From Solimonas sp. K1W22B-7 (GTDB taxonomy: Bacteria; Pseudomonadota; Gammaproteobacteria; Nevskiales; Nevskiaceae), in assembly GCF_003428335.1 (NCBI RefSeq), contig NZ_CP031704.1, forward strand, positions 62,001 to 126,000: 64,000 bases of DNA, written 5' to 3'. The position numbers were made by a program, and so were the translations under genes. The notes below the pieces were generated by a model. That model was not told where the DNA came from. It saw only the letters and a list, made by a program, of their open reading frames with translations, and ran no database searches. How positions within the stretch are numbered: the stretch's first letter is position 1; each line of letters opens with the position of its first letter. Positions 1 to 64,000 of this stretch are shown here, piece after piece.

Positions 1-279
1 GCTGTCGGTGCGCAGCAGCGTATTGACCGCGCCGGCCAGCTGCGCCCGCTCGCTGACCTGTTCGCAGAGTTTGGCCACCACCAGCTTGTGCGGCAGCGTG
101 GCGTTGCAGCCGCGATAGCCCTCGGCATGCATCTGCGCCAGGCGTTCGGCCAGCGCCGCGGGCGCGATCTCGATGGCCTCGTAGCCCAGTTCCTGCCCGG
201 TCTGCCGGGCGAAGCGGGCGTGGATGAGCGGCGACTTGCTGTGGCTGACGGGGAAGCCGATGACGGCGTAACGGTCCAT
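1..279 (-). CDS. aroE: Shikimate dehydrogenase (N-terminal 93 residues, cut by window edge)
   Basis: Reading the minus strand from an ATG at 279 gives an open frame to base 1 that begins MDRYAVIGFPVSHSKSP. This is the shikimate-binding start of AroE (the S-x-S pair in SHSKSP). It is followed by GCNATLPHK, which carries the family's catalytic lysine, and GAVNTLL. AroE reduces 3-dehydroshikimate to shikimate with NADPH in the chorismate pathway. The C-terminal NADP-binding domain lies outside the window. Shikimate kinase (aroK) lies at the other end of the window and a chorismate-consuming enzyme near 20 kb, so the pathway genes are dispersed. The assignment is secure from the motifs. The gene is divergent from the kinase gene at 474. 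Confidence 0.93.
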   Translation of the reverse strand, partial: MDRYAVIGFPVSHSKSPLIHARFARQTGQELGYEAIEIAPAALAERLAQMHAEGYRGCNATLPHKLVVAKLCEQVSERAQLAGAVNTLLRTDS

Positions 280-473
280 TGGGAAAAAAGCGGTACGGGC
301 AGCGGCCAGGTGGCCGGGGGCGGCAGTTTGCCCGAACGGGCGGCACTACGGAACCATGAGGCGCGGTACGGTCGGCGGCCGCGCCGTAGGATAGGATCGC
401 AACCAGGCGATTGGCACAACCCTCCATCAACAAGACCTTTCCGGCGGCTACCGCCACCGGTGACGCAAGCCGC

Positions 474-2333
474 ATGAGCGATCCATCCCGAACCGCTGTC
501 GAACCGAGCAGTCCCGGCCCAGGCAAGGCCGGTGTGCTGCCGGAAGGCACGCGCCTGATGGAATACGAGATCCGCCGCGTGCTGGGCAAGCCCGGTGGCT
601 TCGGCGTGACCTACCTGGCGCTGGACACCAACCTCGACCACGAGGTGGCGATCAAGGAATACCTGCCGCTGGAGTTCGCGCTGCGCATGTTCGACGGCAG
701 CATCGCGGTGCGCTCCGAGGAGGACGCCGCGGCCTTCGAATGGGGGCGCCGCTGCTTCCTCAACGAGGCGCGGCTGCTGGCGCGCTTCAACCACCCCAAC
801 GTGGTGCAGGTGCACCGGCTGTTCGAGGCCCACGGCACCGCCTACATCGTCATGGACTATGTCCGCGGCCGCTCCCTGGCCGAGGAGCTGCACGGCACGG
901 CCATCGCCGGGCAGGCGCGCCTCGAGGCCCTGCTGCTGCCGCTGCTGGACGGCCTGGAAACCGTGCACGCCGCCGGCGTGCTGCACCGCGACCTCAAGCC
1001 CCAGAACATCGTGCTGCGCCAGGACGGCACGCCGGTGCTGATCGACTTCGGCGCCGCGCGCGGCGAGCTGGGCAGCCACAGCCGCTCGCTGCTCAATGTG
1101 CTGACCGCCGGCTACGCGCCCATCGAGCAATACTCGCAGCAGGGCAACCAGGGTCCCTGGAGCGACATCTACGCCATGGGCGCCGTGCTCCATCGCGCGC
1201 TCACCGGGCGCAAGCCGCCGGACGCGGTCGACCGCCTCGGCGAAGACCCGCTGCAGCCGCTGGAGAGCCAGGTCGGCGGCGACTTCGACGCCAACTTCCT
1301 GCGTGCGATCGACTGGTCGCTGCGCGTGCCGATCGCCGCGCGCCCGCAGAACATCGCCGACTGGCGCCGTGCGCTGACCGGCCAGACCCTGGTCGCGCCA
1401 CCGCCTGCGGCCTCGCCCAACCAGGCTTCGTCGTCGCTGGACCTGGACGTGAGCCTGGACCCGACCTCGGCGCTGGAGGATCCGGACGCTGCCGAACGCA
1501 CGCAGCCGCTGGCGCCGGAGAAGCCTGTGCGGGTGCCGGCGCAGGCGCTGCTGCCGCAGGAGCCGCGGAGCTGGCTGCCGCGCGCGGCGATCGCCGCCGG
1601 AGCGGTGATCGTGCTGCTGCTGGCGGGCTGGTACTTCGGATCGACCGCCACGCCGCCGTCACCGGAGCCCGCCGTGGAAGAGGCCGCCGCGACAGGCACG
1701 CAGCCGGAGCAGGCCTCCCCGCAGAGCGCTGAAACGGTACTGCTGCCGGAGCCGGAGCCTCCCCCTGTCGCCCTGCCGGACGAACCGGCCCCGGGTTTCG
1801 CCCCGGCCAGGGCCCGCGCCGCGCCGCCGACCCCGGTTACGGTCACGGCGAAGTCCAGAACGCCCGCGGCTGCGCCGCTCGCCAGCCACCCGCCGCCGTC
1901 CCCGGAACTCACCGACATGCTGCCGCCGCTGAACTACGTGCGGCAGCAGGCCGGCGTGTCGGCACTGAACTGGGCGCAGCCGAATGTGCGCCAGGCGCAG
2001 CAATGGGCGGGGCAACTGGCGGCCGAAGGCTGCAAGCCGCGGCCGAATCCCGACGCGGCGCACCGCGCGCAGTACCGCGACACCCTGTTCCATGCCTACG
2101 CCAGCGCGCCCTACGAGGGTTGGCGCCGCACGCCGGGCCAGGTGGTGGCGCGCTGGAACGAGGGCAGCCGCCACTACAGCCGCGACAAGGGGGCCTGCCT
2201 GCAGGCCGAGGGCGGCTGCAGCCAGTATGCGCAGCTGGTGGACCCGGAGATGCGCAAGGTCGGCTGCGCGCGGGCGCGCTGCGAAATCTCGGAAGTGTGG
2301 GTCTGCACCTACTCGGCGCCACCGGGCGGCTGA
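474..2333 (+). CDS. Membrane Ser/Thr protein kinase with C-terminal CAP/SCP-like extracytoplasmic domain
   Basis: The 619-residue product starts with a Hanks-type kinase domain: a glycine loop GKPGGFGVTY (about residues 39-48), the ATP lysine in VAIKEYLP (K61), the catalytic loop HRDLKPQN (about 171-178) and DFGAAR (about 191). A Pro/Ala-rich linker and one membrane segment (about 371-390, AGAVIVLLLAGWYFG) follow. After a long Pro-rich spacer, the last ~135 residues resemble a CAP/SCP (cysteine-rich secretory protein) domain: NYVRQQAGVSALNW, AQQWAGQLA, then QYAQLVDPEMRKVGCARARC and WVCTYSAPPGG, matching the family's HYTQxVW...GCA..C and C.Y.PxGN signatures. The topology implies a cytoplasmic kinase and a periplasmic sensor. 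An upstream TTG at 411 is also in frame, but I prefer the ATG at 474. The ligand is unknown. The fusion is discussed in the findings. Confidence 0.85.
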   Translation: MSDPSRTAVEPSSPGPGKAGVLPEGTRLMEYEIRRVLGKPGGFGVTYLALDTNLDHEVAIKEYLPLEFALRMFDGSIAVRSEEDAAAFEWGRRCFLNEARLLARFNHPNVVQVHRLFEAHGTAYIVMDYVRGRSLAEELHGTAIAGQARLEALLLPLLDGLETVHAAGVLHRDLKPQNIVLRQDGTPVLIDFGAARGELGSHSRSLLNVLTAGYAPIEQYSQQGNQGPWSDIYAMGAVLHRALTGRKPPDAVDRLGEDPLQPLESQVGGDFDANFLRAIDWSLRVPIAARPQNIADWRRALTGQTLVAPPPAASPNQASSSLDLDVSLDPTSALEDPDAAERTQPLAPEKPVRVPAQALLPQEPRSWLPRAAIAAGAVIVLLLAGWYFGSTATPPSPEPAVEEAAATGTQPEQASPQSAETVLLPEPEPPPVALPDEPAPGFAPARARAAPPTPVTVTAKSRTPAAAPLASHPPPSPELTDMLPPLNYVRQQAGVSALNWAQPNVRQAQQWAGQLAAEGCKPRPNPDAAHRAQYRDTLFHAYASAPYEGWRRTPGQVVARWNEGSRHYSRDKGACLQAEGGCSQYAQLVDPEMRKVGCARARCEISEVWVCTYSAPPGG

Positions 2334-2343
2334 GGCCGCCCGG
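2322..2343. terminator. Stem-loop shared by convergent kinase and hemB genes
   Basis: CCGGGCGGC-TGAG-GCCGCCCGG gives 9-bp perfect arms around a 4-nt loop. It covers the kinase stop codon and sits 4 bp from the hemB stop. There is no U-run on either side, so factor-independent termination is plausible but unproven. It may simply block read-through between convergent genes. Confidence 0.45.
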
Positions 2344-2346
2344 GAA

Positions 2347-3420
<1,074 letters not shown>

Positions 3421-3461
3421 CTATCATCCAAAAGAACGCCCGACGCGTAACGTCCTCCCGA

Positions 3462-4028
3462 ATGAGCCGAGCCGAACCCGCCGACACCCTGGAGCAGCTG
3501 CTGCGCGCGACCGCGGCCGGCGACGCCCAGTCGTTCCGGCGGCTCTACGACGCCACCTCCTCGCATCTGTTCGGCCTGCTGATGCGTATGTTGAAGCGAC
3601 GGGACTGGGCGGAGGAAGCCTTGCAGGACTGCTACCTCAAGATCTGGCAGAAGGCCGACACCTATGCCCCTGAAAAGGGCCAGCCGCTGACCTGGCTGAT
3701 GACGGTGGCGCGGTATCGCGCCCTGGACCTGCTGCGGATCAAGCGGCCGGAGGTGGAAATGCCGGACGAGGACGAAGCGCCGCCGATGACCTTCGCCGAC
3801 GGCTCCAGCGACGACCCGCAGCTGCGGGCAGTGGAAAGCGAGGGCCTCAAACGCCTGCAGGGCTGCATGGGTGGCCTGGCGGAGGAGCAGCGGCGCAGCG
3901 TGCTGCTGGCCTACTACGAGGGGTATACCCACCAGGAGCTGGCGCAGGCGCTGAATGCGCCGCTGGGAACGGTGAAGAGCTGGGTGCGGCGCGGCTTGCA
4001 GCGCCTGCGGGAATGCCTGGACGGTTAG
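3462..4028 (+). CDS. ECF-family RNA polymerase sigma factor (SigK/RpoE-like)
   Basis: The 188-residue protein has sigma region 2 at about 25-66 (FRRLYDATSSHLFGLLMRM, WAEEALQDCYLKIWQ) and region 4 at about 138-183 (EEQRRSVLLAYYEGYTHQEL, GTVKSWVRRGLQRLRECL), the usual size and order for group 4 sigma factors. The start is the ATG at 3462 beginning MSRAEPADTLEQLL; upstream in-frame codons encode no conserved sequence. The next gene encodes its likely RskA-type anti-sigma factor, but a MITE-like element now separates them. The element's TA insertion point falls in this gene's stop codon, which would have been TAA before insertion and is now TAG. Signals and target promoters cannot be read from the sequence. 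Confidence 0.92.
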   Translation: MSRAEPADTLEQLLRATAAGDAQSFRRLYDATSSHLFGLLMRMLKRRDWAEEALQDCYLKIWQKADTYAPEKGQPLTWLMTVARYRALDLLRIKRPEVEMPDEDEAPPMTFADGSSDDPQLRAVESEGLKRLQGCMGGLAEEQRRSVLLAYYEGYTHQELAQALNAPLGTVKSWVRRGLQRLRECLDG

Positions 4029-4291
4029 GGCCTGTTAACGCTATGAACATCGCTGCGATGCCCCCGTATTTGCCGCCAGGCACGACGCGAGGAGGGAGTT
4101 TGGTGGTTCCAAGTAACCGACGAGCAACACAGCATGGCGGCAAAGACGGGGGCACCCGAAGGGCGGGACCGTTTTGGCGCATGGCGGCGTCCCGAGCCGC
4201 TTATGTACGTCTAGTACACCGCGCGTCCCGGGACATAGCCCTGCGCCAAAACGGTCTCCGTCGCAGCGATGTTCATAGCGTTAACAGGCCC
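4028..4291. mobile_element. MITE-like non-autonomous element with 31-bp perfect terminal inverted repeats
   Basis: The 264-bp segment is bounded by 31-bp perfect inverted repeats (4028-4058 and 4261-4291), which begin GGGCCTGTTAACGCTATGAA. It is flanked by a TA duplication (4026-4027 and 4292-4293). A second inner inverted repeat (GACCGTTTTGGCGCA and its complement TGCGCCAAAACGGTC) makes the interior foldable. Short frames inside show no transposase motif, so I call it non-autonomous. It sits exactly between an ECF sigma gene and its anti-sigma gene. Similar single ends occur elsewhere in this window. The mobilising transposase family is unknown; TA target duplication is compatible with IS630-like or some IS5-group enzymes. 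Confidence 0.8.
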
Positions 4292-4298
4292 TAATGGA

Positions 4299-5042
4299 GT
4301 GAAATACCAGAACGCCAAGCTGCGCCAGATGCTCGCCGCTGGGTACGTGCTCGGTACGATGCGCGGCCCTGCGCGCCGGCGCTTCGAGCGCCTGCTCAAG
4401 CAGGACCCGCTGATGCTGCGCGAGCTGCGTTACTGGGAACGGCGCCTGGGCGGCTTGCAGCACGGCTTTGCGAAGGTCAAGCCGCGCGAGGTGGTCTGGG
4501 CCGGCATCGAGCAGCAGATCAATGCGGTCAGGCGCGTGGCGCTGCCGCCGGCGCGCTCCATCGCCGGCGATCGCGGCCCGCTGAATTTCTGGCGCGGCTG
4601 GGCGGCGGTGGCCTCGCTCGCCACCGTGGGCCTGGGCTACGGCCTGTGGCTGCAGCTGCGGCAGGAGCCGCAGGTGATCGAGACCGTGCGCACCGTGCAG
4701 GTGCCGCAGCCGCAGCCCTGGGTGGCGATGCTGCAGTCCAACACGCCGGCGCAGTGGATCGTGGTGATGAAGCCCTACAGCCGCTCGCTCAAGGTCAGCG
4801 TTTCCGGCGCCTACCCGATCGACTTCCGCAGCCAGGACCTGCAGCTCTGGGTGCTGGACGACGCCGGCCAGCCGCATCCGATGGGGTTGTTGCCGCAGGG
4901 CGACAGTGCCGAGCTGCCGATGCCGGAGCTGCCGATGCCGCACAAGCCGGTGATGGCGGTCAGCGTCGAGCCCAAGGGCGGCTCGCCCACCGGCCTGCCT
5001 ACTGGCCCGGTGGTCAGTTCGGCGCCGCTGCTGCAGTTGTAG
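4299..5042 (+). CDS. RskA-type anti-sigma factor
   Basis: A membrane-anchored regulator expected to sequester the neighbouring ECF sigma factor. The N-terminal part (LRQMLAAGYVLGTMRGPARRRFERL) resembles the sigma-binding region of RskA proteins. One membrane segment follows (about residues 87-107, GWAAVASLATVGLGYGLWL), then a periplasmic domain with WIVVMKPYSRSLKVSVSG and QDLQLWVLDDAGQPHPMG, as in RskA C-termini. I choose the GTG at 4299 (MKYQNAKLRQML). Without the MITE, the sequence GGACGG of the sigma gene's 3' end would lie about 8 nt upstream as a ribosome site. After insertion, an ATG inside the right terminal repeat (4269, in frame) offers an alternative start that adds ten element-encoded residues. 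Expression coupling to the sigma gene is therefore probably altered. Confidence 0.83.
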   Translation: MKYQNAKLRQMLAAGYVLGTMRGPARRRFERLLKQDPLMLRELRYWERRLGGLQHGFAKVKPREVVWAGIEQQINAVRRVALPPARSIAGDRGPLNFWRGWAAVASLATVGLGYGLWLQLRQEPQVIETVRTVQVPQPQPWVAMLQSNTPAQWIVVMKPYSRSLKVSVSGAYPIDFRSQDLQLWVLDDAGQPHPMGLLPQGDSAELPMPELPMPHKPVMAVSVEPKGGSPTGLPTGPVVSSAPLLQL

Positions 5043-5127
5043 AACCACGGCTGTAACAAATATCCAGTTTCCTGCGGCTGTGCGGCTCCGCTACTCTTGA
5101 GGGCCGCGGAGGGAGTCAGGGACTGAT

Positions 5128-6075
5128 ATGCGCATCGGCATCGCCATCGACGTCAGCACCGACGTGTCGCACGAGTTCATCGTCGACAACCACATTCATG
5201 TGCTGCCCAGTACGATTCACATGGGCGACAGCAGCGTGGTCTACGGCCGCGAGCCGGAGCGCAGCCGCGCCTTCTACGAGGAGCACCTGGATGAGCGCGC
5301 GCTGGACGCCGAGACCTCGGCCTTTACCGTGCGTGAGATCGAGGAGCTGTTCCTGCGCCGCCTGGTGCTGGACTACGACTACGTTTTTCTGGTCACCCTG
5401 ACCGCCTCGCGCAGCCAGACCTACGACAACGCCCACAAGGCAGCCTTCGCGATCCTGCAGAGCTACGCGCCGATCCGCCGCGAGCACCGCGTCGAAGGGC
5501 CCTTCGGCATTCGCGTGGTGGACTCGCAGAGTTTGTTCACCGGCCCTGGCGTGCTGGCCTGGGAGGCGGCGCGGCTGGTGCGGCAGGGGCACACACCGCA
5601 GGACATCCGCATGCAGCTGGACGACCTGACGCCCTACGTCCACGCCTACATGGTGCCGCAGGACCTTTACTACATGCGCACGCGCGCGGCACGGCGCGGC
5701 GACCAGTCGGTGGGCCTGCTGTCCTACGTGCTGGGCCAGACCCTGGACATCAAGCCGATCATCCAGGCGGTGCGTGGACAAACCCAGGCGGTGGCCAAGG
5801 TGCGGCACTTCGACTCGGCGGTGGAGCGCCTGTTCCACCACGCCGTCGGCCGCATCGAGGCCGGCCTGCTGGTGCCGCTGATCAATGTTTCCTATGGCGG
5901 CAACCTGTCGGTGGTCTACGACATGCCGGGCTTCGTCGCCCTGCAGCGCGCCACGCAGCAGCATGGGGTGGAGCTGATGCTGTCGGTGATGGCGCCGGCC
6001 ACGGCGGTGAACGTCGGCGTCGGCGCGCTGGCGCTGGCCTACTGTGGCGATGCCGGCGAGCTGACCGAGCTGTAG
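5128..6075 (+). CDS. DegV family fatty-acid-binding protein
   Basis: The 315-residue protein matches the DegV fold: N-terminal MRIGIAIDVSTDVSHEF, the central VFLVTLTASRSQTYDNA (the TxS-type motif that contacts the fatty-acid carboxylate) and IRVVDSQSLFTGPG, and the C-terminal ATAVNVGVGALALAY. Known DegV/FakB proteins bind fatty acids and present them to a fatty-acid kinase. Whether this organism has a FakA partner is not visible here. A second DegV lies at 59807-60748; the two share motifs throughout, including YMVPxDLYYxR and ALDIKP/TLDIKP. The gene follows the anti-sigma gene by 85 bp, with a GGAGGG-like site ahead of the ATG. Confidence 0.88.
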   Translation: MRIGIAIDVSTDVSHEFIVDNHIHVLPSTIHMGDSSVVYGREPERSRAFYEEHLDERALDAETSAFTVREIEELFLRRLVLDYDYVFLVTLTASRSQTYDNAHKAAFAILQSYAPIRREHRVEGPFGIRVVDSQSLFTGPGVLAWEAARLVRQGHTPQDIRMQLDDLTPYVHAYMVPQDLYYMRTRAARRGDQSVGLLSYVLGQTLDIKPIIQAVRGQTQAVAKVRHFDSAVERLFHHAVGRIEAGLLVPLINVSYGGNLSVVYDMPGFVALQRATQQHGVELMLSVMAPATAVNVGVGALALAYCGDAGELTEL

Positions 6076-6085
6076 GCAAGACACC

Positions 6086-6120
6086 CGTCGCAGCGACTGC
6101 CGTAGGGTGAACAGGCCCTA
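6086..6120. repeat. Solo right-end copy of the MITE terminal repeat
   Basis: This 35-bp stretch aligns without gaps to the right end of the element at 4259-4293 with about 28 identities. It starts CGTCGCAGCGA and ends GAACAGGCCCTA. The final CTA is the complement of the TAG stop codon of the hydrolase gene at 6118. No partner end is adjacent, so it is either a decayed element or an independently maintained repeat. Confidence 0.55.
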
Positions 6121-7044
6121 GCTGCCGAGCTTCTTGTCGAACCACCCCAGCAACTCCGCCGTCACCTGATCCCGGCAGATATCGTTGAGCAGTTCATGCC
6201 GCCCGCCCATCCAGATGCGCACGGCGACATCGCTGAGGCCGGCCTTGCGGTAGTGCGCTTCCAGCGCGCGCGGACCCTTCTCGCCCTGGCAGGCGGGGTC
6301 GTCGCTGCCGGCGATGATCATCACCGGCAGGTCCTTGGGGATGCGCGCCAGGCGTTTCTGGTCGCCGAGCCGGCCGCCCATCTCCATCAGCGAGATCCAC
6401 AGCGAGTTGCTGCAGCGGAAGCCGCAGCGCGCATCGCGGATGTACAGGTCCACCTCGGCCGGGTCGCGCGACAGCCATTCGAAGTCGGTGCGCGCCGGCT
6501 TGAAGCGGCGGTTGAAGTCCTTGAAGGTGAGTTGCTCGGCCAGCGCACTGCGATGGCGGCCGCCGAACCACAGCGCCTCGACGCGCAACAGGTTGAGGCC
6601 GATCGTCCGCAGCGGGCCGAGGTCGCCGCTGGTGGCGGAGAACAGCGCGCCGGCCAGGCCCTGGCCGTGCTCCACGACATAGTCCTGCAACAGGAAGGAG
6701 CCCATGCTGTGGCCGAGCATGAAATGCGGCAGGTGCTGCAGTTCCTGTTCGGCCAGTGCCCGCACGCTGTTGATCGCCGACAGCGTCTTGCCCCAGCCGC
6801 CGCGATCGGCGAAATGCCCCAGCTCGTCGGCCGCGCGCACGCTGCGGCCATGGCCGGGCAGGTCCTGCGCATAGACCGCGTAGCCCGCCGACGCCAGCGC
6901 CTGCGCCAGGCGGTCGTAGCGCGCGCCGTGCTCGGCCATGCCGTGCACCACCTGGACCACGCCGCGGGCACGAGCCGGCAGCCAGCGATGGACGCAGGCA
7001 TGACTACCGTCGGCTAGGCGGTGCTGGAAGGTTTCGCGTTTCAT
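6118..7044 (-). CDS. Alpha/beta hydrolase, monoacylglycerol-lipase type
   Basis: The 308-residue protein starts MKRETFQHRLADGS at an ATG at 7044; a longer in-frame start at 7128 lacks conserved residues. It has VVHGMAEHGARYDRLAQAL (oxyanion region), DLPGHGRS, the nucleophile elbow GHSMGS (Ser113), the acid region AGSDDPACQGEKG and the histidine region GGRHELLND. This is the pattern of serine hydrolases in the lysophospholipase/monoglyceride lipase group (PldB-like). Probable substrates are mono- or lysolipids, by inference. There is no signal peptide, so it is cytoplasmic. Its TAG stop abuts a MITE-like repeat end. Confidence 0.88.
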   Translation of the reverse strand: MKRETFQHRLADGSHACVHRWLPARARGVVQVVHGMAEHGARYDRLAQALASAGYAVYAQDLPGHGRSVRAADELGHFADRGGWGKTLSAINSVRALAEQELQHLPHFMLGHSMGSFLLQDYVVEHGQGLAGALFSATSGDLGPLRTIGLNLLRVEALWFGGRHRSALAEQLTFKDFNRRFKPARTDFEWLSRDPAEVDLYIRDARCGFRCSNSLWISLMEMGGRLGDQKRLARIPKDLPVMIIAGSDDPACQGEKGPRALEAHYRKAGLSDVAVRIWMGGRHELLNDICRDQVTAELLGWFDKKLGS

Positions 7045-7113
7045 CCAAGGGTTCCCCGAGTGGGGATGCTCACACATCGCCGTGCGCCCGACAAACGCCG
7101 AATCGGGGCTCGC

Positions 7114-7136
7114 TTGCCATGGCGTCAACAGGCCCT
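7114..7136. repeat. Short MITE-end-like sequence
   Basis: ATGGCGTCAACAGGCCCTAA closely resembles the outermost part of the right terminal repeat of the element at 4028-4291, with three or so mismatches over 22 bp. It is in the same orientation as the copy at 6086-6120, and it lies just upstream of the phosphoesterase start. Confidence 0.45.
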
Positions 7137-7147
7137 AAGCTGGGCTC

Positions 7148-7603
7148 ATGATCGTCGGCCTGATTTCGGACACCCATGGCCTGCTGCGCCCGCAGGCGCT
7201 GGCAGCCCTGCGGGGCAGTGACCTGATCCTGCACGCCGGCGACATCGGCGACGCCGCGATCCTGGAGCAGCTGGCGGCGATCGCCCCCATCCATGCGGTA
7301 CGCGGCAACAACGACACCGAAGGCCCCGAGGCTGCGCTGCCCGAGACCCTGCTGGTCGAGGCCGGCGGCCGGCGGCTGTATTTGCTGCATGATCTCAAGG
7401 AGTTGCGGGTGAACCCCGCCGCCGAAAGGATGGCCGCGGTGATCAGCGGGCATTCGCACCGGCCGAAGATCGAGACGCGGCAGGGGGTGCTGTACGTGAA
7501 TCCCGGCAGCGCCGGGCCGCGGCGCTTCAGCCTGCCGATTGCGCTGGCGCGGATGACGCTGGGGCCGAGTGGAGTGGAGGCGGAGATCGTGACGCTGGCT
7601 TGA
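7148..7603 (+). CDS. YfcE/MJ0936-type metallophosphoesterase
   Basis: The 151-residue protein carries all five metal-binding blocks of the calcineurin-like superfamily in order: SDTHG (D8, H10), HAGDIGD, RGNNDTEG, LLHD and SGHSHRPK, then VNPGSAGPRR. It is the compact size typical of YfcE/MJ0936 phosphodiesterases, which hydrolyse small phosphodiesters and need two divalent metals such as Mn or Ni. The physiological substrate is unknown. It begins with an ATG at 7148 about 10 bp after a repeat end, and it is followed by a perfect 31-bp inverted repeat that probably ends its transcript. Confidence 0.92.
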   Translation: MIVGLISDTHGLLRPQALAALRGSDLILHAGDIGDAAILEQLAAIAPIHAVRGNNDTEGPEAALPETLLVEAGGRRLYLLHDLKELRVNPAAERMAAVISGHSHRPKIETRQGVLYVNPGSAGPRRFSLPIALARMTLGPSGVEAEIVTLA

Positions 7604-7620
7604 GCGCTTTCGTTGGTCAG

Positions 7621-7696
7621 TAGGATGTGCTGAGCGTAGCGAAGCGCATCATTCGCGTGGGCATGTGATGCGCTTCGCTACGCTCAGCACATCCTA
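7621..7696. repeat. REP-like perfect inverted repeat (family A)
   Basis: Two perfectly complementary 31-bp arms (7621-7651 and 7666-7696; the arm begins TAGGATGTGCTGAGCGTAGC) flank a 14-nt loop between convergent genes. A diverged relative with the same outer sequence lies at 49480-49589. It is likely a dispersed palindromic element that also acts as a bidirectional terminator. Confidence 0.8.
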
Positions 7697-7707
7697 CGGA
7701 AAGATGC

Positions 7708-8352
7708 CTACGGCTCGGGAGAATCCGCCGCCGCAAACTTCTCCCCCGCCCGCGGCTGCGGCTCGCGCACGAAACCCAGCAGCTTCGGTGCCTTCACCCG
7801 GTCCAGGCGCTGCAGCGGCAGGTTGGCCTCGGCCAGGTGCAGGCTCAGCGCCGTGGTCTGGCCGGACGGCAGGGCCAGGGCCGCGGCCAGCTGCTCCTCG
7901 TCCACCGGGCCGGCGGCGGAGCCCAGCCGCGCCAGCGCCCAATCCAGCTCGTTGTCCGACAGCGCCGCCGGGCCGTACTCGGTCAGCAGCAGGATCGAGC
8001 CTTCCTCGTCGATGAAGGCCTTGGACGGCTGGCGCACGCGCTGTCCGGTGTGCAGCTGCAGCCCGGCGTCCTCGCAGCTCCACAGCACGTAGGGGGCAGT
8101 ATCGAGGCGGATGTAGCCACGTTGCGGGCCGTTCTGGAAATACCAGCGGCCGTACTCGTCGGCGCCGTAGTTGCGGCTGATGGTGTCGAGGATCTGCGGA
8201 CGCGAGATCGGTTCGCCGCGGATCAGCCAGCGGCCGCGGCGGTCCAGGCTCAGCCAGCCGAACAGCGCAGGCACGTCCGGCCAGCGCGCCAGGGCCCGCA
8301 GCACCCAGTCTTCCATCGGCGCATTCTCGGCCATCGGGGGGATCGTGGTCAT
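7708..8352 (-). CDS. Conserved hypothetical protein, DUF-type
   Basis: The 214-residue protein is soluble, with no signal peptide or membrane segment. The first half contains MEDWVLRALARWPDVPALFG, LDRRGRWLIRGEPI and YGRWYFQNGPQRGYIRLD. From memory, these are conserved in a family of uncharacterised beta/gammaproteobacterial proteins, but I cannot name the family with certainty. The C-terminal part is rich in Ala and Leu and ends in a charged tail. Starts at 8352, 8334 and 8316 are all possible; the last would begin exactly at the conserved MEDWVLRAL. The gene is convergent with the phosphoesterase across the 7621-7696 repeat. The function is unknown. Confidence 0.72.
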   Translation of the reverse strand: MTTIPPMAENAPMEDWVLRALARWPDVPALFGWLSLDRRGRWLIRGEPISRPQILDTISRNYGADEYGRWYFQNGPQRGYIRLDTAPYVLWSCEDAGLQLHTGQRVRQPSKAFIDEEGSILLLTEYGPAALSDNELDWALARLGSAAGPVDEEQLAAALALPSGQTTALSLHLAEANLPLQRLDRVKAPKLLGFVREPQPRAGEKFAAADSPEP

Positions 8353-8428
8353 GGGGGCAGGGTAGCGCCTCCGCCGGAACCTTTCGACCGTATACAGGCC
8401 ATATCAGTGCACCCCTCGGAGGTCCCCG

Positions 8429-8926
8429 ATGAACCTGCCGCGCTCCCTGCTGTTCGCCGCCACCCTGGCCCTGGCCGCCTGTGCCACGGTGACCCCCTAC
8501 CAGCCCCAGGCCGACGGGCTGGGCTATGCCGAGCAGAAGCTGGAGTCCAACCGCTACCGCATCCGCTTCAACGGCAGCAGCAAGACCCTGCGCGGCACGG
8601 TGGAGAACTACCTGATGTACCGCGCCGCCGAGCTGACGCTGCAGAACGGCTATGGCCACTTCCTCGTCGCCGGCCGTGACATCGAGGCGCAGCCGCAGCG
8701 CAGCGGCAGCAGTGGCGGCGTCAGCTTCGGCTTCGGTTCCGGCGGCTCTTCGGGTATCGGCATCGGCCTGGGCACGGTGCTGGGCGGCGACTCGCCTTAT
8801 CTGGCGCAGATGGACGTGCTGATGTACGCCGGCCCCAAGCCGGCGAGCAAGCCGGCGGCCTTCGATGCGCGCGAGGTGTTGTCCAATCTGGAGCCGATGA
8901 TCCGGCGCCCCGCACAGGCCAAATAG
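8429..8926 (+). CDS. CC0125/CC1285-type lipoprotein
   Basis: The 165-residue protein has a lipoprotein signal MNLPRSLLFAATLALAAC with the lipobox LAAC. The mature part begins YQPQADGLGYAEQKLESNRY, followed by RIRFNGSSKTLRGTVENYL and MYRAAELTLQNGYGHFLV, as in the small lipoproteins annotated CC0125/CC1285 family. A Gly/Ser-rich stretch (about residues 90-118) and a short C-terminal tail follow. It is expected to be membrane-anchored in the periplasm, but the biochemical role is not known. A strong GGAGG ribosome site precedes the ATG at 8429. Confidence 0.8.
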   Translation: MNLPRSLLFAATLALAACATVTPYQPQADGLGYAEQKLESNRYRIRFNGSSKTLRGTVENYLMYRAAELTLQNGYGHFLVAGRDIEAQPQRSGSSGGVSFGFGSGGSSGIGIGLGTVLGGDSPYLAQMDVLMYAGPKPASKPAAFDAREVLSNLEPMIRRPAQAK

Positions 8927-8964
8927 GCGATCATTGCGGACTGTCCTTTCCCAGGGTGTTCCGC

Positions 8965-9660
8965 ATGGCCCTTACCGGCCCCCAGCTGCAGGCTTTCCGT
9001 GAACTGGCCGCCGTCACCGGCGGCATCGACACCGCCGTCTACGAGCAGTACGGCAAGGACCCGCTGGACCCGATCATCGGCCTGGGCCTGCCCGATGCCC
9101 GCGTCGGTTTCTTCGGCCGCGATCCCGGCCGCGACGAGATCCTGCACGGCGAGCCCTTCATCGGCGCCGGTGGCCAGCATGTGCGACGCGCGCTGTACCG
9201 ACAGCTGCACGGCCAGCCGCTGCCGGACTTCGAGGCCTCGCGCGCGGTGGGGCGCGATTTCTACTGGGCCAATACCGTTCCCTACAAGCCGGTGGGCAAT
9301 AAAGCCTGGTCGACCAAGGTCAAGCAGCGCTTCCATCCGCTGATGCGCGAGCTGCTGGTCGGCGACTGGCATGGCGACCGCATCATCACCCTGGGCCGAG
9401 AAGCCTTCCTGTGGTTCGGCATCGGCCAGGGCAAGGCGGTGCGCGAACAGATCGACGCCTTCTGGAACAGCGAGGCGCGCTTCGAGGAGTCCATCGCGGT
9501 GACGCTGGCGACCGACGACGGCCGCAGCCGCGACTTCTACATCTACCCGCTGCCGCATCCCTCGCCGCTCAATGCCACCTGGTACGCGCGCTTCCCGGCC
9601 CTGCTGGAGGCGCGCCTGAAACAGCTGGACGTGCGCCCCGGCAACCTGGCGATGCCCTGA
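8965..9660 (+). CDS. Uracil-DNA glycosylase superfamily protein
   Basis: The 231-residue product has [11 protein letters not shown] near residue 50, corresponding to the GxDPG water-activating motif of the UDG fold. It also has [30 protein letters not shown] and the C-terminal [14 protein letters not shown], corresponding to the DNA-intercalating HPSPLS loop. Members excise uracil or related damaged bases from DNA. The catalytic subfamily cannot be assigned confidently from the motifs. An in-frame GTG at 8956 exists, but the ATG at 8965 ([11 protein letters not shown]), preceded by CCAGGG, fits better. Confidence 0.83.
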
Positions 9661-9697
9661 GCCGGGAATTCCTGCAGCCAGCCCAGGTCCGAACCCC

Positions 9698-10693
9698 ATG
9701 AAACCCGCACTTTCAGTCCTGGACCTCGCTCCCGTGCCCGAAGGCGGCACTGCCGCCGAGGCCTTGCGCCGCACTGTAGAACTGGCGCGGCTGGCCGACC
9801 TGCTGGGCTACACGCGCTACTGGTTCGCCGAGCACCACGGCATGCCCAGCGTCGCCAGCTCCTCGCCGGAAATCCTGATCGGCCATGTGGCCGCGGCGAC
9901 GCAGCGCATCCGCGTCGGTTCCGGCGGCATCATGCTGCCCAACCATCCGCCGCTGCGCGTGGCGGAGAATTTCCGCACCCTGGCGGCGCTGTTCCCCGGC
10001 CGCATCGACCTGGGCCTGGGCCGCGCCCCGGGCTCGGACTATGCCGCCACCCGCGCGCTGCGCGCGGTGGACGGCGTGCGCTTTCCGGCGCTGCTGTCGG
10101 AACTGCTGGCCTTCTGCGGGCAGGCCGATTTCGGCGACAGCCATCCTTCGCGCAGCGTGATCGCGGTGCCGGCCGAGGTGCCGCTGCCGCCGGTATGGAT
10201 CCTCGGGTCCAGCGGCGCCAGCGCCCAGCTCGCCGGCATGGCCGGCATGGGCTACGCCTTCGCCAGCCACTTCAGCCCGGCGCCGGCCGGCCCGGCCTTC
10301 GAGCGCTACCGCGAGAGTTTCGAACCCACGGCGGCATTCCCGCGCCCGCACGCGATCCTGGGCGTGGCCGCGGTTTGCGCACCCACCGACGCCGAGGCCG
10401 ACCTGCTGGCCTCGACCATGGACCTGGCCTGGCTGCGCATCCGCCGCGGTGAGTTCCTGCCCCTGCCCAGTCCGCAGGAGGCACGGGCGTACCCCTATTC
10501 GGAAGAAGAGCGCGCGGCCGTGCGCGAATACCGCGAGCGCACCGTGGTCGGCAATCCGCAGGCGGTCTGGGCGCGCATCCGCGAAATGGCGAAAGACGCC
10601 GGGGCGGACGAGGTGATGGTGGTCAGCAACCTGCACGGCCATGCCGAGCGGCTGCGCAGCTATGAGTTGCTGGCCGAAGCGTACGCGGCCTGA
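9698..10693 (+). CDS. LLM-class (luciferase-like) flavin-dependent oxidoreductase
   Basis: The 331-residue protein begins [16 protein letters not shown] and contains the LLM hallmarks: [57 protein letters not shown] and [20 protein letters not shown]. This resembles the YhbW/bacterial luciferase-like monooxygenase group that uses FMN (or F420 in some bacteria). The substrate is unknown. It begins 37 bp after the UDG-like gene and is followed by a REP-type palindrome, so it probably ends a short transcript. Confidence 0.9.
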
Positions 10694-10703
10694 AGCTTTT
10701 TTG

Positions 10704-10774
10704 GTGGGAGCGGCTTCAGCCGCGAAAGACGGTCGGCATGGCGACCAAGCCATCGCGGCTAAAGCCGCTCCCAC
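10704..10774. repeat. REP-like inverted repeat (family B)
   Basis: Complementary 22-bp arms (10704-10725 and 10753-10774; GTGGGAGCGGCTTCAGCCGC) lie between convergent genes. The same kind of repeat, GTAGGAGCGGCTGTTAGCCG, occurs at 55203-55274. GGGAGCGGCTTCAGCCGCGA palindromes are widespread in Pseudomonas and Xanthomonadales genomes. It may act as a terminator for the LLM gene. Confidence 0.8.
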
Positions 10775-10788
10775 GAAGAGAAAATCGC

Positions 10789-11019
10789 TTAGACGCCCGC
10801 CTCCGCATCCGCCACCACCGGCCGGCTCTCGCGCGTGGCGCGCATCGCCCGGCCCGGCTCGCTGGCGTCGATGATCTCGATGTAGTCCTCGTGCACCGCC
10901 GCGATGGTGGCGGCGAACGGCATGCCCAGGAACCGCGGCACGCGGTAGCTGACGGTGTCGCCTACCTTGAAGCTGGCGGGGTCGAAATTGAACTCGAAAG
11001 GGCAGGCTTCCTGCGTCAT
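10789..11019 (-). CDS. Small conserved hypothetical protein (76 aa)
   Basis: The start at 11019 (MTQEACPFEFNFDPASFKVG) is supported by an AGGAG site 11 bp upstream; an upstream in-frame extension to 11112 is low-complexity and unlikely. The core FKVGDTVSYRVPRFLGMPFA then VHEDYIEIIDASEPG looks like a compact beta-barrel (SH3/KOW-like) domain, an inference from the alternating pattern. There is no signal peptide. It lies alone between a REP palindrome and the divergent CNNM gene. The function is unknown. Confidence 0.6.
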   Translation of the reverse strand: MTQEACPFEFNFDPASFKVGDTVSYRVPRFLGMPFAATIAAVHEDYIEIIDASEPGRAMRATRESRPVVADAEAGV

Positions 11020-11177
11020 GGCATCTCTCTCCTGGTCGCCCGCAACCGGCGGCCTGTCCGGATTATCCCGCCCCCGCGGGCCGTCGTCCTCACCCATCCG
11101 GGGATCGGTCACCGGCCGGGGGCGGGCCGGGGTTCATATTAGAATGGCCGCTTCCGAGGCTGCGGGTTTCCCGAAAA

Positions 11178-12479
11178 GTGCTGTTTGACCTGTTGGTGGT
11201 GGTTGCGCTGGTACTGCTCAACGGCGTCCTCGCAATGTCCGAGCTGGCGGTCGTCTCGTCCCGCAAGGGGCGCCTGCAGGCGATGCAGCAGCAGGGCATC
11301 GGCGGCGCGCGCACGGCGCTGGAACTGCACAACAAGCCGGGCCGCTTCCTCAGTACCGTGCAGATCGGCATCACCGCGGTCGGCGTCTTCGCCGGCGCCT
11401 ACAGCGGCGCAGTGCTGGCCGAGCCGCTGGCGGCCTGGTTCGTCACCCAGGGCATCGCCCCCGACTTTGCCGGCGACCTGGCGCTGGGCCTGGTGGTCGC
11501 TTCGATCACCTACCTGTCGCTGATCGTCGGCGAGCTGGTGCCCAAGCAGCTGGCGCTGCGCAATCCCGAGCGCGTCGCCGTGCTGGTGGCGCCGCCGATG
11601 CTGATGCTGTCGCGCCTGGCCGCGCCGCTGGTCTGGCTGCTGGAGAAGTCCAGCGCGACGATCCTGGCGCTGCTGCCCAGGCGCCGCGAGGGCGAGGTGC
11701 GCGTCACCGACGAGGAGATCCACGCCCTGGTGGAGGAGGCCGCCTCCAGCGGTGTCGTGCGCCTCGAGGAACAGAACATGATCGCCGGCGTGATGCGCCT
11801 GGGCGATCGCAGCGTGCGCGCCCTGATGACGCCGCGCCAGCAGCTCGACTGGCTGGACCTGGACGAGCCGCTGGAGGCGCAGCACGCGACGCTGCGCGCC
11901 AGCAGCCACACCAAGCTGCTCGCCGGCCGCGGCGACGTCGACCACTTCGTCGGCCTGGTGTCGGCCAAGCACCTGATTGATGCCATGCTCGATGGCGCCG
12001 ACGGCATCGACCCCGCGCGCCACGTGCAGGAGGCGCTGGTGGTACCCGACAGCCTCGACGCGGTGGACGCCATGCGCGAGCTGCGCGACACGCCGCTGCA
12101 CGCGGCCATCGTGGTCGACGAGTTCGGCAGCCTGCAGGGCCTGATCACCGTCACCGACGTGCTGTCGGCCATCGCCGGCGAATTCCACCGCGGCGACGAG
12201 CCGCGCCCCGGCGTGCGCAAGCAGGACGACGGCAGCTGGCTGGTGGACGGCAAGCTGTCGGTGGACGAGATGGCCTCGATCCTGGGCCTGCGCCTGCCGG
12301 AGGAACGCGACTACGAAACCGCTGCCGGCCTGGTGCTGAACGAGCTCGGGCATATCCCGCGTCGCGGCGAAATCCTGCGCCTGGGCGACTGGCGCGTCGA
12401 GGTGGTGGCCCTGGACGGCCGCCGTATCGACAAGCTGCGCGTCTGCCTGGAGCCGGACGAGGAAGAGTCGGAGTCCTAG
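11178..12479 (+). CDS. CNNM/CorC-type membrane protein (DUF21, CBS pair, transporter-associated domain)
   Basis: The 433-residue protein has an N-terminal DUF21/CNNM transmembrane domain (residues ~1-150; LLVVVALVLLNGVLAMSELA, TVQIGITAVGVFAGAYSG, LSLIVGELVPKQLALRNPE). A pair of CBS modules follows (about 190-320; RALMTPRQQLDWLDLDEP, PLHAAIVVDEFGSLQGLITV), then a CorC/HlyC-type domain (about 345-425; DGSWLVDGKLSVDEMASILG). Such proteins (YfjD, CorB/CorC) take part in Mg2+/Co2+ transport; older annotations call them hemolysins. The start is GTG at 11178, shortly after the low-GC sequence TATTAGAATG. The stop overlaps that of the convergent lipoprotein gene. Confidence 0.9.
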   Translation: MLFDLLVVVALVLLNGVLAMSELAVVSSRKGRLQAMQQQGIGGARTALELHNKPGRFLSTVQIGITAVGVFAGAYSGAVLAEPLAAWFVTQGIAPDFAGDLALGLVVASITYLSLIVGELVPKQLALRNPERVAVLVAPPMLMLSRLAAPLVWLLEKSSATILALLPRRREGEVRVTDEEIHALVEEAASSGVVRLEEQNMIAGVMRLGDRSVRALMTPRQQLDWLDLDEPLEAQHATLRASSHTKLLAGRGDVDHFVGLVSAKHLIDAMLDGADGIDPARHVQEALVVPDSLDAVDAMRELRDTPLHAAIVVDEFGSLQGLITVTDVLSAIAGEFHRGDEPRPGVRKQDDGSWLVDGKLSVDEMASILGLRLPEERDYETAAGLVLNELGHIPRRGEILRLGDWRVEVVALDGRRIDKLRVCLEPDEEESES

Positions 12480-13060
12480 AGGCTCGATCCCGGCGGCGCC
12501 AGCGGCTCGTCGCCTTCGGCCGGCGGCCGCGACAGGTCGGTCTCGATGAAGCGCCGCGCCATCTCCGCCGCATCCACGGCCGGCGGATCGAAGAACGACA
12601 TGCGGTACTTCAGCAACCGGCTGCCGGTGGCCGTGAGATAGGTCTGCGAGCTCATCTCGCGCCCGTAGACGCGGAAATGGTAGGACACCGTGCGGAACGG
12701 CAGGCCGGCGACCACCACGTCCCGTACCGGCCCGATCTGCAGCCCGCTGTAGCGGCCCTGTGCCGCCATGTACTTCACTTCCTCGATGGTCGACTGGAAG
12801 TGCGGGTTGAAGGCCGGATCGCCCAGGCCGTCCTGCCAGGCGCGGCGCAGGTCGTAGCGGTAGACGTCGATGGTGCCCGCCGGCCCCTGGTACTTGCGGC
12901 TGGCGCCCAGGCCCGGGGCTTCCTGCTCGTAGGAATGGGCGCCGATCTGCACCCAGTCCGGCGCGGCACCCGGCGCCGGCGGCGGGGGCCGCAGCGGCGT
13001 GGCCTGGCAGCCGGCCAGCAGGGCGGTGAGCAGTAGCAGTGCGGCGCGAAGCTGGGGCAT
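12476..13060 (-). CDS. Putative lipoprotein, unknown function
   Basis: From the ATG at 13060 the 194-residue product begins MPQLRAALLLLTALLAGCQA, a clear lipoprotein signal with the lipobox LAGC. A proline-rich linker follows (LRPPPPAPGAAPDWVQIG), then a globular part with PAGTIDVYRYDLRRAWQDG, FRTVSYHFRVYGREMSSQTY and LTATGSRLLKYRMSFF. The balance of beta-strand-like blocks suggests a periplasmic domain, but I recognise no named family. Its 3' end overlaps the convergent CNNM gene by 4 bp. Confidence 0.65.
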   Translation of the reverse strand: MPQLRAALLLLTALLAGCQATPLRPPPPAPGAAPDWVQIGAHSYEQEAPGLGASRKYQGPAGTIDVYRYDLRRAWQDGLGDPAFNPHFQSTIEEVKYMAAQGRYSGLQIGPVRDVVVAGLPFRTVSYHFRVYGREMSSQTYLTATGSRLLKYRMSFFDPPAVDAAEMARRFIETDLSRPPAEGDEPLAPPGSSL

Positions 13061-13142
13061 GGCGGGCTCGGCAGGCAGGAATCCTGCATCCGATACTGAC
13101 ATCCCCCGCGCAAATCTCAAGCGCTCACCCCGCGCAGCGTGC

Positions 13143-13964
13143 TCAGTGCAGCGCCGGCTTCGGCACCTCGTCGGTCCAGACCTTGAAGCTCTTCAGCTCG
13201 TGCAGGCCGTAGGTGGTGGTGAGCGCCACGTCGGCGGCGTCGCGGCCGCGGGCGATCAGCACGCGGCCGATGCGCGGCTGGTTGTTGCGCGGGTCGAAGG
13301 TGTACCACTGGCCGCCGAGGAATACCTCCATCGAGCCGGCGAAATCCATCGGTGCATCCACCGCCGGCACGCCGATGTCGCCGAGGTAGCTGGTGCAGTA
13401 GCGCGCCGGGATGTTGAGGCAGCGGCAGAAGGCGATGGCCAGATGAGCGTAGTCGCGGCACACGCCCTGGCGCTCGTTGTAGGCCTGCCAGGCGGTCTTG
13501 GTCGGGCGCGCGTACTGGTAGCCGAAGGTGATGTGGTTGTGCACGAAGTCGCAGATCGCCTGCACGCGCGGCCAGCCCGGTGCGGTCTTGCCGAACAGCG
13601 CCCAGGCGGTTTCAGAGAGCAGATCGGTTTCGCAGTAGCGGCTGCCCAGCAGGTAGACCAGGGTCTCTTCCGGCAGCTGTTCCACCGGGTGCTGCTGCGC
13701 GCCCGGTACCACCGGCTCCTGCACGCCGCGATCGTTGATCAGCGCGTCCGTGTACAGATGGAACAGGCCGGCGGGCGCCACCAGGCGGCTGCACCAGTTG
13801 CCGAAGCCGTCGCGGTACATCGTCACCGGCACCGGCGGGTCGGTGCGCAGGTGATCGGGGTAGACCAGGTCGGACGCACGCGTGTAGTGCACGTGCAGCG
13901 TCAGGATCATCGGGGTGGGCTGGGGACACTGGTAGACCAGGTCGTAGCCGAGCTTGATCTGCAT
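13143..13964 (-). CDS. Transglutaminase-like domain protein
   Basis: The 273-residue protein has an N-terminal beta region (IKLGYDLVYQCPQPTPMILT) and a transglutaminase-like core with WPRVQAICDFVHNHITFGYQ and RQGVCRDYAHLAIAFCRCLN, where Cys169 is the nucleophile position. The block DFAGSMEVFLGGQWYTFDPR holds the acid (Asp224) but has Ala209 where classical members carry the catalytic His (H-x-W-x-E). Either this subfamily uses another base or it is not a classical hydrolase. Such proteins often accompany circularly permuted ATP-grasp/alpha-E proteins, which are not seen here. The downstream neighbour on the same strand is an N-formylglutamate amidohydrolase-like gene 55 bp upstream in transcription. 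Confidence 0.85.
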   Translation of the reverse strand: MQIKLGYDLVYQCPQPTPMILTLHVHYTRASDLVYPDHLRTDPPVPVTMYRDGFGNWCSRLVAPAGLFHLYTDALINDRGVQEPVVPGAQQHPVEQLPEETLVYLLGSRYCETDLLSETAWALFGKTAPGWPRVQAICDFVHNHITFGYQYARPTKTAWQAYNERQGVCRDYAHLAIAFCRCLNIPARYCTSYLGDIGVPAVDAPMDFAGSMEVFLGGQWYTFDPRNNQPRIGRVLIARGRDAADVALTTTYGLHELKSFKVWTDEVPKPALH

Positions 13965-14019
13965 GGGGCGGGTTCCGGCAAGGGGGAAGGCGGATCCGCG
14001 AGGGTTTCGTCGAGGCGGA

Positions 14020-14814
14020 CTACGAGTACAGCAGCGGCCTCTCCAGCATACGCAGGCAGCGTGCCAGGCGCTGGGCCCATTCGAGCTGGCCGGCCGCGTC
14101 CGCGATCAGGTCCTGGCGGATTTCCAGCTCCACGTGGGGCAGGCCGCGGCGTTCGCCATGCTCCGGAATGCCGTAGTCGCTGTCGTCGCTGACCGTGTAG
14201 GGCTGGTTGTCGCCCACGCACAGCCCTGCATCCTGCATGAGGAGGTCGCGCAGGGCGTGCGCCATGCGTGCATCGCGGTGGTACAGCACCCCCACGTGCC
14301 AGGGACGCGCCTCCCCCAGGTAGACCGGCGTGAAGCTGTGCATCGCCAGCAGCAGCGTCGGCTGCCCGAGCCGGCCGCGCGCGTCGAGCTGCTCGCGGAT
14401 GCGGGCGTGGTAGGGCTCGAAGATCTGCCGTCGCCGCAGCGAGGCGTCGGTAGCAGACACCGAGCGGTTGCCTGGGATCGTCGTCGCCTCGCTGCGTGCC
14501 GGCATGGAGTCCAGGCTCTGCGGCGGGCGGTTGCAGTCGATCACCAGGCGCGAATACGGCTGCAGCACCAGCGTCGCGTCGAGCAGGGCCGACAGCTGCA
14601 GCGCGACCGCCGCCGCACCGATGTCCCAGCCGATATGGCGCTGCAGCTCGCTGTCGTCCAGCCCCAGCTGCCGCAGGCGCCGCGGCACCCGCATGCCGGC
14701 GTGGTCGCAGGTCAGGAAGTACGGCGAAGTGGCGGCGGGCGAGGGCCGTTCGATCTGCCAGGGCAGCGGCTCGTCGTTGGCCAGCAGCGACATGTCGCGG
14801 GAAATGGATGACAT
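14020..14814 (-). CDS. N-formylglutamate amidohydrolase family protein
   Basis: The 264-residue protein contains FLTCDHAGMRVPRRLRQLGL, HIGWDIGAAAVALQLSALLD, SRLVIDCNRPP, LLAMHSFTPVY and HVELEIRQDLI. This is the metal-binding pattern of the N-formylglutamate amidohydrolase (HutG/FGase) family, which releases formate from N-formyl-amino acids in a branch of histidine degradation. Other hut genes are absent here, so the in vivo substrate is open. It lies 55 bp upstream of the transglutaminase-like gene on the same strand and may share its transcript, suggesting a role in amide or peptide handling (inference). Confidence 0.88.
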   Translation of the reverse strand: MSSISRDMSLLANDEPLPWQIERPSPAATSPYFLTCDHAGMRVPRRLRQLGLDDSELQRHIGWDIGAAAVALQLSALLDATLVLQPYSRLVIDCNRPPQSLDSMPARSEATTIPGNRSVSATDASLRRRQIFEPYHARIREQLDARGRLGQPTLLLAMHSFTPVYLGEARPWHVGVLYHRDARMAHALRDLLMQDAGLCVGDNQPYTVSDDSDYGIPEHGERRGLPHVELEIRQDLIADAAGQLEWAQRLARCLRMLERPLLYS

Positions 14815-14864
14815 GGCGCCATTGGGGGAGGATTGCGGGGGGCCATGCTACACGGCCTGCCGGA

Positions 14865-15338
14865 TCAGTACTCCCACCAGCGCGAGAAGAATCCCGCGGG
14901 CGGTTGTGCCGGCGGGCACCCGCGCTGCGGACGGGCTGCGGCAATTGCGGGAGCTCCGGGCCAAGCCGAGAGCACCTTGCGCACGAAGTCCCGCACCGCG
15001 ACGGGCAGCGATGCGGCAGCGCGTTCGAAGCCCTGCAGGACCTTGTCGCGGTCGAATCCGCCTGCGGGCAGCAGGATCGGAGCCATCGAGTGACTCGCAT
15101 GAACGTTGTCGCCGGACTCGACCCGGTCATGGCGGAAGCCGCGATCCACTTCCCAGGTGATGGCGCGTTCGCGCCGGCCTACGTCGTAGCAGAGCTGCAG
15201 GCCGAAGGGCTGGCCCCGTTCATCCAGCCAGAAGATCAGGTCCATCGTCGTGCTGGAGAACCAGCGGCGCGCGGCTTCGCCAGGCACCTGCCGGACCCTC
15301 GGCACTTCCCTCAGCAGTTCGGATGCGGACATGGGCAT
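14865..15338 (-). CDS. Conserved hypothetical protein (157 aa)
   Basis: The protein starts MPMSASELLREVPRVRQVPG and continues with RRWFSSTTMDLIFWLDERGQ, PFGLQLCYDVGRRERAITWE and ASHSMAPILLPAGGFD. It looks like a soluble mixed alpha/beta protein without a signal peptide, ending in an Ala/Pro-rich tail and FSRWWEY. I do not recognise a family with certainty. It precedes the amidohydrolase gene on the same strand by 50 bp and could be the first gene of that group; it is divergent from glpK. Confidence 0.62.
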   Translation of the reverse strand: MPMSASELLREVPRVRQVPGEAARRWFSSTTMDLIFWLDERGQPFGLQLCYDVGRRERAITWEVDRGFRHDRVESGDNVHASHSMAPILLPAGGFDRDKVLQGFERAAASLPVAVRDFVRKVLSAWPGAPAIAAARPQRGCPPAQPPAGFFSRWWEY

Positions 15339-15437
15339 ACGCTAAGGCAAGCGGCTGGAGCCGGGCCTTGACGCAGTTCACGCCCGCGGCGCGAGCTTGC
15401 TACGCTTCCGCCCCATGAATCCTGCCGGAGTTCCCCC

Positions 15438-16910
<1,473 letters not shown>

Positions 16911-16948
16911 GGCCTGTCACCACGGGTAACGCCTGGGCCGCCCGGCCC

Positions 16949-17000
16949 GGCTTGGCCCGGCCTGGGACCCTGCCGGAAGGTGGCAGGCGCGGGCCAAGCC
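16949..17000 (+). terminator. GC-rich nested stem-loop after glpK
   Basis: The arms GGCTTGGCCCG (16949-16959) and CGGGCCAAGCC (16990-17000) are perfectly complementary. They enclose a second stem, CCTGCC...GGCAGG. No T-run follows. The position between glpK and an independently expressed secreted protein suggests a transcript-ending structure. Confidence 0.4.
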
Positions 17001-17073
17001 GATGATTCGACGCCCATCACGAATGATGTTACGTTCATTCTGCGCAGGGGGACTGCGACATCAGGGGGACGTC

Positions 17074-18747
17074 ATGCAAATCCGTGCACTGGGTCGAACG
17101 CTGCTCGCCGCCGTCATCTTCTCCACGGTCACCGTATCCGCCCTGGCGGCGGATGCGGTCTGCCCCACCACCCCGCCTCAGGTGGGCTACCAGCCGACCG
17201 GGGTCGACTACGCCATGTATTCCCTGGCCATACCCAAGGATCACGAAGCCTGCAGCATGTCCGTCACGGGGCGTGGCGACGGCAGGCGCCTGGTCGTGAC
17301 GCCGAACGTCTCCAACGCCGCCATGAGCTGCCCCGACATGTTTGCCTGGAAGCTCTTCGTGGAAGTGATTCTCGACGGCTGGTGGACCCGCTGGGGCGAC
17401 GAGTCGCAGAACTGGCCGGACAAGCCCTATCCGCTCTGTGGATCGAACCAGCAGCCGGGGGTCGCGGTGAGGTGCTGCAAGCCGGGGAGCAAGAGCAACG
17501 ATCCGGAGCATTGCCCGACGTTTCCCGGTGCAAGCCGCGCGGCGAGCCGTAGTACCCGTGTGCAGGCCTTGTCCGGGCCGGCGAGCGAAAGGGTGCGTCG
17601 CCTGCGTCCGTCGTTCATGCCGGAGCTGCACGGCGCGACGCGCGGGTTGATGCTGGCCGCGCCAGGCCGCGGCGCGGAGCCGGCGGTCGATCCCGAGAGC
17701 CCCGGGCGGGTCATCCGGCAGGACAACAACGAGCTGACGGTGCGCAATCAGGTGTTCCAGGACTTCCTGTTCCGCAACAACCTGTACAACGCCGATGGCG
17801 TCAAGACGGTGTTCGACCGGGCCGCTGCGAACATTCCGGCCAACGCGCCCTATTACAAGGCCAGCCAGGCGAGCTTCGGGGATGGGCAGGCCAGCAACAT
17901 CAGCCGGATCGATTTCCCGCCGTCGGCGATCATGATCAAGAGCAACTGGGTCTTGCCCGCGGTCGCGCAGCGGCTGGGCATCAAGGAAGATCCGCGCTAT
18001 CCGTTCGTCAAGAAGCTCATGGACAACGGCAGCAAGCAGGACATCTACTGGCTGGTTGCCTTCCATGTTTCGTCCAAGGACGTTCCAAACTGGATCTGGG
18101 CCACGTTCGAGCATGCCTCGATGCTGGGCCGCTGCGACATGACCGGTTGCAACGATTCCTACGGCTACGACTCCGCCGACAAGAACCGGCCCGCGGGTAC
18201 CGCGTCCAACTACGTCGCACCCCACACGCGCTGCGACAACCTGGTGCAGGACTCGACGGTGTTCGCACGCAATCTTCCCTATGAGCCGGAAGCGATTCGC
18301 GCCGGACTGAAGGCGGTGTTCGACGCCAGCGGAGTGGGCACCCGGCCGGCTGCCGATTCCAGTGAACCGTCGGTGAGTGACCTGGCCTGGCGCAGCTACC
18401 GCCTGAAAGGCGCCCAGGTCGATTTCACCGATGCGACGGGACGTCCCACGATCCTGGGCAACTCCATCACCGAGGCCGGCTTCGTCAACGGCTCCAGCTG
18501 CATCACCTGCCATGCCCGCGCCGGCAGCGACGAGCTGGGGCCGTTCCATCCGATGAAGGACCGGGGGGTGTTCCCGCTGGGGGTCTTCATCAACGAGATG
18601 AGCGACTACGGCTATGGCCTCAGCGCGCGCGGGACGCCAAACCCCGCCTGGTACACCGAGAGCAATTCGCCGCCACGGCTGCGCGTGCTGCAGACCGACT
18701 TCATCTGGGGCTTCCTCAATGCCAGGCCGCTGGGGCAAGCCCAGTGA
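17074..18747 (+). CDS. Large secreted protein with a single C-terminal haem-c motif
   Basis: The start at 17074 has a GGGGAC ribosome site and encodes a Sec signal (MQIRALGRTLLAAVIFSTVT...ALAADA). The mature ~530-residue protein has a Cys-containing N-terminal part (CPTTPPQVGYQ, EACSMSVTG, MSCPDMFAWKLF, VRCCKPGSKSNDPEHCP). A central region carries NWIWATFEHASMLGRCDMTG. A single CxxCH motif, CITCHARAG, lies at residues 476-480 with no second haem site. The central WIWATFEH block resembles, from memory, proteins annotated loosely as cytochrome c family. The N-terminal Cys-rich part reads like an added domain. It is probably periplasmic and redox-active; the partner is unknown and no cytochrome maturation genes are near. 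Confidence 0.72.
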   Translation: MQIRALGRTLLAAVIFSTVTVSALAADAVCPTTPPQVGYQPTGVDYAMYSLAIPKDHEACSMSVTGRGDGRRLVVTPNVSNAAMSCPDMFAWKLFVEVILDGWWTRWGDESQNWPDKPYPLCGSNQQPGVAVRCCKPGSKSNDPEHCPTFPGASRAASRSTRVQALSGPASERVRRLRPSFMPELHGATRGLMLAAPGRGAEPAVDPESPGRVIRQDNNELTVRNQVFQDFLFRNNLYNADGVKTVFDRAAANIPANAPYYKASQASFGDGQASNISRIDFPPSAIMIKSNWVLPAVAQRLGIKEDPRYPFVKKLMDNGSKQDIYWLVAFHVSSKDVPNWIWATFEHASMLGRCDMTGCNDSYGYDSADKNRPAGTASNYVAPHTRCDNLVQDSTVFARNLPYEPEAIRAGLKAVFDASGVGTRPAADSSEPSVSDLAWRSYRLKGAQVDFTDATGRPTILGNSITEAGFVNGSSCITCHARAGSDELGPFHPMKDRGVFPLGVFINEMSDYGYGLSARGTPNPAWYTESNSPPRLRVLQTDFIWGFLNARPLGQAQ

Positions 18748-18843
18748 GCCGGTTGGTTCATGCGGCGCCGTGCCGCAATGGGCCAATGATGAGCCAGGGC
18801 GTTTTTGATTTTAATGCTTACAGGGCAATCGTTTCGGCATCAG

Positions 18844-18926
18844 CGTCATACCGGCGAAAGCCGGTATCCAGTCGTATGGTGGCTACTTCTGTTCGGGACT
18901 GGATGCCGGCTTCCGCCGGCATGACG
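18844..18926. repeat. Inverted repeat of the CGTCATACCGGCGAAAGCCGG type
   Basis: The left arm 18844-18872 (CGTCATACCGGCGAAAGCCG...) and right arm 18898-18926 (ending GCCGGCATGACG) are near-complementary. Each arm also holds its own small hairpin (CCGGCGAAAGCCGG, GCCGGCTTCCGCCGGC). This form, CGTCATNCCGGCGAAAGCCGG, is a familiar dispersed repeat in many Proteobacteria. It occupies the gap between convergent genes, where flanking DNA is distinctly AT-richer (18800-18840). Confidence 0.75.
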
Positions 18927-18958
18927 GGTTTCATGTTGCTGATTGAATCGAAACGGCT

Positions 18959-20122
18959 CTAGGGCGGCGGTGCCGCGCCGGGAGACTCCTCGGCCTGTGC
19001 CGGCAGGTCCGCCGTGATCGCCGGAGGCTCCGCTGCCGGCGTGGCGGCCTGGGCCGGTGCTTCGGGCGCGGGATCGGCGGCCTGCCCGGCTAGTGCGGGT
19101 GCTGTCTGCGAGGGCGCCGCCGCCCGATGTCCCATCGTTTCCACCAGCCAGCGGGCCATCTCGGCGTACAGCGGCATCTCGGTGACCAGCACGCGGTCGT
19201 GCGTGCCGCCGTCCACTTCCAGCCAGCGCTTGTCCTTGCTGGCCAGCGCGTCGAACAGGACTCGTCCGCGCTCCGCCGGGATCAGCGGATCGCGCGTGCC
19301 GTGCACCACCAGCGTCGGAATCCGGACCTGCGTCGCCCAGGCGCGCGGCTGCGCCTCGGCGATGTCGACGGTGCCGCGCGCGCGGTCGATGCGGTCGAGC
19401 AGGCGGCGGAACAGCGGCGCCAGCGGGCCCAGGGTGCGGCGCAGCTGGCGGTCCACCACCTCGCCCAGCACATCGAAGCTGCTGACCACCACCAGGCTGC
19501 TCCAGCGGCGCGGTTCGGCGCTGGCGGCGCGCACGGCGAAGGCGCCGCCCATCGACATGCCCCACAGCGCCGCCGGCTCGCGCGGCAACTCAAACTGCTT
19601 CCGCAGGTCGTCCAGCACGCGCCCCGGCAACTCCGCCTCGCCGGGCGCGGCGCCGAAGCCGCTGCGCGCGATGCCGCTGTCGCCGTGCGCCGGCAGGTCG
19701 GGGATGGCGCAGCGGAAACCCGCGGCGACGAAGCGCTCCGCCACCGGCAGCAGGTCTTCCTTGCGGCCGTTGCGCCCGTGCAGCAGCACGACGATGCCGC
19801 GCGCGCTGCCATAGGGCGGCAGTGCCAGGTCGGCGCTGGCGAGCTGCTGGCGCAGCAGCATGCCGCGCCGTCCGGGGGCGGCGTCTTCGGCCGGTTCCAC
19901 CAGCAGGCAGGGCGTGAGGCCGTCCATGCAGCCGTGGCTGCGGATGCGCAGGCCATGGCCGCGCGGGTCGGCGAGGGTCGCCAGGTGATGCGATTCCAGC
20001 GCCTTGCGCGCCGGCGAGAACAGGGTCTTCGATTGCAGCCAGGCGGAGGCCGCGAACAGCAGGGCCAGGAATGCGACGACGGCAGGGCCCCGGCGCAACA
20101 GTTTCCTGAGGGCCGGGTGCAT
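18959..20122 (-). CDS. Membrane-anchored alpha/beta hydrolase
   Basis: From the ATG at 20122 the 387-residue product begins MHPALRKLLRRGPAVVAFLA, an N-terminal signal anchor. A serine-hydrolase fold follows: VVLLHGRNGRKEDLL (oxyanion), DLPAHGDSG, the nucleophile elbow GMSMGG, the acid in HGTRDPLIP and the histidine in DGGTHDRVLVTE. The C-terminus is a ~60-residue Ala/Pro/Glu-rich low-complexity tail. It begins 4 bp after the chorismatase stop codon, so the two are probably co-transcribed and translationally coupled. Whether it acts on a hydroxybenzoate-derived ester is speculation. The TAG stop is followed by AGCCGTTTCG. Confidence 0.82.
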   Translation of the reverse strand: MHPALRKLLRRGPAVVAFLALLFAASAWLQSKTLFSPARKALESHHLATLADPRGHGLRIRSHGCMDGLTPCLLVEPAEDAAPGRRGMLLRQQLASADLALPPYGSARGIVVLLHGRNGRKEDLLPVAERFVAAGFRCAIPDLPAHGDSGIARSGFGAAPGEAELPGRVLDDLRKQFELPREPAALWGMSMGGAFAVRAASAEPRRWSSLVVVSSFDVLGEVVDRQLRRTLGPLAPLFRRLLDRIDRARGTVDIAEAQPRAWATQVRIPTLVVHGTRDPLIPAERGRVLFDALASKDKRWLEVDGGTHDRVLVTEMPLYAEMARWLVETMGHRAAAPSQTAPALAGQAADPAPEAPAQAATPAAEPPAITADLPAQAEESPGAAPPP

Positions 20123-20126
20123 CAGG

Positions 20127-21077
20127 CTACGTGGCCTCGAACACGCCTTCGATCTCCACCTCGAGATCGCGGCGGCAGATTTCGCCGTGCAGCACCGACA
20201 GCGGCAGCGGCGTGCCGAGCAGGGCCTCGGCCTGGGCCTGCAGCGCCGGCGCCTGCGCGGCGTCGCGCACGTAGAGGCGCAGCGCGCGCGACTGCCACTG
20301 CAGCGCGGGTTCGCCGGCGAAATGCTGCTGCCGCGCATGCGCCAGCAGCGCATGCAGGTTGGCCACGGTCTCGCGCAGCTGCGCCGGTGCATCGTAGGGA
20401 TGCTGCGTGGCATGGCCGACGACGCTGGCGGTGCCCGACACCAGCAGCAAGCGGCCGAGCAGCGTGGCGCGCGCGAAGCTGGGCGCGCGCGGGCTGTACT
20501 CGCGCGGGTAGCGATAGGCGCTGACCTGGCGCGGGTTTTCCACCGGCAGGCCCGGCTGGCGGCCGGCGAGGAAGCCGATCTGCAGGCCTGGCACGAAGCT
20601 GCCGATCACGGTCGCAGCCGGCAGCTGCCGCTCGAAGCCGGGCGTGGCGATGGCCTCGAAGCGGCCGACGCAGAAGCGCCGGTAACGCTCCTCGTCGCCG
20701 TCGCCGCCGGTGACCTCGTGGAAGTAGTTCCACAGGCGCAGCGGGTGCGGGTAGCCGCGCTCGCGCAGCAGCTGCAGCAGGCGCCCGTAGGCGAGGTAGC
20801 CGGCGCGTTCCATGTCCACGGTCTGCGACTCGGGCAGGCTCAGCAGGCCGAACAGGTAGTCGCCGCTGCGGCGCAGCTGCAGGCCGTGCTCGGCCGGCAG
20901 GGTCTCGGCGCCGGCGCCGCCCAGCCAGTCCTCGGCCGGGCTGCCGCCGAGCAGCTGCAGCGGAAAGCGGAAGCGCTCGCCGCCGCCGCCCGCCTCGCGG
21001 CCGAACTCCAGGCGCGCGAGCAGTTCCGCCGGGGGGGCGGCGGGCAGCAGGATCGGGTGGGGGCTGACGGGGGGCAT
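20127..21077 (-). CDS. Chorismatase (XanB2/FkbO/Hyg5-like; 'pteridine-dependent deoxygenase' family)
   Basis: The 316-residue protein has the family blocks LRLWNYFHEVTGGDGDEERY, RFCVGRFEAI, LPAATVIGSFVPGLQIGFLA and VENPRQVSAYRYPREYSPRA, then PSFARATLL. Chorismatases hydrolyse chorismate with loss of pyruvate; XanB2 of Xanthomonas yields 3- and 4-hydroxybenzoate, feeding xanthomonadin pigment and ubiquinone. Which product this enzyme makes cannot be read directly. The start ATG at 21077 begins MPPVSPHPILLP. A low-GC promoter with TATAAT and an inverted repeat precede it, and a hydrolase gene follows 4 bp downstream. No aryl-polyene or pigment genes are in the window. Confidence 0.87.
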   Translation of the reverse strand: MPPVSPHPILLPAAPPAELLARLEFGREAGGGGERFRFPLQLLGGSPAEDWLGGAGAETLPAEHGLQLRRSGDYLFGLLSLPESQTVDMERAGYLAYGRLLQLLRERGYPHPLRLWNYFHEVTGGDGDEERYRRFCVGRFEAIATPGFERQLPAATVIGSFVPGLQIGFLAGRQPGLPVENPRQVSAYRYPREYSPRAPSFARATLLGRLLLVSGTASVVGHATQHPYDAPAQLRETVANLHALLAHARQQHFAGEPALQWQSRALRLYVRDAAQAPALQAQAEALLGTPLPLSVLHGEICRRDLEVEIEGVFEAT

Positions 21078-21084
21078 GGCAGTG

Positions 21085-21113
21085 ATCACGCGGAAAATGC
21101 GTGATAAATTATA
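21085..21113 (-). promoter_or_regulatory. Promoter -10 and operator-like inverted repeat of the chorismatase gene
   Basis: On the minus strand a consensus TATAAT lies at 21113-21108, in a stretch that is unusually AT-rich for this genome. Immediately downstream is the inverted repeat ATCACGC-GGAAAAT-GCGTGAT (21085-21105; 7-bp arms, 7-bp spacer). A repressor bound there would cover the start point. No regulator gene is adjacent, so the binding protein is unknown. Confidence 0.55.
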
Positions 21114-21163
21114 AGATGAATTTGTAAAAGCGAATAATTTATGCGGAAGGCCATTCCGGGGCG

Positions 21164-22126
21164 CTAAAGATACCGGCGCTTCCGGAAGATATACAGCAGG
21201 CCCAGGCCTATTCCGAGCAGTGCCAGCAGCATCGCCTCGAAGCCGTAGTGCCAGCTGGCGCCAGGGATATGCTCGAAGTTCATGCCGTAAATGCCGGTGA
21301 TCAGGGTAAGCGGGAAGAAGATCGCCGACAGCACGGTCAGGAACTGCATGATGCGGTTGTTGCGGCCGGTGACGATGGCGAAGTGCAGCTGCACCGCCGC
21401 CTCGATATCGCGTTCCTGCCCCGCGGCATGGTGCAGCACGCGGTTGACGTGCTCCACCAGGTCCTTGATCTTGATCTCCTCGTGCGGTGTGCAGTCGAGG
21501 AAGGAGTTGCGCCGCCAGGAGTCCAGCGCCTCCAGCTGGCTCTCCGCCAGCGACTCCATCTCGCGCACCACGCGGCGGCCGCGCAACAGCGCGCGCCAGT
21601 CGCTCATGCGGTTGTCGGGGTCCAGCAACTCGTCCTGCAGCAGCGTGAAGCGCTGGTCCAGCGGATCGCGGATCTTCAGGTAGCGGTCCACCATGGTGTC
21701 GAGCACGGTGTGCGCCAGGCTCAATATCGACTCGGGGTTCTTCAGGCGCCCCTCGTGGATGCGCTGCTGCACGATATGGAAGCTGACGTTGTCCTCGGCG
21801 CGGATCGTGATCAGCACGCGGCGGAACATGAAGAAGGCGGCGGTGCGGGTCTCGATCGGGAAGGGATCGTCGTTGGGTCCCAGGCCCTGGAACACCAGCA
21901 TGTCGTATTCCGAGGTGCCGTCGAAGAACGACGGGTGGTAGGGACTCATGCTGTCCTTGACGTGCTGCGGCTCGATCGCCACGCCCACCAGCGGCTCCGC
22001 CCAGCATTCCCAGCCCTCGGCCTCGTCGCGCAGGAAGTCGAACCAGACCAGGCCGGTCTCCGGGATGTCCGCGCCCTTGGGCAGCAGCCTGGCGGGTTCG
22101 CCGTTGTTGAAGTGGAAAATCTGCAT
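21164..22126 (-). CDS. corA: CorA-type divalent cation transporter
   Basis: The 320-residue protein has a long cytoplasmic N-terminal domain (MQIFHFNNGEPARLLPKG...), a helical stalk (HVNRVLHHAAGQERDIEAAV) and two C-terminal membrane helices (FLTVLSAIFFPLTLITGIYG and MLLALLGIGLGLLYIF). The signature YGMNFEHIPG links the helices; GMN is the selectivity motif of CorA. The tail ends KRRYL, as usual. It imports Mg2+ (also Co2+/Ni2+) as a homopentamer in the inner membrane. Some relatives export Zn2+ (ZntB), so ion specificity is not certain. It is upstream of, and co-directional with, the chorismatase gene, but the latter has its own promoter. Confidence 0.93.
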   Translation of the reverse strand: MQIFHFNNGEPARLLPKGADIPETGLVWFDFLRDEAEGWECWAEPLVGVAIEPQHVKDSMSPYHPSFFDGTSEYDMLVFQGLGPNDDPFPIETRTAAFFMFRRVLITIRAEDNVSFHIVQQRIHEGRLKNPESILSLAHTVLDTMVDRYLKIRDPLDQRFTLLQDELLDPDNRMSDWRALLRGRRVVREMESLAESQLEALDSWRRNSFLDCTPHEEIKIKDLVEHVNRVLHHAAGQERDIEAAVQLHFAIVTGRNNRIMQFLTVLSAIFFPLTLITGIYGMNFEHIPGASWHYGFEAMLLALLGIGLGLLYIFRKRRYL

Positions 22127-22172
22127 GCCTGCAAAATAACAGGACGAGAGCGTGCAGTCAGCGTCCCCATCT

Positions 22173-22201
22173 TGTCGCGAGTCCCACAGGGACTCGCGAC
22201 A
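22173..22201 (-). terminator. Perfect 13-bp stem-loop after the MpaB-family gene
   Basis: TGTCGCGAGTCCC-ACA-GGGACTCGCGACA lies 3 bp beyond the stop codon of the gene at 22205. It has 13-bp perfect arms and a 3-nt loop. No T-run follows in the direction of transcription, so a stabilising 3' hairpin is as likely as a terminator. Confidence 0.5.
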
Positions 22202-22204
22202 GGG

Positions 22205-23425
22205 TCAGTGTCCCGACATCGGCTTCACCAGCCCCCGCTCCTCCTCGCCGAACAGCACCTCCAGGTACTCCTCCTGCGCCCGCAGCCCCCGCTCGATCAG
22301 CCGCTCGCGGCCCCCGGGCACCAGGCGATGGGCAAGATGCCAGCCCAGCCGCGGCGCGAACGTCAGCACCGGGTACCAGGGCAGCACGCCGCGCGGCAGG
22401 CCCAGGGCCTGCATGCCGCGGGCACCGAGGAAGGCGCGCTCGATCGACAGGTGCAGGGCGCGGTTCCAGCGCCCCTGCAGCCAGGGCAGGCGGCGGTACT
22501 TGCGCTGCAGCGGTTCGTCCATCAGCGGCCGGCCGAGCTGGCGGCTGCTTTCGTCCGGCGGCGCCTGCGCCAGCAGGTTCCGGTACAGCGCGATGCGGCC
22601 GGCCTGCTCCTCGTCGCCCAGCCAGCGCTCGTCCAGGCCCAGCAGCCAGCCGATGGTTTTCCACAGGTGCATCGCGGCGCGGCCCTCGCCTGCGCTCAGC
22701 GGCACGCCCAGCAGGCGCTGGCCGAACAGGAAGATCACGCTGAAGGTGAGATAGGTCGCATGCATGTCGCCCTGGTTCACGGGCAAACCCAGCTGCGCCG
22801 CGTCCCATTCCGGGTGGCGCTGCAGGTGGCGCCGCACCATGGCGTGGATCAAACGGACTTGTAGCGTGCCGCGCCAGCCCGCCGCGCCGCGCTCCATGCC
22901 GCCGGGGCGGGTGGCGTCGATCCACCATTTGGTGGTCTCGGCCAGGCGCCGCTGCGCGCCCTTCTGCAGCGCGCCAGTCAGCACCAGCGTGCGGTTGATG
23001 GCGCTGGCCTGGTAGCCCGCCATCAGCCCGAAGTCGCGCAGCACGCGCATGCCGGTGAGCCCGGAGATGCCGCAGACGCGCGCCCCCTCGGCCAGCAGCC
23101 GCGGATCGACCCAGGCCGGCCGCGCCTCCACTTCGGCGAAGAAGCGCCGCAATGGTGCCGGCGAGTCGGGAGTGACTCCCTGCTCCAGCGCGCGGTCGAA
23201 CAGCGGCTTGGTCTTGCCCAGGCCCTCGGCGGCCATCCAGTCCACCAGGCGGTCCATCGCCGGGTCGCCCTGGTTCCAGGACTCGCCGATGGCCTGCCAC
23301 TGCGCCGCGTCCGGCTCGGGATTGCCGCGGATCAGCCAGCGCAGCGGGCCGGCCATGCGGCGGCCGGTCTGCAGATCGGCGCCGTGGCGGCGCGGGATGG
23401 CGGGACGGGCGGAGCCTTCGGCCAT
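22205..23425 (-). CDS. Oxygenase MpaB / DUF2236 family protein
   Basis: From the ATG at 23425 (MAEGSARPAIPRRHG) the 406-residue protein contains EARPAWVDPRLLAEGARVCG, LMAGYQASAINRTLVLTGAL, ETTKWWIDATRPGGMERGAA, RLIHAMVRRHLQRHPEW and NQGDMHATYLTFSVIFLFGQ. These match the MpaB/DUF2236 family, which contains the haem-b rubber oxygenase Lcp and the mycophenolic-acid enzyme MpaB; conserved His and Arg/Thr residues hold haem. The substrate here is unknown; an oxidised lipid or terpenoid is possible. It is divergent from a TetR gene with operator-like repeats between them, a common arrangement for TetR-controlled catabolic enzymes. Confidence 0.86.
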   Translation of the reverse strand: MAEGSARPAIPRRHGADLQTGRRMAGPLRWLIRGNPEPDAAQWQAIGESWNQGDPAMDRLVDWMAAEGLGKTKPLFDRALEQGVTPDSPAPLRRFFAEVEARPAWVDPRLLAEGARVCGISGLTGMRVLRDFGLMAGYQASAINRTLVLTGALQKGAQRRLAETTKWWIDATRPGGMERGAAGWRGTLQVRLIHAMVRRHLQRHPEWDAAQLGLPVNQGDMHATYLTFSVIFLFGQRLLGVPLSAGEGRAAMHLWKTIGWLLGLDERWLGDEEQAGRIALYRNLLAQAPPDESSRQLGRPLMDEPLQRKYRRLPWLQGRWNRALHLSIERAFLGARGMQALGLPRGVLPWYPVLTFAPRLGWHLAHRLVPGGRERLIERGLRAQEEYLEVLFGEEERGLVKPMSGH

Positions 23426-23472
23426 GACGGAACCCCTGGTTTGCCGCGGAGCGGCGGGTAGGACTACCCTAT

Positions 23473-23501
23473 TGCGAGTAGTTGCTCGCATTCAACTCGC
23501 A
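23473..23501. promoter_or_regulatory. Operator-like CTCGCA/TGCGAG repeats between mpaB-like and tetR genes
   Basis: TGCGAG-TAGTTG-CTCGCA (23473-23490) is an inverted repeat, and a third half-site CTCGCA follows at 23496-23501. It sits in the 88-bp divergent intergenic region, just upstream of the TetR ribosome site GGGAGG. This is the expected place for autoregulation and control of the oxygenase gene. Confidence 0.55.
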
Positions 23502-23513
23502 TCGGGAGGGGTG

Positions 23514-24161
23514 ATGAGGAAGCGGCCGGCGCAGCAGCGCTCGCGCGACATGGTGGCCACCCTGCTGGATGCGGCGGCGCGGGTGGTCGTGGAGCGCGGC
23601 CTGGACAACCTCACCACCAACCACGTCGCCGAGGCGGCCGGCGTCAGCATCGGCTCGCTGTACCAGTATTTCGACGACAAGGACGCGCTGATCGAGGCGC
23701 TGATGCAGCGCCACACGGCGGAGTTGCTGGTGGTGGTGGACGGGCGCCTGCGCGAGCTGATCGACGCCGATGCGCGCGCGATCACGCGCGGCATCCTGGA
23801 AGCAGTGTTCGACGTGGTGGAGAACGACCCCTGCCGGCGCGAGCTGGTGCGCCACTGGGATCGCCTGCGCACCCGCAGCACCCTGCGCGCGCTGGAGCAG
23901 CACATGACCGAGGCCTGCCGCATGTACGTGATGCGGCACCACGAGCAGTACCGCGTGGAGAACCTGCCGGCGGCGCTGTTCGTGGGGATCAACTCGCTGC
24001 ACTACACCGTGGCGCACTACCTGAGCCTGGAGAACCCGGTGCTGCGGCGTGCCGAGGTGATCGGCGCGCTCAGCGACATGCTCGCGGCCTACCTGCTGAG
24101 CGGTGAAACGAAGAAGGCCGCCCGGAGGCGGCCTTCTTCGTCACGCGTGAAGCAATCCTAG
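23514..24161 (+). CDS. TetR family transcriptional regulator
   Basis: The 215-residue protein starts [20 protein letters not shown], with the TetR helix-turn-helix in residues ~25-60: [20 protein letters not shown] then [16 protein letters not shown]. The C-terminal half is the variable ligand-binding domain. It is divergent from the MpaB-family oxygenase and is its probable repressor. The last ~17 residues ([16 protein letters not shown]) are encoded across a perfect terminator-like hairpin, and the stop overlaps the stop of convergent mdh. The conserved domain may therefore end earlier, and the tail may be a by-product of read-through into the shared hairpin. Confidence 0.92.
24109..24140. 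terminator. Bidirectional terminator inside the 3' end of the tetR gene
   Basis: CGAAGAAGGCCGCC-CGGA-GGCGGCCTTCTTCG has 14-bp perfect arms and a 4-nt loop. For mdh it lies 18 nt past the stop; for tetR it lies within the last codons. The AAGAAGG/CCTTCTT base of the stem supplies a weak U-rich tract in both directions. Confidence 0.7.
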
Positions 24162-25147
24162 GCGAGCAGCTCTTCGATCGCCTCGCGCTCTTCGCGCAGT
24201 TCCTTCTCGGTGATGTCCATGCGGCTCTGCGAGAACTCGTCCACGCTCAGGCCCTGCACGATCTCGTACTGGCCGTCCTTGCAGATGCAGGGGTAGCCAT
24301 AGACGATGCCCGGCTTGACGCCGTAGCTGCCGTCGGAGGGCACGCCCATCGAGACCCACTTGCCGTTGGAGCCCAGGGCCCAGTCGTGCATGTGGTCGAC
24401 GGCGGCCGAGGCGGCCGAGGCGGCGGACGACAGGCCGCGCGCCTTGATGATGGCGGCGCCGCGCTGCTGCACGACCGGGATGAAGTCCTTCTCGACCCAG
24501 GCCTGGTCGACCAGCGACCGGGCCGGCTTGCCGCCGATCAGGGTGTGGCTGATGTCCGGGTACTGCGTGGAGCTGTGGTTGCCCCAGATGATGACCTTCT
24601 CGATGTTGTTGCCGTGCACGCCGGTCTTGGTGGCGAGCTGGCTGACGGCGCGGTTGTGGTCCAGGCGCACCATGGCGTGGATCTGCTTCGGATCCAGGCC
24701 GTTCTTGGCAGCGGCGGTGGCCGCGATCAGGGCATTGGTGTTGGCCGGGTTGCCGACGACCAGCGCGCGCACGTCCTTCGAGGCCTTGGCCGCCAGGGCC
24801 TTGCCCTGCGGGCCGAAGATGCCGCCGTTGGCGGTCAGCAGGTCCTTGCGCTCCATGCCGGGGCCGCGCGGACGGGCGCCGACCAGCAGGGCGTAATCCG
24901 TGCCTTCGAAGCCCGACATCGGGTCGGAGTGGATTTCGACGCTGTGCACCAGCGGGAAGGCGCAGTCATCGACCTCCATCACCGTGCCCTTGAGCTTCTC
25001 CAGCACTTCCGGCACCGGCACTTCGAGCAGCTGCAGGATGACCGGCTGGTCCGGGCCCAGCAGCGAGCCGGAGGCGACGCGGAAGATGAGCGAATAGGCA
25101 ATCTGGCCAGCGGCGCCGGTAATGGCGACCTTGACGGGCTTTTTCAT
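24158..25147 (-). CDS. mdh: Malate dehydrogenase (NAD-dependent)
   Basis: The 329-residue protein interconverts malate and oxaloacetate in the citric acid cycle. Seen in the sequence: the dinucleotide-binding start [20 protein letters not shown], a substrate-loop arginine region [41 protein letters not shown] and the catalytic His region [13 protein letters not shown]. These match the cytosolic-type (TIGR01759-like) bacterial MDH of about 328 residues. The start ATG at 25147 gives [11 protein letters not shown], preceded by AGGGAG. The stop overlaps that of convergent tetR, with a shared hairpin. Confidence 0.96.
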
Positions 25148-25273
25148 CGGGAAACTCCCTGAGTTCAGGACGGGGCGGGGCAAAGGGGCCGCAATTTTAG
25201 CCGTTTTCGGCCGGCGCGGGCTCTCCCCGCCAAAACCCCGGTCCGGGTCCCCGAAAACCCGCCGGATTCTCTG

Positions 25274-25897
25274 CTAAAGCCAGCGCGCGCCGATGGCCTT
25301 GAGCACGGCGTGGGTGCGGTCGCGGGCGTCGAGCTTCTGCAGGATGTCGGTGATGTGGTTCTTCACCGTGCCATCGGAAATCAGCAGGGAGCGGGCGATC
25401 TCCTTGTTGGAATAGCCCCCCGCCACCAGCCGCAGGATCGAGACCTCGCGCGGGCTCAGCCGGGCCCCGGTGGGGCCTGTGCCGGCCGGCGCCTCTCCGG
25501 CGCCCGGCAGGGCCACCGGCTCGAACAGGGTGTCGCCGCGCGCCAGGCGCTGGATCGCCGCCTTCAGGGTTTCGGGGGAGGCGTCCTTGAGCAGGAAGCC
25601 CTGGGCGCCGGCGGCGGCCGCGGCGCGCAGCAGGCCGGGGTCGTCGAAGGTGGTCAGCAGCAGCACCGGGGTGACGTCGCCCTGCTCGCGCAGCAGTCGC
25701 GTGACCTCGATGCCGGAACGCCGCGGCATGCGGATGTCGCTGACGACCACGTCCACCGGTCGCCGCCGCAACGCCGCCAGCAGGGCGTCGCCGTCCTCGG
25801 CCTCGATCAGGATGTCGACGCCGCCAAGCTTCTCCAGCAGGGCGCGCAGGCCGCTGCGGACCAGCGCCTGGTCATCCGCCAGCGCGATCGTCGGCAT
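25274..25897 (-). CDS. NarL/FixJ-type response regulator
   Basis: The 207-residue protein has a receiver domain (IALADDQALVRSGLRALLEK with acidic D8/D9, phospho-acceptor in VVVSDIRMPRRSG at Asp54, TTFDD and LLKDASPE with the conserved Lys). A linker and a C-terminal LuxR-type helix-turn-helix follow (LSPREVSILRLVAGGYSNKE, IARSLLISDGTVKNHI). It binds DNA when phosphorylated. Its start overlaps the 3' end of the histidine kinase gene by 26 bp, so the pair is translationally coupled. Target genes are unknown; the divergently oriented DUF2141 gene beyond the kinase is one candidate. Confidence 0.95.
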   Translation of the reverse strand: MPTIALADDQALVRSGLRALLEKLGGVDILIEAEDGDALLAALRRRPVDVVVSDIRMPRRSGIEVTRLLREQGDVTPVLLLTTFDDPGLLRAAAAAGAQGFLLKDASPETLKAAIQRLARGDTLFEPVALPGAGEAPAGTGPTGARLSPREVSILRLVAGGYSNKEIARSLLISDGTVKNHITDILQKLDARDRTHAVLKAIGARWL

Positions 25898-27137
25898 GCA
25901 GGCGCTTCCTCACGATGCAGAATTGGGCCGGCTGGAACAGCGGCGCGCCGGCCTCCGCCGGCAACCCGGCCGGCCGCTCCAGGCCCGGCAGGATCGCGCG
26001 CAGCCACAGGCCACCGGACCCACCGCGGCGCAGTTCCAGCTCGCCGCCGACCCCGGCCAGGCGTTCGCGCATGCCGCGGATGCCGTTGCCCTCGGGCCGG
26101 GCGCCCTGCCAGCCGCGGCCGTCGTCCTCCACCTCCAGCACCAGCCCGGCCGGCTCGAAGCCCAGGCGCAGCCGCACGGTCCAGGCGCCGCTGTGGCGCA
26201 GCACGTTGGTCATCGCCTCCTGGGCGCAACGCAGCAGGGCGTCGGCGCTGCGCATGTCCGCGATGCGCAGACCCGGTTCGATCTCGAAGGCCACCCGCGG
26301 TCGCGGCAGCCCCGGGTCCAGGGCGCGCAGGGCGCCGGGCAGGTCCACGCCTTCCTCGGCGCGCAGTGCCGAGACCACGCCGCGGATGTCGGTCAGCAAC
26401 TCGTCGGCCAGGCGCAGGCTCTCCTCCAGTGCCGGGGAGCGGCGCCACAGCTCGCGGCGGTGCAGCGCCAGCTGCATCTTCAGCGCGGTGAGCTTGTGGC
26501 CGGCGACGTCGTGCAGTTCGCGCGACAGGCGCAGACGCTCGTCGGCGCGCGCGCCCTCGTCCAGCAGCTGTCGCGTCGCCATCAGCTCGGCGTTGATGCG
26601 CACCGCGGTCAGGCCCAGGGCCTGCAGGCGCACGGCGAACATCGCGCCCACCGCCGCAAAAGCCTGGAAGCCGCACCACGCCAGCAGCAGCACCAGGCCC
26701 ATCAGGCTGTCGTGCTGCTGCGTCAGCAGCAGCGCCAGCATGAAGTCGGCAGCCAGCAGCAGTGTCGCGACCTGTTGCCTGGCATACACCAGCCCCAGCT
26801 GGCCGGCGACGATCACCAGCAGCGCCGGCACGAAATCGTTCTGTTCCATGCCCCAGCAGGCCACGAGTGCGCAGCCCAGCTGCGCCAGTATCAGTTGGCG
26901 CCGCAGCGACAGCGGACCCTCGCGATCGTCCACCAGCGCACGCGCGAGATACAGCAGCAGGAAAGCCCCCAGGCTCCCCAGGCCGACCAGCAACGGCAGG
27001 CCCGCGGCTCCGCCGGCCGGGTACTTGGCTACGGAATACACCGCAATCGCCGCCCAGGTGGCATAGGACCCGAGGTTGATCGGGTTGAGCACTCCCGCGC
27101 CGGGGGTGCGATGCAGGGAAACGGCGGGCAGGGTCAT
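25872..27137 (-). CDS. Sensor histidine kinase (DesK/NarL-partner type)
   Basis: The 421-residue membrane kinase has five or six predicted membrane segments in residues ~25-195 (for example AGLPLLVGLGSLGAFLLLYL and QLGLVYARQQVATLLLAADF). A HisKA_3 dimerisation/phosphoacceptor region follows (LRLSRELHDVAGHKLTALKM; the His of ELHD is the phosphoacceptor), then a HATPase_c domain (CAQEAMTNVLRHSGAW, DDGRGWQG, GNGIRGMRERLAGVGG). The C-terminal ~25 residues encoded in the overlap with the regulator gene are not domain sequence. It has no large periplasmic sensor domain, so it probably senses a membrane signal, as DesK does (inference). Confidence 0.93.
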   Translation of the reverse strand: MTLPAVSLHRTPGAGVLNPINLGSYATWAAIAVYSVAKYPAGGAAGLPLLVGLGSLGAFLLLYLARALVDDREGPLSLRRQLILAQLGCALVACWGMEQNDFVPALLVIVAGQLGLVYARQQVATLLLAADFMLALLLTQQHDSLMGLVLLLAWCGFQAFAAVGAMFAVRLQALGLTAVRINAELMATRQLLDEGARADERLRLSRELHDVAGHKLTALKMQLALHRRELWRRSPALEESLRLADELLTDIRGVVSALRAEEGVDLPGALRALDPGLPRPRVAFEIEPGLRIADMRSADALLRCAQEAMTNVLRHSGAWTVRLRLGFEPAGLVLEVEDDGRGWQGARPEGNGIRGMRERLAGVGGELELRRGGSGGLWLRAILPGLERPAGLPAEAGAPLFQPAQFCIVRKRLHADDRAGG

Positions 27138-27266
27138 GAATGGAGTATAGGAGCGGCCCCGTCGCCAAAGGGAGTGAGTTTCGTCACCCCCGCGGGCGGC
27201 GTTTTCTCACCTGCCAGGGCAAGCGGGTGCTGCGGATCATGGGGCCACATCAACGGAGCGCCCCCA

Positions 27267-27710
27267 ATGCCCAGAACCCAGCATCTCGCCCTCGCCCTCG
27301 CCCTGCCGCTGCTGCTGCTGCTGATGCTGATGAACCCGGCGCAGGCCGCCGCGCAGGAGCTGCAGCTCAGCAACCTGCGGCCCGCGGGCACGGTGCGGGT
27401 GGAGGTCTATGCCGACGCCGAGAGCTGGCGTCGCGGCCGCAACCCGGTGGCCAGCCGGCTTGTGCCGGTTCGCAACGTCACCCAGCGCCTGCGTCTCGAA
27501 GGATTGCCGGAGGGGCGCTATGCCATCCGCGCGATGCAGGCGGCGGACAGCGCAGGAGGTTGCCGCTGGCCGCCTGCGGTGGCCATGGCGCGGCGCGGCT
27601 ACAGCCGTCTCCCGCTGGCACGCCGCGCACCGCCACCCTTCGAGCGCGCGGCGGTGGAGCTGCGCGAAGGCCAGGCCGTGTCGCTGCGACTCAACCTCAG
27701 CGACGACTGA
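27267..27710 (+). CDS. DUF2141-type secreted protein
   Basis: The 147-residue protein has a Sec signal (MPRTQHLALALALPLLLLLM...AQAAAQE). The mature part contains GTVRVEVYADAESWRRGRNP, VTQRLRLEGLPEGRYAIRAM and a positively charged middle, and resembles DUF2141 proteins (small periplasmic beta-sandwich). The usual DUF2141 sequence DxNxNGKxD is only partly recognisable, so family membership is moderately sure. A GGAG site precedes the ATG. It is divergent from the two-component pair, making it a candidate target, and its 3' end lies 7 bp from the convergent permease stop. Confidence 0.68.
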   Translation: MPRTQHLALALALPLLLLLMLMNPAQAAAQELQLSNLRPAGTVRVEVYADAESWRRGRNPVASRLVPVRNVTQRLRLEGLPEGRYAIRAMQAADSAGGCRWPPAVAMARRGYSRLPLARRAPPPFERAAVELREGQAVSLRLNLSDD

Positions 27711-27717
27711 ACAGGCT

Positions 27718-30189
27718 CTAGCCCAGCACCTGCCGCGGCGGGGTCTGCAGGACCTTGCGCAGCGACAGCCAGCCCATGCCCGCCACCAGCAGCGTGCCGG
27801 CGCCGGCGCCGATGAACCACAGCGACGGGCGCAGGCCGTAGGGGATGTCGAAGACACCCTGTGCCAGCACCTGCGCGACGCCCTGCGCGACGATTGCCGC
27901 GACCAGGCCGGCGAGCAGGCCCAGCAGCGCGTACTCCGCCAGCAGGCCGCGCGCGATGGTGCCGCTGCGCGCGCCCAGCGTGCGCAGCAGCGCGGTCTCG
28001 CGCACGCGCTCGGCGCGCGTGCCTTCGATCGCCGCCAGCAGCACGGTGAGCCCCGCCAGCAGCGTGAACAGGAAGATGAACTCCACCGCGCGCACCACGC
28101 GGTCGACGATGCCGCGCACCTGCTTCATCGCCGCCTCGATGTCGAGCACGGTGACGTTGGGGAAGGCCGCGACCAGTTCGCGCAGCAGCGCGCGCTGGTC
28201 CGCCGGCAGGAAGAAGCTGCCGATGTACTGGCCGTTGACGTCGCTGATCACGCCCGGCGGTACCAGCAGGAAGAAGTTGGGGCGGAAGCTGCCCCAGTCC
28301 ACCTTGCGGAAACTGCGCACCGTCAGCTCCACCGGCGTGCCGGCGAAATCCAGCGTCATGCGGTCGCCGAGCTTCAGGCCGAGCCGCTCGATGGCGTATT
28401 CGTCGGCCGACAGCCAGGGCTTGCCGCGACCGCCCTCGCCCCACCATTCGCCCTGCAGCAGGCGGTTGTCGTCGCCCAGCGACGTGCTCCACGACAGGTT
28501 GAAGTCGCGGTTGATCCAGCGCTGCGTCTCCGGGTCCTGGAAGGAATCCGCCGTCACCGGCTGGCCGTTGAGCGCGGTCAGGCGCGCGCGTGCCATCGGC
28601 CACAGCTGCAGGTCGGGGTAGCCGCGCTCGGCGAAGAACTGCTGCAGCGCTTCGCGCTGCGCCGGCTGGATATTGATCAGGAACTGGTTCGGCGTATCCG
28701 GCGGCAGGCGGTCCTGCCAGCTCGCCAGCAGGTCCTGGCGCACCACGGACACCAGCAGCAGCGCCAGCAGGGCCAGGCCCAGCGCCACCACCTGCGCCAC
28801 GCTGGCGCCGCGGCGCCGCGCGATGTTGCCCAGGCCAAAGCGCCAGGAGCTGCCGACCGCGCGCTTGAGCGGCGACAGCGCCAGCACCAGCAGCCAGGCC
28901 AGCAGCGCCAGCAGGGCCAGGGCGATGGCGGCGCCGCCCAGCACCGCTGCCGCCAGCTTGGGGTCGCCGGTCTGCAGCCACAGCAGCGCCATCACCGTCA
29001 GGCTTGCCGCCAGCCAGATGCCCCAGGTCAGCGCCGAGCCCTCGGCATTGCGCTGGAACACCCGCATCGGCGGCACGGTGCGCGCCTGCAGCAGCGGCGG
29101 CGCGGCGAAGCCCAGCAGCACCAGCAGGCCGAGACCCCAGGCCAGCAGCAGCGGCTGCAGCGAGGGCGCCGGCAGGGCGATCTGCAGCAGTTCGGCGAGC
29201 AGGCGCGCCACCACTTCCTGTGCCGCCAGGCCGAGCAGGGCGCCGGCGAGGCCCCCGACCAGGCCCAGCAGCAGAAGGTTGAGCAACAGGGCGCGGCCGA
29301 GGAAACCGTTGCGCGCGCCCAGGCACTTGAGCAGGGCGACCTCGTCACGCAGCTTGGCGCCGTGCTGGTGTGCGCACAGCGCCACCGCCGCTGCCGCCAG
29401 CAGCGTTGCCGCCAGCACGGCGATGTCGAGGAACTGGCCGGCGCGGGACAGGGCGTTCCTGATTTCCGGTCGCGCATCCTGCGGCGCGATGCGGCGCACG
29501 CCGGCGGGCAGCGTCATCGTGCGCAGCGGCTCCAGCGACTTCGATTCTCCTGCGGCCATCAGCGTGTACTGCGCGCGGGCGCCGGGGCCGGTGAGGCCGG
29601 TGGCGGCGAGGTCGGCGTGGTTGATCATCAACCTTGGTGCGAGATCGGAGAAGCCGTTGCCGCGGTCGGGCTCGCTTTCCAGTACGGCGACGATGCGGAA
29701 ATGCGAACTGCCGGCCTGCACGATGGCGCCGGCCTGCAGGCCCAGTTCCTGCCACAGCCGCGCATCGGCCCAGGCTTCGCCGGATGCGGGGATGCCGCGG
29801 GTGACTTGTGCCGGGCCGAAGGGCAGCTCGGCGAGGCGCAGTTCGCCGCGCAGCGGGTAGTCCTTCTGCACGGCCTTGATCGAGGCCAGGGCGGTGGACT
29901 CGCCGTTGAGCACGACGCTGGGGAATTGCGTGAAGCCGCTGCTGCGGGCGCCGCTGGCGGTCACTTTCTCCAGCAGGGGGTCGGGCAGCGGGTTGCGTGA
30001 GCTGAACAGCAGGTCGGCGCCGAGCGTGTCGCCGGTCTGGTTGTCGATGGCGCTGCGGACGCGGTCGGTGAACAGGCCGACGGCGGAAAGCGCCGCGACG
30101 GCGACGGCGAGGGCCAGGGTGAGGATCAGCAACTCACCGCTTTTCCAGCCGCGGCGCAGGCGACGCAGGGCGAAGCGCAGGGCGTTCAT
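27718..30189 (-). CDS. FtsX-like ABC transporter permease (YbbP type)
   Basis: The 823-residue inner-membrane protein starts MNALRFALRRLRRGWKSGEL, with a first helix LLILTLALAVAVAALSAVGL. Two periplasmic domains alternate with helix clusters, including FLDIAVLAATLLAAAAVALC, LFTLLAGLTVLLAAIEGTRA and a C-terminal set ending MGWLSLRKVLQTPPRQVLG. This two-FtsX architecture and length match YbbP, partner of the ATPase YbbA and neighbour of TesA. The function of YbbAP is not settled; it is thought to act on envelope lipids or lipoprotein-like substrates in the manner of MacB/LolCDE. Its TAG stop is followed by AGCCTGTTC, a MITE-end-like sequence. Confidence 0.9.
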   Translation of the reverse strand: MNALRFALRRLRRGWKSGELLILTLALAVAVAALSAVGLFTDRVRSAIDNQTGDTLGADLLFSSRNPLPDPLLEKVTASGARSSGFTQFPSVVLNGESTALASIKAVQKDYPLRGELRLAELPFGPAQVTRGIPASGEAWADARLWQELGLQAGAIVQAGSSHFRIVAVLESEPDRGNGFSDLAPRLMINHADLAATGLTGPGARAQYTLMAAGESKSLEPLRTMTLPAGVRRIAPQDARPEIRNALSRAGQFLDIAVLAATLLAAAAVALCAHQHGAKLRDEVALLKCLGARNGFLGRALLLNLLLLGLVGGLAGALLGLAAQEVVARLLAELLQIALPAPSLQPLLLAWGLGLLVLLGFAAPPLLQARTVPPMRVFQRNAEGSALTWGIWLAASLTVMALLWLQTGDPKLAAAVLGGAAIALALLALLAWLLVLALSPLKRAVGSSWRFGLGNIARRRGASVAQVVALGLALLALLLVSVVRQDLLASWQDRLPPDTPNQFLINIQPAQREALQQFFAERGYPDLQLWPMARARLTALNGQPVTADSFQDPETQRWINRDFNLSWSTSLGDDNRLLQGEWWGEGGRGKPWLSADEYAIERLGLKLGDRMTLDFAGTPVELTVRSFRKVDWGSFRPNFFLLVPPGVISDVNGQYIGSFFLPADQRALLRELVAAFPNVTVLDIEAAMKQVRGIVDRVVRAVEFIFLFTLLAGLTVLLAAIEGTRAERVRETALLRTLGARSGTIARGLLAEYALLGLLAGLVAAIVAQGVAQVLAQGVFDIPYGLRPSLWFIGAGAGTLLVAGMGWLSLRKVLQTPPRQVLG

Positions 30190-30673
30190 CGCCGTGCCTC
30201 CCTCTCCCCGTTTACGGGGAGAGGGCTAGGGTGAGGGGCGCGGACTTTCAAATAGAAGCCAAAGCGGGGTCGCCGGCGACTACGCCGGTCAGGGATTGTG
30301 GATCTTTGATGGGTTATTTCGCCTAAGGGCGAGTTACTTTCTTTGCTTGTGCAAAGAAAGTAACCAAAGAAAGCACACCCCGGATGCGAGCAGCCCCGCT
30401 GAAGCGGGGCGACCTGCGCGGTGGTCGTACTTCGGGGTCGGGCAAACAGGCCGTCCATGGCCTGTATGCCCTCAGCCGGACTTCCTGTCCGGCTGACCCC
30501 TGTGCTCGACCCCCGCGCAGGTGCTCGCAAACGGGGGCCCGGAACATCAAAAGCATTCGCTTTGCTCACAAAGCCATTGGAAGACACAAGATGGATTTGT
30601 TGTTTCCCCTCGCCCGCTTGCGGGAGAGGGGCAGGGGAGAGGGTTTCTGTAAATACTTCCAACACGACCGTAC
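30190..30673. repeat. 484-bp stack of dispersed palindromes between ybbA and ybbP
   Basis: No gene is seen. In order the stretch holds: CCCTCTCCCC/GGGGAGAGGG (30200-30225); GTTACTTTCTTTGC-TTGT-GCAAAGAAAGTAAC (30333-30364); GCCCCGCTGAAGCGGGGC (about 30393-30410); ACAGGCC/GGCCTGT (about 30447-30464); TCAGCCGGA-CTTCCTG-TCCGGCTGA (30472-30496); and CCGCTTGCGGGAGAGGGG then GAGGGTTTCTGTAAAT (30615-30655). The last unit recurs at 58831-59009. The first stem may terminate or regulate expression from ybbA into ybbP. Confidence 0.75.
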
Positions 30674-31336
30674 TCACGCCAGGCTCCCCCCCACCAACGT
30701 CAACGTCCGCCCACACCGCGCCGCCAGCGCCGGATCATGCGTCACCAGGATCAGCGTGGTGCCATGCGCGCGGTTCATGTCGAACATCAGGTCGATGATC
30801 TTCTGGCCGGTGGCGGTGTCGAGGTTGCCGGTGGGTTCGTCGGCGAAGAGGATCTTGGGCTGGCCGGCGAAGGCGCGGGCCAAGGCCACGCGCTGCTGCT
30901 CGCCGCCGGAGAGCTGTTGCGGGTAGTGATCGAGGCGTGCGGCGAGGCCGACCTCGCCGAGCGCGCGGCGTGCGCGGGCGGCGGCATCGGGCAGGCCGGC
31001 GAGTTCGGCGGGGAGCATGACGTTTTCCAGGGCGGTGAAGCCGGCCAGCAGCTGGAAGGACTGGAACACGAAGCCGACGCGGCCGGCGCGCAGGCCGGCG
31101 CGGGCGTCCTCGTCCAGCGTCGCCAGCGACTGGCCGTCGAGTACGATGTCTCCCTCGGTCGGCAGGTCCAGTCCCGCCAGCAGCGACAGCAGCGTGGTCT
31201 TGCCGGAGCCGGACTGGCCGACGATGGCCACCGACTCGCCGGCGGAAACTTCGAAGCTGATGCCGGTCAAAATGCTCAGCGGTGCGGCGCCACTCACGAC
31301 AGTCTTGCGGAGATCCCGGGCAATGACGGCTTTCAT
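30674..31336 (-). CDS. ABC transporter ATP-binding protein (YbbA type)
   Basis: The 220-residue ATPase has Walker A GQSGSGKTT, Q-loop FVFQSFQLL, signature LSGGEQQRVALARAFAG, Walker B ILFADEPTGNLD and H-loop LVTHDPALAARC. This is the LolD/MacB-type subfamily that partners FtsX-like permeases. It is divergent from tesA, as in E. coli ybbA-tesA, and the matching permease lies downstream on the same strand but 484 bp away. The ATG at 31336 overlaps the tesA start on the other strand. Confidence 0.93.
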   Translation of the reverse strand: MKAVIARDLRKTVVSGAAPLSILTGISFEVSAGESVAIVGQSGSGKTTLLSLLAGLDLPTEGDIVLDGQSLATLDEDARAGLRAGRVGFVFQSFQLLAGFTALENVMLPAELAGLPDAAARARRALGEVGLAARLDHYPQQLSGGEQQRVALARAFAGQPKILFADEPTGNLDTATGQKIIDLMFDMNRAHGTTLILVTHDPALAARCGRTLTLVGGSLA

Positions 31337-31946
31337 GCGATGTGTCTTTCTGGTCTTGTGTCTGTGGGGCGGCCCGGCGGCGGCGCAGGCGCCCAGGATC
31401 CTGGTGTTTGGGGACAGTCTCAGCGCGGCCTACGGCATCCAGGCCTCCCAGGGTTGGGCGGCACTGTTGCAGCAGCGACTGCAGCGCGAAGGCTATCCCC
31501 ACGTGGTGGTCAACGCCAGCGTCAGCGGCGAGACCAGCGCCGGCGGCCTCGCCCGCCTGCCGGCAGCACTGGGACAGCACAAGCCGGCGATCGTTCTGCT
31601 GGAGCTGGGCGCCAACGACGGCCTGCGCGCCCTGCCGGTGAAGGCCATGCGCGGCAACCTGGAGCGCATGCTGCAGCTCAGCCGCGACGCCGGTGCCCGG
31701 CCGGTACTGTTCGAGATGCGCATCCCGGCCAACTACGGCGCCGCCTACGGCGACAGCTTCCGGGGCGCCTTTACCGAACTGGCACGCAATGCGCATGCCC
31801 CTCTGGTGCCGTTCTTCCTGGCCGCGATCGCGCTCGACCCGGGCAATTTCCAGGACGACGGCCTGCACCCGTCCGCCGCGGCCCAGCCGAAGCTGCTGGA
31901 TGCCGTCTGGCCGACGCTCAAGCCCTTGCTGGCGAAGCCGAAATGA
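31323..31946 (+). CDS. tesA: Multifunctional acyl-CoA thioesterase I / lysophospholipase L1
   Basis: The 207-residue GDSL esterase has a signal peptide (MTAFMRCVFLVLCLWGGPAAAQA), block I FGDSLSAAYG with the nucleophile Ser, NASVSGETSAGG (block II), LELGANDGLR (block III, Asn) and DDGLHPSAAAQ (Asp and His). It hydrolyses thioesters and lysophospholipids in the periplasm. Two starts are possible: ATG 31323 and ATG 31335. Both overlap the divergent ybbA start, so each gene's promoter must lie inside the other's coding sequence. Confidence 0.93.
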   Translation: MTAFMRCVFLVLCLWGGPAAAQAPRILVFGDSLSAAYGIQASQGWAALLQQRLQREGYPHVVVNASVSGETSAGGLARLPAALGQHKPAIVLLELGANDGLRALPVKAMRGNLERMLQLSRDAGARPVLFEMRIPANYGAAYGDSFRGAFTELARNAHAPLVPFFLAAIALDPGNFQDDGLHPSAAAQPKLLDAVWPTLKPLLAKPK

Positions 31947-32019
31947 GCGCTGCATCCCGGTTTTGACTTCGCGCGTAAGGACAATGGATACCAGGCAAAA
32001 CCCAGGCTCCATTCTCCGC

Positions 32020-33354
32020 ATGAAGATCGCAGTCATCGGCTCCGGCATTTCGGGACTCAGCGCCGCCAGTTTCCTCGCGCGCCGCCACGAAGTGACCCTG
32101 TACGAGCAGGACAGCCGCCACGGCGGGCATACCAACACGATCCTGGTGCCGGCCCCGACCGGCGAGCAGCCCGTCGATACGGGCTGGATCGTCTACAACG
32201 GCATCAACTACCCCAACCTCACTGCCCTGTTCCGCGAACTGGGCGTGAAGACGCGACCGACCAGCATGTCCTTCGGCGTGTCGCTGGGCGACGGCGCCTA
32301 CGAATGGACCGGGAGCGACCGGCTGTGGACCGTGTTCGCCCAGCCTTCCAACCTGTTCCGCAGGAAGCATCTGCGCATGCTGCTGGACATCCTCAAGCTC
32401 AACCGCCATTGCAACGCCCTGCTGCGCAGCGGGCAGCTGCCCGAAGGCTCGCTGGGCGAGTTCCTGGTCGCCGCGGGCTTTTCGCCGGAACTGGGCAGCC
32501 GCTACCTGCTGCCGATGGCGGGGCTGATCTGGAGCTGCTCGCCGAAGAAGGCGATGGAATATCCGGCCGCCGATTTCATGCGCTTCTTCGACTCGCATTC
32601 GCTGTTCACCGCCACCGGCCAGCCGGTCTGGCATACCGTGGTGGGCGGCTCGCACCAGTACCTGAAGAAGCTGCTGGAAGCCTTCCCCGGCGAGCTGCGC
32701 CCCGGGATCCCGGTCACCGCGCTGCGGCGCGGCGCGGCCGGCGTCGAGGTGGTCAGCGCGGCGGGCGTGAAAACCTACGAGCGCGTGGTCTGCGCCACGC
32801 ATTCCGACCAGGCGCTGGGCCTGCTGGCGGACGCGGCGGCCGACGAGCGCGAAGTGCTGGGTGGCATCCCCTACAACGCCAGCCGCTGCGTGCTGCACAC
32901 CGACGAGTCCTTCCTGCCCAGGCGCCGCGGCGCCTGGGCGTCGTGGAACTACCTCAACGACCGCGACGAGGTGCACGACCGGCCGATCTCGGGCAGCTAC
33001 TGGATGAACCTGCTGCAGGGCATCCCGGGGCCGGTGAACTACATCGTGACCCTGAACCCGGAGCGCGAGGTGCCGCGCGACAAGGTCCTGTACGAAACCC
33101 TGTACCACCACCCCCACTACGGCGCCGCCAGCGTCATGACCCACGAGCGTCTGCCGGCGATCCAGGGCCGCGGCGGGCTGTGGTTCGCGGGGGCCTGGAC
33201 CGGCTATGGCTTCCACGAGGACGGCCTGCGTTCCGGCCTGCGGGCGGTGGCCGGCATCGACCGCGACTGCCTGCCGGCCTGGGCCAGCCTTGAAGAAAAC
33301 CACCGTCCGGCCGCATCCTCAGTACCGGGGCTGCCGGCGACGGTGGCGGGTTAG
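32020..33354 (+). CDS. FAD-dependent amine-oxidase-like oxidoreductase (Cfa-cluster type)
   Basis: The 444-residue flavoprotein starts MKIAVIGSGISGLSAASFLA with the GxGxxG FAD-binding motif, then YEQDSRHGGHTNT, VDTGWIVYNGINYPNL, WHTVVGGSHQYLKKL and the C-terminal FAD contact FAGAWTGYGFHEDGLRSG. An ATG at 31984 with AAGGA just upstream is an alternative that adds 12 residues; homologues normally start at the MKIAVIG position. This family sits next to DUF1365 and cyclopropane-synthase genes in many Proteobacteria. In Rhodobacter sphaeroides, related flavoproteins work in furan fatty-acid synthesis under singlet-oxygen control, so lipid desaturation or oxidation is the likely role. Confidence 0.88.
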   Translation: MKIAVIGSGISGLSAASFLARRHEVTLYEQDSRHGGHTNTILVPAPTGEQPVDTGWIVYNGINYPNLTALFRELGVKTRPTSMSFGVSLGDGAYEWTGSDRLWTVFAQPSNLFRRKHLRMLLDILKLNRHCNALLRSGQLPEGSLGEFLVAAGFSPELGSRYLLPMAGLIWSCSPKKAMEYPAADFMRFFDSHSLFTATGQPVWHTVVGGSHQYLKKLLEAFPGELRPGIPVTALRRGAAGVEVVSAAGVKTYERVVCATHSDQALGLLADAAADEREVLGGIPYNASRCVLHTDESFLPRRRGAWASWNYLNDRDEVHDRPISGSYWMNLLQGIPGPVNYIVTLNPEREVPRDKVLYETLYHHPHYGAASVMTHERLPAIQGRGGLWFAGAWTGYGFHEDGLRSGLRAVAGIDRDCLPAWASLEENHRPAASSVPGLPATVAG

Positions 33355-33363
33355 GGGACGGCA

Positions 33364-34128
33364 ATGGACGCGGATCAGGCCGGCTGGCTGTACCCGGCGC
33401 GGGTCATGCACCGGCGGCGCATCGCGCCGCTGTACCGCTTCGTCTACCGCGTGTTCTACCTGCTGGTGGATATCGACCGCCTGGCCGAGCTGCAGCAGCG
33501 CCTGCGGTTCTTCTCGCAGGACCGTTTCAACCTGCTGAGCCTGCGCACGCGCGACTACGGCGACGGCCAGGGCCTGCGCCCCTGGGCCGAGGGCCTGCTG
33601 CGCGGCCAGGGCATCGAACTGGAGGGCGGGCGCATCCGCCTGCTGACCCTGCCGCGGGTGCTGGGCTGGGCCTTCAATCCGATCTCCATGTGGTACTGCG
33701 AGCATCGCGATGGGCGCCTGCGGGCGGTGATCGCCGAGGTTCGCAACACTTTCGGGGAGAAGCACTGCTACCTGCTCGCATCCGCCGACGCGCCGATGAC
33801 GTATGAGCAGGCATATGAGAAGGACAAGTGCTTCCATGTCTCGCCGTTCCTGGACCGCGCCGGGCGTTACCGTTTCGAGCTGGGCGAGCCCGGCGAGCGC
33901 CTGCGGGTGGCGATCCACGAGAGCCGCGACGGGGTGCCGGTGATGGATGCCACGCTGGCCGGCGAGCGCCGTCCGCTGTCGGACGGGGCGCTGCTGCGGC
34001 AGGTGCTGGGCATGCCCTGGATGGCGGCCAAGGTGGTGGCCGGCATCCACTGGGAAGCCTTGAAGCTGTGGCTGCGCGGAGCGGGTTACCGGCCCAAGCC
34101 GGTGCCGCTGCCGCAGGACGTATCGTGA
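33364..34128 (+). CDS. DUF1365 family protein
   Basis: The 254-residue protein shows the DUF1365 blocks: YPARVMHRRRIAPLYRFVYR near the start, FYLLVDIDRLAEL, RIRLLTLPRVLGWAFNPISM, WYCEHRDGRLRAVIAEVRNT, FGEKHCYLL and DKCFHVSPFLDRAGRYRF. No activity is established for the family. Its constant association with the flavoprotein upstream (9-bp gap) and the methyltransferase downstream (25-bp gap) argues for a step in modification of membrane fatty acids. There is no signal peptide. Confidence 0.93.
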   Translation: MDADQAGWLYPARVMHRRRIAPLYRFVYRVFYLLVDIDRLAELQQRLRFFSQDRFNLLSLRTRDYGDGQGLRPWAEGLLRGQGIELEGGRIRLLTLPRVLGWAFNPISMWYCEHRDGRLRAVIAEVRNTFGEKHCYLLASADAPMTYEQAYEKDKCFHVSPFLDRAGRYRFELGEPGERLRVAIHESRDGVPVMDATLAGERRPLSDGALLRQVLGMPWMAAKVVAGIHWEALKLWLRGAGYRPKPVPLPQDVS

Positions 34129-34153
34129 ACAACAACAAGCGACGGGGGCGTTC

Positions 34154-35455
34154 ATGAGCCAGGGACCGGAAGATCGGCGCGAATCGGGCAAGCTGGACGA
34201 CCCGCTGCAGCGCCTGATGGGGCGTGACGGCTTTTCGCCGGACCTGCCGGCGGCACTGGCGCCGCGCACGGGTGCGCCACGCCCGAGCCTGCGCCTGCAG
34301 GTGCTGCTGTACATGCTGCGCGAGCTGCACTACGGCCACCTGGAAGTGAACCTGCCCAACGGCGAGCGTCGCGTCTACCAGGGCAAGGAGCGGCTCGACC
34401 TGCGCGGCGTGCTCAACATCCGCAGCGAGAACCTGATGCAGCACGTCATCAGCGGCGGCGAAGTCGGCTTCGGCGAGGCCTATCTCGACGGCTGCTGGGA
34501 TTCGCCCGATCTCGCGCCGCTGCTGGCGGTGATGTACCTCAACGAGCCGCACTACAAGGGCCCCTTCGAGAAGAACTGGCTGGGCAAGGTCTACGGCTGG
34601 TGGCAGCACCGTCGCCACGCCAACACCCGCGCCGGCGCGCGCGAGAACATCCAGTACCACTACGATCTCGGCAACGAGTTCTACAAGATGTGGCTGGACG
34701 AGACCATGGCCTACAGCTCGGCCATGTTCATCGAGCCCAACCAGACCCTGCAGGACGCGCAGCTCAACAAGTTCCGGCTGATGTACGAGCGGCTGGAGCT
34801 TACGGCGGATCACCACCTGCTGGAGATCGGCTCCGGCTGGGGCGGCTTTGCGATCTACGCCGCGCAGCATTCCGGCTGCCGCGTCACCAGCATCACCCTG
34901 TCCGACGAACAGTTGAAAGAGGCGCGTGCGCGTGCCGAGCATGCCGGCGTAGCCGACCGCGTGACGTTCGAGCTGCGCGACTATCGCGACGTGCAGGGCC
35001 AGTACGACCGCATCGTCTCCATCGAGATGTACGAGGCCGTGGGCGCCGAGTACTGGCCGGGCTATTTTGCTGCGATCGAGAAGGCCCTGAAACCCGGCGG
35101 CCGCGCCGCGATCCAGGGCATCACCATCGACGAGTCGATCTTCCAGCACTACCTGACCAAGCGCGACTTCATCCAGAAGTACATCTTCCCCGGCGGCATG
35201 CTGTGCCCGCCGCAGCGCTTCATGGACCTGGCCCGCGCCGCGGGTCTGCAGGCCCGCGAACCGCGCTACTTCGCCCGCGACTACGCCGACACCCTGGCCC
35301 ACTGGCACCGCAACGTGCTGGCGGCGCGCGAAAAGGTGGTGGAGCAGTTCGACGAGCGCTTCCTGCGCATGTGGCGCTACTATCTCGCCTATTGCGAATG
35401 CGGTTTTCGTGTCGACCGCATCGACCTGATGCAGGTGACGCTGGAAAAGGGGTAG
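34154..35455 (+). CDS. cfa: Cyclopropane-fatty-acyl-phospholipid synthase family methyltransferase
   Basis: The 433-residue protein has a lipid-binding N-terminal part and a SAM-dependent methyltransferase domain: NIQYHYDLGNEFYKMWLDET, MAYSSAMF, LLEIGSGWGGFAIYAAQHSG (SAM-binding glycine motif), SITLSDEQLKEA, VSIEMYEAVGAEYWPGYF and IFPGGMLCPP. The family transfers a methylene or methyl group from SAM to unsaturated acyl chains in membrane phospholipids. Given the flavoprotein/DUF1365 neighbours, a methylated or furan fatty-acid product (UfaM-like) is an alternative to a plain cyclopropane ring. It is the third gene of a tightly spaced operon. Confidence 0.93.
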   Translation: MSQGPEDRRESGKLDDPLQRLMGRDGFSPDLPAALAPRTGAPRPSLRLQVLLYMLRELHYGHLEVNLPNGERRVYQGKERLDLRGVLNIRSENLMQHVISGGEVGFGEAYLDGCWDSPDLAPLLAVMYLNEPHYKGPFEKNWLGKVYGWWQHRRHANTRAGARENIQYHYDLGNEFYKMWLDETMAYSSAMFIEPNQTLQDAQLNKFRLMYERLELTADHHLLEIGSGWGGFAIYAAQHSGCRVTSITLSDEQLKEARARAEHAGVADRVTFELRDYRDVQGQYDRIVSIEMYEAVGAEYWPGYFAAIEKALKPGGRAAIQGITIDESIFQHYLTKRDFIQKYIFPGGMLCPPQRFMDLARAAGLQAREPRYFARDYADTLAHWHRNVLAAREKVVEQFDERFLRMWRYYLAYCECGFRVDRIDLMQVTLEKG

Positions 35456-35457
35456 GG

Positions 35458-35820
35458 ATGAGTACGAGGGGCGGTTTGTTCCTGTGGTCGCTGGTGGTAC
35501 TGGCCGGCCTGATCGGCGTTTCCACCTGGGCCACCGGCATCGTCAGCATCGTGCCCGCGATCCAGGACCTGGTGGACAACCCCGCCGCGGGCTACAACCC
35601 CTGGACCATCGCCACCCTGTTCGACGCCTATTTCGGCTTCCTCTGGTTCTGGCTCTGGGTGGCCTACCGCGAGCGCAGCGTGGTGGCCCGCATCGCCTGG
35701 CTGCCGGTGATCCTGCTGCTCGGCAACATCGGCATGGCCAGCTACATGCTCAAGGTCCTGTGGTCGCTGCCGCCGGGTGCCGGCGCGCGTGAAGTGCTGC
35801 TGCGGCCCGAAGGCGCATGA
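35458..35820 (+). CDS. Small integral membrane protein of the cfa operon (DUF1475-like)
   Basis: The 120-residue protein starts 2 bp after cfa. It has three predicted membrane segments: LFLWSLVVLAGLIGVSTWAT, TLFDAYFGFLWFWLWVAY and IAWLPVILLLGNIGMASYML. It resembles small membrane proteins (DUF1475/DUF2834-like) found in flavoprotein-DUF1365-Cfa clusters, though I cannot fix the family name. It ends LLRPEGA, and its stop overlaps the start of the next gene (ATGA), so translation is coupled. It may anchor or scaffold the lipid-modifying enzymes (inference). Confidence 0.75.
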   Translation: MSTRGGLFLWSLVVLAGLIGVSTWATGIVSIVPAIQDLVDNPAAGYNPWTIATLFDAYFGFLWFWLWVAYRERSVVARIAWLPVILLLGNIGMASYMLKVLWSLPPGAGAREVLLRPEGA

Positions 35821-36323
35821 GCGAGGAAGGCTGGCGTGCCCGCCTCAAGCGGGTGGTGGTCGCGCAGCTGACGCAGGGGGTGACGCCGAAGCGCGTCGCC
35901 TTCACGCTGGCGCTGGGGGCGCTGCTCAGTGTTTTTCCGGTCTTCGGTGCGACCACCGCGTTGTGCGCGCTCGCCGCCTGGCTGTTGCGCCTGAACCAGC
36001 CGCTGATGCAGCTGCTCAATGCCGTGCTGGCGCCGGTGCATCTTCTGCTGCTGTATCCCTACTACCGCGCCGGAGAACACCTCTTCGGCCGCGAGCCGGC
36101 ACCGCTGCTGGCGGTGACCGAGCTGGCCGAGCGTTTCGCCGCCAGCCCGAAACAGTTCGTGCTGGACTACGGCATGGTCGCGGTGGGCGGCATGGTGGTG
36201 TGGCTGATCAGCGCGCTGGTGGTGATCCCGCTGCTGTATGCGGCGCTGCGGCCGGTGGTGGAGGCGGCGGCAAGGGGTGTGAAGGCGGGCCGGGGAAAGG
36301 TGCGCGGCACCACGGCCGGCTAG
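35817..36323 (+). CDS. DUF2062 membrane protein
   Basis: The 168-residue protein begins MSEEGWRARLKRVVVAQLTQ and carries the DUF2062 pattern VTPKRVAFTLALGALLSVFP-VFGATTALCALAAWLLRLNQ, followed by LLYPYYRAGEHLFG and a C-terminal helix VVWLISALVVIPLLYAALRP. DUF2062 proteins are small inner-membrane proteins of unknown function. It overlaps the previous gene by 4 bp and closes the lipid-modification operon. The stop codon TAG is directly followed by a MITE-type terminal repeat. Confidence 0.85.
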   Translation: MSEEGWRARLKRVVVAQLTQGVTPKRVAFTLALGALLSVFPVFGATTALCALAAWLLRLNQPLMQLLNAVLAPVHLLLLYPYYRAGEHLFGREPAPLLAVTELAERFAASPKQFVLDYGMVAVGGMVVWLISALVVIPLLYAALRPVVEAAARGVKAGRGKVRGTTAG

Positions 36324-36355
36324 GGCCTGTTAACACTACCGCGATCGCTGCGACC
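36323..36355. repeat. Solo left-end copy of the MITE terminal repeat
   Basis: GGGCCTGTTAAC is identical to the outermost 12 bp of the element at 4028, followed by a diverged stretch and then ATCGCTGCGA, again identical and in register with the element's terminal repeat. The G of the preceding TAG stop is the first base. No second end is found nearby. Confidence 0.6.
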
Positions 36356-36372
36356 TCGCTCCTACCTTGGCA

Positions 36373-36437
36373 GTAGGGTGCGCATCGCGCACGCGGTGGT
36401 TCCGGCCACCTTCAATGGTGCGCGGTGCGCACCCTAC
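36373..36437. repeat. GTAGGGTGCGC inverted repeat
   Basis: The left arm 36373-36392 (GTAGGGTGCGCATCGCGCAC) and right arm 36418-36437 match at 19 of 20 positions as inverted copies. It lies between convergent DUF2062 and tatC, beside a MITE end. Repeats with this GTAGGGTGCGC...GCGCACCCTAC form are common in Proteobacteria. Confidence 0.75.
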
Positions 36438-36446
36438 GGGCAGTCG

Positions 36447-37232
36447 CTACTCGCCGGCCTGCTTTTGCGCCTCACGCTGCGCATCGACCTCTTTGGTCCC
36501 CGGCACCATGATGCGTGCCGCGACGATGCCCACCTCGAACAGCAGGTAGACCGGGATCGCCAGCATCAGCTGCGAGATCACGTCGGGCGGGGTGAAGATC
36601 GCGCCGAGGACGAAGGCCCCGACCAGCACGTACTCGCGGTTGTCGGTGAGCTGCTTGGGCGTGACGAAGCCGGTCTTGACCAGCAGCACCAGCGCCACCG
36701 GTGTCTCGAAGGCCAGGCCGAAGGCGACGAAGATCGTCAGCACGAAGTCCAGGTATTTGCTGATGTCGGTCATCACCGTGACGCCTTCCGGCGCGGCGTT
36801 GACGGTGAAGTGGAATACCGTGGGCAGCACCAGGAAGTAGGCGAAGGCGATGCCGGAGTAGAACAGCAGGGTGCTGGAGGCCATCAGCGGCGCCACCAGG
36901 CGGCGCTCGTTCTTGTACAGGCCGGGGGCGACGAAACCCCAGATCTGCCACAGCACCCAGGGCATCGCCAGCACGAAGCCCAGCACGGCGGCGAACTTGA
37001 TCGGGGTGAAGAACGGCGAGGCCACTTCGGTAGCGATCATCGTCGCGCCCGGCGACAGCGACTTCAGCATCGGGCGCGCCAGCAGGGCGTAGATGTCCTT
37101 GGCAACGAAGATCAGCGGCAGGATCACGACCAGCACGCCGATAAGCGCATGCATCAGCCGCTGGCGCAGCTCCAGCAGGTGTGCGATCAGCGGCTGTTCG
37201 GTGTCCTGGGGGCCTTCTATCTGCTCGGTCAT
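36447..37232 (-). CDS. tatC: Sec-independent (twin-arginine) translocase subunit TatC
   Basis: The 261-residue protein has six membrane helices and TatC motifs: LIAHLLELRQRLMHALIGVL at the N-terminus, SPFFTPIKFAAVLGFVLAMP, LWQIWGFVAPGLYKNERR and GLAFETPVALVLLVKTGFVT. TatC receives the twin-arginine signal and with TatB forms the receptor for folded proteins. It is the last gene of hisBHAFE-tatABC and overlaps tatB by 4 bp. A short charged tail (EVDAQREAQKQAGE) ends the protein. Confidence 0.97.
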   Translation of the reverse strand: MTEQIEGPQDTEQPLIAHLLELRQRLMHALIGVLVVILPLIFVAKDIYALLARPMLKSLSPGATMIATEVASPFFTPIKFAAVLGFVLAMPWVLWQIWGFVAPGLYKNERRLVAPLMASSTLLFYSGIAFAYFLVLPTVFHFTVNAAPEGVTVMTDISKYLDFVLTIFVAFGLAFETPVALVLLVKTGFVTPKQLTDNREYVLVGAFVLGAIFTPPDVISQLMLAIPVYLLFEVGIVAARIMVPGTKEVDAQREAQKQAGE

Positions 37233-37591
37233 GGCCGCGGATCGCTGTCCTTGGCCAGCTTCTCGAGCTCGGCCTTGGACTCCTGGCCATCCTTGAGCAG
37301 CTTCTCGACCTCGTCCTTGGTGTCCTGGCCGTCCTTGAGCAGCTTGCCGACGCTGGCCTTGGCTTCCTGGGCCTGCTCGGACAGCAGCTTCTGCGCTTCC
37401 TCGACCTGCTTCTTGAGCTCCATCAGGCGCGTCTCACGGTCCAGTTCGGTGGTGAGATTGCGCATGTAGACCTTGGCCTGGCCGCTCCAGCGGCCGAGGG
37501 TGCGGGCGAGCTTGGGCAGGCGCTCGGGGCCGAGCACCACCAGGGCGACGATGAAGCAGACCAGCAGCTCGGAAAAGCCGACGTCAAACAT
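37229..37591 (-). CDS. tatB: Sec-independent translocase subunit TatB
   Basis: The 120-residue protein begins MFDVGFSELLVCFIVALVVL with one membrane helix, then GPERLPKLARTLGRWSGQAK (the hinge GPxRLP) and an amphipathic helix. The C-terminal half is a charged coiled coil with an imperfect tandem unit, KLLKDGQDTKDEVE and KLLKDGQESKAELE, then KLAKD. TatB partners TatC in substrate recognition. It overlaps tatC by 4 bp and follows tatA by 23 bp. Confidence 0.95.
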   Translation of the reverse strand: MFDVGFSELLVCFIVALVVLGPERLPKLARTLGRWSGQAKVYMRNLTTELDRETRLMELKKQVEEAQKLLSEQAQEAKASVGKLLKDGQDTKDEVEKLLKDGQESKAELEKLAKDSDPRP

Positions 37592-37614
37592 GGATCAGTC
37601 CCGCAGGCGGGGCT

Positions 37615-37839
37615 TCAGACCTTGTTCTGCTCGGAGTTGGTGCTGCTGTTCTGCTTCTGCTGGTCGGCGAGCTGCTCCGGGGTCTTGGCTGCGCCCTCCT
37701 CGCCTTCCTTCATGGCCGACTTGAAGTTCTTGATCGCGCCGCCGAGATCGCCACCGGCGTTGCGCAGCTTCTTGGTGCCGAAGATGACCAGGACGATGGC
37801 CAGGACGATGAGCCAGTGCCAGATGCTGAAAGAACCCAT
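37615..37839 (-). CDS. tatA: Sec-independent translocase subunit TatA
   Basis: The 74-residue protein starts [20 protein letters not shown], with the single helix ending [20 protein letters not shown] (the FGxKKLR hinge and amphipathic helix), then a hydrophilic tail rich in Gln, Glu and Ser. TatA oligomers form the translocation pore. It lies 18 bp after hisE on the same strand, so Tat expression may be partly driven by the his operon promoter. Confidence 0.96.
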
Positions 37840-37857
37840 GTTGCTATCCTCGTGAGT

Positions 37858-38193
37858 CTATTTGCTGCGGGCGGCCTTCTCGGCCAGCCCGGATTGCCCG
37901 AAACGCCGGGCCAGTTCGTCGGTCAGCGCGGTCAGGGGCAGGTCCTTGTGCGCCATCAGCACCAGGCTGTGGAACCACAGGTCTGCCAGCTCATAGACCA
38001 TGGCGCCGTTGTCCGGGTTCTTGGCCGCGATGATGGTTTCCGCCGCTTCCTCGCCGAGCTTCTTGAGGATGACGTCGGTGCCCTTGGCGTAGAGGCCGGC
38101 AATGTACGAACCCTGTGGATCCGCGGACTTGCGGGCTTCCAGGGTGGCATACAGCTGGGTCAATACGTCGCCGGGGTTCATCAGGTTAACCAT
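37858..38193 (-). CDS. hisE: Phosphoribosyl-ATP pyrophosphatase
   Basis: The 111-residue protein catalyses the second step of histidine synthesis (PR-ATP to PR-AMP). It contains the MazG-like helices VLTQLYATLEARKSADPQGS, GTDVILKKLGEEAAETIIAA with the metal-binding E-x-x-E-x-x, and NGAMVYELADLWFHSLVLMA. It is a stand-alone HisE, not fused to HisI. The cyclohydrolase gene hisI, which usually sits between hisF and hisE, is absent: only 38 bp separate the two genes here. Confidence 0.95.
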   Translation of the reverse strand: MVNLMNPGDVLTQLYATLEARKSADPQGSYIAGLYAKGTDVILKKLGEEAAETIIAAKNPDNGAMVYELADLWFHSLVLMAHKDLPLTALTDELARRFGQSGLAEKAARSK

Positions 38194-38231
38194 ACAGGGT
38201 TGCAGGGTGACGACAGTGTACCCCCCGTCGC

Positions 38232-39002
38232 CTAGACGCGAACCCTGACGCCCTTGTCTGCCAGATACTTCTTGGCTTCGCCCACGGTGTAGGTGCCCTG
38301 GTGGAAGATGCTGGCGGCCAGCACGGCGTCGGCGCCGCCGGCGACGAAGCCCTGGTGGAGGTGTTCCAGGTCGCCGACGCCGCCGGAGGCGATCAGCGGC
38401 ACGCTGACGGCGGCGGAGATGGCGCGCAGCAGTTCGTTGTCGTAACCGCTCTTGGTGCCGTCGCGGTCGATGCTGGTGACCAGCAGTTCACCGGCGCCCT
38501 TGCGCACCATGGTCTTGGCCCACTCGATGGCGTCCAGGCCGGTGGCGCGGCGGCCGCCATGGGTGAAGACCTCCCAGCGCGGCGGTTCCTTCTTCTTGCT
38601 GACGCGCTTGGCATCGATCGCCACGACGATGCACTGCACGCCGTAGCGGTCGCCGGCCTCGGTGACGAAGTCCGGGTTTTCGACCGCGGAGGTGTTGATG
38701 CTGACCTTGTCGGCGCCGGCCGACAGCAGGGCGCGCACGTCGGCGCAGCTGCGCACGCCGCCGCCCACGGTCAGGGGGATGTAGATCTGGCGCGCCACCG
38801 CTTCCACGGTCTGGAACAGGGTGGGGCGGTCGTCGACGCTGGCGGTGATGTCGAGGAACACCAGTTCGTCGGCGCCCTGGGCGTCGTACTTGCGTGCCAC
38901 TTCGACCGGGTCGCCGGCGTCCTGCACGTCCTCGAACTTGATGCCCTTGACCACGCGCCCGCGGTCGATATCGAGGCAGGGAATGATGCGTTTCGCGAGC
39001 AT
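38232..39002 (-). CDS. hisF: Imidazole glycerol phosphate synthase, cyclase subunit
   Basis: The 256-residue TIM barrel begins [20 protein letters not shown] (Asp11 of the catalytic pair in LDIDRG), with [30 protein letters not shown] (second catalytic Asp) and [11 protein letters not shown]. With HisH it forms imidazole glycerol phosphate and AICAR. The gene order hisA-hisF on the same strand, with HisH further upstream, is standard. The start ATG at 39002 follows hisA by 30 bp. Confidence 0.97.
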
Positions 39003-39032
39003 GGGACTTACAGCCTGTGGATCGTGAGGGAC

Positions 39033-39758
39033 TTAGCCGCGGGCAACCTTGACGGCGTCCGCGAGCTTGAGCGTGCCCTCGTAGAGCGCGCGGCCGATGA
39101 TGGCGCCGGCGACACCCTCGCCCTCGATCTCCTTGAGGCGGTGGATGTCGTCGATGGTGCTGACGCCGCCGCTGGCGAAGACCGGGGTCTTGATCGCTGC
39201 GGCGAGGTTGCGGGTGGCCTGGGCGTTGAAGCCCTGCATCATGCCGTCGCGGCCGATGTCGGTGTAGATGATCGCCTCGACGCCGTCGCGCTCGCAGTGC
39301 ACCGCGGTCTCGATGACGTCATGGCCGGTGATCTTGGTCCAGCCGTTGAGCGCGACGCGGCCGTCCTTGGCGTCCAGCCCCACGATGATGTGGCGCGGGA
39401 ACTCCAGGCAGAGGTCGTGCAGGAAGTGCGGCGTGTTCACGGCCTTGGTGCCGATGATCACGTACTGCACGCCGGCGTTGAGGTAGCGCTGCACGGTTTC
39501 CTCGTCGCGGATGCCGCCGCCGATCTGGACGGGGATGCTGATCGCCGCGGCGATCTGCTCCACCACCTTGATGTTGACCGGCTCGCCCTTGATGGCGCCG
39601 TCGAGGTCGACGAGATGCAGGCGCTCGGCGCCTTCGTCGACCCAACGCTGGGCCATGGCCACAGGGTCATCGGAGAAGACGGTGACGTCGTCCATTCGGC
39701 CCTGGCGCAAACGCACGCACTTGCCGCCCTTGAGATCAATCGCAGGAATCAACAGCAT
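39033..39758 (-). CDS. hisA: ProFAR isomerase
   Basis: The 241-residue TIM barrel starts [20 protein letters not shown] (catalytic Asp8), with [52 protein letters not shown] and [15 protein letters not shown]. It converts ProFAR to PRFAR, the fourth his step, and is closely related to HisF. A 146-bp gap with no recognisable gene separates it from hisH upstream; some of that gap may hold a secondary promoter. Confidence 0.97.
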
Positions 39759-39904
39759 GAGCTGTGAGAACCATCAGTTGGGATAGCGAGGAAGGGAGAC
39801 CGGAGTGGGTCGTATTTCGGCTTGCGGCCTGGTTCGGTGTGGAAAAACTCTGCACCATTAACCTGCCGCGTGCAAGCCGCGTCTATGGGGTGTCCATGAA
39901 GTGC

Positions 39905-40543
39905 TCAGGGATCCCATTGAACAAAGTTGGCCAGCAGCGTCATTCCGGCGTTCTGGGACTTCTCCGGATGAAACTGGAAAGCGACCAGGTTGTCTCGCGC
40001 CAGGGCGGAGGCAAAGGTCTTGGTGTAGTCGGTCGTGCCCAGCACGTGGTCCGGGTTGGCCGGTTCCGCATGGTAGCTGTGCACGAAATAGAACCAGGTG
40101 TCGTCCGGGATGCCTTCCCAGAGCGGGTGCTTGCGCGTCTGGCGCACGCGGTTCCAGCCCATATGGGGGACTTTCAGGCGGTCGATGCCGCCGTCTTCCG
40201 GGGGGTCGGGGAAGCGCGTGACCTTGCCGGTGAACAGGCCCAGGGCCGGGACGCCGCCGTTTTCGTCGCTCCACTCCAGCATCACCTGCATGCCCAGGCA
40301 GATGCCGAGCATCGGCTTCCTGCGCGCCGCCTCGATCACCATCTGGTTCAGTTCCAGGCGCTGCAACTCGCGCATGCATTCGCGCACGCCGCCGACGCCG
40401 GGCAGCACCAGGCGGTCGCACTTGAGCAGCACTTCCGGGTCATAGCTGGTGACCACGCGGGTCCCGCCGGCGACGCGCTCCAGCGCCTTGCCGAGCGAGT
40501 GCAGGTTGCCCATGCCGTAATCGATGATGCCGACGGACGCCAT
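39905..40543 (-). CDS. hisH: Imidazole glycerol phosphate synthase, glutaminase subunit
   Basis: The 212-residue class I glutamine amidotransferase starts at ATG 40543 (MASVGIIDYGMGNLHSLGKA). It contains VLPGVGGVRECMRELQRL (oxyanion strand), the nucleophile in LGICLGMQVMLEWS, VPHMGWN, FVHSYHA and the catalytic His-Glu in FQFHPEKSQNAG. It supplies ammonia to HisF. Length and motifs are standard. It follows hisB by 8 bp. Confidence 0.97.
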   Translation of the reverse strand: MASVGIIDYGMGNLHSLGKALERVAGGTRVVTSYDPEVLLKCDRLVLPGVGGVRECMRELQRLELNQMVIEAARRKPMLGICLGMQVMLEWSDENGGVPALGLFTGKVTRFPDPPEDGGIDRLKVPHMGWNRVRQTRKHPLWEGIPDDTWFYFVHSYHAEPANPDHVLGTTDYTKTFASALARDNLVAFQFHPEKSQNAGMTLLANFVQWDP

Positions 40544-40551
40544 GCTTGGAC

Positions 40552-41145
40552 TTACAGACTGCCCTTGGTGGACGGCATCACGTCGCCCAGACGCGCGTCG
40601 CGCTCCACGGCCATGCGCAGGGCGCGGCCGAAAGCCTTGAACACGGTCTCGATGATGTGGTGCGCGTTGCGGCCGCGCAGGTTGTCGATGTGCAGCGTCA
40701 CCTTGGCGTGGTTGACGAAGCCCTGGAAGAACTCGCGGAACAGGTCCACGTCGAACTCGCCGATGCGCGCGCGCGGGAACTCGATGCCGTATTCCAGGCC
40801 CGGGCGGCCCGACAGGTCCACCACCACGCGCGACAGCGCCTCGTCCAGCGGGACGTAGGAGTGGCCGTAGCGGAAGATGCCCTTCTTGTCGCCCACCGCC
40901 TGGTCGAAGGCCTGGCCGAGGGTGATGCCGATGTCCTCGACGGTGTGGTGATCGTCGATGTGCCGGTCGCCGGTGGCTTCCACGACGAGGTCGATCAGCC
41001 CGTGGCGGGCGACCTGGTCGAGCATGTGATCCAGGAAGGGAACGCCGGTCTGGAAGCGGGACTGGCCGCTCCCGTCGAGGTTCACTTCTACTCGGATCTG
41101 GGTCTCGCGCGTGTCGCGCGTGACGCTGGCTTTGCGTGCGTTCAT
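40552..41145 (-). CDS. hisB: Imidazoleglycerol-phosphate dehydratase
   Basis: The 197-residue mono-functional enzyme starts at ATG 41145 ([20 protein letters not shown]). The metal-binding signatures are visible: [42 protein letters not shown] and [18 protein letters not shown]. It lacks the N-terminal histidinol-phosphatase domain of enterobacterial HisB. It appears to be the first gene of the block hisB-H-A-F-E-tatA-B-C; hisG, D, C and I must lie elsewhere. Confidence 0.97.
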
Positions 41146-41255
41146 TGACGCCGGCTGGCGATAAGGGGCGACAAGGATACCCCGCAGTGCAGCAAAAACC
41201 AAAGCCCAGGCTCAAGCCCCTGGGGCAAGGGGCTGGGGTGATCAAAAAGCCGGCA

Positions 41256-41357
41256 GTCCGCAAATGAACGCAAAGAACGCAAATAGAAGCCGGACGTTGC
41301 CGCGGCTATGGCGCATTCTGTTGATCCATTTGCGTCCATTTGCGTTCATTTGCGGAC
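41256..41357. repeat. GTCCGCAAATGAACGCAAA inverted repeat
   Basis: The left arm 41256-41275 and right arm 41339-41357 (TTTGCGTTCATTTGCGGAC) are perfectly complementary over 19 bp. Internal partial copies of GAACGCAAA and TTTGCGTCCA suggest slipped duplications. The element is AT-richer than its surroundings and sits upstream of hisB and downstream of dtd. The same word family is widespread in Proteobacteria. Confidence 0.75.
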
Positions 41358-41369
41358 CGATCACTGTTT

Positions 41370-41807
41370 CTAGCTTTCCAGCCAGAAAGTGACTGGCCCG
41401 TCGTTGACCAGGGCCACCTTCATGTCGGCGCCGAAGCGGCCGCAGGCCACCTCGGGGTGCTGGTGGCGGGCGCGGTGCACCAGCCAGGCGAACAGGTCGC
41501 GCGCCATGTCCGGCGGGGCGGCGGTGGAGAAGCCGGCGCGGGTGCCGCTGCGGGTGTCGGCCGCCAGGGTGAACTGCGAGACCATCAGCAGGCCGCCGCC
41601 GGTGTCGCGCAGCGAGCGGTTCATGCGGCCCTGTTCGTCCTCGAACACGCGGTAGCCCAGCAGGCGCTCCAGCAGGCGTTCGCCACGGGCCTCGGTGTCG
41701 TCGGGCTGCACCCCGACCAGCACCAGCAGGCCCGGGCCGATGCGGCCGATGACCTGGCCTTCCACCGTGACCGAGGCCTCGCTGACGCGCTGCAGCAGTC
41801 CGATCAT
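41370..41807 (-). CDS. dtd: D-aminoacyl-tRNA deacylase
   Basis: The 145-residue protein removes D-amino acids mis-attached to tRNA. Signatures: MIGLLQRVSEASVTVEGQVI, the catalytic SQFTLAADTRSGTRAGFSTA motif, and the proofreading Gly-cis-Pro motif NDGPVTFWLES at the C-terminus. It is of standard length. It is divergent from the acyltransferase gene and separated from hisB by an inverted-repeat element. Confidence 0.96.
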   Translation of the reverse strand: MIGLLQRVSEASVTVEGQVIGRIGPGLLVLVGVQPDDTEARGERLLERLLGYRVFEDEQGRMNRSLRDTGGGLLMVSQFTLAADTRSGTRAGFSTAAPPDMARDLFAWLVHRARHQHPEVACGRFGADMKVALVNDGPVTFWLES

Positions 41808-41909
41808 TGCGGGCTCTCCGGGGGCTGGGACAGGCTATGGCGCCCATTCTAGGGCCGAGGGCCGCCCCCGGGGCTGCAAGCCGCCGCGGGCCGGACTCAT
41901 AATATCCCC

Positions 41910-42779
41910 ATGAAATCAGTGATCCGACTGCTCCTGCAAGCCCTGGGGCGGCTGCCCTTGCCCCTGCTGCATGCCACCGGCGCGGCCCTGGGCACCCTGC
42001 TCTGGTGGCTGCCCAACGACCTCAAGGCGATCACCCTGCTGCACCTGCGGCGCTGTCTGCCGGAACTGGACGAGCCGCAGCGCCGGCGCCTGGCGCGGGA
42101 GAGCCTGCGCCAGTCGATGCAGGCGGTGCTGGAGGCCCCGGCGATCTGGTTCGGCCCCGAGGCGCGGCTGCGCCGCTGGATCGACGTGCCGGCCCTGCGC
42201 GATCAGATCCAGGAGGCCTCGCGCCAGGGCGCCATCATCCTCTGTCCTCACATCGGCTCCTGGGAGCTGGCCGGCATGTTCTGCGCGGCCCATGGCGGCA
42301 TCGCCTCGCTCTACAAGCCGCAGAAGGGCGTGATCGACGAGCTGATCCTGGAGGGCCGCAGCCGCCTGGGCGCCACCCTGGTGCCGACCAGCGCCGCCGG
42401 TGTCCGGGCCCTGCTGCAGGAGCTCAAGGGCGGCGGCAAGATCGGCGTGCTGCCCGACCACGATCCTCCGGCGGGTTCGGGGGTGTTCGCGCCGCTGTTC
42501 GGCATCCCCGCCCACACCACCGTGCTGGTGTCCAAGCTGGCGGGGCGCATCGGCCTGCCGGTGTGGTTCTGTTACGCCGAACGCATGCCGCGGGGCCGCG
42601 GTTTCCGCTTCCACCTGCGCCAGGCGCCGGAAGGGGTGGCGGACGCCGCCCAGGGCCCCGCCGCGCTCAACCAGGGCATCGAGTCGGTGATCCGGCACTT
42701 GCCGGAACAGTACTGGTGGAGCTACAAACGCTACCGCCGCCGGCCTCCCGGGGGCGAGAACCTCTACGCCGGCCTCTAG
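41910..42779 (+). CDS. LpxL/HtrB-type lysophospholipid acyltransferase
   Basis: The 289-residue protein starts MKSVIRLLLQALGRLPLPLL with an N-terminal membrane anchor. It has the acyltransferase motif PHIGSWEL (His114, Glu119, an H-x4-E arrangement), IASLYKPQKG, GKIGVLPDHDPPAGSGVFAP and WSYKRYRRRPPG, as in late lipid A acyltransferases. It probably adds a secondary acyl chain to lipid A or a related lysolipid at the inner membrane. The acyl donor and exact acceptor are not readable. It is followed 89 bp later by the ABC operon. Confidence 0.9.
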   Translation: MKSVIRLLLQALGRLPLPLLHATGAALGTLLWWLPNDLKAITLLHLRRCLPELDEPQRRRLARESLRQSMQAVLEAPAIWFGPEARLRRWIDVPALRDQIQEASRQGAIILCPHIGSWELAGMFCAAHGGIASLYKPQKGVIDELILEGRSRLGATLVPTSAAGVRALLQELKGGGKIGVLPDHDPPAGSGVFAPLFGIPAHTTVLVSKLAGRIGLPVWFCYAERMPRGRGFRFHLRQAPEGVADAAQGPAALNQGIESVIRHLPEQYWWSYKRYRRRPPGGENLYAGL

Positions 42780-42868
42780 AACCGCGGGTCTCGCCGCCGC
42801 GGAACTCCGGCAAGGGCGGCGAGTCATAGCGCCGCCTTCATCACGCAACCATTCCCAGAAAGAACCAT

Positions 42869-43819
42869 ATGGAAAGCGAAGTCCTCATCGAGGCGCGCGC
42901 GCTGGCGCGAAGCTACGGCCGCACGCTGGCCGTCAGCGGCCTCGACCTGACCCTGCGCAAGGGGGAGATACTCGGTCTGCTCGGCCCCAACGGTGCCGGC
43001 AAGTCCACCACCATGAAGATGCTGACCGGCAACCTCGCGCCCTCCTCGGGCGAGGTGCTGATCGGCGGCAAGTCGCTGCGCGAGGACGCCAAGGCGGCCA
43101 AGCGCTCGCTCGGCTACCTGCCGGAGCAGCCGCCGGTCTACCCCGAGCTGACCGTGGACGAGTACCTGGATTACTGCGCCGGCCTGCACGGCATCGCGCG
43201 CCGCGCCCGCGGCGAGGCGGTGGCCTCGGCCCGGCGCGACTGCGGCCTCACCGAGGTGGGCAGCCGCCTGATCGGCAACCTGTCCAAGGGCTACCAGCAG
43301 CGCGTGGGCCTGGCGCAGGCGATCATCCATCGCCCGCCGGTGATCGTGCTCGACGAGCCTACCGTGGGGCTGGACCCGATCCAGATCCGCGAGATCCGCG
43401 CCCTGATCGCGACGCTGGCGCGCAATCATTCGGTGATCCTGTCCTCGCACATCCTGCCGGAGATCCAGGCGGTGTGTTCGCGCGTGATGATCATCAACCG
43501 CGGCCGCGTGGTGTACAGCGAGCCGGTGGCCGCCGCGAAGTCCGCCGGCTTCTCCTCCATCGCCGCCACGTTCCGCCAGCTGCCCGACGCGCGCACGCTG
43601 GAAACGCTGGCCGGGGTGCGCCGCGTGCTGGTGCTGGGCGAGGGACGCTACCGCATCGAGTGCGACGCTTCCGCCGATCCGCGCGAGGCCATCGTCAAGG
43701 CCGCCGTGGAGGGGGGCTGGGGCCTGCTGGAGTTGCGCGCGGAAGCGCAGACGCTGGAAGAAATCTTCGTGGAACTGGTGCTGCGCGGCGATGCCGCCGC
43801 CGAGAAGGACGTCGCATGA
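42869..43819 (+). CDS. ABC transporter ATP-binding protein (GldA-like)
   Basis: The 316-residue ATPase has Walker A GPNGAGKSTTMKMLTG, Q-loop LPEQPPVYPELTVDEY, signature NLSKGYQQRVGLAQAI, Walker B VIVLDEPTVGLDP and H-loop ILSSHILPEI, followed by a C-terminal extension with EARTLETLAG-like helices. It heads a four-gene operon with a GldF-like permease, a GldG-like auxiliary protein and a DUF4340 protein. In Bacteroidetes GldAFG is tied to gliding; in Proteobacteria the same set is common and its substrate is unknown. The stop overlaps the next start (ATGA). Confidence 0.92.
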   Translation: MESEVLIEARALARSYGRTLAVSGLDLTLRKGEILGLLGPNGAGKSTTMKMLTGNLAPSSGEVLIGGKSLREDAKAAKRSLGYLPEQPPVYPELTVDEYLDYCAGLHGIARRARGEAVASARRDCGLTEVGSRLIGNLSKGYQQRVGLAQAIIHRPPVIVLDEPTVGLDPIQIREIRALIATLARNHSVILSSHILPEIQAVCSRVMIINRGRVVYSEPVAAAKSAGFSSIAATFRQLPDARTLETLAGVRRVLVLGEGRYRIECDASADPREAIVKAAVEGGWGLLELRAEAQTLEEIFVELVLRGDAAAEKDVA

Positions 43820-44571
43820 TCAACATCTTCAGGATCGCGGCGAATGAAACGCGCCGCATTTTCGTATCGCCGCTGGCCTGGGTCGTGCTGGCCGGGCTGC
43901 AGTTCATCTTCGGCGGCGTGTACTGGCTGTCGCTGCTCGACTTCCGCAACAACGACGGCAGCATGGGCGCCGACTTCGGCGTCACCGACTACCTGATCTC
44001 CGGAACGCTGGTGGGCTTTCCCCTGGTACTGATGCTGCTGGTGATGCCGATGATGACCATGCGGTCGTTCGCCGAGGAGCGCAAGACCGGCACGATCACC
44101 CTGCTGTTCTCCGCGCCGGTCAGTCTCACCGAAGTGGTGCTGGGCAAGTTCCTGGGCGTGATCAGCTTTGTGCTGGCGATCATCCTGATGCTGGCGGCGA
44201 TGAGCTTCGTGCTGATGCCGCCGACCGGCTACCAGCTCGATCTCGGCCGCATCGCGGCCAGCTTCCTCGGCCTGTTCCTGATGCTGGCCGCATTCGCTTC
44301 CGCGGGGCTGTTCGTCTCCTCGCTGACGCGCGAGCCGGTGGTGTCGGCGGTGTTGTCGCTGGTGCTGGTGCTGGCCCTGTGGCTGGTGCAGATCCCCTCG
44401 TCCTACGACGGGATGCCCTTCAAGGAGCTGTGGGCCTACCTGTCCCTCATGACCCACTTCGATAGCCTGCGCCGCGGCGTGTTCGACAGCGCCGATGTCG
44501 CCTACTACCTGCTGTTCAGCACGCTGTTCCTCTGGCTGACCGTCCAGCGCCTCGACCTGGAACGCAACTAG
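43816..44571 (+). CDS. ABC-2 type permease (GldF-like)
   Basis: The 251-residue protein starts at ATG 43816 (MINIFRIAANETRRIFVSPL), overlapping the ATPase stop by 4 bp. It has about six membrane helices, including WVVLAGLQFIFGGVYWLSLL, FPLVLMLLVMPMMTMRSFAE, and the conserved cytoplasmic loop EERKTGTITLLFSAPVSLTE of ABC-2 permeases. It forms the channel half with the upstream ATPase. A 14-bp gap leads to the GldG-like gene. Confidence 0.9.
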   Translation: MINIFRIAANETRRIFVSPLAWVVLAGLQFIFGGVYWLSLLDFRNNDGSMGADFGVTDYLISGTLVGFPLVLMLLVMPMMTMRSFAEERKTGTITLLFSAPVSLTEVVLGKFLGVISFVLAIILMLAAMSFVLMPPTGYQLDLGRIAASFLGLFLMLAAFASAGLFVSSLTREPVVSAVLSLVLVLALWLVQIPSSYDGMPFKELWAYLSLMTHFDSLRRGVFDSADVAYYLLFSTLFLWLTVQRLDLERN

Positions 44572-44585
44572 AAAAGCCCTGCGCC

Positions 44586-45932
44586 ATGACCAGAAAGCAA
44601 ATCCTGATTCAGCAACTCATCAGCGGCGTCCTGTTCGTCGCCGCCATCGGCCTGCTCGGCTGGCTGTCCTACCGCTACAAGACCGAGTTCGACTGGACCT
44701 CCGGCAACCGCAACTCGCTGACCGAAGCCAGCCTCAAGCAGCTCGGGGCGATGCCGGGGCCGATCACGTTCACGCTGTTCGCCCCCTCGGGCAACGACGT
44801 GCGCCGCGACGTGGAGGCCGACCTGGGCCGTTACCGGCGCGCCAAGTCCGACATCAAGCTGGAGTTCGTCGATCCTTCGGCCAATCCGCAGAAGGTCAAG
44901 GACTACAAGGTTTCCTCGGTCGGCGAGATCGTCATCGAGTACCAGGGGCGCCGCGAAAGCCTGCGGTCCACGACGGAGCCGTCCATCACCACCGCCCTGC
45001 AGCGCCTCGCCTACGGCGGCGAGCAGTGGGTGGTGTTCCTCGAGGGACACGGCGAACGTGCCCTGGACGATCAGGAAAACCCGGAGACCATGGCGCACTT
45101 CGCGCAGCTGCTGCGCGACAAGGGCCTGAAGGTGCGCGGGCTCAACCTGGTCAAGGAAACCCGCGTTCCCGACAACACCAGCGTGCTGGTGGTCGCCTCG
45201 CCGCAGAAGCAGCCCCTGGCCGGCGAAGCACAGATGCTGAAGGAGTACGTCGAGAAGGGCGGCAACCTGCTGTGGCTCGCGGACCCGGAGCAGCCCGCCG
45301 GCATCGACCCCCTGGCGCAGGCGCTGGGCATTGCCTGGCAGAACGGCATGGTCATCATGCCGGAGTACCAGGTGGTGGGCAGCCCGCACCCCGGCTTCTT
45401 CGCCGCGGTGGGCTATCCGCAGAGCCCGGTGACCCAGGGCTTTGACCAGATCACGCTGTTCCCCTTCGCCCGCTCGGTGGTGGGCAATCCGACCACGGGC
45501 TGGACACTGGCCCCGGTGCTGATCACCTCCGAGGCGGCCTGGCTCGAAACCGGCGATGTCGCCGGCGGCAAGGTCGCGCTCGACGACGGCGACGTTCGCG
45601 GGCCGCTGACGGTCGGCCTGGCGCTGACGCGCGAGCACAAGGCGGCCGACGGCAAGGTTGCGCCGCAGCGGGCGATCGTCGTCGGCGACGCCGACTTCCT
45701 CTCCAATGCGTACCTGGGAGAAGTGGGCAACCAGCAGCTGGGCCTCAACATGGTGCAATGGCTGGCCTCGCGCGACGCCCAGCTCAACATCAACGTGCCG
45801 AGCGCCCCGGACACCGCGCTGGTGCTGTCGGACATGGCGGCGAACGCGATCGGTGCCTTCTTCTCCCTGCTGCTGCCGCTGGCACTGCTGGCCTGGGGCC
45901 TGACGCGCTGGATCATCCGCCGCCGCCGCTGA
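44586..45932 (+). CDS. GldG-like ABC-associated membrane protein
   Basis: The 448-residue protein has an N-terminal helix (LISGVLFVAAIGLLGWLSYR), a large extracytoplasmic part starting FDWTSGNRNSLTEASLKQLG, an internal ABC-type-uncharacterised (DUF7088/GldG) domain with VVFLEGHGERALDDQENPET, LVVASPQKQPLAGEAQML and GGNLLWLADPEQP, and a C-terminal helix (FFSLLLPLALLAWGLTRWII). GldG proteins accompany GldF permeases and may form the periplasmic part of the complex. The next gene begins 4 bp after the stop. Confidence 0.88.
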   Translation: MTRKQILIQQLISGVLFVAAIGLLGWLSYRYKTEFDWTSGNRNSLTEASLKQLGAMPGPITFTLFAPSGNDVRRDVEADLGRYRRAKSDIKLEFVDPSANPQKVKDYKVSSVGEIVIEYQGRRESLRSTTEPSITTALQRLAYGGEQWVVFLEGHGERALDDQENPETMAHFAQLLRDKGLKVRGLNLVKETRVPDNTSVLVVASPQKQPLAGEAQMLKEYVEKGGNLLWLADPEQPAGIDPLAQALGIAWQNGMVIMPEYQVVGSPHPGFFAAVGYPQSPVTQGFDQITLFPFARSVVGNPTTGWTLAPVLITSEAAWLETGDVAGGKVALDDGDVRGPLTVGLALTREHKAADGKVAPQRAIVVGDADFLSNAYLGEVGNQQLGLNMVQWLASRDAQLNINVPSAPDTALVLSDMAANAIGAFFSLLLPLALLAWGLTRWIIRRRR

Positions 45933-45936
45933 TGCC

Positions 45937-46836
45937 ATGAAACGCACGCATCTCAACCTGGCCCTGCTGGTCGCCGTCGGCGGTCTCGGCGCGGCGGCGT
46001 ATTTCGGCCAGAAGAAGGAAGAACCGGTAGTGCCGCTGACCGCGCTGGCCGCCGACGCGCTGACCCGCATCGCGGTGGAGCATCCGGGCCAGCCGAAGCT
46101 GCTGCTGGAGAAGCAGGGCGGCGAGTGGAAGCTGCTGGAGCCGGTGAAAGCCGACACCGATCCCTTCGAGGTCTCGGCCTTGACCAGCCTCGCCACGCTG
46201 ACGGCCAAGCGCAAGCTGCCGCTGGCGGAGGTGAAGCTGCCCGAGCTGGGCCTGCAGCCGCCGGCCTACCGCATCACGCTCAACGACGTGGCCCTGGACT
46301 TCGGCGGCATCGAGCAGATCGAGGCACGGCGCTACATCCTCAGCGGCGGCGCGGTGGCCCTGGTGGACGACCCGCCCAGCGCCGCGCTGGACGCCGATTA
46401 CTCCGACCTGGTCGCCAAGGCCCTGGTGCCGGAGAAGGCCGAGATCGCGAAGATCGAGTTGCCCACCGGCGTCAGCGTCGTGCGCGGTGCCGACGGCAAG
46501 AGCTGGGTGGCAGCGCCGCTGCAGGCCGATATCAGCATCGACGCGGCGCAGAAGCTGGCCAATGCCTGGAAGGATGCGCGCGCCATGTGGATGGCGGCCG
46601 AGCCGCTCGCGGGCTCGCAGGGCCAGGCGGTGAAAGTGACGCTGCAGGATGGCCGCGTGCTGCGCTTCGTGATTGCCGAGCGCGATCCGCAGCTGGTGAT
46701 CGCCAACCCGGAGCTGAAAGTGCGCTACACGCTGTCCAAGGTGCTGGACAGCGAGCTGTTCGAGCTGCACAAGGCAGCCACTGCGCCGCCGGCCGGCGTG
46801 CCGAAGCTGCCCAGGCCGTCCGACCTGCCGTCCTGA
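45937..46836 (+). CDS. DUF4340 domain protein
   Basis: The 299-residue protein has an N-terminal membrane anchor (HLNLALLVAVGGLGAAAYFG), then an exported part with IAVEHPGQPKLLLEKQGGEW, KLLEPVKADTDPFEVSALTS and FGGIEQIEARRYILSGGAVA. This beta-rich repeat pattern is that of DUF4340, found beside GldG-like genes. It is the last gene of the ABC operon. The function is unknown; it may be the extracytoplasmic substrate-contact component (inference). Confidence 0.88.
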   Translation: MKRTHLNLALLVAVGGLGAAAYFGQKKEEPVVPLTALAADALTRIAVEHPGQPKLLLEKQGGEWKLLEPVKADTDPFEVSALTSLATLTAKRKLPLAEVKLPELGLQPPAYRITLNDVALDFGGIEQIEARRYILSGGAVALVDDPPSAALDADYSDLVAKALVPEKAEIAKIELPTGVSVVRGADGKSWVAAPLQADISIDAAQKLANAWKDARAMWMAAEPLAGSQGQAVKVTLQDGRVLRFVIAERDPQLVIANPELKVRYTLSKVLDSELFELHKAATAPPAGVPKLPRPSDLPS

Positions 46837-46892
46837 CGGGAATGCGGGAATGCGGCGGCGATGCACCTCCCGGTGCATCGCTGCCGCAGTTC

Positions 46893-47483
46893 TTACTTGC
46901 GCAGTTCCGGAGTCTCGGCCAGCAGGGCGCGCTGCATCTTCAGCAGTGCATCCTCCGAGGCGCGCTTGCCCGACAGCGAGAAGTCACTCTTGAACTCGGA
47001 GAACTCGGCCTTGCCCTGGCCGTTGACCGCCTTGGTGGCGACCGTATTACCGGCGGCGTCGCTGATCGTGCAGGTCATGTCCACCGTGAAGTCCGTCGGC
47101 GGCCAGGTGAGGGCGCTGCTCGAAGACGAATTGGTGACCAGCTGCGGCGTGATGATATAGCTGACCTTGTTCTTGCTGATCGCTTCGGCATCGTTGGGCA
47201 ACTGCAGCACGGCGACGTTGTCGAACACGTTCGTCAGCATCTTGTAGAACGCCGTCTCGGTGTCCTTGTACGGACGGTAGTTCACCTTGTCGCCACCGCC
47301 GCCGGGGGTGGTCACTTCCAGATTGCGCGATTCTTCCGAGATGTAGTACCCGACGCTCTTCTTGATCGGCTGCGCGGTGGCATCGCGTTCGATCTTGGCG
47401 ACATCCGGGCCAATGGCGATCGTGTGGGCGCAGCCGGAGAGCAGGATGGCTGCCGACAGGCAGGCAAGGATTCTGTTTTTCAC
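46893..47483 (-). CDS. Putative lipoprotein, unknown function (196 aa)
   Basis: From a GTG at 47483 the product begins MKNRILACLSAAILLSGCAH, with a lipobox LSGC. The mature protein contains IGPDVAKIERDATAQPIKKS, VGYYISEESRNLEVTTPGGG, a region with YRPYKDTETAFYKMLTNVFD and SYIITPQLVTNSSSSSALTW, and a predicted beta-strand sequence VDMTCTISDAAGN. The layout (short stress on ITP-L and a beta-sheet) resembles YajG/LptE-like periplasmic lipoproteins, but I cannot assign it. It lies 34 bp downstream of another lipoprotein gene on the same strand; they probably form an operon. Confidence 0.72.
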   Translation of the reverse strand: MKNRILACLSAAILLSGCAHTIAIGPDVAKIERDATAQPIKKSVGYYISEESRNLEVTTPGGGGDKVNYRPYKDTETAFYKMLTNVFDNVAVLQLPNDAEAISKNKVSYIITPQLVTNSSSSSALTWPPTDFTVDMTCTISDAAGNTVATKAVNGQGKAEFSEFKSDFSLSGKRASEDALLKMQRALLAETPELRK

Positions 47484-47517
47484 TTGGGTCCCTTGGGGTT
47501 GTTGTGGATGAAACGGT

Positions 47518-48075
47518 TTAGTTGAGGGCTGCGGCAAAGGCCGGGTCGGCATAGAGCTCGGCCAGGAGCTTCTGCACCAGGTTGGCGTACTCGAGCTGCG
47601 CACGCGGAATCGCGATGGCGCCAGCGAAGGACGATTCCCACTCGTGGGACGCCGACTTGACCGCGTCATAGCGGACCTGGTTGTTCTTCTTGACCACGAA
47701 GCGGGCTTCGATGCCGCCGAAGCCCTTGCTGAAACCGCTGGCGTCCAGGGTGTTCTTGTTGAGCAGGCCGGAGACCTCGATCTCGGCGCCCGGCGCCAGC
47801 TTGCCCGCGAGCGACAGCTCCTGCTTCAGGGCCTCGCCGACATAGGCCGAATAGGAGTCCTGGTAGGGCGAGTGCATGCTGGACCCGCGAAGGGAGAGCG
47901 AGGCCTCGGCGTCGCCGGTGGCGGGCACGAAGGCGCCGACCCGCACCGGCGCCTGACCGGCATCGCGCAGCTTCTGCACGTTGGGCAGCGAGGCGGTGTA
48001 TTGCGGCGCCGCAAGAGTGCAGCCGGCAAGGAGAAGTACGGTGGCAAGGCTGATCAGTTTGCTGGCGTGGCGCAT
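47518..48075 (-). CDS. Putative lipoprotein, unknown function (185 aa)
   Basis: The product begins MRHASKLISLATVLLLAGCT, with a lipobox LAGC. Blocks in the mature part include VRVGAFVPATGDAEASLSLR, SAYVGEALKQELSLAGKLAP, GAEIEVSGLLNKNTLDASG and EYANLVQKLLAELYADPAFA. The pattern of a short strand, a helix with YVGEALKQEL and a strand with I-x-V-x-G is typical of lipoproteins that resist aggregation in the periplasm (CsgG/YajG-like), but this is only a resemblance. It is the upstream partner of the 46893 gene and divergent from mutM across a 166-bp AT-richer gap. Confidence 0.72.
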   Translation of the reverse strand: MRHASKLISLATVLLLAGCTLAAPQYTASLPNVQKLRDAGQAPVRVGAFVPATGDAEASLSLRGSSMHSPYQDSYSAYVGEALKQELSLAGKLAPGAEIEVSGLLNKNTLDASGFSKGFGGIEARFVVKKNNQVRYDAVKSASHEWESSFAGAIAIPRAQLEYANLVQKLLAELYADPAFAAALN

Positions 48076-48241
48076 GGAAGCAGGGTCCTGTGGGTCGATT
48101 TTCGGGGTTGCGGGATGGAGCCGCCGGTATTGAACCGCGCGGGATCATTCACAAAGTTTATGGGCTTGGCAACGGGGGTGCTGTCATGTTCAGGTGACAA
48201 ACTGGATTAAAATTTCGTGACCATTGCCCCGAGTCACGTCC

Positions 48242-49060
48242 GTGCCGGAACTTCCTGAGGTAGAAACCGTACGCCGCGGCGTCGAGCCGCATGTGCTGGG
48301 GCGGCGCATCGGGCAGGTCACGGTGCGTGATGCCCGCCTGCGCTGGCCGGTGCCGAAGAACCTGCCGGCCCTGTTGCGGGGGCGGCGTGTCGAGGCCACC
48401 TCGCGGCGCGGCAAGTACCTGCTGTTGCACCTGGACAACGGCGACCGGCTGATCGTGCACCTGGGCATGAGCGGTCGCCTGCTGGTGCTGCAGCCGGGCC
48501 ACCCGCTGCGCAAGCACGACCACGTCGACATCGAGCTGGAGGGTGGCGTGCTGCTGCGTTACCACGACCCGCGCCGCTTCGGCGCCGTGCTGCCCTGGGC
48601 CGCGGCCGAGCAGACCCATGAACTGCTCGCCGGCATGGGGCCGGAGCCGTTCTCCGAGGAGTTCTCCGGGGATTATCTCTTCGCCCTGTCGCGCGGGCGC
48701 AGCGCGCCGCTGAAGAATTTCGTGATGGACGGCCGCGTCGTGGTCGGCGCCGGCAACATCTACGCCGCCGAGGCGCTGTTCCGTGCCGGCCTGCGCCCGG
48801 GCCGCGCCGCCGGCCGCGTCACGCGTGCGCAGTACCGCCTGCTGGCCGACAAGATCCGCGAGGTGCTGGCGGCGGCGATCGAGCAGGGCGGCACCACGCT
48901 GCGCGATTTTGCGGGCGCCGACGGCGAATCCGGCTACTTCCAGCAGAAGCTCTACGTCTACGGCCGCGAGGGCGAAGCCTGCCTGGTCTGCGGCACGACG
49001 ATCCGGCGCATGGTGATCGGCCAGCGCTCCTCCTGTTATTGCCCGGAGTGCCAGGCATGA
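48242..49060 (+). CDS. mutM: Formamidopyrimidine-DNA glycosylase
   Basis: The 272-residue enzyme starts at GTG 48242, so that Pro follows the initiator: PELPEVETVRRGVEPHVLGR has the catalytic Pro1 and Glu2 after Met removal. Other signatures are RRGKYLLLHL, VHLGMSGRL, the helix-two-turn-helix NIYAAEALFRAGLRPGRAA and the C-terminal zinc finger CLVCGTTIRRMVIGQRSSCY-CPEC. It removes oxidised purines such as 8-oxoguanine. An upstream in-frame ATG-less extension to 48224 would mask Pro1 and is rejected. Its stop overlaps the next start. Confidence 0.97.
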   Translation: MPELPEVETVRRGVEPHVLGRRIGQVTVRDARLRWPVPKNLPALLRGRRVEATSRRGKYLLLHLDNGDRLIVHLGMSGRLLVLQPGHPLRKHDHVDIELEGGVLLRYHDPRRFGAVLPWAAAEQTHELLAGMGPEPFSEEFSGDYLFALSRGRSAPLKNFVMDGRVVVGAGNIYAAEALFRAGLRPGRAAGRVTRAQYRLLADKIREVLAAAIEQGGTTLRDFAGADGESGYFQQKLYVYGREGEACLVCGTTIRRMVIGQRSSCYCPECQA

Positions 49061-49461
49061 GCGACAACACCGAACGCCGCCTGGGGCAGTTCCTGCTGCT
49101 GGTCGCCGCCGGCCACGTGCTGCTGGGCTTGTCGATGCCCTTCGTCTTGCCGCTGCTGCCCGGTGTGCTGGCGCAGATGCCTTATGCTGAGGCCGCCGAC
49201 GCGGCGCGCTTCTGGTCGCGCGTGTTCGGCCCCACGCTGGCCAGTTGGGGCATGCTGGCCTTCTTCATCGTGCGCTACGGCGTGCAGCGCCGCCAGCGCT
49301 GGGCCTGCGACGCATTGATCCTGGCCGTGTTCTGCTGGGCGCCGCTGGATGCCTGGCTGTGCTGGCAGGCGGGGTTTCCGGTGGGCATCGTGCTGGATGC
49401 CATCGTCTCTGCGGCACTGCTGGTGCCGGCGCTGATCCTGCGGCGCCGGTTTCCTGGCTGA
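49057..49461 (+). CDS. Small four-helix membrane protein (134 aa)
   Basis: It starts at ATG 49057 inside the mutM stop (ATGA overlap). Four membrane segments are visible: FLLLVAAGHVLLGLSMPFVL, FGPTLASWGMLAFFIVRYGV, DALILAVFCWAPLDAWLCWQ and VLDAIVSAALLVPALILRRR. There are no cofactor motifs. The translation-coupling to mutM suggests co-expression, not necessarily function in repair. The family is not recognised. Confidence 0.75.
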   Translation: MSDNTERRLGQFLLLVAAGHVLLGLSMPFVLPLLPGVLAQMPYAEAADAARFWSRVFGPTLASWGMLAFFIVRYGVQRRQRWACDALILAVFCWAPLDAWLCWQAGFPVGIVLDAIVSAALLVPALILRRRFPG

Positions 49462-49479
49462 CCCTCGCCGTGTAGCTTT

Positions 49480-49589
49480 GTAGGATGTGGTGCCAAAAGT
49501 AGGCGCCTCCAGGCGAGCGCAGCGAACCGCATCAATGGTCGCGACGGTGCACGCGAGCGATGCGGTTCGCTGCGCTCACCACATCCTAC
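49480..49589. repeat. REP-like inverted repeat (family A) with a 23-bp insertion in one arm
   Basis: The right arm 49559-49589 (GATGCGGTTCGCTGCGCTCA...CCTAC) is complementary to 49480-49491 plus 49515-49533 on the left. The left arm is interrupted by GCCAAAAGTAGGCGCCTCCAGGC. The outer sequence GTAGGATGTGGTG and general layout match the perfect copy at 7621-7696. The interruption shows the arms are not under strict pairing. Confidence 0.7.
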
Positions 49590-49603
49590 GTGCTACAGCC
49601 GTA

Positions 49604-49876
49604 CTACTTGCCGGTTTCAGGGCTGATGATTGCGGACACCGGCGTGATCTTGTTGGCCGGAAACCCGGACTGCTCTGCATGCTTGCGGATGAGATCCTCG
49701 CTTGGAGCGTTGTAGACGCAATAGATCTTGTCCCCAGCCACGTAGCTCTGGACCCACTCGATCGTCGGGCCGAGCGTTTGAAGCACGCTGTTGGAATGCG
49801 CGGAAGCATCCTTGAGCTGAGCCGCGGTCATCTTCCCGGCGTCGGGAATCTCCCTTTCAATGACGAACTGGGGCAT
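49604..49876 (-). CDS. DUF4242 (SCO4226-like) protein
   Basis: The 90-residue protein contains MPQFVIEREIPDAGKMTAAQ, LQTLGPTIEWVQSYVAGDKI and YCVYNAPSEDLIRKHAEQSG, then FPANKITPVSAII. This is the ferredoxin-like dimeric fold annotated DUF4242, whose Streptomyces member SCO4226 binds nickel. A metal site would use the ER/H residues; I cannot verify it. A GGAGG site precedes the ATG at 49876. It is monocistronic and flanked by a REP element on its 3' side. Confidence 0.85.
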   Translation of the reverse strand: MPQFVIEREIPDAGKMTAAQLKDASAHSNSVLQTLGPTIEWVQSYVAGDKIYCVYNAPSEDLIRKHAEQSGFPANKITPVSAIISPETGK

Positions 49877-49938
49877 GACACCCTCCGTAGCTCAGGCTGG
49901 GTTTCCACCATACACCCCGACGGCATGGCCTGCGAGGT

Positions 49939-50508
49939 TCACTTCCTCTTCCTGGCGCTCAGCGCTCCTTCGAGGACCCGGACAACTTCCAGGTGGCCAT
50001 TGGCGCGTGCGGCATCAAGCGGGGTGGCTGCGCCGAGTGCCCGGCTGTAGCTGCTCCTGATGCCAGGGTCTGCCCCCGCATCCAACAACAACTGAACGAT
50101 CTGCAGATGCCCTTTGGCCGCAGCCATGCCGAGCGCCGACGGGCTGTCGCAGCAGCGGTGGTCAATCCACGGCTTGTGCTGCAGCAGGGCCTGAACGATT
50201 TCGACGTGGCCCCTCTCAGCAGCCGCCTGCAGGGGCGAGTTGAAACCGACCGCCTGGTAGGAGAGGTCACCGGCCGAGTCCGGGTGAGGGGCGTCTACGG
50301 GCGCTCCTCGTTCAAGCAGCGCTTCCACCAGAAGCTGGTTTCCGCCACTCGCCGCGTAGTACAGCGCCATGTAGTCGATCGCGCGATCACGCGGAGAGGT
50401 GGTCGCGCATGCCGCGAGAACCAGGGCGATTGTCAGTACAGCTGCTCTCACGACGGGGCTAGCCGTAGTCTCGGGGCGCCGTAGATCTGTTGGTGGGACG
50501 AGCGCCAT
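49939..50508 (-). CDS. Ankyrin-repeat lipoprotein
   Basis: The start ATG at 50508 overlaps the stop of the upstream DUF3592 gene (TGATG), so the 189-residue protein is coupled to it. The N-terminus (…VVRAAVLTIALVLAACAT) holds a lipobox LAAC after an unusually long polar segment. The rest is three to four ankyrin repeats: MALYYAASGGNQLLVEALLE, SPLQAAAERGHVEIVQALLQ, SALGMAAAKGHLQIVQLLLD and TPLDAARANGHLEVVRVLEG. It should be a periplasmic protein-protein interaction module. The partner is unknown. Confidence 0.82.
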   Translation of the reverse strand: MALVPPTDLRRPETTASPVVRAAVLTIALVLAACATTSPRDRAIDYMALYYAASGGNQLLVEALLERGAPVDAPHPDSAGDLSYQAVGFNSPLQAAAERGHVEIVQALLQHKPWIDHRCCDSPSALGMAAAKGHLQIVQLLLDAGADPGIRSSYSRALGAATPLDAARANGHLEVVRVLEGALSARKRK

Positions 50509-50954
50509 CAGCAACTGGCGATCCAGATGAGCGCGGACACAAGGGCCACGCCCAGGGTGGCGTAACCCGCCGTGCTGATGTTTGTCCGTACCTGGGTGGA
50601 GAGCACCGCTGTACCCGGATGCGCGGGATCGTAGTGGACCAACAGCTGCGGTTGGCGCTTCAGCGCATCCGCAACGATCCGGTGCTTCCCGTCATCCCGC
50701 CCGTCGCCGTAACCGAAGGCGTACTGGGTGGAGCGGTAGGTCACGCCGCCTACCACATAGGAATAGCGGATCTGCAGCTGCCAGCTGCTGGTTTCCTCGA
50801 TACGACGGCTGCGCAGCTCCGCAACCTCGCAATGCTCCAGCTGGCCCGCGACCGTGGGCCAGCGGGCGGCAAGCCGCGCCTGCCGCTCGAACTTGCGGCC
50901 GATGAAGACAAGGCCCAGGCCGGCCACGAGGAATATCAAGATGAAAGGAAGCAT
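50508..50954 (-). CDS. DUF3592-type membrane protein
   Basis: From ATG 50954 (AGGAG site upstream) the 148-residue protein has an N-terminal helix (LPFILIFLVAGLGLVFIGRK). A soluble middle contains AARWPTVAGQLEHCEVAELR, QIRYSYVVGGVTYRSTQYAF and LLVHYDPAHPGTAVLSTQVR, and a C-terminal helix is YATLGVALVSALIWIASC. This matches DUF3592, a family of small membrane proteins with an exported beta domain and no known function. Its stop overlaps the ankyrin lipoprotein start. Confidence 0.82.
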   Translation of the reverse strand: MLPFILIFLVAGLGLVFIGRKFERQARLAARWPTVAGQLEHCEVAELRSRRIEETSSWQLQIRYSYVVGGVTYRSTQYAFGYGDGRDDGKHRIVADALKRQPQLLVHYDPAHPGTAVLSTQVRTNISTAGYATLGVALVSALIWIASC

Positions 50955-50997
50955 GACTTGCTCCTGACGGGCGTCAGGCGATCTTCTTGCCGAGGAG

Positions 50998-51546
50998 TCA
51001 GGCTGGCTTGGCCAGCTCCGCATCGATGGCTGCGACCAAACGCGGGTCCTCCGCCGTCACGTCCGGCGCAAAACGCGCCACCACCTCACCGTTGCGCCCG
51101 ACCAGGAACTTCTCGAAGTTCCACATCACCTCGCCATTGTCCGGCGCGTCGATGCCATAGCGCTTCATGTTCTCGCGGAACGGCTCGGCCCCGACCGCCT
51201 TGGGCTGTGCCTGGGTGAGTGCCGCGTACAGCGGGTGCTGGTCCGCACCCTTCACCGAGATCTTCGAGAACAGCGGGAAGTGCACGTCGTAGGTGGTGGA
51301 GCAGAAATCCTGGATCTCCTGCTCCGAGCCCGGCTCCTGGCCCATGAAGTTGTTGGCGGGAAAGCCCAGCACCTCCACGCCCTGCGCCTGCCTGCCCTGG
51401 TAGAGCTTTTCCAGCCCCGCGTACTGCGGCGTCAGGCCGCACTTGGAGGCCACGTTGACCACCAGCAGGACCTTGCCGCGGTATTCGGACAGGGTGGCGT
51501 CCGCACCGTCGATCTTCTTCAGGGGAATGTTCAGGAGCTGCGTCAT
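50998..51546 (-). CDS. Glutathione peroxidase family thiol peroxidase
   Basis: The 182-residue protein is a thioredoxin-fold peroxidase: VLLVVNVASKCGLTPQYAGL (peroxidatic Cys of the N-V-A-S-x-C-G motif), LGFPANNFMGQEPGSEQEIQ with the catalytic Gln-type motif, and VMWNFEKFLVGRNGEVVARF (W-N-F motif). It reduces peroxides using thioredoxin or glutathione, as BtuE does. The selenocysteine position is Cys. It has its own ATG at 51546 and lies 43 bp upstream of the DUF3592-ankyrin pair on the same strand. Confidence 0.93.
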   Translation of the reverse strand: MTQLLNIPLKKIDGADATLSEYRGKVLLVVNVASKCGLTPQYAGLEKLYQGRQAQGVEVLGFPANNFMGQEPGSEQEIQDFCSTTYDVHFPLFSKISVKGADQHPLYAALTQAQPKAVGAEPFRENMKRYGIDAPDNGEVMWNFEKFLVGRNGEVVARFAPDVTAEDPRLVAAIDAELAKPA

Positions 51547-51667
51547 GGGTTGATTCTCTTGCTTGGGTGGCGCTGTGCGCAGGGTGAGCGACTAGATTAC
51601 CTGCAGCCCCTCCCAGGGAGGCAAGCGGATCTGTATGCGATCTTGCACGGCGAGGAGCATTCGGTGC

Positions 51668-52210
51668 TTACCGCCCAGACTGGATACCAGTATTACGGCG
51701 CTCAACCGACTCTATGATGTGCGACGTGTAAGGGCGCCCGCCATCACCTTCCGTCATACGCTTAGCGAATTTCCTCTGTAGATCAGGATCTAGGTATAGC
51801 GCCCTAAAATAAGACCTGGACGCGGCAATTAGATCCGCATAGAAGTCCTCAGCGTTCAGCATGGGAACGTCGCTGGCCGATACGAGATGCATGCGTGATT
51901 GATGGCAAACCAACAGGAAAGGCCCAGGATTGAACGAGTGGACCATCTTGTTTCTGCAGATCCAGAGGCTCTCTACAAATGGACCGTAGAGGCTGGGGAA
52001 GTACGCGGAGACAAATGCTCGAAAGCGCTCTCCGGTGCCTAGATGTGGAGCGTACGTGCCCGCCAAAGCCTCCACGGCGGTTAGCATCGACAGCAGTGCT
52101 AGAAAAAGTCCGTCTTCGTTCAGGAGACGTGGGATGACAGCCAGATAGTACTGGTCAAAATGTGCGCGGAAGTCAGCCGCGATTAGAGACGCTTCATGTT
52201 GGTCATCCAT
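51668..52210 (-). CDS. HEPN-like protein, possible nuclease or defence factor
   Basis: The 180-residue, all-helical-looking protein has the motif CRNKMVHSFNPG, which fits the HEPN R-x4-H nuclease signature (R-N-K-M-V-H). It lies between FLALLSMLTAVEALAGTYAP, GERFRAFVSAYFPSLYGPFV and FLLVCHQSRMH. HEPN proteins often act as RNases in toxin-antitoxin or abortive-infection systems; others are structural. No MNT-type nucleotidyltransferase antitoxin is adjacent, so function is open. Codon use and the surrounding DNA are less GC-rich than the rest of the window, a hint of acquisition. Confidence 0.62.
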   Translation of the reverse strand: MDDQHEASLIAADFRAHFDQYYLAVIPRLLNEDGLFLALLSMLTAVEALAGTYAPHLGTGERFRAFVSAYFPSLYGPFVESLWICRNKMVHSFNPGPFLLVCHQSRMHLVSASDVPMLNAEDFYADLIAASRSYFRALYLDPDLQRKFAKRMTEGDGGRPYTSHIIESVERRNTGIQSGR

Positions 52211-52222
52211 GTCGATCCGTCC

Positions 52223-52253
52223 TTCGCGACAGGCGGATCAAGATCCGCCCTAC
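52223..52253. repeat. CGCGACAGGCGG palindromic repeat, copy 1
   Basis: TTCGCGACAGGCGGATCAAG then ATCCGCCCTAC: the core GGCGGATC-AA-GATCCGCC is a hairpin. It lies 29 bp beyond the stop of the 62-residue gene. The same unit follows the 95-residue gene (52532-52564), and a degenerate form follows the zinc-ribbon gene. Confidence 0.7.
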
Positions 52254-52281
52254 ACGGGCTGCCGGCGCTTTGATCTTCGGC

Positions 52282-52470
52282 CTAGCCGATCCCGGTCATG
52301 AGCATGGCGATCAGGATGCCGAACAGGACAAGGATCACCGCCGCCAGCGACTTGATCACGGAAATCTCGAACAGCGTGGCCACCGCCCAGGTCAGCATCA
52401 GGGCAATGCCTAGCACCGACAGGACCACAAGTACCGTGTTCTTCTGTTTCTGTTCGTCGTTTGTTGACAT
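52282..52470 (-). CDS. Tiny membrane protein, duplicated pair member 1 (62 aa)
   Basis: The protein reads MSTNDEQKQKNTVLVVLSVL-GIALMLTWAVATLFEISVIK, then SLAAVILVLFGILIAMLMTG: two membrane helices after a short Lys/Gln/Asn head. Its N-terminal ~33 residues are nearly the same as those of the 95-residue gene at 52571-52858 (DEQKQKNTVLVxLxVLGxALMLTWAVA). A CTTCCCGGGAATCC context precedes the ATG. The function is unknown; the duplication and shared flanking repeat are the notable features. Confidence 0.6.
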   Translation of the reverse strand: MSTNDEQKQKNTVLVVLSVLGIALMLTWAVATLFEISVIKSLAAVILVLFGILIAMLMTGIG

Positions 52471-52531
52471 GTCGGGATTCCCGGGAAGTCTTGGTCGGAA
52501 ATGTTAGCGCAGAAGGGCGGGTCTACCCGCC

Positions 52532-52564
52532 TTTCGCGACAGGCGGGTCCAGGACCCGCCCTAC
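52532..52564. repeat. CGCGACAGGCGG palindromic repeat, copy 2
   Basis: TTCGCGACAGGCGGGTCCAG followed by GACCCGCCCTAC, with the hairpin GGCGGGTC-CAG-GACCCGCC. It is preceded by another small palindrome, GGCGGGTCTACCCGCC (52516-52531). It lies 6 bp past the stop of the 95-residue gene and between the two duplicated genes. Confidence 0.7.
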
Positions 52565-52570
52565 GTGAAC

Positions 52571-52858
52571 TCAAGTTACGCTTTTTGGGAGTCCGAAGGA
52601 GGCCGGTCGACCTGAGCCTGCTGTTTGCGCGGTACGTCGAAGGAGTTCCTCCAGCTTGTAGTTGTAGTGGAGCCCAAAGCCAAAGCTCATATCGGTATCA
52701 CGCGTTGCCATTGAAAGCGATTTGACGAAGCTTTGGCAGGCGAGCAAAAACTCTCGAATGCTACTCGCTACTGCCCAGGTCAGCATCAGGGCCACGCCAA
52801 GCACAGTCAGGATCACAAGTACCGTGTTCTTCTGCTTCTGTTCGTCGTTTGCTTCCAT
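52571..52858 (-). CDS. Tiny membrane protein, duplicated pair member 2 (95 aa)
   Basis: It begins MEANDEQKQKNTVLVILTVL-GVALMLTWAVASS, nearly identical to the start of the 62-residue gene. It then diverges completely into REFLLACQSFVKSLSMATRD and a soluble tail. The second helix of the paralogue is absent, so it is either a chimera or a remnant whose 3' part was replaced. It shares the same kind of upstream context (TCCGGGTTCCTGGAGAGTCC). I cannot tell whether it is expressed. Confidence 0.5.
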   Translation of the reverse strand: MEANDEQKQKNTVLVILTVLGVALMLTWAVASSIREFLLACQSFVKSLSMATRDTDMSFGFGLHYNYKLEELLRRTAQTAGSGRPASFGLPKSVT

Positions 52859-52962
52859 ATCCGGGTTCCTGGAGAGTCCTGAGGTGCAATGCTGGAGAGC
52901 CGCTGAAGGGGCAACTCCAGCCTAAGATGCGCGTGGGCAGTGGTGCAAATGCAAAGGGGCCT

Positions 52963-53490
52963 TTACGCGGGCAAGTGCCCGGCTGGCGTCCCTGCTGGGT
53001 CGGTGCCCTCCCAAAGGACATGAACGCCCCTGTTGGCGACATGCCGGAGTGCTCTCGGGGAGACAGGGGAGAAGCCCAGATTGGAGGCTGCAGACCTCAG
53101 GAATCGGGACTTGTCGGGGAACTCGAAGGGAAAGAACACGAGCCTGCCGGAGTGCAGCTGCACCCGGATGTCTTCGTCGTTTGGATATTCGCCCAGGAAC
53201 GCGAGCTGGCAGACGTCGCGCCATTGAAATGCGACATCGCCCCCGATCATTCCCAGCACCCGAACTCCGTCCGGGGCAATGATCATTCGCTTGTAGTTCG
53301 TGGGAGACAGGAATACTCGGAGCATGTGCAATGCTCCGCCTGCCCCCAGTACGGCGAAAACGAGAGATGCCTTGATGAGCCCTCGCTCTTCTGCAAGCGC
53401 GATCGCGATGCCTGCCGAGGACGCCAGCGCGGCTGTGACCAGGAAGGCGAACGCTGAGGAGCGAAACCTCCTCATCAGCGCCCAAAGCAT
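52963..53490 (-). CDS. Hypothetical membrane protein (175 aa)
   Basis: The protein has two N-terminal membrane segments (FAFLVTAALASSAGIAIALA and ASLVFAVLGAGGALHMLRVF), followed by a compact soluble part: RMIIAPDGVRVLGMIGGDVA, FQWRDVCQLAFLGE and RVQLHSGRLVFFPFEFPD. The strand-rich layout is reminiscent of the bacterial PH-like domains found behind two-helix hairpins, but no family is assigned. Starts at 53490 and 53475 are both possible. The gene sits in the lower-GC accessory region. Confidence 0.55.
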   Translation of the reverse strand: MLWALMRRFRSSAFAFLVTAALASSAGIAIALAEERGLIKASLVFAVLGAGGALHMLRVFLSPTNYKRMIIAPDGVRVLGMIGGDVAFQWRDVCQLAFLGEYPNDEDIRVQLHSGRLVFFPFEFPDKSRFLRSAASNLGFSPVSPRALRHVANRGVHVLWEGTDPAGTPAGHLPA

Positions 53491-53526
53491 GGCTTGCGGA
53501 AGGTTGGGCAGATCATTGATCCGTTT

Positions 53527-53556
53527 TTTGCGACAAGCGGGTCAATGCCCTGCCCC
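53527..53556. repeat. Degenerate copy 3 of the CGCGACAGGCGG repeat
   Basis: TTGCGACAAGCGGGTCAATG then CCCTGCCCC keeps the GCGACAxGCGGGTC word but has lost most of the inverted pairing. It lies 1 bp beyond the stop of the zinc-ribbon gene at 53558, the same relative position as copies 1 and 2. Confidence 0.45.
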
Positions 53557-53557
53557 G

Positions 53558-53716
53558 TCATCTCATGCTGTTCCAACTGCACTTTCCGCACTGCGCGTAT
53601 CTGGCATGGGGCACCTCTTTGCCCCTCTCAGGAGTGGTTGTCTGGCGGATTTCTATGAGACCCCCGCACTTGGGGCACTTGTCCCCGTTCTTGTAACCCC
53701 TTGTTTCATCCTTCAT
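53558..53716 (-). CDS. Small zinc-ribbon protein (52 aa)
   Basis: From ATG 53716 the product begins MKDETRGYKNGDKCPKCGGL, with IEIRQTTTPERGKEVPHARY and AQCGKCSWNSMR. The two Cys pairs CPKCGG and CGKC form a zinc ribbon. An upstream in-frame start at 53782 adds 22 residues without recognisable features. Such mini zinc ribbons occur singly and in mobile gene sets; no function can be given. Confidence 0.55.
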   Translation of the reverse strand: MKDETRGYKNGDKCPKCGGLIEIRQTTTPERGKEVPHARYAQCGKCSWNSMR

Positions 53717-53857
53717 CTGCACTCCGCTGGTGTATGTGAAGTACGGTTCTCTTTTCGTTTTGAGCTCCCCGAAGCCTATCACCGCCTCTATCCGGGTCTT
53801 ATCACCACAACCGGTGACGGCCAGGGGTGTTTCGCGCTTGCCATGCGGCCGGACATT

Positions 53858-53877
53858 TACATACTATACGGTATGTA
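53858..53877. promoter_or_regulatory. TetR-type operator upstream of the OYE-like gene
   Basis: TACATAC-TATACG-GTATGTA is a perfect 7-bp inverted repeat with a 6-bp spacer, ending 15 bp before the ATG at 53893. TACATAC...GTATGTA is the classic shape of TetR-family operators. No TetR gene is adjacent, so the repressor must be encoded elsewhere (the TetR at 23514 has a different-looking site). Confidence 0.7.
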
Positions 53878-53892
53878 CCAAGGAGACTCCCG

Positions 53893-55191
53893 ATGACCGC
53901 CCTGCTGGCCCAGCCCTTCAAGCTTCCCTGCGGCGTGACGCTGCCCAACCGCCTGTGCAAGGCCGCGATGACCGAGGGGCTGGCCGATCCGCTGCTGCGG
54001 GCGACGCCGCGCCACGCCACGCTGTACCGGCGCTGGAGCGAGGGCGGGGCGGGGCTGCTGATCACCGGCAACGTGATGATCGACCGCCGCGTGCTGGAGC
54101 GGCCGGGCAATGTCGCCATCGATGGCAACGGCGGGCTCGACGAGCTGCGCGCCTGGGCCAGGGCGGGCACGGTGGCCGGCAACCAGCTGTGGATGCAGAT
54201 CTCGCATGCCGGCCGCCAGTCGCCCCGCTATGTCGTCAGCCATCCGATGGGCCCTTCCGACGTGCAGCTGGACCTGCTCGGCGGCTACGGCCGCCCGCGC
54301 GCGCTGCGCGAGGAAGAAATCCTCGACTTCATCCAGCGCTTCGCCCGCGTGGCCGTCACGGCCCGCGAAACCGGCTTCACCGGTGTGCAGATCCATTCCG
54401 CGCATGGCTACCTGCTCAGTTCCTTCCTGTCGCCGGTGACCAATCGCCGCACCGATGCCTGGGGCGGCAGCATCCAGAACCGTTCGCGCTTCCTGCTGGA
54501 GGCGGTGCGCGCCACGCGCAAGGCCGTGGGCGCCGATTTCCCGATCGCGATCAAGCTCAACTCCGACGATTTCCGCAAGGGCGGCTTCAGCCACGAGGAC
54601 TGCCTGCAGGTGGTGCAGCTGCTCAACGGCGAGGGCGTGGACCTGCTGGAGATTTCCGGCGGCACCTACGAGCAGCCGCAGCTGCTCGGTTTCGAGGGCC
54701 GCGCCGAGGATGCGACGCCGCGCCGCGAGTCAACGCGGCTGCGCGAGGCCTACTTTCTGGAGTATGCCGCGGCGATCCGCAAGCTGGCGCGCATGCCGCT
54801 GATGGTGACCGGGGGCTTCCGCAGCGCTGCCGGCATGGAGCTGGCGCTGCAGGGTGGCGATGTCGACGTGATCGGCCTTGGTCGTCCGCTGTGCACGCAT
54901 ACCGACGTGCCGAAGCAGCTGCTGGCCGGGACGATGGCGGAAGCGCCGACCTACGAGAAGCAGCTGGTGATGGCGCACAGCGGCATTTTCTCGCCGACCT
55001 CGAAGGTGTTGCTGCTCAAGCTGATCAACGTGCTGGGCGGCCAGGGCTGGTACTACCACCAGCTCTATCGCCTGGCCGACGGCAAGCCGCCGCGGACGAA
55101 CCTGGGTGTATTCGGGTCGTTCCTGCGGTATTGGGTGGCGGAGCTGGGGGCGGCGATGAAGCTGCGGCGGGACAAGATTCCGGCGGCTTGA
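53893..55191 (+). CDS. NADH:flavin oxidoreductase, Old Yellow Enzyme family
   Basis: The 432-residue TIM-barrel flavoprotein has LPNRLCKAAMTEGLADP, LWMQISHAGRQSPRYV (substrate-binding His-Ala-Gly), FTGVQIHSAHGYLLSSFLSP (active-site HxxH/N-type region), TNRRTDAWGGSIQNRSRFLL, and MPLMVTGGFRSAAGMELALQ with FMN-phosphate contacts. It reduces activated C=C bonds (enones and related compounds) with NAD(P)H. The start ATG 53893 follows a GGAG site; the upstream extension is not conserved. Expression is probably induced via the operator just upstream. Confidence 0.93.
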   Translation: MTALLAQPFKLPCGVTLPNRLCKAAMTEGLADPLLRATPRHATLYRRWSEGGAGLLITGNVMIDRRVLERPGNVAIDGNGGLDELRAWARAGTVAGNQLWMQISHAGRQSPRYVVSHPMGPSDVQLDLLGGYGRPRALREEEILDFIQRFARVAVTARETGFTGVQIHSAHGYLLSSFLSPVTNRRTDAWGGSIQNRSRFLLEAVRATRKAVGADFPIAIKLNSDDFRKGGFSHEDCLQVVQLLNGEGVDLLEISGGTYEQPQLLGFEGRAEDATPRRESTRLREAYFLEYAAAIRKLARMPLMVTGGFRSAAGMELALQGGDVDVIGLGRPLCTHTDVPKQLLAGTMAEAPTYEKQLVMAHSGIFSPTSKVLLLKLINVLGGQGWYYHQLYRLADGKPPRTNLGVFGSFLRYWVAELGAAMKLRRDKIPAA

Positions 55192-55202
55192 GAACGGAAC
55201 TT

Positions 55203-55274
55203 GTAGGAGCGGCTGTTAGCCGCGAAGGGCGGTCAACTCGATCACCCTGGCTCGCGGCTAACAGCCGCTCCTAC
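55203..55274. repeat. REP-like inverted repeat (family B)
   Basis: The arms 55203-55225 (GTAGGAGCGGCTGTTAGCCG...) and 55252-55274 are perfectly complementary over 23 bp. They lie between the convergent OYE-like gene and apaG, and are related in sequence to the repeat at 10704-10774. A terminator role is likely. Confidence 0.8.
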
Positions 55275-55283
55275 GGGGGTTGG

Positions 55284-55670
55284 CTAATTTAGCGCCCGCG
55301 GCGCCGCCAGCGTGAACGGATTGATCTGCGCGTCGAAGGGCTGGTTGGTTTCCGACACCACCATGTTGAACTCGCCGTGCATGGTGCCCACCGGCGTGCC
55401 CAGCGGGCAGCCGCTGCTGTACTGGAACTGCTCGCCGGGCTGCAGCACCGGCTGGTGGCCGACCACGCCGGGGCCGCGCACTTCCTCCACGTGACCCTCG
55501 CCGTTGGTGATGACCCAGTGGCGCGAGATCAGCTGCACGGTCCGCTCGCCTTCGTTGCGGATGGTGATGTGATACGCGAACAGGTACTCGTCCTCGGCGG
55601 GATTGGACTGCTCCGCGACGTAGTGCGGGCGCACGATGATGCGGACGCCGTGGGTCAGGGTGTCGGACAT
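55284..55670 (-). CDS. apaG: ApaG domain protein
   Basis: The 128-residue protein has the ApaG fold signature: GVRIIVRPHYVAEQSNPAED, YLFAYHITIRNEGERTVQLI, SRHWVITNGEGHVEEVRGPG, VVGHQPVLQPGEQFQYSSGC and GTMHGEFNMV. ApaG influences Co2+/Mg2+ resistance in enterobacteria; its biochemical role is unsettled. Its start overlaps the stop of the upstream sufT gene (TGATG), so the two are coupled. Confidence 0.95.
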   Translation of the reverse strand: MSDTLTHGVRIIVRPHYVAEQSNPAEDEYLFAYHITIRNEGERTVQLISRHWVITNGEGHVEEVRGPGVVGHQPVLQPGEQFQYSSGCPLGTPVGTMHGEFNMVVSETNQPFDAQINPFTLAAPRALN

Positions 55671-56218
55671 CAGAACATCCCCGTGGCGAGGCGCGCTTCT
55701 TCCGACATCATCGACTGGTCCCAGGGCGGGTCGAAGGTCAGCTCCACGTCGGCCTCCTCCACGCTGGGGATCGCGGTGACCTTGCTCTTGACGTCGGCCA
55801 CCAGGATGTCGCCCATGCCGCAGCCGGGGGCGGTCAGGGTCATGCGGATGCGGGCGCGGCGGCGGCCGTCGTCGGTGCGCTCGAGCTTGCTTTCGTAGAT
55901 CAGGCCCAGTTCGACGATGTTGACCGGAATCTCGGGGTCGAAGCAGGTGCGCATCTGGTCCCAGATGGCCTTTTCGATCTCCTCGTCGCTGGCGTCGGCG
56001 GAGATTTCAGGGCCGAGCACGACTTCCTTGCCGATGGCGTCGGCGTCCTTGCCGTCGATGCGGAACAGGTGCCCCTCGACCTGCACGGTGAAGGAGCCTC
56101 CCAGTGCCTGGGTGATCGCGCCATGGGCGCCTTCCGGAAGCTCGACCTTGGTGCCCTGGGGGATCAGGACGCCGATGACGTCGCGCGTCAGGGTGACAGG
56201 TTCGTAGGTGTGACTCAT
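55670..56218 (-). CDS. sufT: Putative Fe-S cluster assembly protein SufT
   Basis: The 182-residue protein has a unique N-terminal part (TRDVIGVLIPQGTKVELPEG) and a C-terminal MIP18/DUF59 domain: IWDQMRTCFDPEIPVNIVEL, GLIYESKLERTDDGRRRARI and TLTAPGCGMGDILVADVKSK with the conserved reactive Cys. The last residues include FDPPWDQSMMSEEARL, as in SufT. It helps mature Fe-S enzymes. No other suf genes are nearby. Confidence 0.93.
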   Translation of the reverse strand: MSHTYEPVTLTRDVIGVLIPQGTKVELPEGAHGAITQALGGSFTVQVEGHLFRIDGKDADAIGKEVVLGPEISADASDEEIEKAIWDQMRTCFDPEIPVNIVELGLIYESKLERTDDGRRRARIRMTLTAPGCGMGDILVADVKSKVTAIPSVEEADVELTFDPPWDQSMMSEEARLATGMF

Positions 56219-56296
56219 GACTGCTCGGGGGACACAAGGAACTTAGTTTAAGCTCCGGCCGTCTGAGGCGCATCTTCCTCCTGTCCGAGACCCCGC

Positions 56297-57022
56297 ATGA
56301 ACAAGCTCTCCGCCGCCCTTGTATCCCTGTCGCTGCTGGCCAGCAACGCCGCCTGGGCTGACCAGCCGCCCCAGCGCCGCAGCGTCAGCGTCAGCGGCCA
56401 GGGCGAAGTTTCCGCCCGCCCCGACCGGGCCCGCCTGAACGTGGCGGTGGACGTGATGAATGCCGATCCCAAGGCCGCCGAGGCCGAGGTCAGCAAGGTG
56501 GTGCGGGCCTACGTCGCCGAGGCGCGCCAGCTCGGGGCCAAGGACGCCGACATCTCCACCGCCGGCATCACCCTGTCGCCGGAGTACGTCTGGGACGAGA
56601 AAACCCGCCGCAACCGCCTGACCGGCTACCGCGCGCGCCGCGACATCACCATCACCGTGACCGACCTGGGCAAGCTCGGCGACTACGTGCTGCGCGCCAC
56701 CCAGGTGGGCGTCAACAACGTCTCGCCGCCGGTGCTGGAGGCTTCCAACGCGAAGGAGCTGGCGCGCCAGGCGCTGGTCAAGGCTACCGACGATGCCCGC
56801 GGCAAGGCGCAGCTGCTGGCCGACACCCTCAAGGTGAAGCTGGGCAGCATCTACGCCCTCAACGCCAGCGAGGGCTACGCCCCGCCGCCGATGCCGATGA
56901 TGGCCCGCGGCATGGCCAAGGCCGAGGCTTTCGACAGCGGCAACCAGCAGCTGGGCCTGGAAACCGGCGAGATCAAGTACACCGCCACGGTGAACGCCGA
57001 TTTCGACCTGCTGACGCCCTGA
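56297..57022 (+). CDS. SIMPL domain (DUF541) periplasmic protein
   Basis: The 241-residue protein has a Sec signal (MNKLSAALVSLSLLASNAAW-ADQ). Its SIMPL/DUF541 domain includes RSVSVSGQGEVSARPDRARL, VVRAYVAEARQLGAKDADIS, TAGITLSPEYVWDEKTRRNR, YRARRDITITVTDLGKLGDY and AKELARQALVKATDDARGKA. These proteins form periplasmic ring assemblies; E. coli YggE and Brucella BP26 are relatives, linked with oxidative stress and antigenicity. It is monocistronic and divergent from sufT by 78 bp. Confidence 0.93.
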   Translation: MNKLSAALVSLSLLASNAAWADQPPQRRSVSVSGQGEVSARPDRARLNVAVDVMNADPKAAEAEVSKVVRAYVAEARQLGAKDADISTAGITLSPEYVWDEKTRRNRLTGYRARRDITITVTDLGKLGDYVLRATQVGVNNVSPPVLEASNAKELARQALVKATDDARGKAQLLADTLKVKLGSIYALNASEGYAPPPMPMMARGMAKAEAFDSGNQQLGLETGEIKYTATVNADFDLLTP

Positions 57023-57108
57023 GACAGGGTCCCACCTGCCATCCATGGCGGGACGTCCGTTCGCCCATCTGACCCCGGCCCGGCCCTCCATGGCCGGGCG
57101 CTCGTCGG

Positions 57109-57135
57109 CGTGGATTGCCATTTAGGCAATCCACG
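57109..57135. promoter_or_regulatory. Perfect 11-bp inverted repeat upstream of purE
   Basis: CGTGGATTGCC-ATTTA-GGCAATCCACG lies 85 bp before the purE start, with GGCCCGGCC...GGCCGGGC (57079-57100) as a second, stronger hairpin on its 5' side. Its symmetry and A/T spacer suit either a dimeric repressor site or a leader hairpin. It is not the PurR consensus of enterobacteria. Confidence 0.5.
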
Positions 57136-57219
57136 AAAATCCCGACTCGCCCAGCGGTAGTACTCCGGACTTCAGATTTTGCGATAATCCGCCACTTTCC
57201 CGCCGTACAGGCAGAGAAA

Positions 57220-57726
57220 GTGGCCAAGAAGCAAAGCAAGCCGCTGGTCGGCGTCATCATGGGTTCCCGGTCCGACTGGGAGACGATGGCGCACGCCGTC
57301 CAGACGCTGGAAGACTTGGGCGTGCCCTACGAGGCGCGCGTCGTCTCCGCGCACCGCACCCCCGACCTCCTCTTCGAATACGCCGGCAGCGCGGTCAGCC
57401 GCGGGCTGAAGATCATCATTGCCGGTGCCGGCGGTGCCGCCCACCTGCCGGGCATGTGCGCCGCCAAGACGCGGCTGCCGGTATTCGGCGTGCCGGTGCA
57501 GTCCAAGGCACTCAACGGCCAGGACTCGCTGCTGTCGATCGTGCAGATGCCGGCGGGCATCCCGGTGGGCACGCTGGCCATCGGCCGCGCGGGTGCCATC
57601 AACGCCGCCCTGCTGGCCGCCGCGGTGCTGGCCACGCACGACGCCGCGCTGGCCCAACGCCTGGACCGCTTCCGCGCGGAACAGACCCGCAAAGTGCTGG
57701 ACGACGAGCCGCTGAAGCTGCCATGA
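57220..57726 (+). CDS. purE: N5-carboxyaminoimidazole ribonucleotide mutase
   Basis: The 168-residue protein starts at GTG 57220 ([20 protein letters not shown]) and contains the class I PurE motifs: [61 protein letters not shown] and [16 protein letters not shown]. It rearranges N5-CAIR to CAIR. Upstream in-frame codons to 57115 run through the inverted repeat and are unlikely to be translated. It overlaps purK by 4 bp. Confidence 0.96.
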
Positions 57727-58814
57727 AGATCGGTATCCTGGGGGCGGGTCAGCTCGGACGCATGCTGGCCCTGGCGGGCTATCCGCTGGACTTCGACTTC
57801 GTGTTCCTCGACCCGGCCACCGAGGCCTGCGCCGCGCCGCTGGGCGAACACATCCACGCCGACTACCAGGACGAGCGCTCGCTCGCCGAGTTCTGCGTGG
57901 CCGTGGACATCGCCACCTACGAGTTCGAGAACGTGCCGGCCAAGACCGCCGAGTTCGTCTCCGGGCGCATCCCGCTGCTGCCGGCGCCGGTGGCGCTGGC
58001 CGTGGGCCAGGACCGCCTGTCCGAGAAGCAGCTGTTCGACAAGCTCAAGGTGCCGGTGCCGCGCTACATGCCGGTGGCCACGCGCGAGGCGCTGGAGCTG
58101 GCGGTGAAGAACATCGGCCTGCCGGCGGTGCTCAAGACGCGTCGCCTGGGCTACGACGGCAAGGGCCAGGCCGTGCTGCGCAAGCCGGAAGACCTGGACC
58201 CGGCCTTCGCCCGGCTCGGCGGCCAGCCGCTGATCCTGGAGGCCTTCGTGCCGTTCCAGCGCGAGCTGTCCTGCCTGGCGGTTCGCGGCAAGACCGGCGA
58301 GCTGCGCTACTACCCGGTGGTGGCCAACGTGCACCGCGACGGCATCCTGCGCACCGCGATTCCGCAGGCCGACGATCCGCTGCAGAAAGAGGCCGAGGAC
58401 TACGCCCGCCGCGTGGTCGAGCACCTGGGCTATGTCGGCGTGCTGGCCTTCGAGTTCTTCGTCTCCGACGGCCGGCTGCTGGCCAACGAGATCGCTCCGC
58501 GCGTGCACAACTCCGGCCACTGGAGCATCGAGGGCGCGGTCTGCTCGCAGTTCGAGAACCACCTGCGCGCCATCGCCGGCCTGCCGCTGGGCGACACCTC
58601 GATGCGCGGGCCCTCGGCGATGGTCAACTTCATCGGCGACGCCCCGGCCAACCAAGCCCTGGCGGCGATCCCGGGTGTGCACATCCACCACTACGGCAAG
58701 ACGCCCAAGCCGCAGCGCAAGGTGGGGCACGCGACGATCACGGCGGGGTCCGAGGCCGAGCTGTCGCAGCGGCTGGAGCTGGTGAGCAAACTGGCGGATG
58801 CGGTCGGCGACTAG
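57723..58814 (+). CDS. purK: N5-carboxyaminoimidazole ribonucleotide synthase
   Basis: The 363-residue ATP-grasp enzyme begins [20 protein letters not shown] and has [45 protein letters not shown] (ATP-binding loop), [15 protein letters not shown] and [20 protein letters not shown] (metal/substrate end). It carboxylates AIR with bicarbonate and ATP to give N5-CAIR, the substrate of PurE. It shares the transcript with purE (ATGA overlap). A repeat cluster follows its stop. Confidence 0.97.
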
Positions 58815-58830
58815 GCTCCGCGTTGCTGTT

Positions 58831-59009
58831 CCCTCTCCCGCTTGCGGGAGAGGGTGGCCGAAGGTCGGCGAGGGGATGGACCCCCGAGGTAGGGCAACGC
58901 ATGGAGCAGTTGCCGAGAGAGGGTTTCTGTAAATGTTGGGCTAGCTAACGACTGGTCGTTTTACAGAAACCCTCTCCCTTTCTCCCTCTCCCGCAAGCGG
59001 GAGAGGGGA
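58831..59009. repeat. Nested inverted-repeat cluster CCCTCTCCCGC / GAGGGTTTCTGTAAA
   Basis: Two copies of the palindrome CCCTCTCCCGC-NN-GCGGGAGAGGG (58831-58854 and about 58985-59008) flank a second inverted pair: GAGAGGGTTTCTGTAAA (58917-58933) and its complement TTTACAGAAACCCTCTC (58960-58976). The same words in the same order (a CCGCTTGCGGGAGAGGGG hairpin, then GAGGGTTTCTGTAAAT) occur at 30615-30655. It fills the gap between convergent purK and parA-like genes. Confidence 0.8.
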
Positions 59010-59023
59010 CAACAAAAGCTGAC

Positions 59024-59767
59024 CTACAGCCCCAGGTCCTTCTTCAACTCCAGCCACAGCTCCGCATACGCCAGCAGCGCCGGGTCTTCCGATCCGGCAT
59101 AGGCGGCCAGCGGTGCGCGGTGTTCGCCCATGCGCTCCACCGCCGAGGCATAGGGGATCACCGCCGGGTAGCGCCGCGCCATCGAGGCGGGCGGGTTTTC
59201 CAGCAGGTCGCGGTGCAGCGAGCGACGGCGGTCGGCCATGGAGTAGAACGGCCGCAGCTTCTTCGGATCGAAACCCTCGGCCTTGCAGTAGGCCTGTACC
59301 TGCTCCAGCGAACGCAGCGACAGCCAGGTGGGCACCACCGGCACCAGCACGCGGTCGGCGGCGCTGAAGATGTTGTCGGCCAGATGCGACAGGCTCGGCG
59401 GGCAGTCCAGCACGATCAGCGAGTACTGCTCCGAAAAGGGCTTGAGCAGGCGCTTGAGCGCCTCGCGCGGCGGCTCCACCTTCTTCAGGATGATGTCGAG
59501 GTAGCGGTAGGACAGGTTCGCCGGGATCAGCGACAGCTGGCGGTAGGGCGAGGGTTTCACCAGCCGGCCCACCGGCGTGCCGCCCTCGAAGACCTTCCTG
59601 CCCTTGTCGTCGGGCTCGCCGTGGAAGTACCAGCTGGAAGCGCCCTGCGGGTCGAGGTCCCAGAGCAGCGTGTGCACGCCGTGGGCCGCGGCGAGGTAGG
59701 CCAGGTTGACGGCGGCGGCGGTCTTGCCGACGCCGCCCTTGAGGTTGTACAGCGCGATGCTGCGCAT
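59024..59767 (-). CDS. ParA/Soj-like P-loop ATPase (orphan)
   Basis: The 247-residue protein starts MRSIALYNLKGGVGKTAAAV with the deviant Walker A KGGVGKT, LLWDLDPQGASSWYF (Walker A'), IVLDCPPSLSHLADN (Walker B) and VPVVPTWLSLRSLEQV. It belongs to the MinD/ParA superfamily that positions DNA or protein complexes. No parB gene or parS-like site is adjacent, so it is an orphan; such orphans place chemoreceptors, carboxysomes or pili. It is just downstream of degV on the same strand and 2 kb from the pil genes. Confidence 0.9.
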   Translation of the reverse strand: MRSIALYNLKGGVGKTAAAVNLAYLAAAHGVHTLLWDLDPQGASSWYFHGEPDDKGRKVFEGGTPVGRLVKPSPYRQLSLIPANLSYRYLDIILKKVEPPREALKRLLKPFSEQYSLIVLDCPPSLSHLADNIFSAADRVLVPVVPTWLSLRSLEQVQAYCKAEGFDPKKLRPFYSMADRRRSLHRDLLENPPASMARRYPAVIPYASAVERMGEHRAPLAAYAGSEDPALLAYAELWLELKKDLGL

Positions 59768-59806
59768 TCCCGGACTCTCCTGCCGATGCTGCGGAAGAAC
59801 GTGGTC

Positions 59807-60748
59807 TCAGCTGAAGGGGTTCAGCTCCCCGCCCCAGGCCACGGCCACGCAGCCGCCGCCGGTATTCACCGCCGCGGTGGCGGACATGATGCTGGTGAGG
59901 ATCTCGATGTTGTGCTCGCGCGCGGCCTTGGCCAGCTCGTCGTAGCCGGGCAGGGCGGCCACCCGCGACACGGGGCCACCGTAGCTGATGCACAGGTGCT
60001 GCGTGCCGATGCCGCGGCGGACCTCGGCTGCCACGTGGCGGAACAGCCGCTCCACCGCACGCTCGTAGCCGCGCACCTTGGCCACCGGCTGGGTTTCGCC
60101 GCGATAGCAGAGGATCACCGGCTTGATGTCCAGTGCCGAGCCGATCGCATAGGTCAGCAGGCCGATGCTTTTCTCGCCCTTCTTGATGCCGCGACTGCGG
60201 ATGTAATAGAGGTCGTCCGGCACCATGTAGCCGACGATGTTCTCGCGCAGCTCGTCCAGGCGCTTGCGGATGTCGTTGGAACTGACGCCGCTGCGCGCCA
60301 GCTTGGCGGCCTCGGCCGCCAGCACGCCGGTGCCGCAGAACATGCTCTTGCTGTCGACCACGCGCAGGGCGAAAGGCCCGCTCACGCCCTGGCGCGCGCG
60401 CGCGTTCTTGTAGTCGTTGAGGATCGCGAACGAGGCCTTGGTGGCGTTCTCGAAGATCGCGCTGCGCGTGGCGGTGATCGTCACGCAGAACACGTAGTCG
60501 TACTCCAGCACCATGTCCGACAGGAACTTCTCGCGGATCTGCTCGGCGGTGAAGGGCACGGTGTGGGCGTTGAGGCCCTTGGAGGCGAGCTGCTCGGCGT
60601 AGAACTTGAGGGTGACCTCCGGGTCGCGGACGTCGTTCAGCACTTCGTCGCCCAGGTGGATCGCCACCGGCAGGATGCCGACGCGGTGCTCCTGCAGGAA
60701 CTCCTGCGGCAAATCGCAGGTAGCGTCCGCAACGACTCCGATGCGCAT
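59807..60748 (-). CDS. DegV family fatty-acid-binding protein (second copy)
   Basis: The 313-residue protein begins MRIGVVADATCDLPQEFLQE and has VFCVTITATRSAIFENATKA, LRVVDSKSMFCGTGVLAAEA, YMVPDDLYYIRSRGIKKGEK, SIGLLTYAIGSALDIKPVIL and ISYGGPVSRVAALPGYDELA. It is homologous to the protein at 5128-6075 over its full length, with many shared blocks. It should bind a fatty acid in its cleft; the paired genes suggest specialisation for different acyl chains (as FakB1/FakB2), which is an inference. It lies 39 bp upstream of the ParA-like gene. Confidence 0.93.
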   Translation of the reverse strand: MRIGVVADATCDLPQEFLQEHRVGILPVAIHLGDEVLNDVRDPEVTLKFYAEQLASKGLNAHTVPFTAEQIREKFLSDMVLEYDYVFCVTITATRSAIFENATKASFAILNDYKNARARQGVSGPFALRVVDSKSMFCGTGVLAAEAAKLARSGVSSNDIRKRLDELRENIVGYMVPDDLYYIRSRGIKKGEKSIGLLTYAIGSALDIKPVILCYRGETQPVAKVRGYERAVERLFRHVAAEVRRGIGTQHLCISYGGPVSRVAALPGYDELAKAAREHNIEILTSIMSATAAVNTGGGCVAVAWGGELNPFS

Positions 60749-60836
60749 GGCGTCCTCCCTCGGCCCTACGAGGCTTTTTCCGACTGTGTTTTCCTATTAT
60801 GCACAGCCCGGCCGTCCCGCGCCGTCCGGCGGCAGC

Positions 60837-61364
60837 TCAGCCTTCGGGGCCCATCAGGCGATCCTGGATTTCCTTGACCAGGGTCTTGGCGCTGCGCTCG
60901 TCGGTGTCCAGCACCAGGTCGGCGATTTCGCGGTACAGGGGGTCGCGCTGGGCGAACAGCTCCTGCAGGACCTCGCGACGGTTGGCGATGTTCTTCAGCA
61001 GGGGCCGGTTGTCGGAGCGGGCGGTGCGCGCCAGCTGCTGGTCGACGCTGGCGTGCAGGTAGACCACGAAGCCGCGCGCGGACAGGCTGTGGCGGTTGTC
61101 CGGGTCCAGCACACTGCCGCCGCCGGTGGCCAGGACGATGCCCTGGCGCAGCGTCAGGTCGGAGATCACCGCCTTCTCGCGGCGGCGGAAGCCCGGTTCG
61201 CCTTCCTTCTCGAAGATGTAGGGGATATCGACGCCGGTGCGCAGCTCGATCTCGTGATCGCTGTCGATGAACTCCAGCCCCAGGGTCTCACCGAGACGCT
61301 TGCCGACGGTCGTCTTGCCGGCGCCCATGGGGCCGACCAGGAAGATGCTGCTTTTCTTGCTCAT
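60837..61364 (-). CDS. aroK: Shikimate kinase
   Basis: From ATG 61364 the 175-residue protein begins MSKKSSIFLVGPMGAGKTTV (P-loop GPMGAGKTT). It has FIDSDHEIELRTGVDIPYIF (Asp that binds shikimate), EKEGEPGFRRREKAVISDLT, VLATGGGSVL (GGGxxL), RTARSDNRPLLKN (lid Arg region) and RDPLYREIADL. It phosphorylates shikimate at the 3-OH. It follows pilQ, as in many gammaproteobacteria, but aroB does not follow; degV does, on the same strand. A hairpin separates it from pilQ. Confidence 0.97.
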   Translation of the reverse strand: MSKKSSIFLVGPMGAGKTTVGKRLGETLGLEFIDSDHEIELRTGVDIPYIFEKEGEPGFRRREKAVISDLTLRQGIVLATGGGSVLDPDNRHSLSARGFVVYLHASVDQQLARTARSDNRPLLKNIANRREVLQELFAQRDPLYREIADLVLDTDERSAKTLVKEIQDRLMGPEG

Positions 61365-61402
61365 GCGGCGGGAGGGCGTGGAAAAAACGTGCCGCGAAAA
61401 CG

Positions 61403-61429
61403 CCGGGGCCGGCTTGAAGCCGGCCCCGG
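61403..61429 (-). terminator. Stem-loop between pilQ and aroK
   Basis: CCGGGGCCGGCT-TGA-AGCCGGCCCCGG has 12-bp perfect arms and a 3-nt loop. On the minus strand it follows the pilQ stop by 9 nt and is followed by CGTTTTCGC and, 12 nt later, CGTTTTTTC. It may terminate most pilQ transcripts and allow separate control of aroK. Confidence 0.65.
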
Positions 61430-61437
61430 GGTCACCG

Positions 61438-63579
61438 TCAGTTGACGCGCAAGCCGTCCTGCAAGACCTTTGGCGTGACAAAGATCAGCAGTTCGCGCTT
61501 GTTGGAATTCTTGGAGTCGTTGCGGAACAGCCGGCCCAGCATCGGCACGTCGCCCAGCAGCGGGACCTTGACCTGGTCGGAGCGGCTTTCCTGGTTGTAC
61601 ACGCCGCCGAGCACCACGGTCTCGCCGCTGCGCACCAGCACCTGCGTGTTCAGGCGCCGGGTGTCGATGGCCGGAGCGGTACCCACGCCGATCGAGACGT
61701 TCTCGCCCTGGCTGTCGTTGGTGACGGCAAGATCCATCACGACGCGGTCGTCCGGCGTGATCTGCGGGGTGACCAGCAGGGACAGCACGGCCTTCTTGAA
61801 GGCGATCGTGCCGGCGCCGCTGGAGGCCGCCTCCAGGTAGGGCAGTTCGCGACCCTGTTCGACATAGGCCTGCTTGCCGTTGGCGGTGACCACGCGCGGG
61901 GTGGACACCACCTCGCCACGGCCTTCGCTCTGCAGCGCCGACAGTTCCAGGTCCACCAGGTAGTCGCGGCCCAGGATCGCCAGTGCGATCCGGCCGGCCG
62001 GATCGGTCACCGGCAGGTTGACGTTGTAGCGGTCGGCCTGCGCGCCCAGGGTCACCGGGAAGCCACCGTTGTCCAGGAAGCTGGAAGTGGTGGTGTTGGT
62101 GGACGTGTTGCTGCCCGAGGTCGTGACAATGCCGCTGCCGCCGTTGCGGGCGACCGTGGTCACGCCGAAGCGCACGCCCAGGTCCTTGGCGAAGTCGTCG
62201 TTGGCGATGACGATGCGCGACTCGATCAGCACCTGGCGCACCGGGATGTCCAGGCGCGCGACCAGTACGCGAATCTCTTCGATCTTGTCGCGGGTCTCCA
62301 GCACGATCAGGGTGTTGGTGCGCTCATCGACCGACATGCGGCCGCGTTCGCTGAGGATGGTGTTGGCGGAGCCGGACTTGATCAGCGGCGCGAGGTCGGT
62401 GGCCTTGGCGTAGTTGACCTGGATGATCTCCGAGCGCAGCGGCGACAGCTCGTTGCGCTGCTTGACGGTTTCCAGCTCGACCTTCTCGCGCTCCGCCAGT
62501 TCCTTCAGCGGGGCGACCTGCATGACATTGCCCTGCTGGCGCATGCCCAGGCCCTTGGTGCGCAGGACGATGTCCAGCGCCTGGTCCCAGGGCACGTTCT
62601 GCAGGCGCATGGCGATTTCGCCGGTGACCTGGTCGCTCACCACCATGTTGGTGCCGGCGACGTCGGCGATGATCTGCAGCAGCGAGCGGGTTTCGATGTT
62701 CTGGAACGACAGGCTGATGCGCTCGCCCACGAACTGCGGCTGGGCCTTGCGCTTCTCTTCGACCTTGTCGGGCGTCAGCGGCTGGATTTCCAGGGTGAAC
62801 TGGTCGCCGGTCTGGTAGGCGGCCTGCTCGAATTCGATGCCTGCGGCCGGGGTGACGGTGACGATGACGTCCGCGCCGTCGCGGCGTGTATCGACGTACT
62901 TCACCGGCGTGGCGAAGTCGAGCACGTCCAGGCGCTTGAGCAGCTTCTCGGAGGCGGTGGCGCCGCGGAAGGCGGCGACGATCTTGCCGCCCTCTTCGCG
63001 CACGTCCACCGGCATGCGGGCATTGGCCAGCTGCACGATGATGCGGCCTTCGCCGCGCTCGCCGCGGCGGAAGTCGATGTTGCGCAGGGCTGTCGCGGAC
63101 TCGGACAGGACCGGGGCTGGCATCAGGCGGGCGCCGGTGGCCTGGGCCGGCATCGAGGCGGCAGTCGCGGCGCTGGGGTCATCCAGCTGCACGAGGATCT
63201 TGTTGCCCTCGACGCGCAGGCTGTACGGCGCGAGCTGATTGAGTTCGACCACCACGCGGGTGCGGCCCTTGGCCTCGGCGCTGGCGACCGAGCGGACGTT
63301 GCCCGAGTTGACCTTCTTGTAGCGCTCGGGGAGTGCGACCGAGGTATCCGGAAGGTCCAGCGACAGGCGTGCGGGCTTGTCGATGGTGAACACCACCGGC
63401 TCCGGCGCCGCCTCCGACAGGGTCATCGTCAGCAGGACGCGGTCGCCCTCCTGGGAAGTGAAGTCGATCGACTGCAGGGCTCGTCCGCCCTGGGCCTGTG
63501 CACCGCCGGCCAGCAGCAAAGCTGCCACCGCAGTGGCGGCACGCAGCGCCGTCTTGGTTATTTCACTGAGCTTGAACAT
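61438..63579 (-). CDS. pilQ: Type IV pilus secretin PilQ
   Basis: The 713-residue outer-membrane secretin has a signal peptide (TALRAATAVAALLLAGGAQA-QG) and two N-terminal AMIN-type domains (residues ~25-300; LQSIDFTSQEGDRVLLTMTL, LRNIDFRRGERGEGRIIVQL). A secretin-N/STN region follows (FVGERISLSFQNIETRSLLQ), then a C-terminal secretin domain (RQVLIESRIVIANDDFAKDL, YLEAASSGAGTIAFKKAVLS, LLVTPQITPDDRVVMDLAVT). It ends LIFVTPKVLQDGLRVN. It forms the pore through which the pilus leaves the cell. pilP lies directly upstream. Confidence 0.97.
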   Translation of the reverse strand: MFKLSEITKTALRAATAVAALLLAGGAQAQGGRALQSIDFTSQEGDRVLLTMTLSEAAPEPVVFTIDKPARLSLDLPDTSVALPERYKKVNSGNVRSVASAEAKGRTRVVVELNQLAPYSLRVEGNKILVQLDDPSAATAASMPAQATGARLMPAPVLSESATALRNIDFRRGERGEGRIIVQLANARMPVDVREEGGKIVAAFRGATASEKLLKRLDVLDFATPVKYVDTRRDGADVIVTVTPAAGIEFEQAAYQTGDQFTLEIQPLTPDKVEEKRKAQPQFVGERISLSFQNIETRSLLQIIADVAGTNMVVSDQVTGEIAMRLQNVPWDQALDIVLRTKGLGMRQQGNVMQVAPLKELAEREKVELETVKQRNELSPLRSEIIQVNYAKATDLAPLIKSGSANTILSERGRMSVDERTNTLIVLETRDKIEEIRVLVARLDIPVRQVLIESRIVIANDDFAKDLGVRFGVTTVARNGGSGIVTTSGSNTSTNTTTSSFLDNGGFPVTLGAQADRYNVNLPVTDPAGRIALAILGRDYLVDLELSALQSEGRGEVVSTPRVVTANGKQAYVEQGRELPYLEAASSGAGTIAFKKAVLSLLVTPQITPDDRVVMDLAVTNDSQGENVSIGVGTAPAIDTRRLNTQVLVRSGETVVLGGVYNQESRSDQVKVPLLGDVPMLGRLFRNDSKNSNKRELLIFVTPKVLQDGLRVN

Positions 63580-63596
63580 CGCCAGTCACTCCCTGA

Positions 63597-64000
63597 TTAC
63601 CTTTGTTCCGTAAGCGTCAGAGACGCCGGACGTTGCACCCATCCGCCAAATCCATCCGGCACCAGCTCCACCAAGCCAACCTCGGCCTCCGAAATGGACA
63701 CGATTTCCCCGTAATTTTCGCCAATGTGATTCTTGAGCGTCACGCGGTGCACCACCGCGTCCGGCGCCCGGATCAATGCGTAGACCGTTCCCTTGGAGTC
63801 GACCGTGCCGACCATCCGCAGGCCGCTCAGGTCGAACTCTTCCAGCGGTTCCTTGTTGCGGTTCAGGTCGGGGCGCAGGCCCGGACCGAAGGCGCGCGCC
63901 GGGGCGAAGGCCTCGAAGGGATCGCGGCGGCCGTTGGCCGAGTAGCTGAAGGCTTCGTACTGCTTCATCTGCGGGATCGGTTCGATCGGCGGAGGCTTGC
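63597..64000 (-). CDS. pilP: Type IV pilus lipoprotein PilP (C-terminal part; continues beyond the window)
   Basis: The frame is open past base 64000. Just before the internal ATG at 63968 it reads KPPPIEPIPQ, the usual Pro-rich linker of PilP that leads into MKQYEAFSYSANGRRDPFEA. The C-terminal domain contains LEEFDLSGLRMVGTVDSKGT, VYALIRAPDAVVHRVTLKNH and IGENYGEIVSISEAEVGLVE, then LTLTEQR. PilP links the inner-membrane PilNO complex to PilQ. The signal and lipobox are outside the window. The 18-bp gap to pilQ fits a pilMNOPQ operon. Confidence 0.92.
   Translation of the reverse strand, partial: KPPPIEPIPQMKQYEAFSYSANGRRDPFEAFAPARAFGPGLRPDLNRNKEPLEEFDLSGLRMVGTVDSKGTVYALIRAPDAVVHRVTLKNHIGENYGEIVSISEAEVGLVELVPDGFGGWVQRPASLTLTEQR

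Follow-up and report, generated by a model that had tools for sequence, protein, structure and literature searches.

Results

An insertion between an ECF sigma gene and its anti-sigma gene

Within the 64,000-nucleotide stretch of Solimonas sp. K1W22B-7 that was analysed (referred to here as the window), the gene for an ECF sigma factor and the gene for its anti-sigma factor are separated by an element that is a non-autonomous, TA-duplicating, MITE-like insertion. The features of the locus, in window coordinates, are:

3462..4028, plus strand: ECF sigma factor gene, assumed start ATG 3462, stop TAG 4026-4028 (Pfam Sigma70_r2, E 1.7e-14; Sigma70_r4_2, E 1.8e-14)
4026..4027, no strand: left copy of the duplicated target TA (sequence, congener junctions)
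4028..4291, plus strand: 264-bp MITE-like element, foldable along its whole length (sequence, BLAST, folding)
4028..4058, plus strand: 31-bp terminal inverted repeat of the left end (100% identical to 4261-4291 when reverse-complemented)
4068..4148, plus strand: hairpin module A, with the conserved bulged core (covariance model R1, 64.4 bits, E 1.3e-13 in the window)
4155..4163, plus strand: small central hairpin CCC-GAA-GGG (paired in the fold and in own-genome consensus columns 128-136)
4169..4251, minus strand: hairpin module B, a diverged copy of module A in inverted orientation (covariance model R1, 34.5 bits, E 3e-06)
4261..4291, plus strand: right terminal inverted repeat, containing the in-frame ATG 4269-4271 (31/31 bases to the left repeat)
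4292..4293, no strand: right copy of the duplicated target TA (sequence, congener junctions)
4299..5042, plus strand: anti-sigma factor gene (RskA_C), GTG start where congeners have ATG (Pfam RskA_C, E 3e-19)

A preliminary description of this DNA had reported a 264-bp element with 31-bp perfect terminal repeats and a TA duplication, all of which are borne out (31 of 31 bases agree and TA stands on both sides); the span it gave, 4026-4301, takes in the element, both TA copies and the GTG, the element proper being 4028-4291. The perfect match of the two ends grows to 34 bp when bases of the flanks are counted in (4025-4058 with 4261-4294). Compared with 200 shuffles, the fold of 4026-4294 has z-scores of -16.5 (DNA) and -15.7 (RNA), far beyond chance. 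Open frames that overlap the element encode 93 amino acids on the plus strand and 111 and 62 on the minus strand, and all cross the element's ends; they appear too short for a transposase, so the element would be one without a transposase gene.

With the element taken out, the joined flanks read GGACGGTTAATGGAGTGAAA, exactly as previously stated. They give the sigma gene a TAA stop; at the occupied site the stop is TAG, composed of the target TA and the first G of the element, which confirms the change of stop codon that had been proposed. Likewise, both coding frames have been kept, as claimed: the sigma protein is unchanged and the anti-sigma frame is intact. The alternative ATG said to lie in the right repeat is present at 4269, in frame with the anti-sigma GTG at 4299, and could extend the anti-sigma protein by ten residues. 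A terminator-like site was sought on the transcribed strand between the two genes and none was found.

An empty site is found in related genomes. In all three congeners searched, the sigma and anti-sigma genes are adjacent or overlapping with no insert: in one, the sigma stop overlaps the anti-sigma ATG, and in the other two TAG is followed four bases on by ATG, a distance also seen when the flanks of the element are joined. More broadly, relatives of the anti-sigma gene are present in 31 of 41 genomes searched, and at the 22 anti-sigma loci whose junctions were compared, including the one described here, the insert occurs only in the latter. At the loci of other genera the sigma-like frame ends no more than 68 bases from the start of the anti-sigma match, and these loci therefore hold no comparable insert. 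The comparison of related loci that the preliminary description had proposed thus yielded an uninterrupted junction in three of three congeners, and the same segment did not turn up at the related loci compared.

Copies in the same genome and in near relatives

The element is one of many. A BLAST search of its own genome (5.37 Mb) returned 57 rows, corresponding to 39 distinct places with full or partial copies once multiple rows per place and the element's matches to its own arms are merged; in the first look, 40 of 66 candidates for such copies were scored. From 30 fetched loci, 29 copies could be delimited, and 22 of these are exactly 264 bp long. The sequence AGGGCCTGT occurs 209 times in this genome against 53 times for the reversed control, and further ends and fragments of the element therefore exist there. 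From the genus to the order, 30 of 61 genomes have matches to the element, and a neighbour in the family (G036, locus L038) and a Nevskia sp. (L184) hold elements identical in sequence to each other.

Several further pieces were seen in passing. At 6076-6121 the window holds a solo right end of the same element family (GTCGCAGCGACTGCCGTAGGGTGAACAGGCCCTAG) between a DegV-family gene and an abhydrolase gene, and its TA is the source of the abhydrolase stop codon on the minus strand; an end-like piece (CCATGGCGTCAACAGGCCCTAA) lies at 7115-7138, at the 5′ end of the abhydrolase frame. A lone left end (GGGCCTGTTAACACTACCGCGATCGCTGCGA) at 36323-36353 continues into unrelated DNA with a REP-like GTAGGGTGC, and a weak match to the module model at 26167-26250 (18.4 bits, E 0.028 in the window) is possibly a decayed copy or chance. 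Longer variants of the element, 312-336 bp, occur at seven loci (L024, L026, L239, L242, L243, L244 and L245) in a survey in which 29 of 95 loci were not delimited, and the two long variants in the own genome both carry an additional segment, GCCATTGGCC..., within the apical portion of hairpin A. Two loci (L049 and L051), together with further copies in genomes G038, G045 and G048, have the same module within quite different inverted ends of the GGGAAGCACTGATT type, and copies with GGGAAGCACTGATT-type ends are numerous in one family of the order.

Target site and stop codons

The target of the element is YTAR. TA is present on both sides of 19 of the 29 own copies, and all 19 of these read YTA...TAR; in the other 10 it is absent from one or both sides. 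This target accounts for the position of the element in the sigma stop codon, and the same placement recurs elsewhere. A gene ends exactly at the element in 13 of 29 own copies (15 of 30 facing gene ends), in 24 of 41 loci from other genomes of the genus and order, and in 10 of 38 loci of a cross-lineage set picked, from 68 delimited loci, for good ends and YTA...TAR flanks. These counts rest on simple purpose-made gene models, which were used because open-frame length alone is too noisy as a test for stop insertion in GC-rich DNA.

It is informative to set these counts beside the supply of sites. With the insert removed, the window contains 57 YTAR sites, of which 19 are in stop codons, 24 are intergenic and 14 lie within genes. 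Stop codons thus make up 19 of the 43 sites at which an insertion would be tolerated (44%), compared with 13 of the 29 own copies (45%), and YTAR preference together with tolerance therefore explains the stop insertions. A special mechanism for targeting stop codons was considered and is rejected, since 19 of 43 tolerated sites are stops anyway.

The 69 gene models of the window, again with the insert removed, end in 31 TAG, 30 TGA and 8 TAA codons, a lead of TAG that is unexpected in GC-rich DNA, and 12 of the 24 CTAG sites fall in stop codons.

A candidate transposase partner

Members of the IS427 group of the IS5 family use a YTAR target and duplicate the TA. An IS5-type element of 804 bp with a CTAG target, overlapping DUF4096 and DDE_Tnp_1 matches, is present in one congener (G003). 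Its right end, GGGCCTGTTAACACTA, agrees at 16 of 16 bases with an end of 6 of the 29 own copies and at 15 of 16 with the window copy, and its left end has 2 mismatches in 16. Among 41 genomes this element is found at full length only in G003, with short partial matches in three others, and a BLAST search with the 803-bp insertion sequence gave no match in the own genome. Searches with PF13340 and PF01609 gave no matches in the own genome (G000) or in the congener G001, and none of the three PF01609 matches in the congener G002 carries the element's ends. Of the 12 PF13340 loci found in 18 genomes, only that of G003 has matching ends. Across 14 element-bearing genomes of other lineages, 30 PF01609 and 11 PF13340 loci included no insertion sequence with the ends of the local element; ten of these genomes have PF01609 matches, 30 of the 44 matches were examined, and the local ends are uncertain in some, for example those of L107.

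IS630 was considered separately as a partner and rejected, the three IS630-type copies in the own genome ending in TATTGAT, unlike the element.

The earlier reading of the locus as a MITE-like insertion is therefore supported by the uninterrupted congener junctions, by the many other copies and, in G003 only, by an IS5-type element with a matching end. Of the searches suggested along with that reading, the one for other full copies found many with the same ends in the own genome, and the one for a transposase with matching ends succeeded in part: one IS5-type element was found in a congener, and none in the own genome. The element that mobilises a MITE need not reside in the same genome, and the source may be lost. 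From this one element in one congener we infer the partner. We consider it probable that the insertion is a TA-duplicating transposon of the non-autonomous kind, and that the enzyme moving it is most likely an IS5/IS427-type DDE transposase.

According to this explanation, the transposase would recognise GGGCCTGTTAAC-type ends and YTAR targets and act in trans. The insertion itself, the restored stop codon and the conserved fold are shown by the data: in this lineage the element jumped into the sigma stop codon, where its opening G turned TAA into TAG and left the sigma protein unchanged and the anti-sigma frame downstream intact. The inserted unit consists of a long terminal stem holding two inverted bulged-hairpin modules and the small central hairpin. 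The effect on expression is a prediction: in the mRNA, the 34-bp perfect duplex should end four bases before the anti-sigma GTG, and the old upstream GGACGG should lie 266 nt further from the anti-sigma start, such that the duplex and the distant GGACGG would reduce translation of the anti-sigma factor relative to that of the sigma factor. The cut in translational coupling and the shift in basal activity of the regulon that the preliminary description put forward are likewise predictions.

Covarying arms

The arms of the element differ strongly among copies yet pair within each copy. For 59 distinct elements of 262-268 bp from the genus and order, 84 pairs are predicted, of which 80 form in 70% or more of the elements; among those 80, at least two Watson-Crick types occur in 63 and at least three in 32, a type being counted when it is present in at least two elements. 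Any two elements agree on average at 49% of positions in stem columns 9-22, and each pairs with itself at 94%.

Two processes might maintain such pairing: selection on a folded strand, or template switching from arm to arm. If the strand were RNA, the element might be a domesticated device acting between genes (an RNase III site or an attenuator, for example), and its stable fold as RNA agrees with this. Against this, G-U and A-C mismatches occur about equally in the 59 elements (78 versus 64, p 0.28) and, in 15 own copies, on the strand that is transcribed (11 versus 13); selection on one RNA strand is therefore not favoured. The insertion site, furthermore, is not conserved among the congeners. 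Near-equal G-U and A-C counts are what would be seen if the arms were paired by mutation, that is, if template switching in quasi-palindromes copied one arm onto the other with no function needed. Changes that affect blocks on both arms at once point the same way, as does module B of the window element, which by eye is paired where other modules are mismatched.

A bulged hairpin module with a near-constant core

Inside the terminal stem, the window element matches model R1 twice in inverted orientation; it is therefore a two-module form, and elements of about 160 bp are the one-module form. Many 264-bp relatives have the same inverted pair, and element lengths recur near 160 bp and near 264-268 bp. 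In 30 diverse members, the module comprises a lower stem, a bulge AAG, three GCG/CGC pairs, a bulge CAA, an upper stem and an apical hairpin. The commonest letters of the upper stem form tandem G.A mismatches, and in other members these positions are Watson-Crick.

How these rows were chosen bears on what they can say. R1 is built from 30 rows thinned from 102 that match a letter pattern containing most of the core and have flanks paired at 7 or more of 10 positions, with the inner stems unfiltered; part of the core invariance in this alignment (A1) is thus imposed by the choice of rows, and the outer stem leans toward pairing. Its covariation score of 0.608, against 0.144 when shuffled and at most 0.182 when slid, is likewise to be read with the knowledge that picking favoured the core letters and the outer stem. 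The core was accordingly counted in a second alignment of 134 rows fitted to R1 (A2), using the 68 rows that match neither picking pattern yet are found by R1. In these, the best core columns hold one letter in 64-66 of 68 rows, the weaker core columns in 44-61 and the stem columns in 27-56.

The module is widely distributed. The pattern GGCAAGGCGCGAGGAG-N18-30-CGACGAGCAACGC matches at least 120 stretches in GTDB genomes. The isolates among the 80 matches listed belong to Massilia, Sphingomonas, Pseudomonas, Polaromonas, Ottowia and Alloalcanivorax. The metagenome assemblies among the matches listed are titled Acidobacteria, Verrucomicrobiota, Planctomycetota, Kofleriaceae, Desulfobacterales, Actinomycetota and others; all records listed from outside the Pseudomonadota are metagenome assemblies and could be misbinned, as a 'Klebsiella' metagenome record (L145, L146) probably is. 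Within the phylum, 78 of 299 sampled genomes have an R1 match to the module with E no higher than 1e-5, a lower bound, as at most 15 candidates per genome were scored.

The module matches lie in elements with very different ends. TA-flanked inverted pairs delimited 68 of 123 exact motif matches, the other 55 giving no such pair, and in 51 of the 68 the left TA is preceded by C or T and in 50 the right TA is followed by A or G, although some of the 68 pairs kept are inner repeats and not true ends. Plasmid and phage collections gave no match, and Rfam gave nothing at the gathering score in 12 loci. Literature searches with the module letters and for the element class, to which subscription papers, figures and supplements were out of reach, found no description; the letters themselves occur in ten papers whose titles suggest unrelated subjects and in which they are probably part of primers. 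The hairpin elements thus apparently form a large, undescribed class present in many bacterial groups.

Four matches below the Rfam gathering score at 3900-4450 of the window, to eukaryotic and viral families, were taken as chance.

What keeps the fold

The wider alignment gives the two accounts of pairing a different test. Over 16 variable-stem pairs, the cross-lineage modules show 87 G-U against 23 A-C mismatches, and at a further apical pair outside these 16, G-U is the commonest combination (67 of 132 rows); together with bulge letters that are conserved while the stems are rewritten, this favours a folded RNA. Against it, 27 of the 87 G-U fall at a single T.G pair, and the alignment is itself fitted to the model. 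Weighing these counts with those from the 59 elements, we regard selection on folded RNA, with the element as a domesticated device, as unlikely. Template switching we consider a possibility, at somewhat less than an even chance: it leaves unexplained a bulged core that stays nearly constant (64-66 of 68 rows in the best columns) where the stems differ. Between the two processes, it is selection alone that explains why a mismatched core is conserved.

A folded, strand-symmetric design would also be explained if the element moved as single-stranded DNA through a Y1/HUH transposase of the RAYT or TIRYT kind. Y1_Tnp genes are present in 18 of 21 element-bearing genomes, with 11 matches in the own genome, and Y1 genes flanked by terminal inverted repeats have been described, also in Acidobacteria (PMC3733652). 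Nevertheless, 43 Y1 loci, made up of all 11 own matches and part of those in other genomes, include none with the module by the model, and one (L335) matched the loose letter pattern only. In these 43 loci, neither the arrangement expected of REP/REPIN (the same repeat flanking a Y1 gene; the ends differ) nor that expected of a TIRtron/TIRYT (ends in common with inverted repeats around a Y1 gene) was found, save for a locus (L368) with GGGCCTGT on both sides, 2 kb apart and without TA, that we take as chance. The other inverted repeats at Y1 loci look, by eye, mostly like REP or GGGG-type ends, and the TA duplication points to a DDE enzyme. Movement by a Y1/HUH enzyme is therefore very improbable in our judgement.

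Among the Y1_Tnp loci of the own genome (L332, L351 and L359-L365), several are flanked by GTAG-REP-like or AAAAGGGGACAG-type inverted repeats.

Discussion

It is worth considering how this element relates to repeats already known from bacteria. RUP, NEMIS and ERIC carry a TA duplication and have been described within one genus or a few. They are bacterial MITEs (PMC3733652; review PMC10969869) and resemble this element by description in being short, non-coding, multi-copy sequences with inverted ends and foldable transcripts that lie near genes. The difference, also by description, is that here one hairpin core is found across many taxa within unrelated ends and rewritten stems. The class is thus placed as a variant of the MITE, set apart by description from RUP, NEMIS and ERIC. 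MITEs derived from IS5/IS427 offer a second likeness, in the YTAR target with TA duplication and in the 16 end bases common to the G003 IS5-type element and 6 of 29 own copies; they differ in that neither the G003 insertion sequence nor an IS5-type transposase was found in the own genome.

REP/REPIN and TIR repeats also consist of hairpins that occur singly or as inverted pairs, and GTAG REPs often supply the TAG stop to adjoining genes (PMC3733652). In contrast, the family described here has long inverted ends and a TA duplication, measures about 160-268 bp, has other core letters and shows no module in 43 Y1 loci. Finally, the intergenic repeats R178 and R200 of P. fluorescens, multi-copy and of 101 and 320 bp (PMC2718517), come from a genus that contains a member of this family (L176, 268 bp, Pseudomonas); R178 and R200 may include members of the family, a comparison made by description and not by consensus letters.

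The insertion event itself is ordinary; the family, structured and spread over many taxa, is not. MITEs are usually viewed as local debris of one insertion sequence. Here, in 78 of 299 sampled genomes of the phylum and also outside it, the core has outlasted the rewriting of ends and stems, and something therefore preserves the fold. We hesitate to make strong conclusions on what that may be, and tentatively suggest, as an idea with rather less than even chances, a mobile class reaching across many phyla whose functional unit would be the folded hairpin itself, in the form of single-stranded DNA or of RNA. Its core, CAAGG...AACGCNGC, would be read by a widespread factor and be present once per element (about 160 bp) or twice in inverted orientation (about 264 bp), and stems and ends would be free to change as long as they stay paired, borrowing any YTAR-type transposase.

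For the genomes that carry them, the YTAR target brings these elements into stop codons and into the spaces between co-transcribed genes, of which the sigma/anti-sigma pair described here is an example. For the family as a whole, the persistence of the core makes two questions testable: what reads the core, and whether that reader drives its spread.
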